From Polytrichum commune (Eukaryota; Streptophyta; Polytrichopsida; Polytrichales; Polytrichaceae): a stretch of 64,000 nt of DNA. A program made the position numbers and the translations under genes. This document shows, in pieces, positions 1 through 64,000 of this stretch. The notes beneath the pieces are model-generated. The model searched no databases. It was not told the origin of the DNA and saw nothing but the letters and a program-made list of their open reading frames with translations. Positions within the stretch are counted from its first letter, which is position 1, and each line of letters begins with the position of its first letter. The stretch is from the NCBI GenBank assembly GCA_950295325.1, contig OX485809.1, positions 38,659,081 to 38,723,080 of the forward strand, given 5' to 3'.

Positions 1-1080
1 AGCCATCTATGTAGTATGATTGGGATGGGTGGTATTTAAGCAAGTGAATGGTGGTAAGTTTTGGTGGGAGGGGTGTGTGTAGTGATGTTGGGGCCAGGGG
101 AGGTGGAGCAGCCTTGTGCCAATTTTGGGAGTTTTTGCTAGGTATAATGTGTAATTAGGGGGGGGGAAGGGGGTTGGAGGGTTGGATGAGTGTATTGGGT
201 ATTATCTATTGGTACGAACAAATTGTTGTTTGGATGTTGGCATGTGTTATGGCAATGATTGAGGTGAATAGCAGGTCTTTGGTAGTATAGTATGTGGGGA
301 GTGCCGAGTGTTGTGGATATTGTAGTAGTAGTAGTAGTAGTAGTAGTGGGAACATGATGATAGGGATTACATCCGATTGTTGGGTGGGGTTGAATGTGTT
401 ATGGGACCGGTCATCGTGGTGTAGTTGGGGCTACCAGGCTTGCTCATTTTATGGCTTATGGAGTGAGGGTTATGTCAGTGATTTGGGCAAGTCCATACCC
501 CATCCATTGAGGGGAAAGGGTTGAGCCTAGTGAGCCAAAGCTTATGTCTGAGTCATGTGGGGAAAGGTATTGTGTGAAGTATGTAGGGCATGTGAGTGGG
601 CTAGACAAGTAGGAGTGTGAGTTGGAAGGTGTGGATGAGGTTATCTAGTATTTCTAGGGGGAATACTTTGTGGTTATGGATGGAGGGGATGGTGTTGGGG
701 GATGGCATAGTAGGAATTTAATGTATATGTTGATGAGTAGGAGGACTTCTGTGGCGAAGTCTTGAGTGGGTGGTGAGAGATGGGATGATTGTTGGTAGTA
801 CATGTGGAGTATCTTTCCCATAGCCAAATTAGTTTGTCAGTTGGGATGGATGTTTGGAAGTTACCTACATGGTCATGGATTTGGATTGTGGGTTTATTAG
901 TTATGATATTTTTGTTTGGGTTGCATTCTTGGGTGTGTAGGGTAAGGTGTAGAATAGATAGGTTGAGGAGGATGTATCTCTCTGGTCTCTTGACTGTGGT
1001 GTCTTGCTACTTTTACCAAGACACCAATAGCCTTCTTGGTCCTCTACTTCTTCTATAATGAAGGCAAGAACTCATTAGGA
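1..1080. other. GT-rich sequence without a supported gene
   Basis: The plus strand is strongly enriched in G and T with many short open frames, the longest under 100 codons. None has a recognisable domain, flanking splice signals or plausible codon structure. A short (AGT)n tract sits inside it. It may be an eroded transposon, but no terminal repeat or protein signature supports a class. Confidence 0.4.
322..348. repeat. (AGT)n microsatellite
   Basis: About nine uninterrupted AGT/TAG triplets lie within the GT-rich region. It is a simple repeat with no coding role visible. Confidence 0.85.
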
Positions 1081-3545
1081 GGCTTTAGAGATGGTGGTTG
1101 ATTCAAGATTACTTAGCCATCATGAGCCCTCCCAATAAACTATCGATTCATTAGAGGTATATAGTCTAGGATTTATGTATGTTTTTGGGCTATAATTTAA
1201 TTTCTGATTTATTGTACATTACTTGATGCAATGCACAACTTGTATCTCCCAAATCCCATTTATATTCTCCACATGTGATTTATATATTTTGTTGAGTGTA
1301 TTTTATTTCTAGTGCTATAAATGGGTAGACCTCCCGATGCTCTTGGAGATTAAACTTTTTATAATAAACTTTTTAGAAATTTGTAGTATCCTTTACTACT
1401 TTTCTTTTCTTATAGATACTTGTTATTTTACTTGAAGCCAAGAATAATTTTGGCACTGGGAGTACCCCCCATCCCATTCTTGTCTACTAGAATGTTTTAG
1501 GGCTTCTATTACTAATTTACCATTAATCATCGTTAATCAATCAAATTTTAAATTTAGACTCCTCAAGTATCTAAATTTATTTTAATACTTATTATAAACC
1601 TTTAGTATTATATATTGTGGGTTAGAATATAGTGTGCATCCAAAGTGATATCTCCATTTTTTTAGTGTTGGTTTCCTCATTTTATAGTGTGGGCTATCAT
1701 ACATAACATAAACAATGTGCTTTTAATTTAACATTGAGCAATAGAGGGATAGGGGTTTACAGGATCAATATCTATCAATATTTACAAACAAGCATTTGAG
1801 TGTAAGGTAGAAAAGCGGAAAATGATGAAAATAAGTTGATACGGCCCAAATGAGTGGCTTGAAATTTGTGCAATATTATTCAAAGATGGAGCACATGGAG
1901 TATTTTTGATGAGGAATGCAAGTTATTTTGTTCCATGTAATGGTTAGTAACATTTTCCCAAAGAGGCCAGTAGGTCAACCCCCTACTTGTACAATAGTCT
2001 GCATGATCAAAAATATCCTACTTTGCATACAAATGCACACAAAACAGTTAACTTGATGGCACCCAAAAGTGATCCCAAATGGTGTGAAGCAGGACCTATG
2101 TAGCCTATCACTGTATCCTTTTGGGGCCACGATTTTTACAGTCATCCATTTTGGGTGCACACAAGAATCAATCCGAAATTCCTAGTTTTATTAGTGCACC
2201 AATAGTGGTCATTCACCTTTTTCCATTCTCCTACCTTTTAAGTCCACCATGATAGAGACACACAAGGTAGGCCCAAGGGGTTTGACATATAAATTGATTA
2301 CAAGTACCCAAATTGTGGGTGTGACTACGGTACTTTACTCCACATTCATGTGATGGTTTTTCCCGCAAAATATGTAGTCTTCATAAGTTAGTCAGCTAAT
2401 TAGCAAACTTTCTAGTAAAGTGTTTGATAGAAAAGAAGGCCAAAATTCACACTACATCAGAGTCAGTGTTCAACATCATTAGGAACCAGGGACGACACCA
2501 GAAGTTCAAATCAAGAATTACTTCCTGTGGATGAAACCCAATATTGCAAGTTTTCCTGACATAGTGGGGTAAAGCTAAACTAAGCACAGATTGCAACCAT
2601 TACTACATCAAAGGGTGACTATCTAAGGAGGAATAGTTATATCGTTTGGAGAAAATAGATGCAATCTTCACTAGAGTTTTCAGTCAACACAGAGAAAGCA
2701 GTGCTTCAAGTTTCTCAATCTCAACTAGTCTAAACCAAACATAGTTCTTTATTGAATGAAATGAAATTATGGGCTTCAGACTTCTGCTGATATGAGGACA
2801 AAGTGTCATAAATGTAAGACAAAAACACCATGCAATTGATAATTTCCATAGTATATGGATAAGCTAATTTGCTAAAATAATCTGAAATCATTTTAGAGAA
2901 TGATTTCATCACAGGAAAAGAGCACACTCAGACGAGACTGTCCACTACGTTGATTCTAGTCTTTGCATATATTAATGTGGGGAATCATGTTCTTAAAAGA
3001 AGTGAGCAACCCTTTTGAGGAGGTTCTTAGAAACTCATTCTACATTCCCAAATCTTGAAAGCGGCCTTTTAATGAGTAAGATAATTGAGAGCTTGGAGCA
3101 CAAGAGAAAAAAATCAGCACATAAAGGAGATACTGGTCTTTGTGATACATGCATGTACAAATAAATAGAGAAAAGAGAAAAATAATGAGAAAAAATTTAC
3201 AATAATGAAAAGAATGTCTTGAAAGCTTCTCAGTATCCATGAGTACAGTCAGTACTATTTCAGAGCTAAGATAATTGTAACAAGTGAATACAACAATGTT
3301 ACAAATTGCATGGTTTAGTCCACCATGTTTTTTGACCTAAGGATAAGTACCACTTTGATGCAGCTAGATGCAAAGTGCTGAAAAGTTACCCTGACACTAT
3401 TGCCTGGAGATTATTCTGCAAAATTTGAACTGCAAGATTGCCTACCCATAAGTGACATAGAAACTTGTAAACGATTACAATTTGGGAGACAATTAAGTGG
3501 GTACAATTTGGGGAGGTTTGGAATTAAAAAATGTAGGGTTTGAGG
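1081..3545. other. AT-rich intergenic sequence 3' of the TPR gene
   Basis: The sequence is AT-rich with no open frame above about 70 codons, no tRNA-like fold and no clear terminal repeats. The part nearest 3545 should contain the 3' UTR of the minus-strand TPR gene, but I see no decisive polyadenylation signal. Nothing else can be supported. Confidence 0.4.
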
Positions 3546-5304
3546 CTAACCCATCATCTTCTCAAGTCTTGCAAGGGTCTGAGTGGCCATACGGTGACTA
3601 GGATCAATTTTCAAAACTTCTCGCAAGTCTGCCATACCCAATTTGTACTTCTCACTACCTTCATACAGATGTGCTCGCTGCATCAACAGCTCTACAGACT
3701 CTGGTTCTAATTCACATGCCTGCAGATTTAGCCACCAATACATCAGATAACACCAGAGGAATCGCAACTAGTGCATTGCAAACTTGGCAAACTGAACTAA
3801 TCAATTACAACACAAACTTCCTGTTCATCTCACCTAGAATCTCTTCCACAAGTTGAAATGGTAGTAAAGAGTTACATCTATGTCCACACCTGTTAAAACA
3901 AACAGGGAAGAATACACATACCATTGTGCAGTCTGCTATTGCCTTCTTATACTCGCCAATCTCCTTGAAGCATGAGATCCTGCGGGTGAGAACATCAATG
4001 AGTGTTCCTTTGCTACCTTTCTCTTTCTGCAGTAGCTCCAGGGCCCAAGAGAACCACTTGATTGCATTGGGGAATTGACCTTCTTTGTAAAAAGTACTGC
4101 CCTTCTGGAATGCTGCGCTTCCAGTAACACCTGCTGGTGCAGAGCCTAGGCCTTCCAGTTCAGTTGTTGCACCTTCATTCTCAAACGAATTGCTTTCTGC
4201 AGCCGATCCAAATGCATCACCCCATCCTTCATGAGCATGTGCAGATTTCGAGGCAGACCCACCAGAATTCAAAAGTTTCTCAAGGGGATCCTCAGACACC
4301 TTAGACACAGTTGGTTTGCCAGAATTAAACATCGAGCCAAACTGGTCATTTACTGCTGAGTTGCTTCCCATGAATGCACCAAAAGGGTCTCCACTGGAAG
4401 CCCTGCTGGCTTGTGGAGGAGGGTTTGCTTGTGCCTTACTGCCAAACATGAAGGGGTCGCTTAAACCAGAAAATGGCTCAGCTTTAGGAGCTCCATTTGA
4501 GGGCTTCGTAATGTCCGCAAAAGGGTCTGCCCCCTTGGGTTGCACCTTTGACGCAGGCTTCTGGGCGGGTGGCTGGGCGGGACGCCCCCACATGGATGCA
4601 TATGAAAATGGTGCAGGTTTGGCAGGTTTAGTTTGTCGCACAGGCTCTTTAGCAGTTTCAGGGAGGGATGTGTTCAGGTTGCCCAACCCAAAGCTCCCTG
4701 ATGAAGAAGCAGGGGCCTGCTGCTTTAAAGGTCCTGATGAGCGACCTAAAGCAGAGCCCAGCAAGTCCCCAAACACATCTTCTTTACTGGAAGGTATTAC
4801 ACCTGCTATTCCAGCTGTTGCTAACTTAGATGCAGGAGACTGGCTCCAACTCTTCCCTGAAAGATCAACCCCCTTTGATTGAGCCTGATTTTGACCTAAA
4901 AATGAACTCGTCCCTCCCACATTACCTGTCTGCGGCTTCACACCTCCATAATAGCCACCACCACCTGCTCCCACCGGGTTAGGCTTCCCCAAAAAATCAT
5001 ATGTACTTGACAAACCACCCCCACCTTGCGCTCTAGGTTGGCTGGTCACATTAGGGCTAGAGGCTCCTCCTACACTGGATTTGCCTAAAAAATCAAAAGC
5101 CTGATCTGAGGATTGGCTTGACGACCCCCAGCCTCCCGGAGAGGCAGACCAACCTGCAGATGGCTGAGTTCCGGCAGCATTCAATGGTTGCGCCTTCTGG
5201 TCCTTCAAGCTCCCACTTGGCTTCGGCATCCCAGGTAGCCCAAAGTCAAACTTATAGTTATTCAAAGGAGCAGCCGCCTGCTGAAGATGGTCCCCTTGCT
5301 TCAT
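3546..5304 (-). CDS. TPR protein with a long disordered N-terminus carrying DPF and FLG motifs
   Basis: Two coding exons, 5304-3922 and 3719-3546, are joined in phase 0 across a 202-bp GT-AG intron, giving 518 residues. Residues 1 to about 395 are low in complexity (Gly, Ser, Pro, Ala). They contain repeated FDFLGK/YDFLGK-type motifs near 70 and 102, and three DPF motifs near 260, 283 and 306. Residues about 397-505 form tetratricopeptide helices; the intron falls inside the second repeat, and the joined sequence restores a continuous TPR. In animals and plants DPF and FxDxF-like motifs bind adaptor appendage domains, so a role in clathrin or vesicle traffic is possible, but that is inference. 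TPR domains bind partner proteins. The ATG begins the long frame and lies just downstream of a likely 5'-UTR acceptor. The exact orthologue was not identified. Confidence 0.82.
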
Positions 5305-5327
5305 GGTTGCAGACTTCTACCTGCCCT

Positions 5328-6626
5328 CTGCACATCCAATTATCCATCATTCCACACATACCCTACACCTCCTATTCTGCAAAATTAGTGAAATTATTAA
5401 ACGACTTGCTCTGCACACCCTGAGCGACAAGAAATCAAGACCTTCTCCATATCTCCAGGAATTGTAACTGAAAACATAATGGCCATCACTGGATGCTAGC
5501 ACCACAGATTTCTCCCTCCGACACAAGACACCGTGTGATTTTTACACTATAGACCTGCCCTCCTAAACCATATAATTAGCTACGCTAAACTCCAGCGGCG
5601 TCCACACACGTCCACATTTAAGAAACCTAAAATGCCACCACACAATACCCATATGCCCAAGATCTACAAGACATGCTCTGAGAACCAGAGGAGCTCAGAT
5701 TCTGCAGGATACCATACACCTTGCTCCCTAATTTACAAATCACAGCATGACCTAAAACAGCAATCTCCTCAACGCACTCAAATTATTGAATCACCAATAA
5801 TGCAATCATACCAACCTAGTGTCTCCCAAGCAGACGATCACAGCTTCACAAACGCCATCACTCCACAGCACATAAGAATATTCACGGCAAAAAAATTGGG
5901 ATCTAACCGACATTGGCGACCTAATACGCACTAGTTTATTACGAAACCAAACATGCCATCCCACATGCGCCATAACCTTGACATGGCTACCTGGTCTTTT
6001 CCGAACCAGACCATCATCAGAGCTTCACAAACGCCACATGTAAGAATCCTCAAGGCAACAAAGTCGGTATTTAAGCGACATTCAAACACAGAATATGCGA
6101 TATCTCGACCCATGGGGCACCAAATGCATCATCACGGCTTGGCTCGTTGGAAAAGAAATGAGACACCCTGAGCGACATGAAACTTAATCTATTTCCATAT
6201 CTCGAAGAGGTTCAAATAAAAACATAGTGATACCGATAGACACCAGCACCTCAGCTTTTTCCTTCTGACTTATGACACCATGTGATTTTTACAACATCGA
6301 TATGCTCTTAAAAGCACATAATAACCTAGACTAAACTCTAATCTCCACACACTTCCACTCTTAAGAAACATTAAAAGGCTATCATGCCAGAAGCCGCAGC
6401 TTTTAACATGGCAAACATGCTCCCTCCCAACCACTTGATCACAGCTTCACATAAGCAATAACTTTACCACATATCAGAAACCCTCACGGCAACGAAGGCA
6501 CTATCTAACGGACCTGCGCAACCTAATGCGGTGCACCGGGACCGCACCGGGACCACAAAAACTTCGATTTCTCGACAAATACGGCACCAAATGCAGCACC
6601 ATTTGGATCGTTGGAAACGTACTCAC
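5328..6626 (-). other. Probable 5'-UTR intron of the TPR gene
   Basis: On the minus strand a strong donor (G|GTGAGTACG) occurs at 6626. Acceptors (tgtgcag ending at 5328, or gggcag ending at 5321) lie 15-25 bases upstream of the ATG. The sequence between has no coding potential. The upstream exon would be GC-richer sequence at about 6627-6850. Placement is inferred from splice consensus only. Confidence 0.5.
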
Positions 6627-6640
6627 CAGGGGAATGATAC
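5420..6640. repeat. Diverged tandem duplications inside the 5'-UTR intron
   Basis: Segment 5420-5640 recurs at about 6168-6390: both start with tgagcgaca and share caccatgtgatttttac-like and cacttaagaaac-like stretches. A second motif (agcttcacaaacgcc followed by a cggcaac-like stretch) occurs near 5843, 6030 and 6440. A third (caccaaatgca then cgttggaaa) occurs near 6118 and 6587. The third covers the presumed splice donor, so the duplication copied the exon-intron border; the inner copy has lost the GTGAGT donor. Confidence 0.6.
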
Positions 6641-6850
6641 GAGACGATTGGAGACGACGCAGTGGCCGGATCGCAGGCGGTGTCGGCGATCTGTGCAGGG
6701 CGAGGAGCGGAGAAGGCTCGTAAGGGAGAGTGGACGGCTGAGTCTCTTGGCCACTTGGTCACCTGCAATTCCAGTCACCCGGTCACCCCAACCGTTTCTC
6801 TCTCTCCTCTCTCCTAGCTTCCGGGATCTATCAGGGCGCTAGATTTGAGC
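6627..6850 (-). promoter_or_regulatory. Probable first non-coding exon and promoter-proximal region of the TPR gene
   Basis: This stretch is clearly GC-richer than its surroundings, as plant first exons often are, and ends (minus strand) at a strong GTGAGT donor. CT-rich tracts near 6790-6820 could belong to the core promoter. I cannot place a TATA box or start site. Confidence 0.35.
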
Positions 6851-7034
6851 TTCCCTGTCTGTGTAACTGGTTGTTCATCCATCCACGGAGACTCTGTTCG
6901 TGCTCTCGGCGTGCCTACATCCTAATATTCATCCATTCTCCATTGATCTGTTCATGGTTTCATCCGTAGATATTTAATTGCATCCATCTCCGAATTGAGT
7001 GACCCACCTGGGCTGCCTACCTAAGGTATATGTG

Positions 7035-7290
7035 GGTATTATTTGGTTCCTTTTTCACGTTCTCCAACTTCTACCGATTAGATTTACACAACAAAATTCA
7101 TGTTGCGTGAGCAAATCTACAATACAACATATGTAAAATCTCTTATTTAGTTAGGATTATCAGAAGTGCATGTTTGTCTATTTCTTAACTAGATGTAGAG
7201 GTCCTCCCAGTTGTGTTCGTGATTCAGTGTAGAGTACACTGATTATCTCAAAGAACGAGGGAGGGCTCATAATGCGCACGGGGAATCAGT
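7035..7290 (+). repeat. Dispersed repeat family A, copy 1
   Basis: The copy begins with a tatttggttc-like stretch and contains ttctaccgattagatttaca and a later segment near gtcctcccagttgtg. It matches 31975-32290 on the same strand and 41795-42165 on the opposite strand, with many substitutions. No coding capacity; possibly part of an LTR or a MITE, but ends are not defined. Confidence 0.6.
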
Positions 7291-8247
7291 GAAGGTGATA
7301 CTAAACTTTATTTTACGTTACGAAAGTAGCACCACCAAAAGATCTAGGAAGCATTGTTCATCTCAGCACTATTCATTAGAAGTACCGATATTCTTGATCC
7401 TACCACTATTCACTAACAACCATGTGCCTGCATATATTTTTCCTTTTATCTCTCTACAAGTATCTTAGAGCACGCACTCGTTCTCTTGAAATGTATGTTA
7501 AATGAGCATGTATATTCATGAACTGTGCATCATTCAGTACAACTTTCGACCGTCACTAATTTTGAGACTTGACAAAGTAGTGCGTGTTTCAAGCATTAGT
7601 ACCACACGCACTAATTGGGATAGTCGATGTAGAATACATGTTTACGAGTAAATGAATAACGCTAATGGGCTAATGAATGACCATTGTTTAATTAACTGTT
7701 CATGAGTACTAACTAAATAATGATCAATGGACTAATGACTAGAAGTTAACTAAATTTGAAAAAAATATCCCTTTATATATTATTGAAAATGCAAGCGAAG
7801 GAACTAATTGTCCATCCAAGGTGCAACCTGGGGTTTTTGTCATCTAAATACGGTTTATGTGTCATTTGACGATCCCTTGCCTCTTGTGTCCATTCTAAAG
7901 TGTGTGAATGAAACACCATACAATCCCAATGTTCATATTTGTAGTTGATGTGCCTCACAATTGAGGTCATAGTCTTCCATTTAACTATGTCTTGTAAGGG
8001 CCATTTTATTACGCGTGTGAGCAAGGCTCATGAGTAAAAAAATGAATTACGTTTTCTTGTGGTCACGGTCGGTGGTCCGAAGACCATGCCCAAGAGAAAA
8101 TCCACATCATAATTTCAAGCCTTATTATTGAATATCCATATTGTTCATAAAATCCACATTGTTGAATCTTGTATACAAAATCACGAGCTTCATGTAAGTG
8201 TTTTTGAAGCAAAAATCTTGAAGATTGCATGGATATTTTACACACGC

Positions 8248-8254
<7 letters not shown>

Positions 8255-8291
<37 letters not shown>
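8255..8291. repeat. (TA)n microsatellite
   Basis: About 18 uninterrupted TA units preceded by a short GT tract. Confidence 0.9.
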
Positions 8292-8294
<3 letters not shown>

Positions 8295-8499
8295 CATCTT
8301 ATGAACACTTATAACATTTTTAGTAAATGCATAAAGAATATGATCATTTGTATAAAGTGTGAACAACATTTGCCAACGAACTTGAAAACTTGTCATTTGG
8401 TTCATCAAAGATAGTGTTTTTTTCTTCTTCTTACCTTTTACCTTGCATACACATTCATCTTGGTGATACACACATGCCAAATTGAAACAAGATGGATAT

Positions 8500-8895
8500 T
8501 GTTAGCATTTCACATGGTTTTTTTAAAAGTTGAAGGCTGTGAGAATTGATATCTATATAATTTCAACTTTTCCCTATCTTGTTTCATGAATAGTGAAGAA
8601 TAGTCATGGTAACTATTCTTTGAAGAAAAACACCTTCAAGGATCCAAGACATCCCTCATCTTCAAGAATATAGTGATTCCATATGGAAACCCGATCACTG
8701 GTCACGAGGTTGATTATGAGCTCAATAGGGAATTGTAAATAATATGGTAAACCCGAATCGGCTTTTCAAAACATTGTAACGAAGTAAAACCTTGAACACG
8801 CTCCCTAGAAACTGTTCTTTTCTCTAAACAAACCTCCGACTGATGCTAAGGAGGTTGGAGGAATGATGTGGCAACCACAACGTGGTATCAGAAAC
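8500..8895 (+). mobile_element. Possible LTR end with Met-tRNA-type primer binding site
   Basis: Bases 8883-8892 read tggtatcaga, the start of the initiator-Met tRNA complementary primer site typical of plant Copia and Gypsy retrotransposons. An LTR would end just upstream, near 8880. No second LTR, gag or pol frame is visible, so at most this is an old fragment. The left limit is arbitrary. Confidence 0.3.
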
Positions 8896-8979
8896 CATAA
8901 AGGGTTAGTAGATTGATTACCCCACCCACGATACAAGGTCCCTTGCAACAAAATCAATGTTGTTGTAATTGGTTGTTTC

Positions 8980-9206
8980 CTACATTGATTATCCCAATTA
9001 GTGTGTGTTACGATTTGGAGTTACACAAGGCTATAACTATCATACGAGAATGCAATAATGTACCAAGCACAATTATTTATGTTCTATAAAGTCCAAACAA
9101 CCTATTGTACTTTGGTAAGTAAAAACATTACTCATGAGTACTTAAGACGTTATTGCATTGCGTAACTCCAAATAGTAACACACACTAATTGGGATATCCA
9201 ATGTAG
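8980..9206. mobile_element. MITE with about 48-bp terminal inverted repeats, family B
   Basis: The left end (ctacattgattatcccaatt...) and right end (inverse of the same) pair over about 48 bases and include the shared gtgtgttac and ggagttac stretches. Length is 227 bp. TA at both inner borders could be a TA target duplication, but this is ambiguous because it can also be read as part of the TIR. A shorter relative lies at 10858-10953 and a single end near 7595-7631. Confidence 0.65.
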
Positions 9207-10044
9207 GTAGAAAGAATGTGTTTATGTGTTCCTGCCCAAACCTTGAATTAAATATCCATTCATAAATCTCATAAGTTGTTTAATTCATCCACATGTACAA
9301 ACTAGTGTCCAAAGTTTGACAACATGTATTAACCCTAAGTAAACTATACCACACTATATAGTCATAATTAGTGTGGGTGGAAATTAGCATGGGTCATACT
9401 AATTTTAGTTTAGGTGGAATTAACATGGGTCCAAGACTTTGGCCTTCCCCTAAGAATCCATGAAGACTTCCTGACAAACATATTGAATATTAGCTGAAGG
9501 AAAAAGTAGCACAAAATAGAATAATCACATGCATCGATATTCAAGGAAACAAACAATTCATGTGACCCATGCTAATCTACCACTAAAAATTTGTTATGGG
9601 CTGAAAAAGTAACGTGGCCCACATTAACTCTCATTACGAAAATTAGTGTGGGCTCTAGAAAGCGACTGTGGCTCACAACCATAGGATTATTTAATGTGTG
9701 TTAATGATGGAGACAAGACTTTGAAAGATGTTGTTCTATGGGCCATTAGTAGAGTGCATCAAAATATATGAGCGAGAGAATGGTTAGGATTAGAAAGGAA
9801 AATTGTTAGCGTAAGAGAAACCATGCTTAGACAACATAAGAAATATGTAGAAGTAGAAGGAATGGTGGGTTATTAGGCAGATGATTTAGGGTTGAAGGTT
9901 GATAACACTTAGCATTAGAAATTGTTTCTCTCTTGAAGGATATTGCTCTTGGTAAGTGTACCGGGTTCTTGGTATGGAAGTTGGAATAGAAGGAAGATGT
10001 TTTGATTCAAGGATTAAGCCGGTGTTGCATATTAGAGTTGTTCG
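9207..10044. other. Repeat-rich AT sequence, no gene
   Basis: No open frame of note. Several short stretches recur (attagtgtgg, gggtcatact), suggesting eroded inverted-repeat elements, but I could not define ends. Confidence 0.35.
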
Positions 10045-10442
10045 TGAAGTAAAGCAAATGAAACAATGGGTTTAGTCCCAAACCACGAGTTCATGACAAT
10101 CAACACAAAGTTGTCCAAGTTTCCTTACTGCTTAAATCATCACACACAAAGAGTAGCGTCGGCCTATTGAAAACCAACTTTCTAGTTTGTCTTATCATAA
10201 TGGATGGGCCAAGCTAGCCTTGCATAGGCCGATCCAAGATTTAGAACAACGAGTTTAGATCTTAAAATTCTTTCAAAGTTTGAAAAGTGGAAATGAGGAG
10301 GTCCCCAAAGTTTCACCTAACTTTCAAAACAAGCTTTAATGCACAACGAGCAAATGAGCTATTAATAAAAAAGTTTTCTCCAATAAAAATCAAACCCGTG
10401 GTTTCATCCCTCTTCGAGAGTCTCTGTGGATAACTCTATTGT
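10045..10442. repeat. Dispersed repeat family C, copy 1
   Basis: About 400 bases align with 25543-25948 in the same orientation, from caatgggtttagtcccaaac to gtggataactctatt. The second copy keeps a Met-tRNA-type primer binding site, so the family is probably an LTR-retrotransposon fragment. This copy has lost the primer-site sequence. Confidence 0.6.
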
Positions 10443-10857
10443 AAAGTATAGATATGAATATGATTGTCTTGTATGATTACTGTTGTTGGGTACAAACGAG
10501 GCTTGGTTGACACATATCAATCAAGTGAGAGGCGCGTGCGCATTAGGATTGTGGAACCCTAGAAAGCCAATACTCCAGGGGACATAAAACTCCGGGGGGT
10601 AGGCCAATCATTTTGGGATGGAAGGAGTAGATTGGTAAAGGTAAGTCGGGATGATAGTAGTTGTAAACTTATTCATAAGAAGTTTCATTAGGATACGTAG
10701 TACCACAATGACATAAAATGCAATATGTCACTAAAGACAATATTTAGCGTAGTTAGGACTAACGGTAGTCATCGTAAGAGAAAAAGAAAACTCGATAAGC
10801 ATCAAGATGGCAAGTACTAATGGACGTACCAATAGACTAAAACTTTGGTTCAGACAA

Positions 10858-10953
10858 CTACATTGATTATCCCAATAAGTGTGTGTTACTATTTGGAGTT
10901 ACACAATGTGATAACTTCACAGAGTAACATGCATTGATTGGGATGATCAATGT
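10858..10953. mobile_element. Internally deleted copy of MITE family B
   Basis: The left end repeats the family B terminus (ctacattgattatcccaat) with the gtgtgttac and tttggagttacac stretches. The right end is a diverged inverse copy (attgattgggatgatcaatg). At about 95 bp it is a deletion derivative made of little more than the two ends. Confidence 0.5.
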
Positions 10954-12427
10954 TGTAATGCATCCTCGGTAAAGGTAGAGGGTGTTAAAACCAACACCCC
11001 ACCCAAAAGCAACGTCTATAAACGCCTCTCAATTACCAACACTTTATTACCTTGAATTGTTCCCCATGGTGTAGGGGTGTTTGGGCCCACACAATGACGG
11101 TTTTAGGTGTCATTAGTGGCGCCACTTCATAGCGGCCTTCACTACCTCCATGCAGGGTAGGTAACAAACTCCACTCTATCCCAGGTTGGTTTAAGGTGGG
11201 TTTAGGGTGGCTTGCCTATTCTAGCCAATCTATACACTGGGGAACAATTATAGCCATTCTATTCACAAAACCAAGGAGGTAGGCCCACAAAGCACAAAGG
11301 GGGTCAATTCTAGGCATAAGGGGGTTGGTACCTAGGATGCAAGGTGACAATTTTGCAAGTGAACCAGGTGGGATCCTGAAGGTGGCTATGTGGCTTTGCA
11401 CACTGTAACTAATTAGTCTTTGATTTGGCTTGAGTCTAGCACCCAACTATGTTGTGTTGATTCTAGACAATGAAGGTGGGGGCCGTCATCATATGCAAGG
11501 TCGTGATACATGGGGACTATGGATTGGTTTTAAGGAAGCTAGTATTTTTGACTGTGAATATTCATCAAATGATCAATTAAGGGTTTTTTTTGTTTCTTTA
11601 AAAAAAAACTCTTTCTTTATACCTATGTTTAGCCCAAAGGCTAATTTGAAAATTTTAATATCAACCACATAGCCATATGTATGTGCAATAGCTTGAAGTG
11701 TTGGTTTAAGCACCCTTTACCTTAGTATTGGATTAAAGGTTGGGGTAGGCTAGCCTGGTACTTTTACAATACCAGTTGTGTTAGGTCCTTGGGTCTCAAC
11801 AAGAGCATTAATGAAAAGAGGAACAATAAATTCTATCCAAGGGATAAACTTGCATTTAAGGAAATCTAGACATATTTTCAAAATCTAGACTTTCTAGTTG
11901 TTTCAACTCTATCGCATATCCGTCCACATTCTTCTTTTATACCTTTTTTCAAGGGAGATGTGTGAAATCTAATCAACAATTACTTGCATGCCATGCTACT
12001 AAAATAAAATGGAAATGGAAATACATATTTATTTTATGTTTAATATGCATAATTAAATGTTTAAAATATAATTAAACAAATTTTAATTATATCATAATTA
12101 ATTTATCATGTTCTTTGATAAAATCCTATCATACAATCCTATTGGATGATCTTATAATAAAAAAATTAACATGTTATAATTATGGACTTGGACTTGGTCC
12201 AATTTTACTTAAATATCAGTTGATAGAATAACAATGTTTTTAACAACATGGGAGTTGTATGTTGATTTGGGTGTTTTGGTATGGGGAGTGTCTTTGTATC
12301 ATGCTATAGTAGATGTCTTGGGTTTGATGACGGAGCCATCAAGAAAAATTGGTTTGATTGGATGGTTGGTGGGAATGCATGGTGGAGAGGGAAGATAGTG
12401 TGGGTCGGTGTTGGCTTGGAGGAGGAT
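10954..12427. other. Intergenic sequence, no supported gene
   Basis: Two overlapping open frames of 76 and 80 codons near 11.2-11.7 kb have no recognisable domain and no splice context. The sequence past 11.9 kb is very AT-rich. I see no inverted repeat that I can delimit. Confidence 0.35.
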
Positions 12428-14485
12428 AACCACACTAAATGTATTTAGTGTCACTAATTCTAATTGTCTTTCTCAATACTAAGTGTAAACCCCAGTGTAG
12501 TGTCACCAACACTAAATGTTAACCCAACGTTATTTGTCATTCCTTGTAAATGTTTTGGGAATTATAGATTTACACCGTTGCAATTATTGTCACTTACCTG
12601 TGTAGTTTACTTAGTGCATTTCAAAAATGACGTGTGGCATAATATAAGGAGGGTTAAATTTTTTGACATAACATTAATAAAATAATTCCAAATAATGAAG
12701 GGTTCATTAAAAGTCGACAATCCCATTACAAGTCAGGTAAATAAGTTTGAAACGTGGGCCATTCCTCTTTGTAAAAATAAAATAGGGATTGAAAATAAGG
12801 ATCCTAGGATGTACGTTTAGTAGGATCAATTCTGTAGGCACGCCTCACTAGGGATGGATGAACAATGGATCATCGTTTGCCCAAAAATGGATGAAAGTTG
12901 TAGTGCCCGTTACTGATCATCTTTCTGCACTACCGTTTGTAAAAAAACACATAGGGTTTTGTTTCTTCCTCGAGTCCGCCCTTTTGGGCAATTTTTTTTT
13001 TGGGTTGAAGTTCTCCTTGTTGAAGCTTATGGTAACAAAGTCTAGCAAGTATGTCTTGTTGTAGTTGGTTTAGGATCTTCTTTGTAGAGTCTCCTTTGTA
13101 GTTGCTTTAGGGTCAACAACCGCGTGAAAAAATTTGTGGGCAACACGCTGGAATTTGGTGCGTTTTGGCTCGCACAAGCCGATGTCGATATGTTCCTCCA
13201 AGCTAGTGTGCATTTCGAGGGTTGGCAATTGTTAATAATAGTTGTTGCGTAAGTCATGGGTTTTGAATAACCCGATGCTCGACCGCCTTCGCACAAGCTT
13301 TTTTTCACGCCTCGACATAATGCAACTTTGTGCAATCCGTTTGCACCTCAAGTCAAGTTGGCTGCGAGAATACTTTGTCCGTCATGGTGATGGTTCAGTT
13401 GACAATATGGAAGGTTGGGTAACCCTTGCTCTTAGATCTTGACATTTGTTTTTGTTTTTGTTTTTGGTTGTAAATCGCATGTTTCTTTGGTGCATGATTA
13501 GACACTAAGTTATGGGATAGGGTTACATAGGTTTGTTTGTTTTGCATACCCTAAACCCACATGCATAGACTTGTAGGGAACCTTGATGTTTGCATAATTG
13601 CAATGGTTGCATTTATTTTTGTAATTATAGATATATATTTGGGTTTTTTTGGTTAGACTTTTATGGAATGGGTGTTGTGTTTGCTAACACACACTCACCC
13701 TTGTTGTGTTTCCATCCTAAGCCTCCTTTTTTAGTGCATGAAGGTTATGTTTTATGAGCTATAAAATTGCAGGTTTTAAAGCAGATTTTAAACTGTATTA
13801 TGCTTAGGTATCCTTGTGTTCTTCATCACTTGCAATTGTATGATATCATTCAGGTTATGGTCTTGGAATGATATGCATCATGTTATCACACTTGTTCTAT
13901 TATGATGTGGTTGATGATACAAATATTTTGCACAAGTTAGGATTTGTGTTGGTAAACACAAATCTTTCACCTGTATGATAAATTTTGCACTTAGTTTTTG
14001 CAATGGTATGTTTGCTTTATTCTTTTTTCGTTGCCATGTTTTCTCCCACCACTTTTGCATTGCATACACTTTTAGATTAATATTATTTTGATTAATATGA
14101 ATGTAAACTACATAAAATTGCAATGACACATGCAATATAAATAATGGTAGGGTGCAAAAAAAAAAACCATTTAAGAGAATTAAGTAATTATAGGGAGCTT
14201 TTAATTCTTGCCTTGGAGGTAAATGAGCCTTAAACAAATACCCCTCCACCACATGTGGTGCACCAAAACCCTATAGAATGACCTACCCAAGGTCACTTAC
14301 CAAGTGATTTTTCATCCAAATTTCAATCACCCATGACAATATTTCATCACAAGTTGTTGGCCAATGGATGAACTCATCCATCATCCATGACAACATTTGT
14401 TCCCATACTCATAAGAAGTGTCATTTGAAAAGTGACATTAAATTCCATACGACACTAAATATCATATTTAGAGTAGTACCTCATT
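12428..14485. repeat. Old dispersed repeat family D, copy 1, split by an insertion
   Basis: Bases 12428-12598 match 46857-47036 and bases 14292-14485 match 47037-47332 plus 47834-47860, so the two parts were once contiguous. The flanking ends carry tttagtgt-like stretches in inverse orientation, consistent with a MITE-like element, but exact termini are unclear. Confidence 0.6.
12599..14291. mobile_element. 1.69-kb insertion flanked by a 10-bp direct repeat
   Basis: The sequence gtcacttacc occurs at 12589-12598 and again at 14292-14301, while the related copy at 47.03 kb has the single version gtcatttact and continues straight through. This is the pattern of a target-site duplication. A 9-11 bp duplication is typical of Mutator-like elements, but I find no long terminal inverted repeats and no transposase frame. 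The inside holds only short open frames without recognisable domains. Confidence 0.5.
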
Positions 14486-15255
14486 CCCAACAGAAAAGAT
14501 AAATTTTCTGTACTTAGGATCAAAGGTACTACAAGAGTGTATATTCAAAGTTAACAAAAGGGAAATGGAATACTCTACCACTCACATTCGGCCCCTACTT
14601 CCTCTTACTGATAGCCGATGTCCAAGCACTCGCTTCACAATTTGGGCCACCTTCTTCAGCTCCTCCACCACACCGTTCCCCACCGTTCCCACCTGCATGG
14701 AATTCAACCAAAATGCACAAGAAGCAAAAGTAAAATCATCGCAAAGCATTTACACTTAATTACATCTAAACACACTTAATTAGTTGGCGTGTGTATGAAT
14801 ACTTTGTGAAAGTAGAAGGTTTTGACTAAAAATTTATAAAATAAACATACTAAAAACAAAACGTTAATTTTAGTTCCATTTTTAGAATGACAAAGACCCT
14901 TTCAATGGTAAGTCACAAAAATTATAACCTCAGTGCTAATGAGGATTTTTTAGTTTTTTTTTACTTCCAAGTTAATTACATGCATTATCGACGGTTTCGC
15001 TTTGAAAATGAAATCCCAATCAATTGCTTATGTACTCAATGGAAGTGAACATAAATATTGGATTCTGGACCTTGAAGGTGAAGTGCACCCAACATGGGAT
15101 TTGTGGAGAAGTGGCCTTCAAGAATGCAAGGGCAGTGATTTTTTCGAAGTCGGGTAGAGTGGGCAGAAGTTTTCGGTCGGGTCCAGAATATCCTGATTTC
15201 TTTGTGGGGTAGCTGCCCCTGCCCGTATATATCTACCTCCCCCAAAGGGCTCTTT

Positions 15256-15272
15256 GGGGGGGGGGGGGGGGG
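15256..15272. repeat. Poly-G run of 17
   Basis: Uninterrupted G homopolymer; its length should be treated with caution as a possible sequencing or assembly artefact. Confidence 0.85.
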
Positions 15273-15739
15273 AGATATCATCCGCCATTGTGTGGGTTAT
15301 GTATGAGAATTTAGGTGTTCACGTGTGGGTAATCAAGGAGGTTGGCTTGGTCATTCTACCTTACTTTTGATCCAGGACAAGGAGGAAGGCCATGGAGTTG
15401 GGGTTTTAGAATGCAATCAATTGCACCCATTTAGTGGCTTGTTCATCTTTCAATATAGGTGGTGCATATGGCCAATCTGATACCGTTCCATTTGTGGAAG
15501 GCACATGGTTCGGTAGCCCCAAAGAGGCCGTCTCTTGGTGGGGTCTTTAGAAAGAGGATAAGGGGATGGGACATGTGAGTGCGGAGGAGCAGAAGAAAAG
15601 TGGAACAAGAGTGTTTTACACCAACATGTGATGTTTGTTCACCAATTTTTGCTGATGCATGTGTGGACCCAAGGGACCCGGGAGGGGGGAGTAGTATGAG
15701 TGTGTGATGTTGAATTTGGTGACAAGGTGGTCAAGGAGT

Positions 15740-15960
15740 TGGGGTGGGAGGAAGAACATTACACTGCATGTCCCGAGAAGTTTGTAGGCATGGTCGGTCA
15801 AGTTCCCAATGATTCTAAATCCAGCCGGTTACACGTTGACATCTTCCAGTTTTGCTTCATTCATTTGAGGCATATTCTTCTATAGAATCCTCTAAAATGA
15901 TCGGTAAATTTCCTGAAGTCTTGAACTTCAACCGGTTCATCTGCAACTAACCACCAGTTC
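15740..15960. repeat. Dispersed repeat family E, copy 1
   Basis: Shares an ordered set of matches with about 55555-55790: gttgacatctt, a tctata..ctccctaaaatgatc-like stretch, tcctgaagtcttgaactt and aaccggtt. The sequence upstream in both copies is also similar. Neither copy has an intact reading frame; origin unknown. Confidence 0.5.
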
Positions 15961-16941
15961 TTCCCAGACATAGTCACACTGTACTACAAACACATGAGAA
16001 TGGATAATGTATGCGTTGAGGACATTGAGCTTTACGTGTGCACAATGCAATTGACTGATTCGCTCTACTACATGCGTAGCAAGTGGGATATGGAAGATGT
16101 GAAAGGTCAGACGTGTATATATTGATCGGTCTGTATGTAGTAAATGTGAAGGGTTGCCACTGATGTGAGAGGATGGATGGGTTTGAAAGGTAAATAAAGT
16201 GTGACCCAACCACTCCTGCCCTTTGTTTCACAAGGTGACCCGACAAACTGGTGCAGTGTGCTTATAGGCTGGGCCGATAAAAACGTTCCTTGGAATCTCA
16301 TTGCAACCCCAAAGGTGTTCTTCTCTTTGACCTCATCTGAGACATGCAGTTCCGCCATTGTCATTTCAGAAACACGCCTTGCAGGAAAGAAGCTCCTTCA
16401 TCTCAATGGTGTCGTGGATGAGGACATTGTGGCAGAGTGGGAATGATGCTATCATTTGCTGATGGGTCGGACATCAGAAATCACATACAGTAGCTGCTGC
16501 TGCTCAGTTGCTGGTGACATTTAATGGGGGAAATCATGCAGTTTCGAGAGTAGTCCCTTAGTGGTTGCTCAATAAAAGCACAGATGATGATGGAATCATT
16601 CACAATCACAAAGGTTATTATGAATATGGTGCTGCAATAATAACTTGCTCATCAGATCACAAGTGGCCAACTGCAATCAATTCTTTTTATGCGCACCAAA
16701 TATGAAGTCAAGGGAGATCAGTTAAGGTTGCTTTGCTCGCGTTCCGATGTGAAAATCCCTCGTTCCTCGTGCCGTGACCTGGAGGGCGAATTAATGCTTC
16801 TGACCAAGATGTTCCCAATTTCACACAAACATGAGTTGCCCATGACGATTACTTCAACAACGTAGAGCGCAGAACAAGTATCATACCTGCCAAGGAACCC
16901 TCCGTATAATTTGAAGCCGAGTCTCTCCCAGCTGTGCAAGA

Positions 16942-19704
16942 ATGGCAGGGAACAATGTGAATTGGATAGTTGTGGTAACGCTGTTGTCGTGTTACATCAT
17001 TGCATTCGGGCTTGCCATTGCGGCAGAAGAGCATCGAGCCCAGGTTCCCTTCTTCCCCCAATCCACCATATTCACAACCCCGATATTCCATTAAGGACAA
17101 GGCTCCTGTTCTCCGAATTTCGCCAAATTTGATTTCAGAGAACGTGAAACCCTAGTACGTACAGACTGTTTCTTAGTTTCATTTCTTGGTCATTAATGCT
17201 CATGGAGAATGTCAAAGCAGACTTGGACTCTTATCACAACCACATGGCAAAAAAGTTGTACTTGACGGGTCACCCAAACTGTCAGAAATAAGAACTTTAT
17301 ATGGTCAGAGTTGGGCCAGAAGATATCCACACGGTCGTCATGTTGAGAGATGATGATGCTTTCATATTAAGAAAACTTAATGCAGGAATTAACACCAATT
17401 TGTATTTTATTTTACATTTTTTGCAGGGAACCGTCACATATGTGAGCTTGAATTCTACAAGTGCAAACTCAAGCTGGGTATTTGATACCCCCACTCGGAC
17501 GATCACCAACGCAACCTACACTGGATATTACTACTGCAAATACGACTCTGACGTTTCATCGTCATATGCTGTGGCGGCCTTTGTGTTCCTTGCCATAGCC
17601 CAAGTGACTGTCATGGGCCTCACCAAGTGCCTCTGCTTCGATGGGGACCACAAGCCTGGCAGCACAAAATCTTGCGCCATTGTCTCCTTCGTTCTTCTGT
17701 GGTAAACCATCTTCCGTTCCCTGTTGTTTTACAATTCGTAAGGTTAAGAATAAAACTGAGTCCAATTCCTCATGAGGAAGCAAGGATGCATAAGGTATGT
17801 GGGCCTTCTGTGGTCACTCTTCTTAATCTGGACGATGCCTGGATTCGAGTTGTGTATGTAATGGCAAGGCGTGCAGTTCAAAAAAGGAAAGCAAAAAACA
17901 TGTGTGGTATGGTGAGATTGGATTTGGTGCTCAAGGCATAGACACCATTCTAGGTTCAACAATTGCAAGGGCATATGTGGTCATTGAAAGAGAAACACAA
18001 TTCTAACTTTGGATTTTATTTTTTAACATTTCACGTCTCCCGGGGTCTCCTTTTCTCTCCTAAAACTTGAGATGAGAATGTTTGTGAGTTGCAATGGCTA
18101 AGTGCATGAGGCAATTGTCGAGCCAATCCAACGGCTTGGGTGTGATGTGTCCACAATAGGACCACATAACTTAAATGGAGAGCCATTCTACCACCTTTCA
18201 GTGGAGGCCCATGGATGGCTCAATTTCACATTTCCTAGCTCATGGGAGTTCCCAACGCAAGAATAGGTTAATTTTGAATATGGGTGCACTAGACATAACA
18301 TTAACTCGACACTAGGAGTAATAAATGAAAGCGAGAAATAAACCAATCCTCCTATTGGTCATTAGTTTATTTCACCATATGAACCACGGGGAGAAAGGGC
18401 CACTTGCAAGTAAACTTGAACTGACATGTGGATAATTGTAGGCAACAAGTAGTAGGGAAAATGACTCCCAAATGTGTTTGTCACCATATCATCTACCTAC
18501 TTGAGAACGAAAGGGGACTGCTAAGTAAGGTAAGGGGACCCTTAAATGGACATTATTATATGTACATCCACTTCTCGTAGGATATGACACATGCAATTAG
18601 TGCAAGATGATTTAGCAAATACACATTGTGCCTGAAGCCAATTTCCTCATATTTTTGGAGCCCATACAAATATCTTGTTCAATATCCAAGTGAAGATTTT
18701 CATTCTTATTAGATGGTCATATAAGTTTGCCCCCCCTCCTCCAAATAGAATAAAAAAATGTTGACTAATGAGCCTAAAGTGGTTAGCAAAATTTTGAGCA
18801 CATAGTCCAATCTCTTTTCAAAACATGTATTTTCACTATCCGTTCTTAGACCCACATCTAACCACACACCATTCAAAAAATGGGTGTTACATTTTGGAGG
18901 TGTTGAAATAACACCACCACCTTAGGTTAGTCATTGCAACATTGTATACAAATTGTGCACACACATAAACTACAACCTTCCTGAAGAGGACTTGTCCCTT
19001 GCACTAATGCAATCACAAGTTTGCACTCGAGCCATGTGGTGGGGAATGGTTTTACTTTTCCAATGAGGTGTGCATGACACATCGATCCATTGTTGTTGCT
19101 GTTTGTTTGTTTGTTTGTTTTTTTTTTGGTTTTCTTCCGCATGGGAGAGGGGTACGAGTGCTAATGAAGGAACCGAGTTTCAATACAGGACCCCACCAAA
19201 CGATCCACTCCGCGAATTGAGCTCCGACTGATCAATCTACCTACCTGCCTGTGCAGGATATGCTTCATGATAGCTGAGATTTGCTTCTTAGCGGGGGCCA
19301 ACAAGAATTCGATCCGGTCTCGACAAAAAGAGATCGCCACCGGGAACCAGAAGATCGACCAATACTTGACGTGTGACAATCTGCACCGGGGGATCTTTGG
19401 TGCAGCGGCCGCATTCTCCTTCTTCTCCGCTCTGACGGGGGTGCTCTACTACATTTGCTTGGTGAAGAGCCGAAATGTATCCGAGTCGCGATGGCAAGCC
19501 GGCAGTGGTGCCGCGCCTGGCTCCAACAACGCCATGAATCGGCCCTTGGCGAGCCCCTACGCGCTTGGAAGCGATGACACTCGGGGACTCAATACGCAAG
19601 CCAATGACAGCTTCTATGGCACGAACCGAGGAATGGCCGGAAGCAACAAACCCCAAACTCAAATGGCCAGGATGCCTGCGCCCAGTCCTTACTCCCTCAC
19701 TTGA
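16942..19704 (+). CDS. DUF1218 family four-helix membrane protein
   Basis: Three exons, 16942-17043, 17427-17701 and 19257-19704, join across GT-AG introns (383 and 1555 bp) in phases 0 and 2 to give 274 residues. Hydrophobic helices lie at about 8-28, 81-99, 116-140 and 171-195. The second intron splits the W codon in the conserved LLWICFMIAEICFLAGA stretch of helix 3. Cysteines and the AGxNKN-type motif after helix 3 are typical of the family, and the tail (about 200-274) is a Gly/Asn/Ser-rich cytosolic extension. Plant DUF1218 proteins include the DESIGUAL/VCC and MWL groups, linked in Arabidopsis to leaf symmetry, vein patterning and lignin composition; which group this belongs to cannot be read here. 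The start is the ATG directly followed by the first helix. Intron 2 carries one arm of a dispersed repeat near 18.79 kb. Confidence 0.92.
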
Positions 19705-21241
19705 CCCTAAGTATAATTTGGTGCCTGAGGTGTCGACGTTCAGGATTGGGGAAGAGGATGGCATCCCTAGAGTATAAAAATTCGTAGCCCTCCGCCCTCA
19801 AGTGAGCCGTAGATCTCCATGATCGGAGAGCCTAGAGGAGATAGGCGTCCAAATGGTTGTGTCCGGTAAACCCCTTCGGGCCGATCTCCCGGCCCGAGGG
19901 ATTAGCTTGCGGGTCGTCCTTTGATCAGCTGCATCGACTCATTCAGAATTCTGAGGGAATCATGCATGTAAATGCACACATCTTGAACAGTCACGAAGGT
20001 GTGGTCAAGCAATTTGCCAAATGGAAGACGGAGCATCATTCAGCATCCAGTGACAGACGGCTTCAGAATCCATCGCTCTCACATGAGATCTCATGTGAAA
20101 CTCTAGAGAATCATCATTCTGGTATTCTATGTTTAATATCTCTCTGCCTACCTGGCCTAAGCTCTTGCCCAGCTGATTATTTTGATACAGGACATTACTC
20201 CAAGATTCTACACTGAGGCCTGCATAAACCAGACTTGTGTCGTTTTGAATCAAGATTCTATTCCTGGAAAGCGAACCTCTAACGAAATACCAGCCTCAAT
20301 TCAAACAGAGTGAAGTCTCTTCTGTGCTGATCAACTTCAACGTTATGCCAATCCTTGCCTAATCCCATTTCGTATGCATGTCGCTTCGTCGTAGTATCCA
20401 GACTCTACAATTATGAGAGGGACTGGCATGACGTTGAACTTCACCATTGTGTTAGATCAACTCAAAAAGCGTACAGATTATAACACAATGGAGAAGTTCT
20501 AGAAGGTAATCAGAACCTAAACCACTCCTTCACTGTGGTTCAAGCATGTAAAGAAGAAAAAGAAAAAATAACGCCCGTATCATATACCGGCATGAATGTG
20601 AATGCGTTGATCAAATGTTGATCACGATAGTTCCTGATGCAGCATGAGGTGTTATACCTCCTTTTCAATCATGTAACAAAAGTGTGCTACCCTGGGTCAT
20701 GATTTCCTTTTCCTGCTCTAACGTAATGACAGCTTTGCCCTCAAGACATTGAATACCTTATGAATATATAAGATGGACATACCCAATTCTGATAACTTTA
20801 GCAATTTCGCATAAGTGGGCTACATGTGTGATATGGGAGTGATTTTCTACAAGTTTGGAAGTTGATATCACGATGGTTAACCAAAAACAAATTCACAACT
20901 TATTTTGAAGGATAGAAATTATAGTAAAATTTCAAAGGCAAGATTCTTTTCCCAACTCATATCCACAACACAGGTTGACCTATTTCAAGTAATTGGTAGA
21001 CAAAAACTCGAGTGCAATCAATGCCCTTTTCAAGGAACCTTGCCTTTATGTCCTTTTAACTTACTTTTTGCCATCACGTTGAACTCTTCAGTGGCTATAT
21101 ATAACTCCTCTCTCACCTTGTCACTACCTATTTCCAACATTGTAGAGAATGATGATTACGTGTGTGGACCTTCATGGCTTTAGGGGACTCTATGTATTAA
21201 GATTGGAGTGGTTATCAATAATGGGTCTATCTACCATATGC
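19705..21241. other. 3' flank of the DUF1218 gene and intergenic sequence
   Basis: Begins with the probable 3' UTR. No further coding exon is supported. It holds the imperfect foldback at 20331-20443 and a short inverted repeat (ccattgtgtta ... taacacaatgg) at about 20443-20493. Confidence 0.45.
20331..20443. ncRNA. Imperfect foldback, miRNA-precursor-like
   Basis: The left arm near 20335-20354 (ttcaacgttatgccaatcc) pairs with the right arm near 20419-20438 (its inverse with one G:U and one A-C mismatch) across about 65 bases. An arm of about 20 nt and this loop size fit plant miRNA precursors, but no known miRNA is recognised. It could equally be an eroded MITE. Confidence 0.25.
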
Positions 21242-21249
21242 ATATATAC

Positions 21250-21669
21250 CAGAGCCCTACATTGGGTGCCCATACCCATGCCCATGCCCATACCCACCCA
21301 TGCCCATGGGTTTTGGGTGGGCATGGGTGCAATATTATTGTTCATGGGTGGGCATGGTTGGGCATGGCTGCGATCTTATTGTTCATGGGTGGGCATGGGT
21401 TTGATATTATAATGGGTGGGCATAGGTGGGGCACAATTACACAATCATACAAGACACATTACACAATTACACAATACACATTACACAATTTTTGAATACA
21501 TGGGCACAATTTGAATAGCATGGGTGGGCATGGGTGGGCACATGTCATGCTATGTGTGGGCATGGGTGCGCACATGTCATGCTATGGGTGGGCATGGGTG
21601 GCCATAGGTCACTACTGATGGGCATGGTCTAGGTATGGGTGCAATTAAAAAGGAAAATGTTGGGCTCTG
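21250..21669 (+). mobile_element. hAT-type MITE with G-rich internal minisatellite, copy 1
   Basis: Left terminus cagagccctacatt and right terminus aatgttgggctctg are inverted repeats. The flanks atatatac (21242-21249) and atatatac (21670-21677) are an exact 8-bp target-site duplication, the size left by hAT transposases. The 420-bp body has no coding frame and consists largely of variants of the unit gggtgggcatg plus spacers such as caatattattgttcat. An inverted arrangement of the unit (cccatgccc then gggtgggcatggg) makes a strong hairpin next to the left end. Confidence 0.88.
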
Positions 21670-21779
21670 ATATATACATACACATACATTATATATATAC
21701 ATATATACTTGAGTTGCACTAATAACAAGTCTAAGGTTCTCCTTGAGATAAGCATAACCATGCAAAAATCAAACATCTA

Positions 21780-22515
21780 TAGTAGAGGTGCCTATTCCCA
21801 ATCAGGACCTTGCCGGCAATCTATAGGGTAGCAAAATGTAGATCAAGCTAGGATTCAATTTCGATCATGTTAAGACTGAATTTCAATTAGGTCGGGAACC
21901 AATAGTTTCATGAAACATGTCCCAGTTTTGAGCTCAGGGGAGGTAGTCATTGGTTGGAGTAGCAATATACGTGCGAACAAATGATAGGGTATTTTAAAAA
22001 CATGGGGGCTAAAATTTATAAATGGACTTAAGAGTAATATAGGGTATAAAAAATGGCACTGGACATCTTTAAAGTACTATAGGGTATGGAATAATAAGTA
22101 ATTTGGAATTATAAGTAATGCAAGGCATTTTTCTATTAACCCAAAGTAGAAATTTACATAATGATAGCATGTGAAAAAAAAAGAATTGAAAGTAATACCC
22201 CCCTATAAAATAGTGGTTGTTCGCACCTATATCCTTAACTTTTTAACACACTGCCCCCCCCCCCCCGAGGTTTTGAGTCCTAAAATGAGGAGGAACGAGC
22301 GGTTATGCCAGACTCTAGACATTGGTAATATGTTTGGGCCAACTTCTGACTTCAATAATTCACAAATAATTTCAATTCAAAGAATAAAATCACCAAATAA
22401 AATTGCACAGTCCTCTTATCCCTATCTTCCTACACAGGAAAAAATTGCACCGCCTTCTACTTTTCCACATCTGACAAAGAAGCTCTTCAGTGGTCATTTA
22501 CGGGCGCCTCTACTA
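21780..22515. mobile_element. Inverted-repeat element, family F, copy 1
   Basis: Ends are tagtagaggtgcc and its inverse ggcgcctctacta. Internal segments (tattcccaat, ggcaatctatagggta, taatatgtttgg, ctatcttcctac) recur in the same order at 57438-57820. No clear target-site duplication beyond TA is seen. A 13-base C run lies at 22254-22266. No protein-coding capacity; probably a non-autonomous DNA transposon. Confidence 0.6.
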
Positions 22516-22860
22516 TAGCCCAAGCTTTGTATCTCAACAGAGGCCTCTCTGTAGGATTTGCATGCAAAAACGTATTTAAATCCTCGATCTTTCGAGCACA
22601 TTTGATATATATATATATATGACAACAAATGATAAGTCAGGCATTCAACATCTACAAATCCCCAACCTTTCTGGAAGTAAAACAAACCTGCATTAACCCT
22701 AAACCCTAAGTTTCTCTCGTCATCCCGCAAACTTATATAACCTACGCCTCATACGAAGTATGTAGCCAAGGACACGAGTATTCTTAGTTGTTCTTAGAGT
22801 TGCATGGAATCATCAATTAGGTAGTGAGTTAGAAAATAAGAACAAAGTTTGGCCCTCTAA

Positions 22861-22936
22861 TTTGAGTTGGTCTAATTCTATGTGTAATCTTGTAATGCTC
22901 GGTCCAAGATTACACATAGAATTAGACCAACTCAAA
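22861..22936. ncRNA. Perfect 32-bp hairpin with 12-nt loop
   Basis: Bases 22861-22892 are exactly complementary in inverse order to 22905-22936; the loop is taatgctcggtc. Perfect pairing over 32 bp is unusual in sequence otherwise full of eroded repeats, so the structure is either young or maintained. It could be transcribed into a small-RNA-producing hairpin or be a recent foldback of transposon origin. No promoter or known miRNA was recognised. Confidence 0.4.
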
Positions 22937-23394
22937 GATGAAGCAACACCATAATTCACATCGAGTCATCTCTCACTATTCGGAGTTCATTTGTCCTTGG
23001 GCTTATGTAAAGGAAGTCGTGCTCAAGGTCTCGTGGTTTAAGATTTCTCACCACATGGTTGGATTTCCAGACTTCAACTACTTCATTATTGTTGTGATTT
23101 ATGGAAAGAACTCACATTATGGACTACGTGTGATAATTGAAGTTAGGCCACTTACCCTAATTAAGGAAAGTGGTCAAACAGTAAACTCCTACCTTATGAG
23201 AGGTCACTTAATTAGGTGATATATATAATGGAGACATGTTCCCAAACTACTTCGTCATAAATCCAAACTTGTGAGAGTTCCATGTCTCCTTTATCTCAAC
23301 TAATCAACTAATTAACTAACTCCGATTTACGTATATCACATGCAAGCATAAGTTGTTGACCATATGATGTGCGGTCTTGAAGTCCGACCATTGA
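22937..23394. other. Intergenic sequence between the hairpin and the second hAT MITE
   Basis: Contains one open frame of 93 codons with no recognisable domain or splice context. Nothing further is supported. Confidence 0.35.
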
Positions 23395-23402
23395 CTTCTA
23401 AG

Positions 23403-23844
23403 CAGAGCCCAACATTTTCCTTTCTAATTGCACCCATACCCAGACCATGCCCATCAGCAGCGACCTATGCCCACCCATGCCCACCCATAGCATGACATGT
23501 GCGCACCCATGCCCACCCATGCCCACATATAGCATGACATGTGCCCACCCATGCCCACCCATGCTATTCAAATTGCGCCCATGTATTCAAAAATTATGTA
23601 ATGTGTATTGTGTAATTGTGTAATTGTGCCCCACCCATGCCCACCCATGCCCACCCATGCCCACCCATGAACAATAATATCGCAGCCATGCCCACCCATG
23701 CCCACCCATGAACAATAATAGCTCAGCCATGCCCACCCATGCCCGCCCATGAACAATAATATTGCACCCATGCCCACCCAAAACCCATGGGCATGGGTGG
23801 GTATGGGCATGGGCATGGGCATGGGCGCCCAATGTTGGGCTCTG
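23403..23844 (-). mobile_element. hAT-type MITE with G-rich internal minisatellite, copy 2
   Basis: Termini cagagcccaacatt and aatgttgggctctg are perfect 14-bp inverted repeats. The flanks cttctaag (23395-23402) and cttctaag (23845-23852) are an exact 8-bp target-site duplication. It is the same family as 21250-21669 but inserted in the opposite orientation, with a different number and order of the cccacccatgc units (442 bp in total). Confidence 0.9.
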
Positions 23845-24052
23845 CTTCTAAGTGGGTCAAGTTTCCAAACTTAAAAACTTCCTTGTGGGAGCATTGATGA
23901 ATGGTGCATATGTATTCCCCTTTCTTACTTACATATTGAATAGTGATACCCATGTAGTTTACAACACATGAAATATGTAGAAGGAGGATGGGTCTCTAAA
24001 TTCATGAGATCGATAGTGGGGGGCACATTCCCTATATGCAACCTCAGTCTTA

Positions 24053-24432
24053 GGGCCAGTTCACACACGTTCCAAGTCCCAAGTCCCACTCATGTTAACA
24101 AGTCCCAACATGGAGGCAAAGTCCCAACTTATGAACCTGGAGTAATTACTGAAACATGGTTAAATATCAATAAAGTAAGATCTTAATTATTTCATGCATA
24201 AATACTCATAGGACTTGGGTCGAGAGTTGGGTCTAGCTTTTTGCTCGACCAGCTCGCAAAACAAGTCCACAACCTCACCACCCAAAAGTGTTGTCATGTA
24301 GACATCCATGACATAGTTGGGACTGAAGACTCGGGACCTCATGTGCAATGGTAAGTCCCAACTTCCATGCTCTCAACGGTTGAGATTGCACAGATCGACC
24401 TCATGTGACTTGGGACCCGTGTGAACCAGCCC
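24053..24432. mobile_element. PIF/Harbinger-type MITE, family G, copy 1
   Basis: Termini gggccagttcacac and gtgtgaaccagccc are inverted repeats. Exact TTA duplications flank the element (24050-24052 and 24433-24435), as expected for PIF/Harbinger insertions. The body has aagtcccaagtccca-type subrepeats and no coding frame. Relatives are at 62697-63080 (complete) and 55260-55534 (partial). Confidence 0.85.
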
Positions 24433-24435
24433 TTA

Positions 24436-25542
24436 TGTATATGGCATGCGGCCATACATTGTGCAGGGCACATTAAAGTTGGTGAACAATATTAAAGCCT
24501 TAGGGAACAGTCTTTTACTAAGAGAACCTTTTTCACACATGGAAGCCCTAAACCATGCACTTTACTTCATCATAAAGTATGATTGTTTGATGAAGAGTGC
24601 CACATGTTGCTATCCTATTTGCTAAGACCCTGTAGAACCCAACATTGATATCACATTTCAACACTAAAAGTGTTGAACAAAGAACATGGTAAATAAGAAG
24701 TGGAAGCATGCTTCCTTTATGGCTCAACGATGGCTCTTTGCTTCCCATTGGACGCAAACTTGTTTATGTGTGGATGAAAGGAGTAATGTAAGAAAATCTA
24801 CTCCTTGACAAGTTCACGGCAAATTCGTTCTAAGTAAATTCACTTGATCAATTTATTGCTATTGCCATGGGTAAAACAAGCTTAGTCCTCAATACATAGG
24901 AAACTAGAGAATTATATTGCAAACATTCTTTAGAGAGGGGTTTTTTTCCTGATTTTTGTTTCCTCGTGGGTTTGTGATATCATCAATTTTTGTATTTGTA
25001 TTTGTATTTATTTATATCCCCCCTATTAGTTCAAGATTTCTAGCAAAGTTTTACATCAATTCCAAGCATTTAGGGTTTAATATACTCAAATTACAACATA
25101 GTGACAACGCTTTCACCTTCCGGATGAATGCCACAATGCAACCCCAACTTATGCATGTCACATGCAACCGTACATTGTGGCAAGATGTGGATTACAAAGT
25201 TCAAACACATGAGAGTTGGTGTAGAGCATTCAATCCTGAGCTGTAAATTATTCCTCAAACCAACGGAGAGAGGCAATTATCGCAAAGGAGCAAACCTCTT
25301 ATCCATCCAACTTCTTATAGATTTGTGGCATATTCATCTTTCATGATTTGAACTAGAGTGATCGAGGATTTTGAGCACAAATTTAAGTGTCAAGTCCACC
25401 AAAAATAGTAACCTATGGATTGCATACTATTCGGGGTTTAATGTTGGATAAATAAGAGGTATGTTGGTATGCAATAAATCCCTCCCTTCCACACCAACCC
25501 CCAAAACTTCCCAAACATTAGGAGTTGTTCATACGCTAAAAG
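24436..25542. other. Intergenic sequence, no supported gene
   Basis: AT-rich with short overlapping open frames below 100 codons near 24.95-25.35 kb. I see no domain, tRNA or delimitable repeat. Confidence 0.35.
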
Positions 25543-25948
25543 TGGATGAAACCATGGGTTTATTTCCAAACCATGAGTTTAAGAGAATTAGCACAAAGTC
25601 ACCCAAGTTTTCTTAGTGCTTAAATTATCACCCACAAGGAGGCGGTGTTGGTTTATCAAAAACCACTTTCCTAGCTTGTCCTATTGGGATAGGTGGGCTA
25701 GGCTAGCCTTGCATAAGCCAATCCGGGATTTCAGACAACAGTTCCCATGCGCATACCCATTTTTAGATCTTGAAATCCTCTCAAAGTTCGAGAAGTGGTA
25801 AGAGCGAGGGGGTCCCAAAATTTGCACCCAACTTTCAAAATGGGCTCTGATACACAATGAGCTAGTGAGCTCTTAATAGAAAGTTTTCTCAAAGAAGGAT
25901 CAAACTCACAATATCGTCACTCTTTGAGGAACTTTAAATGGATAACTC
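25543..25948 (-). repeat. Dispersed repeat family C, copy 2, with retrotransposon primer-site motif
   Basis: It aligns over about 400 bases with 10045-10442. Bases 25844-25853 read gctctgatac, which on the minus strand is gtatcagagc, the core of the Met-tRNA primer binding site of plant LTR retrotransposons. An LTR would then extend to higher coordinates. No pol or gag frame remains. Confidence 0.45.
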
Positions 25949-26039
25949 TATTAAACTCCAACCTTGTGGATACCATTAATGAGACCACACGGAAATGGGG
26001 GAAAGACTCTTCCCCGCAATCAATGGGCCCGCTTACCGC

Positions 26040-26840
26040 ACTTTCTGGTTTAAATTGCCACCAAGCTCGCTTCGGCGCCACCGGCGCGACCGGCACGCGT
26101 CAGCCCTAAACGAAGAGTACACCGGAGAAACCGGTTTTGAGACCGGCACGCGGCAGCCCTAAAGGAACGTTTTCTCGCCCGCGACTGGGAGTGGCCAGTC
26201 GCCCGGATGAACGCCGATGGGAAGAAGGAAGCGGCCATGAAGCTTTCCTGTTTCGCTGCGCATCTTTGCAGCCACGATTGCTGGCAGGCTTTTGCATCCG
26301 TCTGGGTTTAGAGGACGATTTGTATGTACCTACATTGCGAGTAGTGCGGCGGCTTCGATTACATTCGAGAATTTTTGGTCTAATTTTGAGTGTATGGCGA
26401 GGTATATTGCAGTAGGTTGTGCTTCCACAGTTTAGAATCCTTCGAGGTGGCAGATCCTGTGTTCTGTGGGAAGAAGAGAGTGAGCATTTTGGTTTTAAGT
26501 TAAGGTGGAGAAGTTGCCCGCATTTCTTTTTTAGAAGGCCCGTGGATTTCCGGTTTCGGTGGCGCTGTAGAAAGTGAAGAAGCCATAGATCCCCCACCTT
26601 GGAGCTGGAGGTCAAGCTAACTTATAAGCCTGGTTATTCAGGTTTCACGCGAAGTAGTACAATGCTGGAGCTTCTTCTGAAACTACTTTTGGCTTAGTTA
26701 CATGTCCAGCACGACATTTGAAATCGTCAGAAACCGTCTTGTTTAATATCAGGTGCATAGCGTAGTTAGCAAGAATTACTACTTAAAAGTGTCGTCCTTG
26801 TTAAAAGATTGGAGAAGGAGGTGAGCAAAAGATATGAAGG
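26040..26840 (+). promoter_or_regulatory. Probable promoter and 5' UTR of the SAP-like protein gene
   Basis: Base composition switches abruptly from AT-rich to GC-rich at about 26040. A short direct duplication (accggcacgcg followed by cagccctaaa) occurs at 26088 and 26139. A strong GTATGT donor at about 26320 could end a non-coding first exon. The start codon at 26841 is preceded by an in-frame stop at 26835. The start site itself is not identified. Confidence 0.4.
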
Positions 26841-29800
26841 ATGAATGATAACCTGCAATACAAGTCTAGGAACGAACTTGAGCAACTGTGCAAGCAATTC
26901 AACATCGACACCCTGGGACTTAAAGTATGACACCGAGACTTGCACTCTTTTCTCCTCGTTTTCTCTGCAACCAAATGTTGTAATCAGCTCTCACACTGAA
27001 ACAAAATGTCACAATATGTGTAATGCATGCCTCAAGATTCTTAAAGATATATGGAACGCTCCGTCTCGACCTTTCATTCCAGAGTGCTGACTGTCGTGAT
27101 CACATTTGTACGGTACTGAGAGGTCGAGATCGCACGGTGGTAGTCGTGGAAGTGGTATTATCAGCTGTCACTGCTACTCTGATAGAAGGGTCAGTTTGAA
27201 ATTCCCTGGTTAGAAACGTGAAACAGTTCCCCTCTCTAGCTTAGGTTAGCTTATGCATTGTCAGTACGCATTGACGTCTTTGTGGATGTCTCTCTACCCC
27301 ATGCAAGTGTTCTCTTGTAATGAGTTCTGACACCCGATGTTGTGCTCTTTTGCCTGCTAAAGGTCCTTGAAGTGCAACTGACGTGAAATTGGTAAGGAAT
27401 CTTACAAGTTGGTTTTGGCGTGTGATTTGCCACTGGTCAACCATAAGGTTTCTCTGTAGCAAACATCATCAGGGGTGACTTCTACTGGGTTTGCTTCTGT
27501 TGTGAGCAAAACGTAAGTAGTGCCCTGTTCGTGTGTACTGTAGAAGGAAATAGGGACACGTATTTTTAAGGTGGGGTGGGGCAAGGTAGTAATGCACTCA
27601 TAGAAGTTGTGTGGTAACAAAAAGATGGTTTTGTGAAATCTGCAGAAAGAGGACCTTCTGTTGGAACTTCGGTGCAAGCTTCTTTGGGTGAACGACTTAC
27701 CAAGGTACAATGCTGCCAAGTACTCTATGCCTTCTGAGAAAATGTGACTAGTCTAGTATTTCAATGTTATTAACAATGAGTTTTATTGTCAAGAATGTGA
27801 TTATTGGCAATGTGTTATCATGTGGGTGACTTATTGACAATTTTCTTATTCCTCAACAGTCACCAGGGTAGGGTATTTCATGTTTAAATTATCTGATATT
27901 TTGTTCTGAGTTCCAAATTACTCTCTTTTTATGTTTAAAAAAAAAAGTTAATATGGAAGTCCAATTTTTAACCCAGACTAATTGTTTCTACGCATCAGTG
28001 TAATTTTCCCGGTTATATCATCTTTAGAACGTGTCACAAGCCTTAGTCTGGTTTAAGGGTTACTAATACTTGTGAATTTGAGAGGCACGTGGCATTTGCT
28101 ATGAATTTTGAGTACTAAGGTATTGGAAAATAATGAACAGGTCGCCACATAGAGCGCATAGAAGCGCAGAGGGAATTGCTTCCAGCAAGAAGAAGAGATC
28201 TTCCCACAAAGCATTAAGCAAATCAGCCAGCATGGGGCGGACTGTGTCACATTTAGAGGTATGTCCCTATCCATTACTACCTGATCCAGTGGATTTTCTC
28301 AGGAATCTTTGCTTGGGCTGTCTTTCCTGCTCATTTCTAGTTCATTGTTTGGATTCTTGAGTGCTTGTTAGATGCTACATCAGCTGAGAATAATCAAGTA
28401 GTTCAGTTGACAGTAGAAGATTTTCAAAAGCTCTTTTTGTTAGTATTAACCTATATTTTAACTCTGAATTTATATCGTCAGTACTTGCACTATTTTATCA
28501 CCTACTTCCTGTACACTCTTCACTTCGTCTGTATCTTGTACAAGCTGAAAAATTTGTAATTCAAAGAGGTATATTAAATTGAGAACATTGATTGTGCTTT
28601 AGGACCAATTTGAAGAGCAGGCTGCACCTGCCTGGCAGGACAAGGTTGTACGTGCTGTTTCTGGGTTAGAAGAAGACAATATCTTGCAAGATAGGGCAGA
28701 GACCCCCAAGGTTGATCCTAGTGGCGTTCCTGTCATCACGAAGGCAGTCTTGTTAAACTCCATGGAGACTAAGGATGAATTGGACGGAAGTAATGCACCT
28801 ACAGAGGAAGCAATTCCTGATACAGAGGTAACAGAACCTGCAAGGCTGGAGAGGCGACTCTCTTACAGCAAGGCTGGAGAAACAAATAGGTCATTCGATG
28901 ACACAGAGGAGGAACCGACTCTGGAACACAGTGCAAGCGAAAACAATCTTGACACCATTGTAGATCCTGCATCTGAGCCAGCTTTTGAGGGGTGTAACGC
29001 CACAACTAGAATTGAATCCCCTGATGGCATAGTCGAGGACAAAGAAATGGTTCACCACGATTCCGTTCTAGAAAGTTTGGAAAGTAATTGGTCAAACAGA
29101 GCCTTCTCTCCACTTCATTCAGTGAGTTCCATGACAGTCGAAGTGGGAGATGTCCCTGCTTCTGAAACGTTAAGCGTACTAAGTGAGGCGGACGATGATG
29201 CTTCCAAGTTCGAGCTGGATATCTCAAATGATCTTCATGGCAAAGACAATGTTGATCTTGATGATGACTTCATTGAGTTCAAAATCGTTGATAATGCAGA
29301 TGTCTACAAGTCTTTAATGGAGGACAAGAAGCTGCTGCATGAAGCTCAAAATCAAGGTAGTATGAGGACCGCAGTAATTGAAAAGAGTCCTTCTAGGCTC
29401 CAGTCGATGAATTCAATGTTTGTGGAGATTGGAGACAATCCACCAGCTGAATCTGAAACCTCTGGTCCGAATGAAGCAGAGGATATTAGTTCTTATCATG
29501 AACTAGATAACTTCGATGGCTATGAGGTTACTGTAGTGGAGGACGGTGCTGCACCACTGTTGAAAGATGCTGGCGAAATAGTTCTGGCAGGGCAATCTAC
29601 TCCACCCGAGAGTACCAACACAAATGGAGAAGTGCCGAACTATGAGGTTTCAACAGAAGCCTCTTCAGAACTGGAAGACACTCTCGAGGATTTTGTTCAC
29701 GATGCTCATGAAGGCTCAAGGACCACGTTTGTGTCCGAGTGGGCAGCAAACAATCTTTCATTACCTACACTAATCTCAGACAAGGTACATGTCTTTGGTA

Positions 29801-30122
29801 TCTTCTTTCATACTGACAGACTATCATGACCTTGTATTCTAATTTGCATGGTTCTAAAAATATTTTCAAGTAGAATACTGGATCTTTCTTAGCTCTTATG
29901 ATGCTAAAAGTACAATCGATTTGTGGTGTAATGTAATGGGAATGCAGACTAGTGGATTGCATTGACGTGACTCATTTGTTTTTGTGGTGTTAACTGCAGG
30001 AATTATGTGCTCATCGAGGAGGAGAATCCAGTCCTGATATGAGTTTTCCTATGTCTGTTGTGCTCTGGTGCTCTCAGTCATGCTCCAGGTTTCCTGTCAA
30101 CTCAGGGCAGCCCAAGATATAA
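26841..30122 (+). CDS. Acidic protein with SAP-like N-terminal helix pair
   Basis: Five exons, 26841-26924, 27646-27704, 28141-28258, 28603-29784 and 30000-30122, join on GT-AG signals with matching phases (0, 2, 0, 0) to give 521 residues. Exons 1 and 2 together encode a helix-turn-helix pattern (NELEQLCKQFNIDTLGLK then KEDLLLELRCKLL, residues about 11-41). It resembles SAP motifs, which bind nucleic acid, with a Gly-Leu turn. Residues 48-80 are basic and Ser/Lys-rich. The large exon 4 (88-481) is very acidic and probably disordered. It contains an internal duplication: residues about 256-293 and 349-389 both read S-P-x-x-x-x-S-x-x-S-M-x-V-E-x-G-D. A nuclear role is a plausible inference. 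I recognise no named orthologue. The last exon is the least certain; other 3' exons are possible. Confidence 0.68.
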
Positions 30123-31557
30123 CACCAAATCAAACTTCTGGAGTGGGGTTGGTACCTTTTCATGTGCCTCATATCTTGTTGACAATCCTTATGAATACCA
30201 CCGATACTTCTGCTTTTCATTGCTTTGTCAGCAGAGGTGAGGTGACCCCACTAGAGGTAAGCTCTAGTGGTGAGCCCAAAGTTTTTACTCTCAAGTGCAA
30301 GCGCTTGAGAGGTCGCTCTTGCTAGGTAGTGACATTGGTGGTTTAAATGGCTTAAACCAGGTTTGTCTTTGAGCGCCAGCTGTGTTTTGACATCATTCTT
30401 GAAGTTGCAGTAGAGAGGTCTCAGTTCTTAGTATTGAGGTTGTTTCCATAGAGGTCTGTACATATAGCCTGTAATTCATATACACCGAATGAGTTGTTTG
30501 CTTCACATTCAATGCATACATAACCCACTGCCTTATTTTTAGAGAATGAGGATTGGCTTTGTCACTGCCACCAATATGTACTCCTTGATTCATGTAAGGC
30601 TATTGGTTGGAGCCACTGCTTTGATAACTACAACCTTGAGTTCAACCACGACTTTCTTTGGTATTTTGAACATTCTTGTATTCCTTGGTTATTTCATTGC
30701 TTCTTGCATGTCTCTGTTTTTTCCTTGGAACGCATAGGCACTCTTGGAACTTACTAGAGCTTATTTGACCATAATGTATCTGAGGGCAAGGGAATATCCA
30801 AGGGCTGCATGAGGTAGTAAGGAAGGGAGAGAGAATCAGAGGGAAGGAGGAAGGAAACGTAGATATTTACTTGTTTTTGTTAGACTATATGTTAGTCATC
30901 TTTCCATTTAGAACTTACTTTCTCTTAAGTAGGGAGGGACGGAGGGAGGAATGGTAGATTTTACTCGTTAGTATATATGCAAGTCGTCTTTTCTGATTAG
31001 AACCTTCTTTCTCTAAATACTTATGGGATATTGTCAAGGGGTTCCACTGCTCGAAGTAGAGGTGAAATGATTATAAATTGACAGCATCGTCACTGGTATA
31101 GTAGGTATTACTTTCACTGAAGTTTTGGTCATCAGGAGTTAAGAGTATGTACTTGAATGAATCAGGCACCAGCTTAAGTGTGGCCAACTCAAGTGAAGTG
31201 GTCATCTATGTCAAGTTTTAGCTTAATATGCTTTCCCTACTCTGAACCTGCTCCTAAAACTTTTGTGTCTCAACTTTAATCCTGAAACTAAGAATGACGA
31301 CCTGTGTGATTTTTCATTTGGTTTGTAATTGCTAGCCCAACTAGTCAAAATTGTTAGATGGAGATGGAAGTGCCCACAATGTGGCTGTATACCTTGTACG
31401 TAACCAACAACTGCTTACAGATATATCTAGCCTCTGACAATCTTCACAAAGGAAAGACATTCGTAGAATAATGCAAGCAGATACGTTACAAACAAGCGCA
31501 AAATCAAGCAACTATTCGACACTCCCGTCGACAAAGATCGCGCAAAACTAGCAAAAG
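30123..31557. other. 3' flank of the SAP-like protein gene and intergenic sequence
   Basis: The first several hundred bases probably include the 3' UTR. A 63-codon hydrophobic open frame at 30546-30737 arises in T-rich sequence and has no independent support. A purine-rich agggagggacggaggg-type stretch lies near 30.8-30.95 kb. Confidence 0.4.
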
Positions 31558-31631
31558 TGCCCTGTACAGGTTTCGAACCTGTGACCTTCGCGTTATTAGC
31601 ACGACGCTCTAACCAACTGAGCTAACAAGGC
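31558..31631 (-). tRNA. tRNA-Ile (anticodon AAU)
   Basis: The 74-base minus-strand cloverleaf has acceptor GCCTTGT/ACAGGGC (two G-U pairs), a D arm beginning with gctcagttggttagagc, an anticodon loop containing AAT, and a T arm ACAGG-ttcgaaa-CCTGT. Discriminator is A and CCA is not encoded, as in nuclear genes. It matches the general plant nuclear tRNA-Ile(AAU) pattern; the two G-U acceptor pairs are slightly unusual. No intron. Confidence 0.95.
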
Positions 31632-31974
31632 AGGCCATGTTTAGATAGATATCAAAATTATATCTATAGAGTTTCTATTTGGATAGAATTGCTTATTGAC
31701 TCATGATAGGACTTCGAGTCTTAGTTGGTTGACCGTGAAATTCCATGGTGCCTTGTTTCTTGGTAAGTGAAGCCCGGAAGACATATTTCTCTTGTCCTCA
31801 ATTGTCAACCCGAGGCATGACATAGACCAAATGTTTCCGCTTTTTTTTTCTCTTTATTTATTTATTTTATTTAAAAAAATTATGTGACTTAACACAATCT
31901 ACCTAAGAATTAGGCGTTTTTCCATGCTATGGTCCTCTAGCTCTAGGATGCGAAAGAAATATTGAACCTAAGTA

Positions 31975-32290
31975 ATGTGACTTATATTCGGTTCGTTTTC
32001 ATGTTCTCCAATTTACTACCGTTTAGATTTACACAACGAAGCTTGTGTTGCATGAGCAGATATATGATGAAGCATCAACAAACATCGGATCGAAAATTGG
32101 ACTTCTCTTGATTTAGTAATGGCTATTGGAAGTGGATGTTTGTTGATTTGAATACTTAGAAGTCTTCCCAATTATTGAGTGTGGAGTGGTTAATAAAGAT
32201 GTAGTCCAATAGCTTTTAAACATGTGTTTGTTCTTTGATCCTCCCATGACCATATGCCAATGTTTGATTAACCCAATAACACCCACATTC
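31975..32290 (+). repeat. Dispersed repeat family A, copy 2
   Basis: Same orientation as 7035-7290, with shared stretches attcggttcgttttcatgtt, ctaccgtttagatttacaca and gtcttcccaattattgagtg. It extends further than copy 1 and matches 41795-42165 in inverse orientation, including tttaaacatgtgtttgttct. Confidence 0.6.
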
Positions 32291-33553
32291 CTTCGGAAGT
32301 ATGAAAATGTTTATGTACTTCCGCTTGCCCACCATATTCTAGTGAAGATGTAGGTTCCACTTCGTGAAATCTTCTGTTCCACCAGAATTTGGTGGATGAG
32401 CAGATGTAACATGGGCCATTATTGGTACATGTTGACTAGGACTGAGATAACATTAGTCTAGAATGAGTTTAAAGTAAAAGCACAAAGTTTATAATATTTG
32501 CTAATAATGAACATGCTTTTACTTTGGTTAAACTTAAGACAACCGGGCATGGTGGGTTTTGAGGACGGTAATGTCATTCCTCTTAACTGGCAATTTGCCA
32601 TCATGTGTGGCCTCCCCTTCAATGCAAACTTATCTACCATCAAATGATTCGTAAGATCATAAGTCCATTTTATTGTTGGTTCCTTTTTGATACCAACATA
32701 AAACCGATCTCCACGCTTGATCTAGAACTTGCAACAATTGCGATGCCTAAATGTGTGATCCAAATCGTTGCACACATTGGAGGTTTACGGATGATACAAA
32801 AACGATTGAAGGAAAATCCACATGGGAACCAACACCTTTGCAATTTCGATGACACCCATGATCTAACAAAGGCATCAACCACAAAGAAGTGCCAGCCGTT
32901 CCTCTTTGCAACCCTAAGCAAGAAATGGCCTCATTCTCAACTCAACCACACTTCCAAAACCCTAATATTTGGCTCTTATGTACATACATGAATGAGATAA
33001 GGAAGTGAGAAAATATTTCATCCTAGATTCATCTTACATTAAATACTTATCCCATAAAGTCTAGTGACCCTACCATACAAGTACAAATATTATATGTTTT
33101 CTAAAAGTCCTCCATACATGTACATAACTACGAGTTGTAATTTGTGTAGCATATGTATATGTAGTACAAAAAGTTCAAATTAATGCCCCTTTTGTGCACT
33201 CATGTATACTCATACGTGTGTATAAAAGGATGCACCTCCCAAGGTGGGGAGTTGGCTGAATAAAGTGGGATCTAGTCACTATGGTATTGTATGGACCTAT
33301 TTACACACATGACTTGATTGACAATGCACATATCATTTGGTCACTTGATTTTTATTATGCCGGTTACCATCTCCATGGTGACCTAAAATTTAGACTAAAA
33401 GTACATGGGGATGCAATCATTTGTGAGTTGATTCTAACATCAATGGGTTATGGTCCTAGCTAGCCCCGCCAAACTTTAAGAGCTTCCCCCTTGCACTTGA
33501 TAAACTTAATTCATAAAAGTTGAGAAAGTTATTTTTGTCCGAGTAGCCACCCG
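32291..33553. other. Intergenic sequence, no supported gene
   Basis: A 128-codon open frame at 32605-32991 has no recognisable domain and irregular composition. No structural RNA or delimitable transposon was found. Confidence 0.35.
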
Positions 33554-33607
33554 CACATGTTCATACTAATATACACATGTTCATACTAATATACACATGT
33601 TCATTAT
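33554..33607. repeat. 20-bp tandem repeat, about 2.7 copies
   Basis: The unit cacatgttcatactaatata occurs at 33554 and 33574 and partly at 33594, with no mismatches in the complete copies. Confidence 0.8.
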
Positions 33608-34611
33608 ATAGCCTTATGAATTGTGTCACGTGTGATTTTCCTTTAAGCAATTTCAACTTTACAAACATGCCATCCATAAGGTCAAATCCGCCATAAGAGG
33701 TACATACTTTTTATATATTTATTAAGCTGTTGTAATGGGTTCAAATTTTTAAGGAGATTTTGGGGAGATTTGGGCTTGGGTCTTTAAGGCTCAATGGGAT
33801 TTGGTTGAAGGTTGAACTTCTACTTAAGTAACTTATTAGTGGGGGGTTGGCCTTTCCAAAGTGGTACCACTTAGATATGAATGCAAAGTGAACAAATGGA
33901 TGAACGCCGTTCATCCACTGACATGACAGCGTAGCCACCATCTGCGAACCCCTAAACCCCGCATTGCAGTAACTGAGATTGCGCACACTGGCTATGGCGG
34001 TAGATCGATCGAATTCCCGCGATCGTTCACCCCCTTTCACCAGACTTTGGAAGTTCCTCACTCACGTGAACACTCCGAGGCTCTGGACCCATGCGAAAGC
34101 TAGGAGTCGGCGCTGAAAAGTTTCACAAGGGAGCTAATTAGCTTGTTGCTGGTGGCCGATCAGATTGGGGAGTCGAAGTGATCGACATTAGCATTCATCA
34201 GCTGTAGATCGAAATTTTTTTGGTGCGTAATGCAGGTCTAAGGATATTGGATGCGGTGGAAGTCGGAGGATTTTGTTTTGAACTTTCGAGAGCTGGGAAT
34301 AGGTTGGTCTCGCATTAACTTTAAAATCAAAGTGTTTAATCTGGCTTGATTTCGGGTTCATTCTATGCATTGGTGCAATCCAGGTGCAGTCAGGTACTAG
34401 GATTTTCGGAGGGTTGGGATCAAAGTGTGGAAACGGGGATTATCTTTTGGTTGGGTTGTTGAATTGGTGCAATGTGTGTTGCGGGCATGCTTTCTCTTTT
34501 GCATCTCGGACGGATCCGTGTCTCGTTATTGTGAAGGCTTTTGTGATTCGAAATCGAGGATTCATACCTAAAGGACCCTAAAAACGGATCCATATCGTTC
34601 GCATCCATTGT
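33608..34611. other. Upstream region and probable 5'-UTR exon or intron of the dilute-type gene
   Basis: From about 33.9 kb the sequence is less AT-rich and has promoter-proximal character. Because the start-codon exon appears to begin at an AG acceptor at 34877, an untranslated first exon must lie somewhere here; I cannot fix its borders. A possible donor-like site is near 34384-34395. Confidence 0.35.
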
Positions 34612-34942
34612 AATATCCGCGGTGCTTCCAGGACGAACAGGAGAGATCGATCATGAGTGATTCTTTGAAATTGGCCGAGAAGGCCCAAGCATTGCAAGCT
34701 AATTCAATGTTAAAACTTTAGTTCAATCTCCAAGCGTGTTGGTTGTATGCAAATCGGAATGTCCAGAGTTTCGTTTCTCTGTCTACTCGGCTTCCTCGAG
34801 CTTGAAAGTGGATTTGTTCCTGGGTTAGTGTAATGGGGCAAAAGCTTGAAAAGCTCGATCCTAACATCCGTGGTGCCTCCAGGACGAACAGGAGGGACCC
34901 ACAATGAGTGATCCTTCGACATTGGCCGAGAAGGCCCAAGGA
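34612..34942 (+). repeat. Duplicated splice acceptor and start-codon segment
   Basis: Bases 34612-34691 and 34863-34942 are about 80-base near-copies, 251 bases apart. Each has tccag, then gacgaacaggag, a short spacer, then atgagtgat and ttggccgagaaggcccaa. The second copy starts the long coding exon. The first opens a 22-codon frame (34653-34721) that repeats the N-terminus (MSDSLKLAEKAQALQ) and then stops. Confidence 0.85.
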
Positions 34943-37900
34943 TTGCACATAGGAAAATCCCCAACAGAATCGTCAGGGTCTTCCATACGCTCTGCTGCGA
35001 AAGCTGCCGCAGCTGCATACGCATGGAGAAAAGCCTCAAAACCGAAAGATGGAATGCGAGCCAACTTGTCTGTGGTTCCCACACGACCTTCTATAGAAGG
35101 ATTTATGGCAACCACAACCTCCCATGGCTTGTCACCGGGACAGGGCCGGAGGCAATCCATGTCAGCTGCAACTTTGGGAAGTCAGCTATCAGACATTAAT
35201 CTTCCCGCACCAGACACGTCCACAGACTCCAGGAGTGTGCTGAACGAAGCGAGGGCGAAGATTGCAACCATCGAAAAGAAAAGTGGGATAATCGATCAGT
35301 GGAAAATCGCCGCTGCACAGGCAAAAGCCAATTCCAAATTGGAGAAAGGAGAAGAAAGGGTGCGGCAGCTAGAGCAGCAAGTGGCGAGGCTGGAAGGTGA
35401 GCTAAGAGATGCGGCTTCCATTGAAGTGGCATTGTATTCTGTTGTGGCTGAGCACGGAAGCTCTGCACATAAAGTCCATACCCCTGCCCGCCGCCTTGCG
35501 AGGTTTTACAAGTATGCTTTCAAGAATTGGAGCCCGGAGAGGAGAGCTGCCACTGCCAGGAACATCGTCTCTGGGCTTGTGTTGGTCTCCCGGGCTTGCG
35601 GCAACGATGTTCCCAGGTCAGACAAGATTACAGACATTCAACCGATTTGTTACCGTGCTGTGTGTGTGTGTGTTTTCAGAGAATTGTCTTCCTTGTCGCT
35701 TAGATAGAGGTGCTTTCTGGAAGAAATGAACCTTCCACTCTTTTGCATTGTCTTCATCAGTAAGTTGTGTTAGCTCTCTAGGCCCCCTTGAGTTGAAACT
35801 GAGGGCTTCACATCCTAGACAGAATTTTTCTGCGAAGATGTAGCAGACGCTGTATCTAATGAAGTCAGTGGGGACGAAGTCGGGGCTTCTTCCACGCAGA
35901 TTCTTGTGAAATCTGGTCAAATGGCTTGCCACCATACGACTATTTCTGCATGTTTGTTTGCTTGCTTTTCATTATGCTCTCGTGCTTGATTTATCCCTTT
36001 TGTTTAGTTTAGGTTGAGTGTGCAATTTCAAGGTCTCTGGATTAGCTATCTCTCCTTGATTCCTTTTTAAGAGTTTACTGATTACCGTGATCTAACACGA
36101 TGCTTATAAGGAGAGTCGTTGTCGATGCAGATTGACGTACTGGTGGTCCAATATCGTCGTTCTGAGGGAGAGCGTGAGCCAGGCTTGTGACGATCACGCG
36201 GACGGACCCTCTGGCGTCGATGGAGAAGCGGATGGTTCCCAACAAAGTAACTTCGCCGCTCGAGCTCTGCGGTCGCAACAGCTACGCAAGTCCAGGAGCG
36301 ATATCAGCCATCTGTTGAGCCCTCCGGGAGGTGGCAGGGACTGGCGGACAGTCAGCATGTTCCTCTTCGCGCTCCTCAAAGTGGAGGCATGGCTTCACGC
36401 CCGGGTCCTGGAGTCTGTTTGGTGGCAGGTACTCAATTTCAATGCCAGAAAACATGGACGAGGAGAATTCCCCTTGATTGTTCAACAATTTATTGTGATT
36501 GTGCTGCTAGGATTTGGTGGCAGGTATTCTATTTCCATGTCAGTAAATTTGGATGAGGAGAATTCCCTCTTGATTGTCCTGTTCTGGTTTGGTCTGAATA
36601 TCCAATTTTGGAAGTGCAGGCAATGACTCCACCGATGCAGCTAGGAGGGATGTATTCCGCCAATGGGAAGGGCAGCTCTGCAGTCTTGAATGGCGACCTA
36701 CATAGAACCTCTAGCGACAAAGATAAGAAGGATTCAAACCCCCGCAAGTTAGGTGACACTCGGCAGGGAAACATTTCAGTAGAAATATGGAAGAGGGCGT
36801 TCACAGATGCTTTGAAGCGGCTTTGTCCTCTTCAAGGAGAAGGCCTGGAATGTGGATGTCTGCCAGCACTTAATAGGATGGTAGGTTGCAGATTTTGAGG
36901 ACTTTCCGGTGCAAAATTCTCTGCAATATTGAGGACGAAATTTATTCATACACGCTCATCCTGTTGTATATGCTCTGAAATTTAGGTTTGACAGGCTGTT
37001 TGGCCTCCAGGTGATTGAAGAATGTGTAACGAGACTGGATGTCGCTATGTTCAATGGAATATTGCGTGACCCAGAGGATGATGTTCCCACAGACCCACTT
37101 GCAGATCCTATCACTGATCTGTCTGTTCTTCCGATTCCTATTGGAAGCCTTACATTTGGCGCTGGATCCCACCTAAAAAATGTGGTCTGTACTTCAACCT
37201 TGAATCCTAATCTTAATGTGCTGCAGTTTTAGGGTTTAAGGGGGGTTTCGATTTGAGTTTCTGACTCGATGTAGTAATTGTTGCAGGTAGTGAATTGGTC
37301 AACCTGGCTGTCAGCACTCGTGAGTTGCAAAGATCGTGTGCCAGCTGAGTTCAGGTCAATGCTACCGAATGACTTTGAGGATGAAGAGCCTGTGCAATTC
37401 AACTTACTGAAAGCCACAGGAGATCTGCTTATGCTTCCAAAGGAAATTCTGCTTGATAGTGAAATTAGGAAAGAGGTGCTCCCGTCAACTCATTCCTGGG
37501 TTTCAGTTCTTGGTGTTTTATATCCACACCAGGATCCCCAAGTGGCAGTGGAAAATGTGGATCCTTCAAATTTGTGCTAATAAATCTGATTTTGGTTGGT
37601 TTGCCAGGTTTGTCCAGGACTAAACTTGCCGCTTATCCGGCGGGTGTTGGCGAATTTTGTGCCTGATGTCTTCTCTCCAGATCCTCTTTCCCCAGCCCTA
37701 CTGGACGCCCTGGCTACTGAGGCAAGTTATTTCGAGTGTCCTATCATCTATCTGAATGCAATCTGTGATCACCATCAACATTTCACTTCTGAAAATATGC
37801 AAGAAAGAATCATAGTTTTGAAATTCAACAGCAGAACAACACTATTTTACACAAAAATTGCATGGAGACATTGTTCCGAAAGTTGTGATCCTGAAAGTTT

Positions 37901-38285
37901 CTGATTGTATACAATACATGGACAATTTGTGCAGGTGATAAATGAGAGGAAGAAACTCGGAGAGGATGATATCAGCCTAGATGACATTGCCATGGCTTGT
38001 GTGCCTCCGGTGTCGTATTGTCCGCCACCAACCAGCTTTGTCAAATTATGGATTGGAGAAGCTGCCAATTCTACTGAGTGGGGTAGGAGCCCAGCGTCCG
38101 CGTTGCGGAAAGGATACACAAGTGATGATGAGTTGGAAGAGTATCAAAACCCCCTTGCAATGTTGCAAGACAACATTAAGTATGGAAATGATGCAAATGG
38201 GAATGGCAAGCAGAAGAAGAAGAAAGAGGACTTTGCTGAGTCCATCCGGTTCCAGTTGCTGAGAGAGTTATGGGCAGCTTCATGA
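34904..38285 (+). CDS. Plant coiled-coil protein of the gar2-like / dilute-domain family
   Basis: Seven exons (34904-35616, 36131-36428, 36620-36880, 37011-37184, 37287-37475, 37608-37721, 37935-38285) join in consistent phase to 699 residues. The N-terminus (1-100) is low in complexity with an Ala-rich patch. A coiled coil spans about 110-170. A highly conserved block follows (VAEHGSSAHKVHTPARRLARFY ... GLVLVSRACGNDV), then the W-rich, dilute-like C-terminal half, including DPLADPITDLSVLPIP and LKNVVVNWSTWL. These blocks match the plant proteins annotated as nucleolar gar2-like or myosin-binding/dilute-like in Arabidopsis; cellular function is poorly known. Intron 6 has a GC donor (GAG|GCAAGT). 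A duplicated start segment lies just upstream. The gene converges with the nitronate monooxygenase-like gene 570 bases away. Confidence 0.92.
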
Positions 38286-38469
38286 TCTTCCGCTGTCACA
38301 CTAAACTTTAGTCTCGCAGAATTTCTGAAACATTCTTCATCCTTACTAGGATAATTACTTATTGCTGGAACTCCCTTGCAACTCAAAACATCGGATTCTT
38401 TGAAATACATTACAGCAGAACGAGCTAAAGATTTCAGAGTCGATTCTAGAATCAGGGTTCTTCTATCTC

Positions 38470-38475
38470 AATAAA
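38470..38475 (+). terminator. Candidate polyadenylation signal (AATAAA) of the dilute-type gene
   Basis: Canonical AATAAA 185 bases past the stop codon at 38285, within a normal plant 3'-UTR distance and before the convergent neighbour. Confidence 0.5.
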
Positions 38476-38854
38476 ACAAGGAATTTTTGATATCTCCATC
38501 ATTCTTCAACTTATGTGATCCTCTTTCTATTCTCACTGTGCACATTAAGCTCAACAGCTCCAGAAGCAATCTGTCGGGTTTTTATTGACTTTTTTTATAT
38601 ATTTCCAACACGGACATGGAATTAGCCAGAGATAGAAGAATCAACAGTACTAATAGTCCCTGTATGATTGAACAATTGAAACTCGTATTTACAGGAAAAG
38701 AACATTCCTTGAGGTCCTTTTAAGAACCAAAATATATGTGCACTTAGTCCAGCTATTGAACCTGAACGAAATGATAGGAAGTCTGCATATAACTTTCTAC
38801 AATATAACTGCATTTCTATTGTTCCCATCCTCACTAAGTACCAGACAGATGTGT

Positions 38855-40909
38855 TTACACCATGGTGCCTAGGGTGGAGAGGAAAGTAGGACGAGATTCA
38901 ACCAAGTTCCGAAGCCTCAAATCAATGATCACCTTAGCATCCTCAATTATCCCGTTCACCACTGCCGCAGCAGGAAGGATCTCTGTAATTCGACCAGAGC
39001 CCATCCCCGCATACAGTGCCATGCTTCCTACATCACCCGTGGTCGTTACGTTTGGAACTTTACCAGAGTATTTTGGAACGTCCTCCTCCTGCATCCAACT
39101 CAGAGCAGAACATTCTTAGGGTTCTTGGTATGACCTTGACATCATCCCCTAGGTCAACATTTGAATCTAAATCTTTCAAACCATCCAGAATGGGAATTTC
39201 ACCAGTCTTTAATGTTTCAGAGCATTCCATTCACTCTGCTTAATCCCACCGCTTGACCGATATTTTGAAACTTAAACCTTTAGCCATACTTCAACCCTAA
39301 GGAACAAGAAGTGGCTTACGTTTCCAAGTATCACAGTTTTCCCGATCACAGGTTGACCAATCTCGTTCTCATCAGCTGCAATCTTGTGCTTCCAAGTTTC
39401 AAAGAAAGGGGTTCTGATAACTCGGTGGCCAGCACCTGGCCACCGAGCTCTCCCAAAGACATCTGTGTACTCAGTATCCTCATCCTTGGCTTCCACTACT
39501 TTTTGCTTGTACTGCGGATGCGCATATGACTCTTCCGTTGCCAAAAACCTGCAAAGTTGCGAATTTCAAATATTCACTAAATTCATGAAACCTGGCACAA
39601 CCTTCACACACAAAATTACATCAGCAAAGCCCAAGAGCGACTGAACTAGTACCTGGTTCCCATACATATCCCCTGCGCCCCAAGAGCAAGAGCAGCAACA
39701 TAACCACGGCCATCAACTATACCCCCTGCTGCTATCACCGGAATATTGTAACCCTTCAGTGAATCCACTATACTTGGCACCAATGTCATCAATCCAACCT
39801 GCAACACTATTGTCCACAGAATTATTCCTCGAAATATTCTAAGACGCTCCTCAAGCAGATTCTTTGTCTTCTTCGATTTTTAAGCCGAGGAGCATGCAAG
39901 GGTTGTTGGATACCAAGATTCCCATCGAAATTTGGGAGAGCAATCCATGACCTGGTGTTTTTGAGAATTTCCAGATTTATAATGGGAATTTCAATTGAGA
40001 AGCTATTTTTACCAGACCCTGGACGTGACCACCGGCTTCAACACCTTGGGCAATAATCGCATCCACCCCTGCTTCAGCTGCCTTCATAGCTTCTGCTACG
40101 GAGGCCACCTGCTCACATACACCGAGTTGGTTATACGAGCATCTAAACCCACCTCCGATAAGGGTTAACAGACCGGTGCATCGGCTATGGCATCAAGGAC
40201 AGAATTAATAATGCTAACCTGGTGAAGCACCTTGACACCTGCTTTGTGAGCTTCATCAACTCGCTCTCTGGGGAAATCTCCCCAGGAAACTTGAAGGAAT
40301 CCAATTTTCTCCGCGTAAATGTCCTTCAAGCCCTTTTCGTAGGGGAAGGCCAGGATGACACCTACTCCGAAAGGCTTGTGGGTGAGCTCACGAGTGCGCG
40401 CCACCATCTTCTTGAGCAAGTCTGGTCGATCCTGCATGCACCAACGCAGTAATGAACATTAGGCAGACTCATGTCGGTCGTGAATTACCACCAGACTGCA
40501 AAAAAGTGACAAAATTGTGATTGAAGATTTTGCAAATGGCTATGCGAACAGTTTGAAATTTTCCAGGACCTTACCACAAAGTCAGTTCTTGAAAATTCTT
40601 GCCGTGACCAAACTACAAACCGCATAACAAGTCAACAGGGATCTACAAGAGGTTCCCCCTCCAGTCAGCAACACCAATTCTATCAGTGCGAGAGGAAATG
40701 GCAAAAGGAGCTTCAATCCTGTAGAAAATCCAAAGAAAACCCTAGAGTGGATGTAGGGAAGGAATTAAAACCTGACTTGGAGCCCGAAGTAATCCCAGGC
40801 CGCCAGCATTAGCAACAGCTGCCACCAGCTCGGGGGAGGAGATGTCAGGGCCCATGGGCGGTAACACAATTCCAGTCTCCAACCCCAAGATCCCGCCCCA
40901 TGCTCCCAT
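38855..40909 (-). CDS. Nitronate monooxygenase-like FMN protein (2-nitropropane dioxygenase family, TIM barrel)
   Basis: Six exons (40909-40772, 40431-40219, 40108-40013, 39798-39653, 39548-39320, 39088-38855) join in phase on GT-AG sites to 351 residues, the family's usual length. Seen in the protein: N-terminal [20 protein letters not shown] barrel start; QGVEAGGHV with the family's conserved His near residue 145; FMN-phosphate loop [14 protein letters not shown] (about 169-182); ICMGTRF near 193-199; the plant FGRARWPGA block. Family members bind FMN and oxidise nitronates, and some only bind flavin, so the exact reaction is not proven here. The start is the ATG of MGAWGGILG, matching plant relatives. 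Exon 5 contains a perfect 12-bp inverted repeat with a 3-base loop at 39421-39447. The C-terminus extends slightly past the barrel. Confidence 0.93.
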
Positions 40910-41794
40910 CTTCCAAATCTCTCTCGCCTTCTGGCTTCGGATTGGCACCCAAGGAAGGATGACTCTTACACTCAATTGTTCTGGACTTCAAGCTGAATCA
41001 GCAAAACAGAAACCTCGGTGTGTGATCACATACATACACACTACCCACTGTAGATGCAGATGTGGCTATTGGATGTAGTGCATGAGTGATTTGCGCCAAA
41101 TTTGCCCTTCAAAGTGCTTGCACTGGGGAAGTATACTTGTTTTGTAGATACTTCGTATCCGGGACGCCGGAGCAGTTTCTGGATTTTAAAGAATTCACCG
41201 CATCATCTAACCTCACAGCATCTACTTACGTCATCTGTTGTTTTGTATATTGAGTTAGCCAATTCAGGCTGCTTCTTGTGAAGTTAGCCTTAACCACTCT
41301 GAAGCCCCCTCGGAAGTTTCCGCTGTTTTCTGTTCCCGAGCTTGACTAGACTGATAGAATCCACATTCCCATTTGTTCCTGGTGTGAAGCTTTTCCAGAT
41401 TTGCAAAGTCCTACATTTACATTACAATAGCAAGAACTAGACATGCTATATTCTTCTGTGTACAAGGTCTTCCTGTCATGCATTATCTATGGTTCACAAA
41501 GTCATCAGAATTTGGTGGCAGGTTGGGAACATTTTCACTAACTTTCTGGTAATGGAAGATTCAACAGTTTCAATGAGATATGTTTATATTTACATTGGAG
41601 CGAGCGAGACTTGGAAAACTTGTACAGAGATAATAATAGCCCCCTCATTCCTTCAGTTGATTGCAGACATGTTGACAAATGTGCAACAACAATGAGATTG
41701 GGGAGGAGGTTGTTGAAGTCGCGATTGTTCACGATACCTGCACTTTTGTGAATCAAAGCTTGCAACTATGTAAAGCTGAGATAGATGGGTCTAA
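40910..41794. other. Upstream region of the nitronate monooxygenase-like gene
   Basis: Contains the promoter on the minus strand, but no TATA box or start can be fixed. Short open frames up to 75 codons have no domain. Nothing else is supported. Confidence 0.4.
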
Positions 41795-42165
41795 GGTGGC
41801 TCGTTCTCTTAATCGGACCCCCTATACTTAATTGGTATGTGGTTGAGTGAGAATCAAAGAACAAACATCATAAAAGACACATGTTTAAAAGAGATTGGAC
41901 TATGTCCTCAAATATTAATGACTATATCACACAAAATAGTGAACACAATTGGGAGGACGTATGTATATACTTAAGAAATCAACAACCATGCACTTCCGAT
42001 AACCATAACTAAATCAGTGAGACGTCCGATTTTCAAATCCGGGTTTTACAGCTGTAGCATTGTGGATTTCGTTGTGCAACATGAGTTTCGTTGTGTAAAT
42101 CTAAATGGTAGAAGTTGGAGAACATGAAAAACGAACCAAATAACACCCACATGCCTTGATATGAA
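41795..42165 (-). repeat. Dispersed repeat family A, copy 3, inverted
   Basis: Inverse complement of the family A copies: tgtgtaaatctaaatggtag pairs with the ctaccgtttagatttacaca stretch of copy 2, and caattgggaggac with gtcttcccaattat. It ends about 280 bases before the tRNA-Glu gene. Confidence 0.6.
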
Positions 42166-42442
42166 TCTTGGAGCTCTGCTTTGCCTGTCAATGCACTTTC
42201 TCAAAGTAGGCTTCATGGAACCTTGACACAAGTGGAAAGAAGATTCAAAATCTTAAAGGTGCAATATACGATTGTGCTGCGTTTTTGGTGCTGAAAATAA
42301 TATTCAATATTCGCATCACGCTAAGAACTGATATGCTGGAAAACCCTGAATAGGGTGCTTAAGAAAGAGTATAAGTAGTTTGCCTGTGAAGAGTAGTTCT
42401 GAATTAATTCAATATTAATGTTAGTTTAGTCGAGAACATCTC

Positions 42443-42515
42443 TCCGTTGTAGTCTAGATGGTTAGGATACTCGGCTCTCACCCGAGCGACCCGGGTTCGA
42501 GTCCCGGCAACGGAA
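42443..42515 (+). tRNA. tRNA-Glu (anticodon CUC)
   Basis: The 73-base cloverleaf has a perfect acceptor TCCGTTG/CAACGGA, D arm gtctagatggttaggatac, anticodon stem-loop ctcggctctcacccgag with CTC, and T arm CCGGG-ttcgagt-CCCGG. Discriminator A, no encoded CCA, no intron. It matches the plant nuclear tRNA-Glu pattern. Confidence 0.97.
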
Positions 42516-44229
42516 GCTCCCGAGTGAAAATGACTACCCTTTTTTGCTTATCTCTTTTGTTTGTGGTTACTCTCGTTTGCAGTATGAGGGGCTGATCACA
42601 CCAGCCACTACTGGCAACATCTATAGGCATCTCTGGCTATAATAGTGTGAAAAGTGGTGGGCCAACATCTATTTCTCAACATAATCCCTAGCAATTTCAC
42701 GACTAGAACTGGACGAAAACGTTGGTGTGATAGGGGCATGAGATCTTATGTTCTCCATTTGTTTACCTTTACCCTGACAACCTAGAGGAGCAAGGACTTT
42801 GCAAGGTTCACACAACAATATGAGACCTTAATTAGATTAAGAGGATCCCATAAGAGATAGCATTAATGAGCAACCAAGTCAGGTGGGGCTGGGAATATGT
42901 TATGAAAGGTGCTAGAATTATACTTTATGGATGCTTGTCTGTAAGTAATTTCAACCTAAAAAGAGAGTGAGATTCGGGTGAAGCACTGCCAATGAACATT
43001 ATTAGAATGGAAGAGTTGATAGCAACTGAATAATGTTATGGAGCGAACCCAAAATTGTTTAAGTCATACAAAACACTAAATCTCAAGAATACACGTCAAA
43101 TATGTACATGAGGTTTCAAATATGAAATTCAAAAGATCAACCACTCAAAGCAAAGTTGTTGATTTTGAGCTATTGACATCTTCTCCAAACTCTAGCTGAG
43201 GCATCAAACAAGAAAATTAATACGTCGTCTACTAAAATAAAGGTGTCAATTGAATGTTTCATCTTTGCCATCATCACATTTTCATAGCCTACTTCGATAT
43301 GTATGCCAATGTAAATATATGCTTATCTTTCTCTAGATCTATAGAAAGGTTGCATTGTATTGTCCCTATATATTGCATTATTTCATTGCACCATGATTTG
43401 CATTCACATGCATGTGTGTGCCGTCATCATTAAATACACATAGAATGTTCCTCTAGTTCAAGAGGAAATTAGCATGGTAACCTCACTCTTGCATTGTCCC
43501 CATTGTTCCCAATGCGCTCCCAATAATTTCTGTTGGATCTCATAAGCTATTCATTGCCCCAAATTAAGCCTAAAGTCCCAATATTGCTAATATTGTGTTG
43601 GGGCTCTACTTAGACAATTTAAAGTCCGCTAATTCTCAAGAACCCATGAACTTGAGAAATGTTTAAAGTTTAACTTGTTGAAACTACTTTCCATGATTAA
43701 ATAATTCCTCTCACATGGACATGCTTCATACTTTAAGTATCTAAATCCTATATTTCCGCTATTCCAGTAAGATATGTAAGGAAATGGGCTTAATTTGGTT
43801 ACTCATCTAGAATGGACACTTATATTTGTGAATCTAAGAATGGACACCAAAGATGTAGTGTGAAAGAACATAAAATATATGTGTAAGGTTTGGTTACCTT
43901 AGTGTGGGCACTTCCAACTTCGTCTACTTAGGAATTGAAATGTACCTTGAAATTTTCTCAAACTACATTTACACTTTCTTATTCATGACCCTTGACCTGA
44001 GGAGCCAAGTTAGCATGGGAGCTAAGGTTTTTTTTAGAATTTTTAAAATAAGGCTTTGGAATCTTTGGATTAAACATGAAAATCATTCAATTTTTGGCAA
44101 TTCTAAAAAGGTTAACCCTAGCCAATCCTTTGTTAGCCAACAATGCTTTGTAGACGTACAAATGTCAATCCGTTTTGTAGTTTTTCTAAGTATGCATTTT
44201 AGGGACAACTACCGTATCTAATTGTCCAC
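42516..44229. other. Intergenic AT-rich sequence
   Basis: No supported gene. A 105-codon frame at 43904-44221 has no domain. A stretch near 43.8 kb (ggacacttatattt) resembles the inverted-repeat family near 61 kb. Confidence 0.35.
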
Positions 44230-45120
44230 CATTGAACTAGCAATGATTCTTGTGAAGTCTTCTTTTCCAAAATTGGTGGTATGGTTAGATTTGAGAGAGA
44301 TGGTGACTTTCATGAGCTTGTTAATACTGCCAATACGTTGAGCCATCTATAATCTATTAAATATACGGAGAATGGTTTAAAATTTGGTAGAGTCCACAAC
44401 AATATGGAGAACATTTGAGCATCACTACACCCTTTGGGTGAAGATGAGATAGTTGTGGAACTGAGTGACTATGCAATTTTGTCCACTAATGATGATGTAA
44501 TGTGTGCGCTGAAAGAGAGATTTAAAGAGGCATAGAAAATGTTGTGAATCTTAAATATGGCGCCTTCTTTGATTGCTAGAGAGAAACAATGGTTCATGAA
44601 GCCTTGGGTACCAAAGAAGGCATATTTAAAGCATATGGCATACATGCCAAGTAACTCACTAGTGCCCAGTGAGGACGGGGATGATAAGTTTTTAAGGGAA
44701 GTCCTACAAGTTGAACATACAAACTTGGATGGGAATAATGGAGGATCAAGGGATAATGTTGATATGGACGCAAGAGTATTTGATTATGGCCTTGATCCTC
44801 TTCAAGTGGTTGAGGCCGAAATTTGAGATGTGATCACCTACATGTTGGATGTGCATAAGAATCAGGTATAAACTAGTCTTCATATAGCAATCAAACAACC
44901 AGATGAGTATCAAGGTCACACCATATTCAAGTCAACACTAATGTTCCAACTGAATGGTAACCCTTCCTTAATAAAGATAGATTTACCAGTGTTGGAAATT
45001 CTATCTATTTCAATAATAATGATGACTATTTGAATGCAACTAATAGCTCTAATATGTGTATGCTTGAATTGGGAAGTGATTGTGGGGTTTATTTCATTCA
45101 ATGTAACACTACTGCTATGT
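44230..45120 (+). pseudogene. Degenerate coding-like region of unknown origin
   Basis: The plus strand reads as one broken frame with several stops. It includes an intact 89-codon piece (44557-44826) containing PWVPKKAYLKHMAYMP and an acidic tail, preceded by a readable stretch around VELSDYAILSTND. The regular codon-like texture suggests a decayed gene or transposon protein. I do not recognise a family and no splice pattern rescues the frame. Confidence 0.3.
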
Positions 45121-45552
45121 CCTTAGCTATGAAATTTGCAATGAGGATTTGAAGTTGTTTGTCATTACAATTTCAAAAGGGGAGTACACCCACAAATGTA
45201 CTAGATGGTGTGGATGAGGACTCGTGGTGGTTAGGTAGGGTCTAGGACCCACTACCATGGTATTACTGAATTGCTTTCCAAGTGCTAAGGCAATTTGAAA
45301 TTCAAATATCACTCAAGTGACTACAAATGGACTGATTTAGATAGTGTCATTTCAAAATTTTCACTATCTTACAATGCGGGAACTAAACTACATGGTGTGG
45401 ACCTTGCAAATGCAACATGTCTAAATGGGTTTGTCAAAAATGAAAAGTAACTCAATGTTTTAGTATGGTAATAGCTACTAGTTAGGAAATCATGGGTTAT
45501 TATTACCCATAATGATTGTTGGATTCTACTAATGGCAGTTGATTGATGAGTG

Positions 45553-45825
45553 AGAGATTGCACTCATGGATGTGGGCTGATGTGAGTGAGATTATGGTAC
45601 AAGACATGGGTTGATGATTTAGAGATTGCACTCATGGCTATGAACTGATGTGAGTGAGATCATAATAATGGATGTGGGTTGACTAGTGATAGATTGCACT
45701 CATGGTTGTGGGCTAATGTGAGTGATATTATGGTAATGCATGTGGGTGTCAAGTGATGTGAGAGATTCCACTAATGACAGTGGGTTCATGTGTGAGAGGT
45801 TATAATAATGGCGTGATCAAGGCCA
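45553..45825. repeat. About 68-71-bp tandem repeat, four copies
   Basis: Copies begin at about 45553, 45621, 45689 and 45761. Each contains agagattgcactcatgg followed by gtgggctgatgtgagtgag-like and ataatgg-like segments, with increasing divergence in the last copy. Confidence 0.8.
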
Positions 45826-46856
45826 ATCTATGAAAAATAATAGGGCCCTAGTGGACAAGAAAAGGTTTGAACATGCCATACTAAAAGCCTCTGAGAAGCA
45901 TAATAGGGTGAGCTCAACTTACTCCCCTGCCATCATCAACCACATCACCTTCTTTGGCCCTTGATGCAAAAGCCATCTCCAAATTAATCACACCATCTAG
46001 ATCAGCTACGCATCTAATTAAGTATGACATGACACCGCTTCCCCAAAAACCATGCCCTAACACATTAGTGCACTTAATACTCCACACACCATAACTTCGT
46101 CCACAAGCTATCAAATATCTTGCTAGCATAACAACCCATCACACTCCCTTCATCTTTCTCACACAAATATTACCAAAATGCCAAGATGACGAGTTAGGGA
46201 AGGGTCCACCCCGTATCAAGCTCAAAATCAAGAATAGCGCCATCCTATATCAACTAGCATAGAGGACTCACAATCACTCGACCTTAGCCCTTCACATAGG
46301 ACAAAGTTACAACCCCCCCCCCCCTTAAACATGCAATCTTAACATGTCCACCTCCCTCCCCTCCATAAATTTATAAGCACCACCCATCACTTCCAACAAC
46401 CATACAATCGTAACCCTTAACCCCCCCCCCCCTAAGTGCTTCAAATTATCAACAGTCGCAAACCCTAATAACCACCCACCACATTAAGTCTAGTATTAGT
46501 TACAAAGCCCTCCTACCTACATGTAAACAATACTTCTAAGAGTAAATTCGAATGACATAAACCCATTTGACGAACTCTAGAAAGAACAGGCCCTCAATCA
46601 CGTCGGTAGTAAAACTTCCAAACCTCATTTAATTTCATTTATTTATTCTCTACTTTAGTAATTGTCGATGCTATTCATCAAGTCATACTCATTTGCCATC
46701 AGAAATGTAGCAAGAAACAGTCTAACAGTAATAGTAAAACTGCAATACTTTATGTATAAAAACCTTGATGAACTTGGAAATCATATATATCTCACCAAAC
46801 GTCACCTTGGATTGGATACACAGTAATATTCTTACGGTGAGTCCTATTATCAGTTA
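45826..46856. other. Intergenic sequence with two C homopolymers
   Basis: Twelve-base C runs lie at 46313-46324 and 46421-46432. No gene or delimitable element is seen. Confidence 0.4.
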
Positions 46857-47860
46857 ATATACTATTAAATACAGTATTTAGTATCACCGATTCTATTTGT
46901 CTTGCTCAATACTAATTGTAAACCGTCCATGTAGTGTTACCAACACTATATATAACCCTAACATTATTTGTCATTTCTTGTGGAAAAATGTGCGTATTAT
47001 AGATTTACAATTTTGTAATTATTGTCATTTACTAAGTGATTCTTCATCCTAATTTCAAGTGCCCATGACAATATTTCATCACATAGATGTTAGGATGCAT
47101 AATATATTATACATTGTTTCAATAATTGGCATGGATTTCATCCATCATGCCACAAAAGAGTGGGTTATCAAGAGTAGACACGCAACAACATATCAATAGC
47201 CCGCAAAACATGTAAAGTTTTGGGCAATGAATGAACTAAAAGTAAGTTGGAATGACATGACTTGTAAACTTATGCATAAGAAGTGTCATTTGGAAAGTTA
47301 CGATAGTGATATAAAATACCATATGACACTAAGGGCCACTTCACACATGAGCCAAGAGTTGTGACCTGATGAATTTGCAAGAGCCTAAAAGAACTATCCA
47401 AAGATCGTCCCAAGACACTTGCAAAATCATGTAGTATGGTCACGGGCCCTCAAGTGTGGTGTGAAATCAAATTTCACCATGCCCTTAACCAAATGCTATT
47501 TCAATGAATTTCCATTCACGCTGGTCCTTACACATGATAAAATAGAATAAATCAATGGTTGTGAGATTTCCAAGTGCCATGGTCTCCCGGTTGTGTGTTA
47601 GGCCTACCCCCAAGACATTGTTTTTGAAAATACTCCAAGTGACCATGAAACATGATCCATTCGATGCCATGTAGGAAGCCGTGTAGGCTTTACGTCCATC
47701 TGGCATTCACATACTCCGTTGATCCCTCAAGCGTTGTAAGAAGCGAACTTGGACCGGCTCCATCTTTCCCCACCAATGAGAGTGCTTGGAGTGCAATGGT
47801 CACGGGCCCTCAGTCTCGTGTGTGAAGTGACCCTAAATGCAATATTTAGTGTACCGATCT
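46857..47860. repeat. Dispersed repeat family D, copy 2, carrying a nested MITE
   Basis: It aligns with the split copy 1 (12428-12598 plus 14292-14485). It lacks the 1.69-kb insertion of copy 1 but is itself interrupted by the MITE at 47333-47833. Each copy therefore serves as the empty-site reference for the insertion in the other. Confidence 0.65.
47333..47833. mobile_element. PIF/Harbinger-type MITE, family H, copy 1
   Basis: Termini gggccacttcacac and gtgtgaagtgaccc are inverted repeats over a 501-bp body. TAA flanks both sides (47330-47332, 47834-47836), and the related sequence near 14451-14475 shows the uninterrupted site with a single TAA. No coding frame. Relatives at 55907-56400 (same orientation) and 56590-57080 (inverted). 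Confidence 0.9.
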
Positions 47861-49439
47861 ATAGTACTACTACTGATTATCATTCATTGTCGGTGGTATG
47901 ATTTCCAAAGATCTATTTCCTTGCATTCTGTGATTCCTGATGCAAGAAAAACGTGAGTTGACTACCAACCTCGTGCATAATTGAGCTGACGCAGAGTGCC
48001 AAAAATTCTGCACCCAAATCAATGAAGATTCATGATCCATGAATTGAGCCGTTGACAAGCTGCGCCCTGCAGATCCTGTTTACGAGCTGATCAGGTGAAT
48101 TTGATGAATTTATAAGAACACGTGTAGACAGTGCTCCAATCTTCACTGTCATCTGGGGTTGCATCTTAGTTGGTAGATTTTGTTGACATCATTTCGCTGG
48201 CAGGAGGAATGCAAGTGTGAACAAATTTAGCTTAACCTGCTGCTCGGTTAACACCTTCTTCAGCTACAAAATTACGATTGCAATTGAAGTGCCACATCCT
48301 CGATGTGTGTGCCATCGATATCCAACCAAGCGCTTTAAATAATACAATGGAGCTTTTTTGACGTCATGTTCAGGGAAGTGAGGATGATGATTTATGTGCA
48401 TCTAAGATTTTGTGCTACAAGACATTTTGATTTGAGGTATCATATGAAGCTGAGGTGATTTTAGAGATTCGGAATACAATCTTTGGTTGCGGTTTTGAGA
48501 TTCAAAGCCAGGAAATTACAACTGCGTGGTGATATCTTTTGTATGTACAGCTCGGAATAAAATCGGGTGATCGAAACAGTGATGCTAATCTAGACCTTAT
48601 TCTACACCTGGGGGATCAGTCAAGAAACTCCTATGGTATGTTGAAAAGCAGATAAATTGCATTCTACCAATGCATTTTCTGACGAGTAACTGCGACCTCC
48701 TCGCTGCAATCTCTTTGGATTCAGCGACCTTCTCAACTCCCAATGCCTAGCATTGAGTAGTGGGTTTATTGAGTCCTACCAATCACAAGCTTGTCCACCT
48801 ATTGCATCTGCTTCTACCTGTGCCTCGGCCGCAGCATTTCGACCTAATTCGACTTGCACATGTCGATTCTTCCGCGTGTAGCATGGTGAGTGTTGAAGAA
48901 ACAACAATAACATCCTAGTCCTGCCATTCGAATTCCGGTTGCATCGAACCCCATTGATACCTACAGTCAACCTGCAAAACAAGCCATACGGCCGAACATC
49001 AATATGCATGCTTCAGGAACATTTCTTCAGTACACCCGGAGAATGTTTCAAGCACAAATGTCAATCGATGGTTCCTACCAATGCTGGACCAGTATATAGG
49101 TGAATGCATGGTATCAATAAATAACGTCAATGATAATATATAAAGAACCTACCCGTGGATACCAAAATTGCAAATACCAGTCAAACTTTGATATTTGGTG
49201 AGTCTCAAGGTGAGAGAATCCACCATTCTAAACCATAAATTTGATACTAGGGCAACTTTACCTAGGCATGAAGGTTCTCGCATGGTATATAGACTCAAGT
49301 GCCATAAAAACAAAAAATTCCTCAAATATCCTTACCCACCTGGTATCAAAAGCTGTGGATTCCTCATTATAAATATCCGAATGAGATGAATAAAGACGAT
49401 AACGGACCGACAACGGTTCCTACCTGTGAAGAGATTAAT
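47861..49439. other. Intergenic region 3' of the LEA-like gene
   Basis: Less AT-rich than most spacers. A 77-codon minus-strand frame at 48776-49009, ending EAQVEADAIGGQACDW and preceded by a possible acceptor, could be an unrecognised exon or UTR, but no family or connection supports it. Otherwise nothing identified. Confidence 0.35.
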
Positions 49440-50508
49440 TTATTCCTCTGTCTTCGGAGTAGCAGCAGGCTCATCGATTGGTGACTCAGCTGCCGCCACA
49501 GAGTAAGCCGGCGGTGCCCCACATTGCACAGATGGCACATGAGATTGCACAGATTCGGCACTGGAATGCAGAACTGCAGAGACTTGATCCGCAGCAGCTC
49601 GCAGGTCGATGTTTCGGGGCGTGCCGTCTGCATTCTTTGAGCCACAGATTGATGAGCACCAGGTCGCTATTGAAGTGAACAGACCTCCATCGGTACCCTG
49701 AGACATCCAACCGAAGGTTCAAGTTAGAAACGTGACGAAAACCACACTGAGAAACGTCAAATCTTCCACATTTCGGGTTGGAGCCGTACAACACATAGAG
49801 TCTTGTTGAACTTCAGGTGTAAGCTGCAAACATGATGATACCTCGAGTTGGATCGGTACAACATAAAGAGAATATTATTGAACTTCAGCCAAAGATTACA
49901 AACATGATGTCTCGGGTTCGATCGGTACAACACATATATGGAATCTTACCGAACGTAAGGTATAGATGCAAACATGATGGTTTGGGTAGGATCGACACAA
50001 CATGTGTAGAATCATGTTGAACTTTAGGTCAAGGTTGCAAACGTGATGTCTCGGGTTGGATCGGTACAATAGATATGGAATTTTGTTGACTTTAGTGCAA
50101 ATCGCAAACATGATTTCTCGAGTTGGATCGTTACAGCATATCCAGAAACTTATAGATTGCAAAGATACATACCGAAGCGGCTTCTCCCTCGCCTGGAGTT
50201 CCGGTGCTGCTGCCAGGGTAAGCGCCGACATGGATAGCCTTGGAAAGAGTGTCCTTTATGTTTGAGCCGCCTTCTCCAGCTCCACTTGCAGCCTGCTGTG
50301 CGTAATTCTCCACATTGTGCACCACATTTGCAATGTAGGTCTTGGAGGAATCGGCCGCCTGGTTGCTTTTGTCCGTCACAATGTGTGCTATGTTCTGGAT
50401 GAACTCCGAGGCCTTCGACCCGGAGGTTTCAGTTTTCTGCAAAGCCTCCTTGGCGGATTCCTGCAGATTGGCGGCAGCCCCGTCCAGATTCTCACTTTCA
50501 CTTGCCAT
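49440..50508 (-). CDS. Small hydrophilic LEA-like protein
   Basis: Two exons, 50508-50173 and 49697-49440, join in phase 0 across a 475-bp GT-AG intron to give 197 residues. The protein is rich in Ala, Ser, Glu and Lys and has no hydrophobic segment. Residues 1-85 form amphipathic helix-like stretches (NLQESAKEALQKTETSGSKA, DKSNQAADSSKTYIANVV) with the periodicity of group-3/4 LEA proteins, which protect cells during drying. No strict LEA 11-mer repeat is present, so assignment is tentative. A CGSKNADG segment with two nearby cysteines and a Pro/Ala-rich tail follow. A stop codon lies two codons upstream of the ATG. Upstream sequence contains an ACGTGGC element and a likely 5'-UTR intron; both are discussed separately. 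Confidence 0.7.
49773..50172. repeat. About 69-bp tandem repeat inside the LEA-like gene intron
   Basis: Six diverged copies begin at about 49773, 49843, 49912, 49982, 50051 and 50118 (spacings 70, 69, 70, 69, 67). Each carries tcgggttggatcggtacaac and later gttgaacttcag and gcaaacatgatg variants. The array fills most of the 475-bp intron and stops near the splice donor. Confidence 0.85.
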
Positions 50509-50579
50509 TTTCTACGCTTGAGTTATGTATCCAACAGCACAAGCTAGAACGGTTGCGTCGATGCTCCCGTACGAAAATT

Positions 50580-52500
50580 CTGCAACCAAGAGAGGGAAAA
50601 TCATATATCCTCAATACGTTGATTGTTCCAGCAAACTGCTTGTCAAGCCCTCAATCACTTCGAGACAAAGACGGAAAACTTCGGTAGGACCAAATAGTTA
50701 GCTGTACTGCAGTAATCTTCGAAACAGATTCCTGGAAAGATCTTCCTTTAAAAAGATCAAACCGGTTGGATGGCATTTTCTGCTATCCTGCAACGAGACT
50801 ACCAAACCACCGACAGACGAAAATTCGACACCGTCAAGGAAAGGTCGAGAATAATACAACGAAGTCACCGACAAGCAACACCCCTACTGTCAACGCAAAA
50901 AGTGGAAATGACAAGGCCACAAAGTTTGCACTCAACCTCTAAAATTAGCGTACAATATCAAATCCTTCTACCTTCTCAAAATATTCGATACGCCTCCCAC
51001 CACCAATAATCCAACCAATACTCTCCAGACACTACAAAAATATTATAAAACCTCCAGTACCGACCCCCCACAGCTCCCATTGGTGTTCCCCTTCTTTTCT
51101 CTTCAACGATGGTTATATGCTTGACTTGCATATAGTGTTCAACTTGAACTTGAAGATTTAACCAAGTGGAAGCCCAGAAAAAAAACTTCAAGTGACTGAT
51201 CACTATGTACTTGACTTGCTCGTACTACATAACACACCGCAGCCTAAATATTTGAGCAAGTGAAGTAAGCACAGAAGAAAAAGCTCTTAAATGTGTCCTG
51301 TATCCGAGAACACTGGAACCAATACTGAAACTCGCACTCTGGAAAACTGTCCTTACATGGAAAGATCCTAGTGACACTATGCTGAAGGTATGTGAACCGC
51401 AGGAAAGCCAGAATTATGAGACCTATAGCCTCTTACATTTAAAGAGCATAGAGTCGATCGTTGTGCACAGGAGTTGCACATAAGTAGTACTCTCCTCGAA
51501 TTAAGAATTGGAGCAAGTCAAAACCAAAAAACAGATCTTTTCGTTTCAATCTTTCAAAAATGCGTACCCCATCCGAGAATAATAGAATCAATATTGCAAC
51601 TCTGACTCTGGGTTACTGCTCCAGTGCTCTTCATGCTCAACAAAAAATGGTACACAACAAGCAAATACAAAGACTCGACAGTGATTGACGCTGGTCTGGT
51701 GGATTGTGCTGAGCATTTCTGACCCTCAGAGATTATATCCAGTATGAGGATAAAATTAATGATTCAAAGAATCTAGCGTTGAACACTGTATAAAATCATC
51801 ACTTGAAAAATGGTGTTCCCCTCAATCTCCGAATTTGAGCAAGTCAAAGCACTTGCAAAAGAATCTCTTAGAAATGGGAATCATACTCGAGAAGACTGGA
51901 ACCAGCACTGCGACTCACACTCTGGGCTACTTTTCTTCCTGCTAAACACAAAATGGTGCACAACAAGCAAACGTGCTGAAGACTCGAGAGTGGATTTCAT
52001 GCTGGGTTAGTGCATTTCTTGTGCTCAAAAATTAATGTCAGAATGGGGATAAAACTCAATAGTCAAAAAATCTAGCGTCAACCACTGTATGAATTATCAC
52101 TTGGAAAATGGTGGGCTCCTCAATCGCCAAATTTGAGCAAGCCAAAGCACTTGCAAAAAAATCTCTCAAAAATGGGAACCATACCCAAGAAAACTGAAAC
52201 CAGCACTGCAATTCACACTCGGGGTTACTTCTCTTCCTGCTAAACCCAAAATGGTGCACAACAAGCAAAGCTGAAGACTCGATAGTTGATTCGACGCTGC
52301 TTTGGTGCATTTCCTGTGCTCGAAGGAAAATACCAAAACGGATATAAAACTCGAGAATCAAAGAATCTAGCGTCCATCACTGTATGAATCATCACTTGAG
52401 GAATGGACTTCTCCTCGATCTCCAAATTTGAGCAAGCCAAAGCACCTGCTAAAAATTAAAAAAAATTAAAAAAACCTCTCTTAAAAATGGGTACCGTACC
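50580..52500 (-). other. Probable 5'-UTR intron of the LEA-like gene
   Basis: On the minus strand a polypyrimidine tract and acceptor (ttttccctctcttggttgcag) end at 50580, 71 bases upstream of the ATG, implying an untranslated upstream exon. The nearest GC-rich candidate is about 52500-52860. The donor is not certain; a G|GTACGG or G|GTATGG site recurs in the repeat units described below. Confidence 0.4.
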
Positions 52501-52600
52501 CGAGAAGGCTGGAACCAGCACTGCAACTCGCACCGGTAGGGACACTGATCTTCCTGCTCAGCCCAAAATGGCGCAGAACCTGCAACGACGACGGTTTTGA
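51240..52600. repeat. Five diverged tandem copies of a 250-330-bp unit
   Basis: Landmarks ttgagcaagt/c (51252, about 51504, 51833, 52131, 52427) and ggaaccagcactgcaactc/cacactctgggtta repeat in order, followed by cttcctgctaaacccaaaat and tctagcgtcaaccactgtat. Spacing is about 252, 329, 298 and 296 bases. The copies nearest 52.5 kb are most alike, and similarity falls toward 51.2 kb. The array occupies the presumed 5'-UTR intron of the LEA-like gene. Confidence 0.8.
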
Positions 52601-53040
52601 GGGGAGCGTGGTGTGATGAGTCTGATGAGAATACGTGAGTGCAGAGATCAAGCCCTGCAAAGTGCTCGGAGAATGGAGATGGTTCTCGGAGAAGACGGAG
52701 AAGCTCGGCCTGGGGACAGAGAGGGAGCACATGGACAGCAGGGCCAGAGGGGCTGCCAGGGTGGCGTCAGACGGATCGATGACGTGGCGTGATGGGGTTG
52801 GTTCAGATGGCGTGGACCCAAGTTGCCAACCCCCCCCGAAATGCTCACCCACCCACCTCACCTCGTGGGGGTTAATAAGTTACTCTTTCCTGCTGTGTGT
52901 GAAGTGGAGTTGGAGTTGGATTTAATGCATTCGGTGTGTTTGGTTTCGTCTTTACATTTTGGATTTTTTGCCCCGGAGTGGTGGAAATGGTCCAAGAAGA
53001 AGGGACATTGGAGGCCTCGATAACGTAAGGGAAACCTTAA
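52601..53040. other. GC-rich segment, possible promoter or first exon of the LEA-like gene
   Basis: Markedly GC-richer than its surroundings up to about 52860. A minus-strand open frame of 126 codons with a Ser/Pro-rich, transit-peptide-like composition crosses it, but no downstream exon continues it, so I do not call a gene. Confidence 0.35.
52782..52789 (+). promoter_or_regulatory. ACGTGGC(G) element, ABRE-like
   Basis: The ABA-response core ACGTGGC lies in the GC-rich segment upstream of the LEA-like gene, consistent with stress regulation of LEA genes. It is 2.27 kb from the ATG, but would be promoter-proximal if the 5'-UTR intron is real. Single short motifs occur by chance. Confidence 0.3.
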
Positions 53041-55259
53041 AATGGGTATTTTTATCAAGGGTCAAGTGATTGTTGACCATGAATCATGTTGGCATATGGG
53101 TAATACTAGGTTTTTTTAACAACAGGTCGCACATCATGCATGTTGTCTTCATATTTTCAGCTAGAATTGGGCTAACATTTGCATGGCCTTGGATTGTGCG
53201 TGATTACACAACAGGTTGCCTTCAAGTGTGGTTTGGATTGTGACAACAACTTTGTTCAAAATGGATTCAAGAAAAATGAGTCTCAAATATTTAATTTTTT
53301 TGGTTCATTCAACACTTTTCTTTGAAAAAATCATAATACTAGAATAATCTAATCAATGTCAAACATGCTAAGATGATGCAATAGTATCTTCAAAAAAGCT
53401 CTACGAAGCAATAGACTCTAGGCATCAAGGCTTCTTCTCAAATTTTGGTACAAGAAGTCAACAAGTCTTTGCGTACACATTGTAGTTATCATAAAGTTTG
53501 GGGTTAAATTGGGGTCAAAAGCTCTTAACCCTAATTGAATACCCGTTAGTGGCCCCAAAATGATCTTGGGAGCCCCTTTGTGATGCTGAAAACTTTCATA
53601 ACATCACCACATCCTATAAGAAATTTATGAATATAATTGTATGTATTTTTGAACCGTACATGTGGGGAATACCACATAAAGTTTCAATTGTCCGAGTATC
53701 TTCAGCTCTAATATTTGAAGGATCATGTGATGAGGTGTCGAAAAAAAGAAGAAGAAAACAAAAGATTTTTTAACCCTTATTTCTTATCAAGTTTTTTAGG
53801 TGCATTGAATTTAGTAATACAACATTATAAATTTAAGCAAAACTGCAATCAACTTATAACAACCACAAATTGCACATTGTGAATATTTGAAAGCCTTTCT
53901 ATTGGAAGTGGACATTGGTGGATCAAATTGCATTTTTTTTCAACAAGGGTGCACATGGACCTCATAATCGAAATCCCAAGGGTAGATGTGGCATAATTTT
54001 CAAAATCAAAGGGAGACATGGTCCCCAACAATTAACACCCTAAACACTTGAAAAAAGAACTTGCATAAGAAATATAACGTGAATGGTTGGCATATAGGAA
54101 CCGGTGCTCAGTTCCGTTTTTGCATTAAGGAATTGGCTCTTCAATGATATTATCAAAGTTCTCATCTGGCCCCTCCCAAGAAATTCTAAGAATACCTTCC
54201 AAAATGTTGCTTCTAACCTAGCGGGCCTTGAATCACTCATAACCAACACCCGAATGTGATCCCCCAAACCACCAGAAGCACCCACAACTTACAATCAATC
54301 CACCAACATGAAAATCCAGCATAGATGTTCCTCGAACCTCCATGCATCTGCGAACATCATCACTCAATCGACACTTGATTTGTTATTAAGACATGGCCAC
54401 AATACCCACAATTGCAAAACCAAACAAAAAGGTGAAAAAATAACTAGCATTTAGCACTTGATTCAATGTACCCTTGAACGAGATTGACAAGTGGTGCAAG
54501 ATCGGAAGCCACCCACTAAGCTTGAAGCCAAACACGGAGCTTGAAAACATCAATTGAAACTACAAGAGCAAAATCGGAAGCTTAGAGCGGGAATGGGGTA
54601 GAGAGAAAAACCCTAATGGAGGAGTGAGGTACTTTGCCCAAGGGGCTCAAACTCTTCTTATACTTGTGAGAGAGGGTCCCTAGTTGCTTAGAGCCTCAAA
54701 ACCCTAATCGGCCTAATGACAACTGAACCAACCATAAACTAGCCTCCATGGTTTTGACCTTACGAGTCACGACTCTAGTATTACCCTAGTAACATTTCCG
54801 CCCTATCCCTAGTCCCTTTGGCTACTTGCCTAAAATTAAAAAATGAACTCAGTAAATATCCCGAACTATGATGCCTTAACCGGCCATATTGCCAACCTAT
54901 TCTCCCTTGAACCGGTTGATTTCCGACCTCGACAATTTCACATCAGTACCTCATCCGAATCATTGCGAATTCATTCAGAACTCTCCAAAAAAATCGGCTA
55001 GCTCGTAATTAAATGTCGGTACTCCCCGTACATTGGTTGGGAGTTGGTTATTTTGCATACAAAACTTTCCATGTTCAATAAGTTTTCCAGTGCATCCTTG
55101 GAGTCAGTGCGGAGGTTTGAATGTCAAAGGACATTCTATAATGGTTTGTTGGAGGCCAACCCATGAGGTGCTATAACGTGTTTGTCGGGATCGGGATCAA
55201 CCAAAGAGGGTCATGTAGGGTCCTGCTCTTTTGTGGATGGGCCTAAGGGTTGGTCGCAT
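53041..55259. other. AT-rich intergenic sequence
   Basis: No open frame above about 80 codons, no RNA gene and no terminal inverted repeat that I can define. Bases near 54.9-55.1 kb share short words with the family E repeat. Confidence 0.35.
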
Positions 55260-55534
55260 AGGGTCCCAAGTCCCACTCATGCTAAGAAGTCCTAACATGG
55301 AGGCAAAGTCCCAACTTTTGAGCCTCAAGACACCATTAAAATTCAGTAGATTATCATGAAAGCCGGATCTTGATTACTTTATGCAAAACTAGTGACAAAA
55401 CAATTGTGTTGAGAGTTGGATCTAGCTGTTTGCTTGACCCAACTCTCAACACAAGTCCCAAGCCCCTCACCTCCAAAATGTGTTGTCATGTAAGCATCCA
55501 TGTCATATCTGGGACTTAGGACTTGGGACCCCTG
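55260..55534. mobile_element. Partial copy of MITE family G
   Basis: gggtcccaagtcccactcat through gcaaagtcccaactt matches the left half of 24053-24432, and the right side ends in ggacttgggacccctgtgaa. The terminal bases and target-site duplication are gone, so this is an old fragment. Confidence 0.6.
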
Positions 55535-55554
55535 TGAAGTGGTGAGTAACATTC

Positions 55555-55790
55555 TCAGCATGGTTGGGCCTCACTCTCCGGGAAGATTTTTGGGCATCAT
55601 CAGTCGAGATCCCAAGGTTTTCAAGTCCAACCATTTTCATGTTGACATCTTTTGGTTTTTCTTACTTTAATTTTGAGATGTTTTCTATAAACTCCCCTAA
55701 AAATGATCAGTAATTTTCCTAAAGTCTTGAACTTGAACCGGTTATTTCTCAAAATCAATTGGTTCATATGTAACTAGAGGTTGGTTCTCC
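55555..55790. repeat. Dispersed repeat family E, copy 2
   Basis: Counterpart of 15740-15960, with matching atgttgacatctt, atgatcagtaattttcctaa and cttgaaccggtt stretches. No frame. Confidence 0.5.
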
Positions 55791-55906
55791 CCGTTCATTG
55801 GTTGGGCCTAATGCAGGTCGGCTTGCAAAGAGGGTATAGCCAGGGTTGGGGGCCCGGGTGCAGGCTGGGCCAACGAGGGTCTGAATTCTCGAGGTGGCAA
55901 GGTCAA

Positions 55907-56400
55907 GGGCCACTTCACACACGAGCCAAGAGCCGTGACCATGAAATTCTAAGAGCCCAAAAGAAAGTGTTCAAACGCCATCCCAACACACCTCCAAAAT
56001 CATGTAGTATGGTAATGGACGGACCCTCAAGTGTAGTGTGAAGTCATATGTGACCGGGCCCTCAACCAAATGCTATTTCAATTCACGAAGGTCCTCACAC
56101 ATGATAAAACCGAATAAATCAACGGTTGTGAGCGTTTGGAGTGCCATAGTCTCCCCGGTTTTATGTTAGACCTACCTCCAAGAGGCGGTTTTTGAAAATA
56201 GTCTAGGTGACCATGAAACATGATCCATTTGATGCCATGTAGGAATCGATGTAGACTTTGCATCCATCTTGCATTCACATACTCCATTGATCCCTCAAGT
56301 GTAGTGTGAAGGGAACTTGGACCAGCTCTGCCTTTTCCACCAATGAGAGTGATTGAAGTATAACGGTCATGGGCTCTCAGTCTCATGTGTGAAGTGGCCC
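55907..56400. mobile_element. PIF/Harbinger-type MITE, family H, copy 2
   Basis: Termini gggccacttcacac and gtgtgaagtggccc, 494 bp, same orientation and order of internal motifs as 47333-47833 (for example aaaatcatgtagtatggt). The flanks are CAA and TAA, a target duplication with one change. Confidence 0.85.
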
Positions 56401-56589
56401 TAAGATGTAGAGGGGCTCCCGATCCCTAAACCCATACGTCAAACCTTGGATTAAAATGGTAGCCTTTGCGCTTGAGCTCCATGAGCCCCTTTGGTACCAT
56501 GTTGGTGCACATTTAGTGCCGGGTTAGGGCACGGACCTTACGGTTAACTTGGATCCATGTTGATGTTGTACACTATCATTCATTATCCC

Positions 56590-57080
56590 ATGTCTTGAGA
56601 CTGAGTGCCCGTGACCATTACACTTCAAGCACTCTCATTGGTGGAAAAGATAGGGCCGGTCCAAGTTCACTTCACACTATGCTTGACGGACCAACGGAGT
56701 ATGTGAATGCAAGATGGATGTAAAGTCTACATGGATTCTTCCATGGCATCAAATGGATCATGTTTCATGGTCACTTGGATTATTTTCAAACACCGCCTCT
56801 TGAAGGTAGGCCTAACACAAAACCGGGAGACCATGGCACTCCAAACGCTCACAACCGTTGTTAGTGCTATATTATCATGTATCTGGACCCGCATGATATA
56901 GAAATTCCTTGAAATAGCATTTGGTTGAGGGCCCGGTCACATATGACTTCACACTGCACTTGAGGGTTCGTGACCACACGACATGATTTTGGACGTGTGT
57001 TGGGACGGCTTATGGACACTTTTCTTTTGGGCTCTCACAATTTCATGGTCACGGCTCTTGGCTCGTGTGTGAAGTGGCCC
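56590..57080. mobile_element. PIF/Harbinger-type MITE, family H, copy 3, inverted
   Basis: The right end gtgtgaagtggccc and the internal sequence are the inverse of copy 2. The left terminus is eroded (tgtcttgagactgag in place of the TIR). Together with copy 2 it forms a long imperfect inverted repeat with about 190 bases between. Confidence 0.75.
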
Positions 57081-57437
57081 TCAAATCTTTCACTCAAAGC
57101 AACAACACCAAAGGGTTTTGGGCTCTAGGTCTTTCAAGTTTGTCTTCAATTCCAAAAGCCCAAAAGAACTCATTGCGGTGGGGTTCCTTGGTATCGAGGA
57201 ATCCCAATGTATATGTGCCAGCTCAAGAAGAGCAAGCAATTGTCGGACATAAGAAATGGTGCCTGCATTTGGCTCACTTGGGAATATTTGTTTGTGGATA
57301 AAATGGATGACATGTGAACGGGCCTCATCCACAGTAGCCAATGGTGATCTGGCGGCCTTTGGATGTGGAGGAATCGAAACCCGTACATGGCCCCCATACC
57401 CAAGGCTCCAAGGAATCTAGTTATCCATATAGATGTA

Positions 57438-57820
57438 TAGGAGAGGCGCCTTATTCCCAATATAAGACCCCATTGGCAATCTATAGGGTATGGTACTTTC
57501 AATTAGGTTGGGACTCGATTTCGATCAGCTCAGAACCAATAGTGCCATGACATGTGACCTGGTTTTGAGTGCTAGTGTGAGGAGGCAACGAGCAGTTTCG
57601 ATGAACGGTTATGATGGACTCTAGACATTGGTAATATGTTTGGTCCAACTTTTGGTTTCAGAAATCCACCGTAATTTCAATTTAAGGAGTAAATTTACCC
57701 AACAAATTGCAATCCTCTTGATTTCTATCTTCCTGCATGGGACAGTTTTACACCGCCCTCTACTTCTACTAAATTGGCGCATAATCTCTTGAGTGATTGG
57801 TTATGGATGCCTCAACTCTA
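57438..57820. mobile_element. Inverted-repeat element, family F, copy 2
   Basis: Starts taggaGAGGCGCC and ends ggatgcctcaactcta, with the same internal order as 21780-22515 but about half its length. Flanks tagatgta and gatatgta agree at six of eight bases, which would fit a decayed 8-bp hAT duplication; copy 1 does not show one. Confidence 0.5.
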
Positions 57821-57924
57821 GATATGTACTCTAGCTTCTTGAGAAATCGAGCAATAATGAATAGCATCTTTGTCTATGTGCTATAATAGTACCATCACTT
57901 TTGGGTGGAGGAATCTACACTGCC

Positions 57925-58520
57925 AACACGTGCAATTAGGTTGTCTTCGCAACTAGGATGCCTCTCTACCGTGCAAACTACCTTGGGTCAAAATCATATT
58001 ACAAAAACTTATAACTTTGTTTATTCATCCCTATGACAATCACAATAATATATATCTTGTGATTTTATTATGGTGATAGATATTTACAATAGTGTGGAAT
58101 GTTTATATATTAGTATGGGCCAACCTAATTGCAAATATATGTGTACATCGATATGTGCAATTAGGTTGACTTCACAAACATGTTGACTTACACCCATGCA
58201 AATTATCTCCGGTCAAAACTAGGTCGCACAAATTTAGAACTTCGTTTATTCACTTGTATAGCAAAACATAACATTACTCAGCTAATGAGTTGCGTTCATA
58301 AGCCCAGCAGTGGATTCAAGAATAAAGACTCTAGATGTTGGAATCCCACTACTTTAGACTACTTTTAAAGTCCAACAACTAAGCACATCTTATCAACTAA
58401 GTAATGTTTACGAGCACGTTAAAAAATTAGTCGCATTTGTAAATTATTGCATGAAATATACATTTAATAGTGCGGAATGTCTATATATTAGTGGGGGGCA
58501 ACCTAATTGCACATACTAGT
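57925..58520. repeat. Direct and inverted repeats around a caacctaattgca motif
   Basis: The stretch gtgcaattaggttg plus about 90 following bases occurs at 57927 and 58155. The stretch ggaatgtttatatattagt plus caacctaattgca occurs at 58097 and 58465. Bases 58121-58133 and 58156-58168 are perfect 13-bp inverted repeats. Probably overlapping MITE remnants. Confidence 0.55.
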
Positions 58521-60239
58521 TTAGTTATGCTAAAAAAGTCTCCTCATTTTTAAAATTTTAACTTCTTGGTTGGATCAAGGCTCGTTGGAGGTCATTCTAA
58601 ATTTCAAATCCCTAACCAATGGTCCAATTTGGTAGGTGTTAGGATACCAAACCGTTCAATTTTGAAAATGACACATGCAGACTTGCATGGTGTTCCAAGG
58701 GTTGATGTCATTTGTTTACCACCGTTGGTGTGGTGTTGCCTTATTTAATGCCCCTCAGGTTCCATTAATGAAGATTCACTCTTTTTATACCAAAAGGGTA
58801 TAGGTATTTGACGGTATTTGTTTTCAATGCGATTTAGGTCTATGTACCATGCAAGGACTTTGGTACCTAGGCAACAACATCACCCCTAATATCAATATGG
58901 GTTTACTATAATAATAACACTACATATTTGATTTTTGTGAAAACCATGGTTATCAATCAAGTCCGGCTATTTGAAAAATTGAGAACCATGGTTATAATTC
59001 AAAGAACCGCCCTAATAGCCAACATTGCTTTGGGTGCCAGTCTTAGTACCCACCAAACATTGGTATGCCCTACACAAAGTGACCACACATGTTCATCACA
59101 CCTCTTTAAAGCGGCCACCACAAATCCCAAGCATGATACTCAGATGATATAGATCCTATATTACAAACCACATATACTACAATACCAAGTCATACAATGT
59201 ACTACTTTAGAACTTTGTGGTGTCTAAGTACACTCATCCATGTAGAAATTAAAAAAGGTCGTGGACTTATCTATAGCTTATTTACTTATTTACTCACTTA
59301 TGTACTTATTTAATTATTTATATTAAAATATTATACTCTAGACACATCAAAAATTCCAAATCGATCTAGTAGAGATAAACTAACACTCATCCTTTGGGGA
59401 GTTTGGCCCTTTGTTTTTATTGAACTCCTTCATCCGCAATGAATGCATTCACTTCGACACCGTCAAGGTCTAGCTCGCTCAAACTACTCATCATAAACCC
59501 ATATCAAATATCATACTGCCATTAGGAGGCAACCAAAGAAGGTGGCCCGGGCTTAACAAACTAAATTCCTCATAGCTCGATTACTCGTATGGTTAAGATT
59601 TAACATTGCTATCATAGCATTGTTAAGCTCTACTTGCCACTAACACTAGGCATGAAAATAGATTTGGTCAACATGTTGTGATTTTCACTAAGCTATGGGC
59701 GGTCCGAGATGACGTTAAACTACTGGATGATAGTGGAAATGTACCCAAACCGAAACTGGATTGATTGACGGTTTGATTCTTGGCTGTGAAATAATCTCTC
59801 TACTTGATGGAATACTAGCCAGGCAGTCAAGCGCCTCATGTGTTTAAAAAAACAACAACAACAACAATCTATGGGTTCAATCCTAGTGTCATTGCAAGGT
59901 CTGCATTGAACATGACATCTTTATTATTAAGAATGGGTGAAGGTTGATTGTTGAACCTAGAATGATTAACAAGCTTTGAACACGCAATCTCGTTTCTTTA
60001 AAAACACGTGTTTGTTTGGTGTATGCTCTTACACCCAAACCTAACCATACACCACTCAAACATAGGTGTATATCTAAGATGAGTGACTAAAATATGATGC
60101 CCTTAGCTAAAAAATCTTTCATCACAAGCATGTCAAGACCCTTCACCAAAAACCAACAATGGGTGTACACAAAGTAAGCAAGTCTTGACCATACACCTTT
60201 CCTTTTTGCACCCATTTTTGCACCCAAACATCGATTAAC
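58521..60239. other. AT-rich intergenic sequence
   Basis: Only short open frames without domains. An (aac)n-like tract lies near 59855-59867. No gene supported. Confidence 0.35.
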
Positions 60240-60242
60240 TTA

Positions 60243-60755
60243 GGGGCGGTTTACACTATGGACCAAGAGCCATGACCAAGAAAATTAAATCATTTTCATG
60301 GTCACAGCTCTTGGCCAAGAGCCGTGACCATGAAAAATAAAAAATGGATTTTTGAGTGGCTTGGTCACTCTTGTAGTGTAAAGTGGATTTGGACCGGGAC
60401 AACTTTGGGCTGATTTTTTTAATATTTCTATCCCAACGATCTACAGTAACGTCAAAAAAAATCGGGAAAAAAAATATTAAAAAAAAATTCGGCCAATGGC
60501 TGATTTTCAACCCTACGGCTCCCTTGATTTCCGTTGAGTCGAGCATTTTGCCTCGCCTCAACGGAAAACCCGTTGGACCATGGCACATTATCCAAATGGC
60601 AGATTTTAGTAGTTTTTGGGGACCTCAAAGTTAGTGGTCATTCTCCTCTTTTCAAGGTAGTGTAAAGCCAAATGGGACCAAGAGCACTTTACTCTCCAAT
60701 CACAGACTTTAGAATTTCATGGTCATGGCTCTTGGTCCATAGTGTAAACTGCCCC
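60243..60755. mobile_element. PIF/Harbinger-type MITE with long TIR, family I
   Basis: The ends ggggcggtttacactatgg and its inverse (ccatagtgtaaactgcccc) continue inward over the caagagccatgacc stretch, about 35 bp in all. TTA flanks both sides exactly (60240-60242, 60756-60758). Length 513 bp. Bases 60293-60336 are a near-perfect 22+22 palindrome built from the same catggtcac/gctcttgg motif. No credible coding frame. Confidence 0.88.
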
Positions 60756-60909
60756 TTATGCATGTAGCCACTTTCTTCATTTTGTTTGGAGCTTGTATGA
60801 ATAATACCCTACTCATTGTTAGGAATGAGGATTCTCCAAGTTACTGAATGATCATAAAGCCCCCACCCTCCACATTACATTGACTTTTGTGTCTAAAATA
60901 TATAACATG

Positions 60910-61195
60910 TACTTAGCACATAGTCCAATCTCTAATCAACACGTGTCTTTTCAGTGTTCATTCTTATATCCCCACCATCCATTCATTAGTCAAGTAAAGG
61001 TGTCCATTTAAGACAAGGCACCGAGTTAGGCACATCTACCCCGAAACAATATGAAGAGTAGCTTGAGGCATACGTGCCTTGTTAATTACTTGTCTTAATT
61101 GGACACTTATATTCGAGTGGTATGTGGTTTGGTGAGGCTCCAAGAACGGATACCAAAAAGACACGTGTCTAAAAGAGATTGGACCGGCATGTCCA
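60910..61195. mobile_element. Inverted-repeat element, family J
   Basis: The left arm (catagtccaatctct ... acacgtgtctttt ... ttcattctt) pairs in inverse with the right arm (aagaacgga ... aagacacgtgtct ... agagattggac). The arms are about 45-50 bp with mismatches; the body is about 285 bp. Single arms of the same family lie near 18795 (inside DUF1218 intron 2), 32215 and 41880. Confidence 0.6.
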
Positions 61196-61668
61196 TTTCT
61201 TAGGGCTTTGGATACAAGAGAGGAAGTGACATTACAGAGGTTAGGGTGTGGTGGTCATTCACCGTTTTCCATTTTTCTACTGTTAAAAACGTGGTAAACT
61301 TATCATTCAATATCTGGTTACTGGCATTAATAGCATCTAAAAGCACTACTAGTACATCTTCAGAGCCCACCTCCGACAGGAGGCATAAAACCTCACGTTG
61401 CATCATAACCGATGATCAACATTAAGCTAACGGACTCACATTCACGCCGGTACCTAAAAATACGGGCGTTACTTTTTTTATCTTATTTTATTACTGCCAT
61501 TAATATTCCGGAACACTACACATGTGGGAAACTACTTTATCAATAGCACAAGCATAAGAAACGTGCCAAGAATACTCGACAATCTCTACCAACACACAAC
61601 CTCCATTAAAGGCCTCACTTGGCAACAAATGGGTGGTATTAGGGTCCCACCGGAGTCTTGCTTTTGGC

Positions 61669-61702
<34 letters not shown>

Positions 61703-62696
61703 CTCCCCAAATGCTATTGTGTGAAGTTATATCACACAGCCAGCCTTTCCAAAGTGGCAGGTGTCATGAGCTGGCATGCCAATGTCCCATAGGACTTTGG
61801 ACGGCCGAGATGCGATCTTTAGATATACCCCAACACCTTGTGAAGCATGCCGCTCCTCCTCTCTAGGCCTTCAATACCCGCCCTATGATCGGGGAGAACC
61901 GACGGCTAGTTCATTATCAGCCGATGGATTTCCCCTCATGGCCGGTCCAAATTTTCCAGCCATCGGATGGCAATCCGACTGTAATTTCAATCTTCCAGCA
62001 ATTAGCCGATAGACCAGAAAATGTCCCGGAAATGTAGCCGATTCTTCTTGTGAGTTACTGGATTTCAGCCGGAAGCATCCAGAGCGCTATTTGTCTAGGG
62101 CATCTGATGATGCACTTGAGGAAGTACCCTAAACCTTAAACTTTTTGAATTATGCAACCTCTCCATAACCAAATCCAATTGCTTTTATGAAGAATTGGGG
62201 GACCCTTGGCCTTCAAGCGGTGAAGGCATTGCTAGGTTCAATTCCTGCCAAGGATATTAACTCTTCAAATTTAAAGTTTTGAACATGCCTTTCTTTTCAC
62301 TTGTTCAAGATTTTGTACTAAGAAATGATTTCTAATAACTTTTCATACATTTTTAAAACAATTAGTGCCGATATGAATTCCATTTAATCGGATATTGGCC
62401 AATGAAAATATGAAAATATAGGCAATTGGCTGATTGATTTTACAAAAGACTGGCTCTTGCCGATGTAAAGTGGAAAAAATCCGACCCTTCGTAGCAACTA
62501 CCGGCAATTAGCCACTACGGCTTCAAAAACTTCCCGAACTCTGTACCCGCCCCCGAACCCGGCACCGTAAAGTTGGAATAAAGCTCGCCCCCGAAACTTG
62601 GTCGAGATTTGGCATAGAATTATTAGAGTTATCCGCAAAGGCCTTGAAAGAGGCACCCAAATAAGGACTACGTTGGGAATAACTCTAATGTAGTTA
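61196..62696. other. Intergenic sequence
   Basis: A (TA)n tract lies at 61672-61701. The stretch 61740-62110 is less AT-rich with short open frames lacking domains; no splice pattern suggests a gene. Confidence 0.35.
61672..61701. repeat. (TA)n microsatellite
   Basis: About 15 TA units. Confidence 0.9.
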
Positions 62697-63080
62697 GGGC
62701 CGGTTCACACGGGCCCTAAGTCCCGAGTCACTTGACGTCAATCCGTGCAATCTTAGCCGTTGAGAGCATGCAAGTTGGGACTTGCCACTGCACATCGGGT
62801 CCCAAGTCTTAAGTTTGAAGTATGACGTGGATGTCTACATGGCAACACGTATTAAAGGTGAGGGGGGTCAGGACTTGTGTTGAGAGTTGGGTCAAGCAAA
62901 AAGGTACACCCAACTTTCAGCACAAGTCATGTGAATATTTTTGTGTAAAAGAATCAAGGTGCGACTTTAATGATAACGAATCATGGTTTCTTGAGGCTCA
63001 AAAGTTGGGACTTTGCCTTCATGTGGGTACTTGCTAGCATGCGTGGGACTTGGGACTGGGGACCCCATGTGAACCGGCCC
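62697..63080. mobile_element. PIF/Harbinger-type MITE, family G, copy 2
   Basis: Termini gggccggttcacac and atgtgaaccggccc, 384 bp, with exact TTA on both sides (62694-62696, 63081-63083). It shares the aagtcccaa-type body with 24053-24432. Confidence 0.88.
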
Positions 63081-63083
63081 TTA

Positions 63084-64000
63084 ATCAAAAAGTATGGGGA
63101 TCAATTGGGGTCCAAATTGCCTTCTTGATTCCATGTTTGAGTGTAATTGGGAAGCCTTGGAGGGCTTCTTGGAGTGTTAGACATTGACATGTTTAATCTT
63201 TATATAACTAAGAATCTTCTTGTTCTTTTTGCCATCTATACGCACATGCATCACTTTGCTCCTCTCACCACTTGTGCGCTCCCCAAATAGAACGAAGCTT
63301 TAGGAAGAACTCAAAAAAGTTCCCAAAGTTGTTGGTCCCCAAATAGAGAAAAATTGATGCCAAATGATCCATGGAAGAATACTCCTCAAGAAAACCCAAA
63401 TATGACTAAAGCACTTCAATGATTCGCTAAGCGGTTGATCAAAAAAGCCTTGCAACATTGAAGAAGATACTTGAGAGCCACACTTGCTGAATCAGTGGAC
63501 AAATGAATAATCTATGCTCCACTAACCCACAAATTGCAGGCCACAGTGAAGGCAACTTGTCAAGATTCATCTATGCCACTTGTTAACTGCCACTGCCTTA
63601 TGAATAATTGACCAAAGAAATGCCACTTCCTTTTGCGCTTTGTGCTTGTGCTAGATGATGTGCCACCTTGGAGAGGTAGGGAGAGGACTTTCATTCCACC
63701 ATTTATCATGAGTTGAGAATCGCACATGTTTCATTGTTTTTGCAAACAATTTGCGTTTTTAAACTAGTTTTGGGCAACAAAAGTATGTTGTCCTTTGTGT
63801 GAGCTTCCAACTTCCAAATTCTCAAATTTTTGTGTGGGTTCAATTGTCCAATTAAATCCAAGCAAAAGTGCAAAGCCTATTTTGCTAAATAACCCTCCGC
63901 TATGCTCCCATCCAAATGAGTGTTTGCTTAACTAGCTTTCGTTTTTTTTTGGTAAGATCTAGCATATATATGTCAAGGAAATAGAGCCATCTTGAATGAA
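63084..64000. other. Intergenic sequence at the window end
   Basis: No gene, RNA or delimitable element is seen; anything crossing the window edge cannot be judged. Confidence 0.4.

What the first reader, a model, noticed from the sequence alone, without database searches (positions are those of the whole stretch)
21250..23844. Two inverted hAT MITEs built around a G-rich minisatellite
Both copies (21250-21669 and 23403-23844) have the terminus cagagccc..acatt and exact 8-bp target duplications (atatatac; cttctaag), yet the interior is mostly a variable array of gggtgggcatg units. A transposon that mobilises a minisatellite with runs of three G is unusual. The copies differ in array composition, so the array changes by slippage or recombination after or during spread. 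G-runs on one strand could form quadruplexes.
Basis: partly seen in the sequence, partly recalled or inferred. Interest (0 to 1): 0.72.

Follow-up and report, generated by a model that had tools for sequence, protein, structure and literature searches.

The report
hAT MITEs carrying variable terminal repeats
Two small jumping-DNA copies in what appears to be a plant genome are stripped-down versions of a larger hAT transposon, and the G-rich repeat inside them is most likely the transposon's own end-recognition array, whose unit number can change faster than its single letters.

Summary
A (21250-21669) and B (23403-23844) are separate hAT insertions with 14-bp termini and exact 8-bp duplications. 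The 407.8-Mb genome has 324 exact left ends and 386 exact right ends. Of 101 end pairs measured, 87 have a perfect 8-bp duplication, pattern nTnnnnAn.

The "minisatellite" is not a passenger. Copies of 1.9, 4.2 and 5.7 kb with perfect duplications carry the same repeats at both ends around transposase coding sequence. A 698-residue ORF of the family matches Hermes transposase (E 5e-47). The MITEs are the two terminal arrays joined after internal deletion. Of 100 tandem cores listed (C1, part of C2), 97 lie within 1 kb of an exact end. The repeats are most likely transposase-binding sites; binding is inferred.

Most interesting is array turnover. B and three other insertions are identical over 326 bp outside five repeat tracts. 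They differ by one substitution but at all five tracts, at least seven unit changes.

Medicago MtPH-A6-4 elements (PMC2213677) are a close precedent. None of 11 long loci read has both ends and an unbroken transposase ORF.

The parts
21242..21249 (.). Target-site duplication of A, left copy (ATATATAC)
   Evidence: sequence
21250..21669 (+). Element A, 420-bp non-autonomous hAT (MITE), left end at 21250
21250..21263 (+). Left terminal inverted repeat of A, CAGAGCCCTACATT
21264..21308 (+). Left-end tract of inward-facing TGCCCA/TACCCA motifs (C-rich on +), ending in a palindromic turn; inner boundary approximate
   Evidence: hairpin potential
21309..21431 (+). Left-end array: GGGTGGGCATG cores alternating with AT spacer GATATTATTGTTCA (31/41-bp units); boundaries approximate
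   Evidence: same units in long copies
21432..21498 (+). Junction region: TTACACAATT units; the unit follows the transposase stop codon in long copies and is multiplied here; boundaries approximate
21499..21615 (+). Right-end array: GGGTGGGCATG cores with spacer CACATGTCATGCTATG (32/42-bp units); boundaries approximate
21656..21669 (-). Right terminal inverted repeat of A, CAGAGCCCAACATT read inward
21670..21677 (.). Target-site duplication of A, right copy (ATATATAC)
23395..23402 (.). Target-site duplication of B (CTTCTAAG)
23403..23844 (-). Element B, 442-bp non-autonomous hAT (MITE), left end at 23844; member of a near-identical group with L039, L096, L100
23403..23416 (+). Right terminal inverted repeat of B
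23463..23585 (-). Right-end array of B (contains tract 5); boundaries approximate
23586..23628 (-). Junction region of B with 8-bp AATTACAC units (variable tract 4); boundaries approximate
23629..23784 (-). Left-end array of B (variable tracts 2 and 3); boundaries approximate
23785..23830 (-). Left-end inward TGCCCA tract of B (variable tract 1); boundaries approximate
23831..23844 (-). Left terminal inverted repeat of B
23845..23852 (.). Target-site duplication of B, second copy (CTTCTAAG)

Best explanation
A and B are internally deleted, non-autonomous members of an Ac-type hAT transposon family. SHOWN: long members carry GGGTGGGCATG arrays at both ends, in the same orientation, flanking hAT transposase coding sequence; the MITEs are those two arrays joined with the coding part gone; members are dispersed with 8-bp duplications; and in the closest group of copies unit number has changed more often than single bases. 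INFERRED: the repeats are the subterminal sites that the transposase's N-terminal zinc-finger domain binds, as in Hermes, so a MITE is little more than two landing strips for the enzyme. The direct orientation of the two arrays lets gap repair after excision, or replication slippage, switch template between cores. This both shrinks elements towards about 170-450 bp and reshuffles unit numbers.
For: Long copies with perfect duplications: L063 (4195 bp, ATGCAAAC), L069 (5670 bp, TTGCAATG), L020 (1925 bp), each with the same left and right repeats; in L061 the first right-end core starts some 55 bp after the transposase stop codon. L061 has a 698-aa ORF: Hermes 8edg E 5.3e-47, Dimer_Tnp_hAT 1.2e-17, DBD_Tnp_Hermes 1.6e-5. 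Its alignment to Hermes keeps two Asp positions, a Glu of the SE..F stretch and a C..C...H.C pattern (that these are the catalytic and zinc residues is recalled). Of 42 hAT dimer-domain hits compared on C1 and part of C2, 18 lie 191-635 bp from an exact left end, all 18 on the same strand. 23 elements keep a C-terminal coding stretch between the arrays (some with 5' sequence or an insert as well); 10 of the 23 deletion junctions show 3-6 bp of shared sequence. Seven short copies (L071-L077, 168-264 bp) lack the junction region and pass from left-type to right-type sequence within the shared core. 97 of 100 listed tandem cores are within 1 kb of an exact end. A MITE (L037) sits inside the terminal repeat of another member (L001), with duplication CACCAGAG, so the MITE moved as a unit. 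In 283 left-array units, positions 7-14 (TGGGCATG) are 0.98-1.00 conserved.
Against: None of the 11 long loci read has both ends and an unbroken transposase ORF. L063's frame is split, and L061 shows no left end in the 2.4 kb upstream. Binding of the transposase to these repeats was not tested, and the zf-BED model scores below its cut-off (E 0.11). The core/spacer contrast is modest (mean 0.934 for positions 1-15 against 0.877 for 16-31). Some spacer positions are as conserved as the core, and the 283 units come from related copies. 13 of 23 deletion junctions show no shared sequence by this method. Some long members score badly: L070 and L067 have non-matching flanks, L062 lacks both tips and L064 the right one. 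Three of 100 core hits lie far from an exact end.
Confidence: 0.86

Rival explanations
1. The array is a passenger minisatellite captured or expanded inside the MITE, with no role in transposition; only the 14-bp termini matter.
For: Site number varies widely: 4 to 21 sense sites across 101 elements. A 168-bp copy (L071) has only about seven sites yet is flanked by a 7/8 duplication.
Against: The repeats are present at both ends of long copies with transposase coding, in two lineages that differ by about 18-20% over the 161-residue query region. 97 of 100 listed tandem cores are within 1 kb of an exact end. 100 of 101 measured elements keep inward [T/C]GCCCA sites at the left end (L069 lacks them), and all 101 have at least four sense sites.
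Confidence: 0.1
2. The G-rich strand acts as a quadruplex that stimulates excision or shields the element.
For: B has 7 quadruplex motifs covering 145 nt on the G strand, more than any of 500 shuffles. Both copies also have one on the other strand.
Against: A has only two such motifs on the G strand (coverage reached by 24 of 500 shuffles), and the G4Hunter maxima are ordinary for the composition. Positions 6 and 15 of the unit, which lie inside G runs, are less conserved (0.92 and 0.87) than TGGGCATG at positions 7-14 (0.98-1.00), which fits a duplex motif better.
Confidence: 0.06
3. Array differences arise only in place, by ordinary replication slippage after insertion, and have nothing to do with transposition. 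This concerns the turnover step only and can be true together with the best explanation's anatomy.
For: Tandem repeats slip in general (established knowledge).
Against: Four insertions with one substitution between them already differ at all five tracts, which leaves little time after insertion. Two segmentally duplicated pairs of long copies show no array change, but they also show no substitutions, so they are uninformative.
Confidence: 0.35

Closest known systems
MtPH-A6-4 PIF/Harbinger elements of Medicago truncatula (PMC2213677; abstract and passages seen)
   Same: A plant DNA transposon whose subterminal regions hold variable tandem repeats (60 bp, 2-35 units) that can cover almost the whole space between the terminal repeats. 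Repeats are tied to the elements genome-wide, and unit changes were ascribed to abortive gap repair.
   Different: A different superfamily (3-bp duplication, PIF/Harbinger) and a longer unit. There the repeats, where present at both ends, are in opposite orientation; here both arrays run the same way.
Hermes, with Ac and Tol2 as cited there: hAT transposons with subterminal repeats, bound by BED domains in Hermes (PMC10368747, passages seen)
   Same: hAT transposase, short termini, many short repeats in both ends whose arrangement is asymmetric between left and right end; Hermes is the best match of the 698-aa ORF among solved structures.
   Different: Hermes repeats are short AAGT-type motifs scattered in the ends. 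Here the motif is embedded in true tandem 10/31/32-bp units of variable number.
Herves hAT of Anopheles gambiae (PMC3143072, abstract and passages seen)
   Different: Repeats described for the left end, much longer unit; nothing about MITEs in the passages read.
MITEs that carry satellite or microsatellite arrays (Xenopus Xstir and miDNA4, lepidopteran (GTCY)n; seen as passages in review PMC9659126)
   Same: A MITE spreads a tandem repeat through the genome.
   Different: In the passages read, no link is made between the repeat and the transposase recognition region of a parent element.

Membership tests
hAT superfamily (Ac-type) | 8-bp target-site duplication | tested here: met
   87 of 101 pairs 8/8, 9 at 7/8, 4 at 6/8, 1 at 1/8; L001, counted 6/8, becomes 8/8 when the nested insertion is allowed for
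hAT superfamily (Ac-type) | Duplication consensus nTnnnnAn (recalled) | tested here: met
   T at position 2 in 70 of 87, A at position 7 in 62 of 87 perfect duplications
hAT superfamily (Ac-type) | Short terminal inverted repeats beginning (C/T)A.(A/G)G (recalled) | tested here: met
   CAGAGCCC[T/A]ACATT at both ends, with point variants in some copies
hAT superfamily (Ac-type) | Transposase with C-terminal hAT dimerisation domain in a long member | tested here: met
   PF05699 E 1.2e-17 in L061 and 1.1e-18 in L063
hAT superfamily (Ac-type) | DDE catalytic positions of Hermes | tested here: met
   aligned residues identical in the phmmer alignment to 8edg; which residues are catalytic is recalled
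hAT superfamily (Ac-type) | N-terminal BED zinc finger | tested here: inconclusive
   zf-BED E 0.11, below cut-off; the Cys/His pattern aligns with that of Hermes
MITE | Short, high-copy deletion derivative of a transposon with termini and duplication, without a complete transposase | tested here: met
   57 of 84 left ends pair with an exact right end, 53 of these 57 at 168-869 bp; longer coding copies and intermediates exist; no ORF of 130 aa or more at A or B
MITE | Identified intact autonomous partner | tested here: not met
   none of the 11 long loci read (L020, L061-L070) has both ends and an unbroken transposase ORF; not all genomic copies were read
Minisatellite / VNTR | Tandem units whose number varies between copies | tested here: met
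Subterminal repeats bound by hAT transposase | Direct binding of transposase to the repeat | not testable with these tools
   needs a binding assay
G-quadruplex-forming element | Quadruplex forms in vitro or in cells | not testable with these tools
   motif counts only

The most novel reading that the evidence does not exclude
The transposase-binding sites of this hAT form a hypermutable dial. Because both terminal arrays run in the same direction, each round of excision and repair can add or remove binding sites or fuse left to right array, so copies vary their affinity for the enzyme within a single burst and the family miniaturises itself. Array length would then be a selected trait of the transposon, evolving several times faster than its point mutations.
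Probability: 0.2. Interest if true: 0.62.

Novelty: new member of a known kind. Interest (0 to 1): 0.4.

Why it matters
It turns a puzzling 'mobile minisatellite' into a simple anatomy: MITEs made largely of their parent's end repeats. It also offers a countable system of hundreds of insertions with variable site numbers, in which one could ask whether the number of (inferred) transposase-binding sites governs how well a MITE spreads, and whether repeat number changes during transposition.

Tried and rejected
Array as an independent genomic minisatellite: rejected, because 97 of 100 listed tandem cores (C1 and C2 to about 30 Mb) are within 1 kb of an exact end.

A and B as an inverted duplication of one insertion: rejected, because the duplications differ and their nearest relatives differ.

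Using segmental duplicates to date in-place array change: two pairs compared, both with zero substitutions and zero indels, so uninformative.

Searching for the autonomous copy through L061: no left end found by three relaxed patterns in the 2.4 kb upstream.

Naming the species: a paper search on genome size and chromosome number gave nothing; G000 is unnamed. That it is a plant is inference (DUF1218 matches in the window, a plant family from recall).

Terminus and core strings in papers: 0 papers. Other literature listings gave the precedents cited; I saw none that describes this family, but only listings and passages were seen. Coral CMITEs (PMC2872659, passages) were looked at and are piggyBac-like, so set aside. 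Kubox1/DAYSLEEPER was looked at as a possible motif relative; the passages read give no motif letters, so it was dropped.

Caution: cheap long gaps can hide mismatches, so the turnover claim rests on the four-copy comparison, where the text outside the tracts was compared letter for letter. Those four were picked because they were the closest group.

Full report
OBSERVATION. A is oriented with its left end at 21250; B is reversed, with its left end at 23844. The two ends differ beyond the shared 14 bp: the left end continues ACATTGGG, the right end ACATTTTCC.

COPY NUMBER. The assembly G000 has 407.8 Mb in 64 contigs; the window is C7:38659081-38723080. There are 324 exact left ends (control 0) and 386 exact right ends (control 0). 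Only the first 100 places of each were printed. Within the stretch covered by both printed lists (C1 and C2 up to about 36 Mb), 57 of 84 left ends pair with an exact right end within 8 kb. Lengths run from 168 to 5670 bp, 50 of the 57 between 243 and 869. With 84 left ends, 100 right ends and 57 pairs, a capture-recapture sum gives roughly 150 elements in 114 Mb, or of the order of 500 in the genome. This is my arithmetic and assumes independent decay of the two ends.

DUPLICATIONS. I had 111 stretches when one search was run (109 fetched loci and the two window copies). Eight long loci were left out of the pairing (L061, L062, L064-L068, L070) and two gave no pair (L008, L031). Of the 101 remaining, 87 have 8/8 duplications, 9 have 7/8, 4 have 6/8 and 1 has 1/8. 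The sets were chosen differently: L001-L020 by nearness to a hAT domain, L021-L058 by similarity to A, L059-L060 from the list of exact left ends, L061-L070 as long copies, and L071-L109 as all 39 exact pairs not already fetched. The last set alone gives 31, 7 and 1 (8/8, 7/8, 6/8). The consensus of perfect duplications is nTnnnnAn (T2 in 70 of 87, A7 in 62 of 87). L037 lies inside the terminal repeat of L001 with duplication CACCAGAG; allowing for it, L001's own duplication is CATTACAC on both sides.

PARENT. A Pfam search of the genome for the hAT dimerisation domain scored 150 of 1060 candidates, all 150 matching. I compared its 47 rows on C1 and C2 with the printed left ends; five C2 rows beyond the range of the end list were dropped. 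Of the remaining 42, 18 lie 191-635 bp from an exact left end, all on the same strand. Longer members were then fetched. L063 (4195 bp) and L069 (5670 bp) have both ends and perfect duplications; L020 (1925 bp) also. L063's transposase is split into two overlapping frames, and L069's coding is in several short frames. L061 holds a 698-residue ORF related to Hermes transposase (E 5.3e-47 to 8edg) with dimerisation and Hermes DNA-binding domains over their cut-offs and a zf-BED match below its cut-off. The alignment keeps the catalytic positions and the zinc-ligand pattern of Hermes (which residues these are is recalled). L061 has a right end but no recognisable left end. An intact autonomous copy is therefore not shown; not all copies were read.

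ANATOMY. In long copies the left end reads: terminus, a tract of inward TGCCCA/TACCCA motifs (absent in L069), a palindromic turn, then units CATGGGTGGGCATGG..GATATTATTGTT. After the transposase stop come TACACATTACACAATT, then cores with, in most copies, CACATGTCATGCTATG-like spacers, a short unique stretch, and the right terminus. A and B have this order with the coding part missing. Both arrays face the same way, while the first 45 bp or so after the left terminus face the other way. Read inward from each tip, therefore, the sites nearest the tip have the same orientation at both ends. In single-strand DNA folding the left 81 bp fold somewhat better than shuffles (z -2.0 in A, -2.8 in B).

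DELETIONS. In 23 elements with a C-terminal coding stretch I compared junctions with long copies. Ten show 3-6 bp of shared sequence, one shows none and twelve leave a few unassigned bases. One class (CATATTGGA joined to TACCACTGC) covers L001, L004, L015, L016 and L017, with L003 and L005 alike by eye. A second has the same right breakpoint (reference L067, position 3628) in L002, L009, L010, L011, L012, L014 and L018, with the left side inside the array. Further classes are L006 (GGC), L013 (TGAG), L105 (GTG) and L107/L108 (ATG), with L106 and L109 near the same place. L007 and L019 are unresolved. The repeated junctions suggest that certain deletion products then multiplied. Seven of the shortest copies (L071-L077) pass directly from left-type to right-type sequence inside the shared core, as expected if cores serve as switch points.

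TURNOVER. L039, L096, L100 and B have four different duplications. Outside five repeat tracts, 326 bp are letter-for-letter identical in all four; inside there is one substitution (in B), but the tracts read 3/1/2/3/1, 3/2/2/1/1, 2/2/1/3/2 and 3/2/3/2/1 units. At least seven unit changes (1+1+2+2+1, my count) against one substitution are needed. These four were picked as the closest group. More widely, 70 elements of 300-640 bp without the exact dimer-domain marker were compared (a few, such as L016, L105 and L106, still hold coding remnants). Of 2415 pairs, 64 have at most three substitutions, and all 64 differ by at least one indel of 5 bp or more, on average 3.6 against 2.4 substitutions. 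Aligner settings favour gaps, so I rest on the four-copy case.

SITES. Among 283 left-array units from related copies, positions 7-14 (TGGGCATG) are 0.98-1.00 conserved; positions 6 and 15, inside G runs, are 0.92 and 0.87; positions 1-2 are 0.67 because the first unit has a different lead-in. Several spacer positions vary, others are as conserved as the core. The means are 0.934 for positions 1-15 and 0.877 for 16-31. This leans towards a duplex motif TGGGCATG rather than G-run count, but shared ancestry is not removed. Quadruplex motifs are plentiful in B and few in A.

KNOWN WORK. Hermes BED domains bind subterminal repeats, and asymmetric ends matter (PMC10368747, passages). Herves has three 100-bp tandem repeats and a subterminal binding motif (PMC3143072, abstract and passages). 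MtPH-A6-4 in Medicago shows subterminal VNTRs filling elements, with changes ascribed to abortive gap repair (PMC2213677, abstract and passages). Galileo shows direct tandem repeats in the ends of one D. willistoni copy (PMC4168063, passages). MITE-borne satellites are reviewed in PMC9659126 (passages). BniHAT MITEs proliferated in the Brassica B genome (PMC7385995, passages). The terminus and core strings searched are in no held paper; databases of repeats could not be searched.

VERDICT. A real hAT family with MITE derivatives and at least one recent group of insertions; a new member of a known kind. Its worth lies in the clean link between the 'minisatellite' and the parent's ends, and in the measured excess of unit change over substitution.

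Noticed in passing
window 22861-22936: Perfect 32-bp inverted repeat with a 12-nt loop between A and B; folds far better than shuffles (z -14.8 as DNA). Could be a small-RNA hairpin or another MITE remnant.
   Followed up: partly
window 51739-52455: 298-bp unit repeated 2.4 times in tandem.
   Followed up: no
window 45543-45747 and 49795-50141: 68-bp and 69-bp tandem repeats, 3 and 5 copies.
   Followed up: no
window 17292-19701: Two ORFs matching the first and the second half of DUF1218, probably exons of one gene.
   Followed up: no
G000 C4:54.39/54.44 Mb (L062, L110) and C4:50.79/50.86 Mb (L066, L111): Inverted duplicate pairs of long hAT copies, 100% identical over the 1.5 and 1.4 kb compared: very recent duplications or assembly duplicates.
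   Followed up: partly
L104 (C2:5555379-5555936): A MITE in which the TTACACAATT junction unit, not the G-rich core, has expanded to many copies.
   Followed up: no
L040 (C2:41745953-41746640): A 618-bp member with seven AT-spacer units in its left array, several of them nearly identical 41-bp blocks: an apparently fresh expansion, with a perfect duplication.
   Followed up: no
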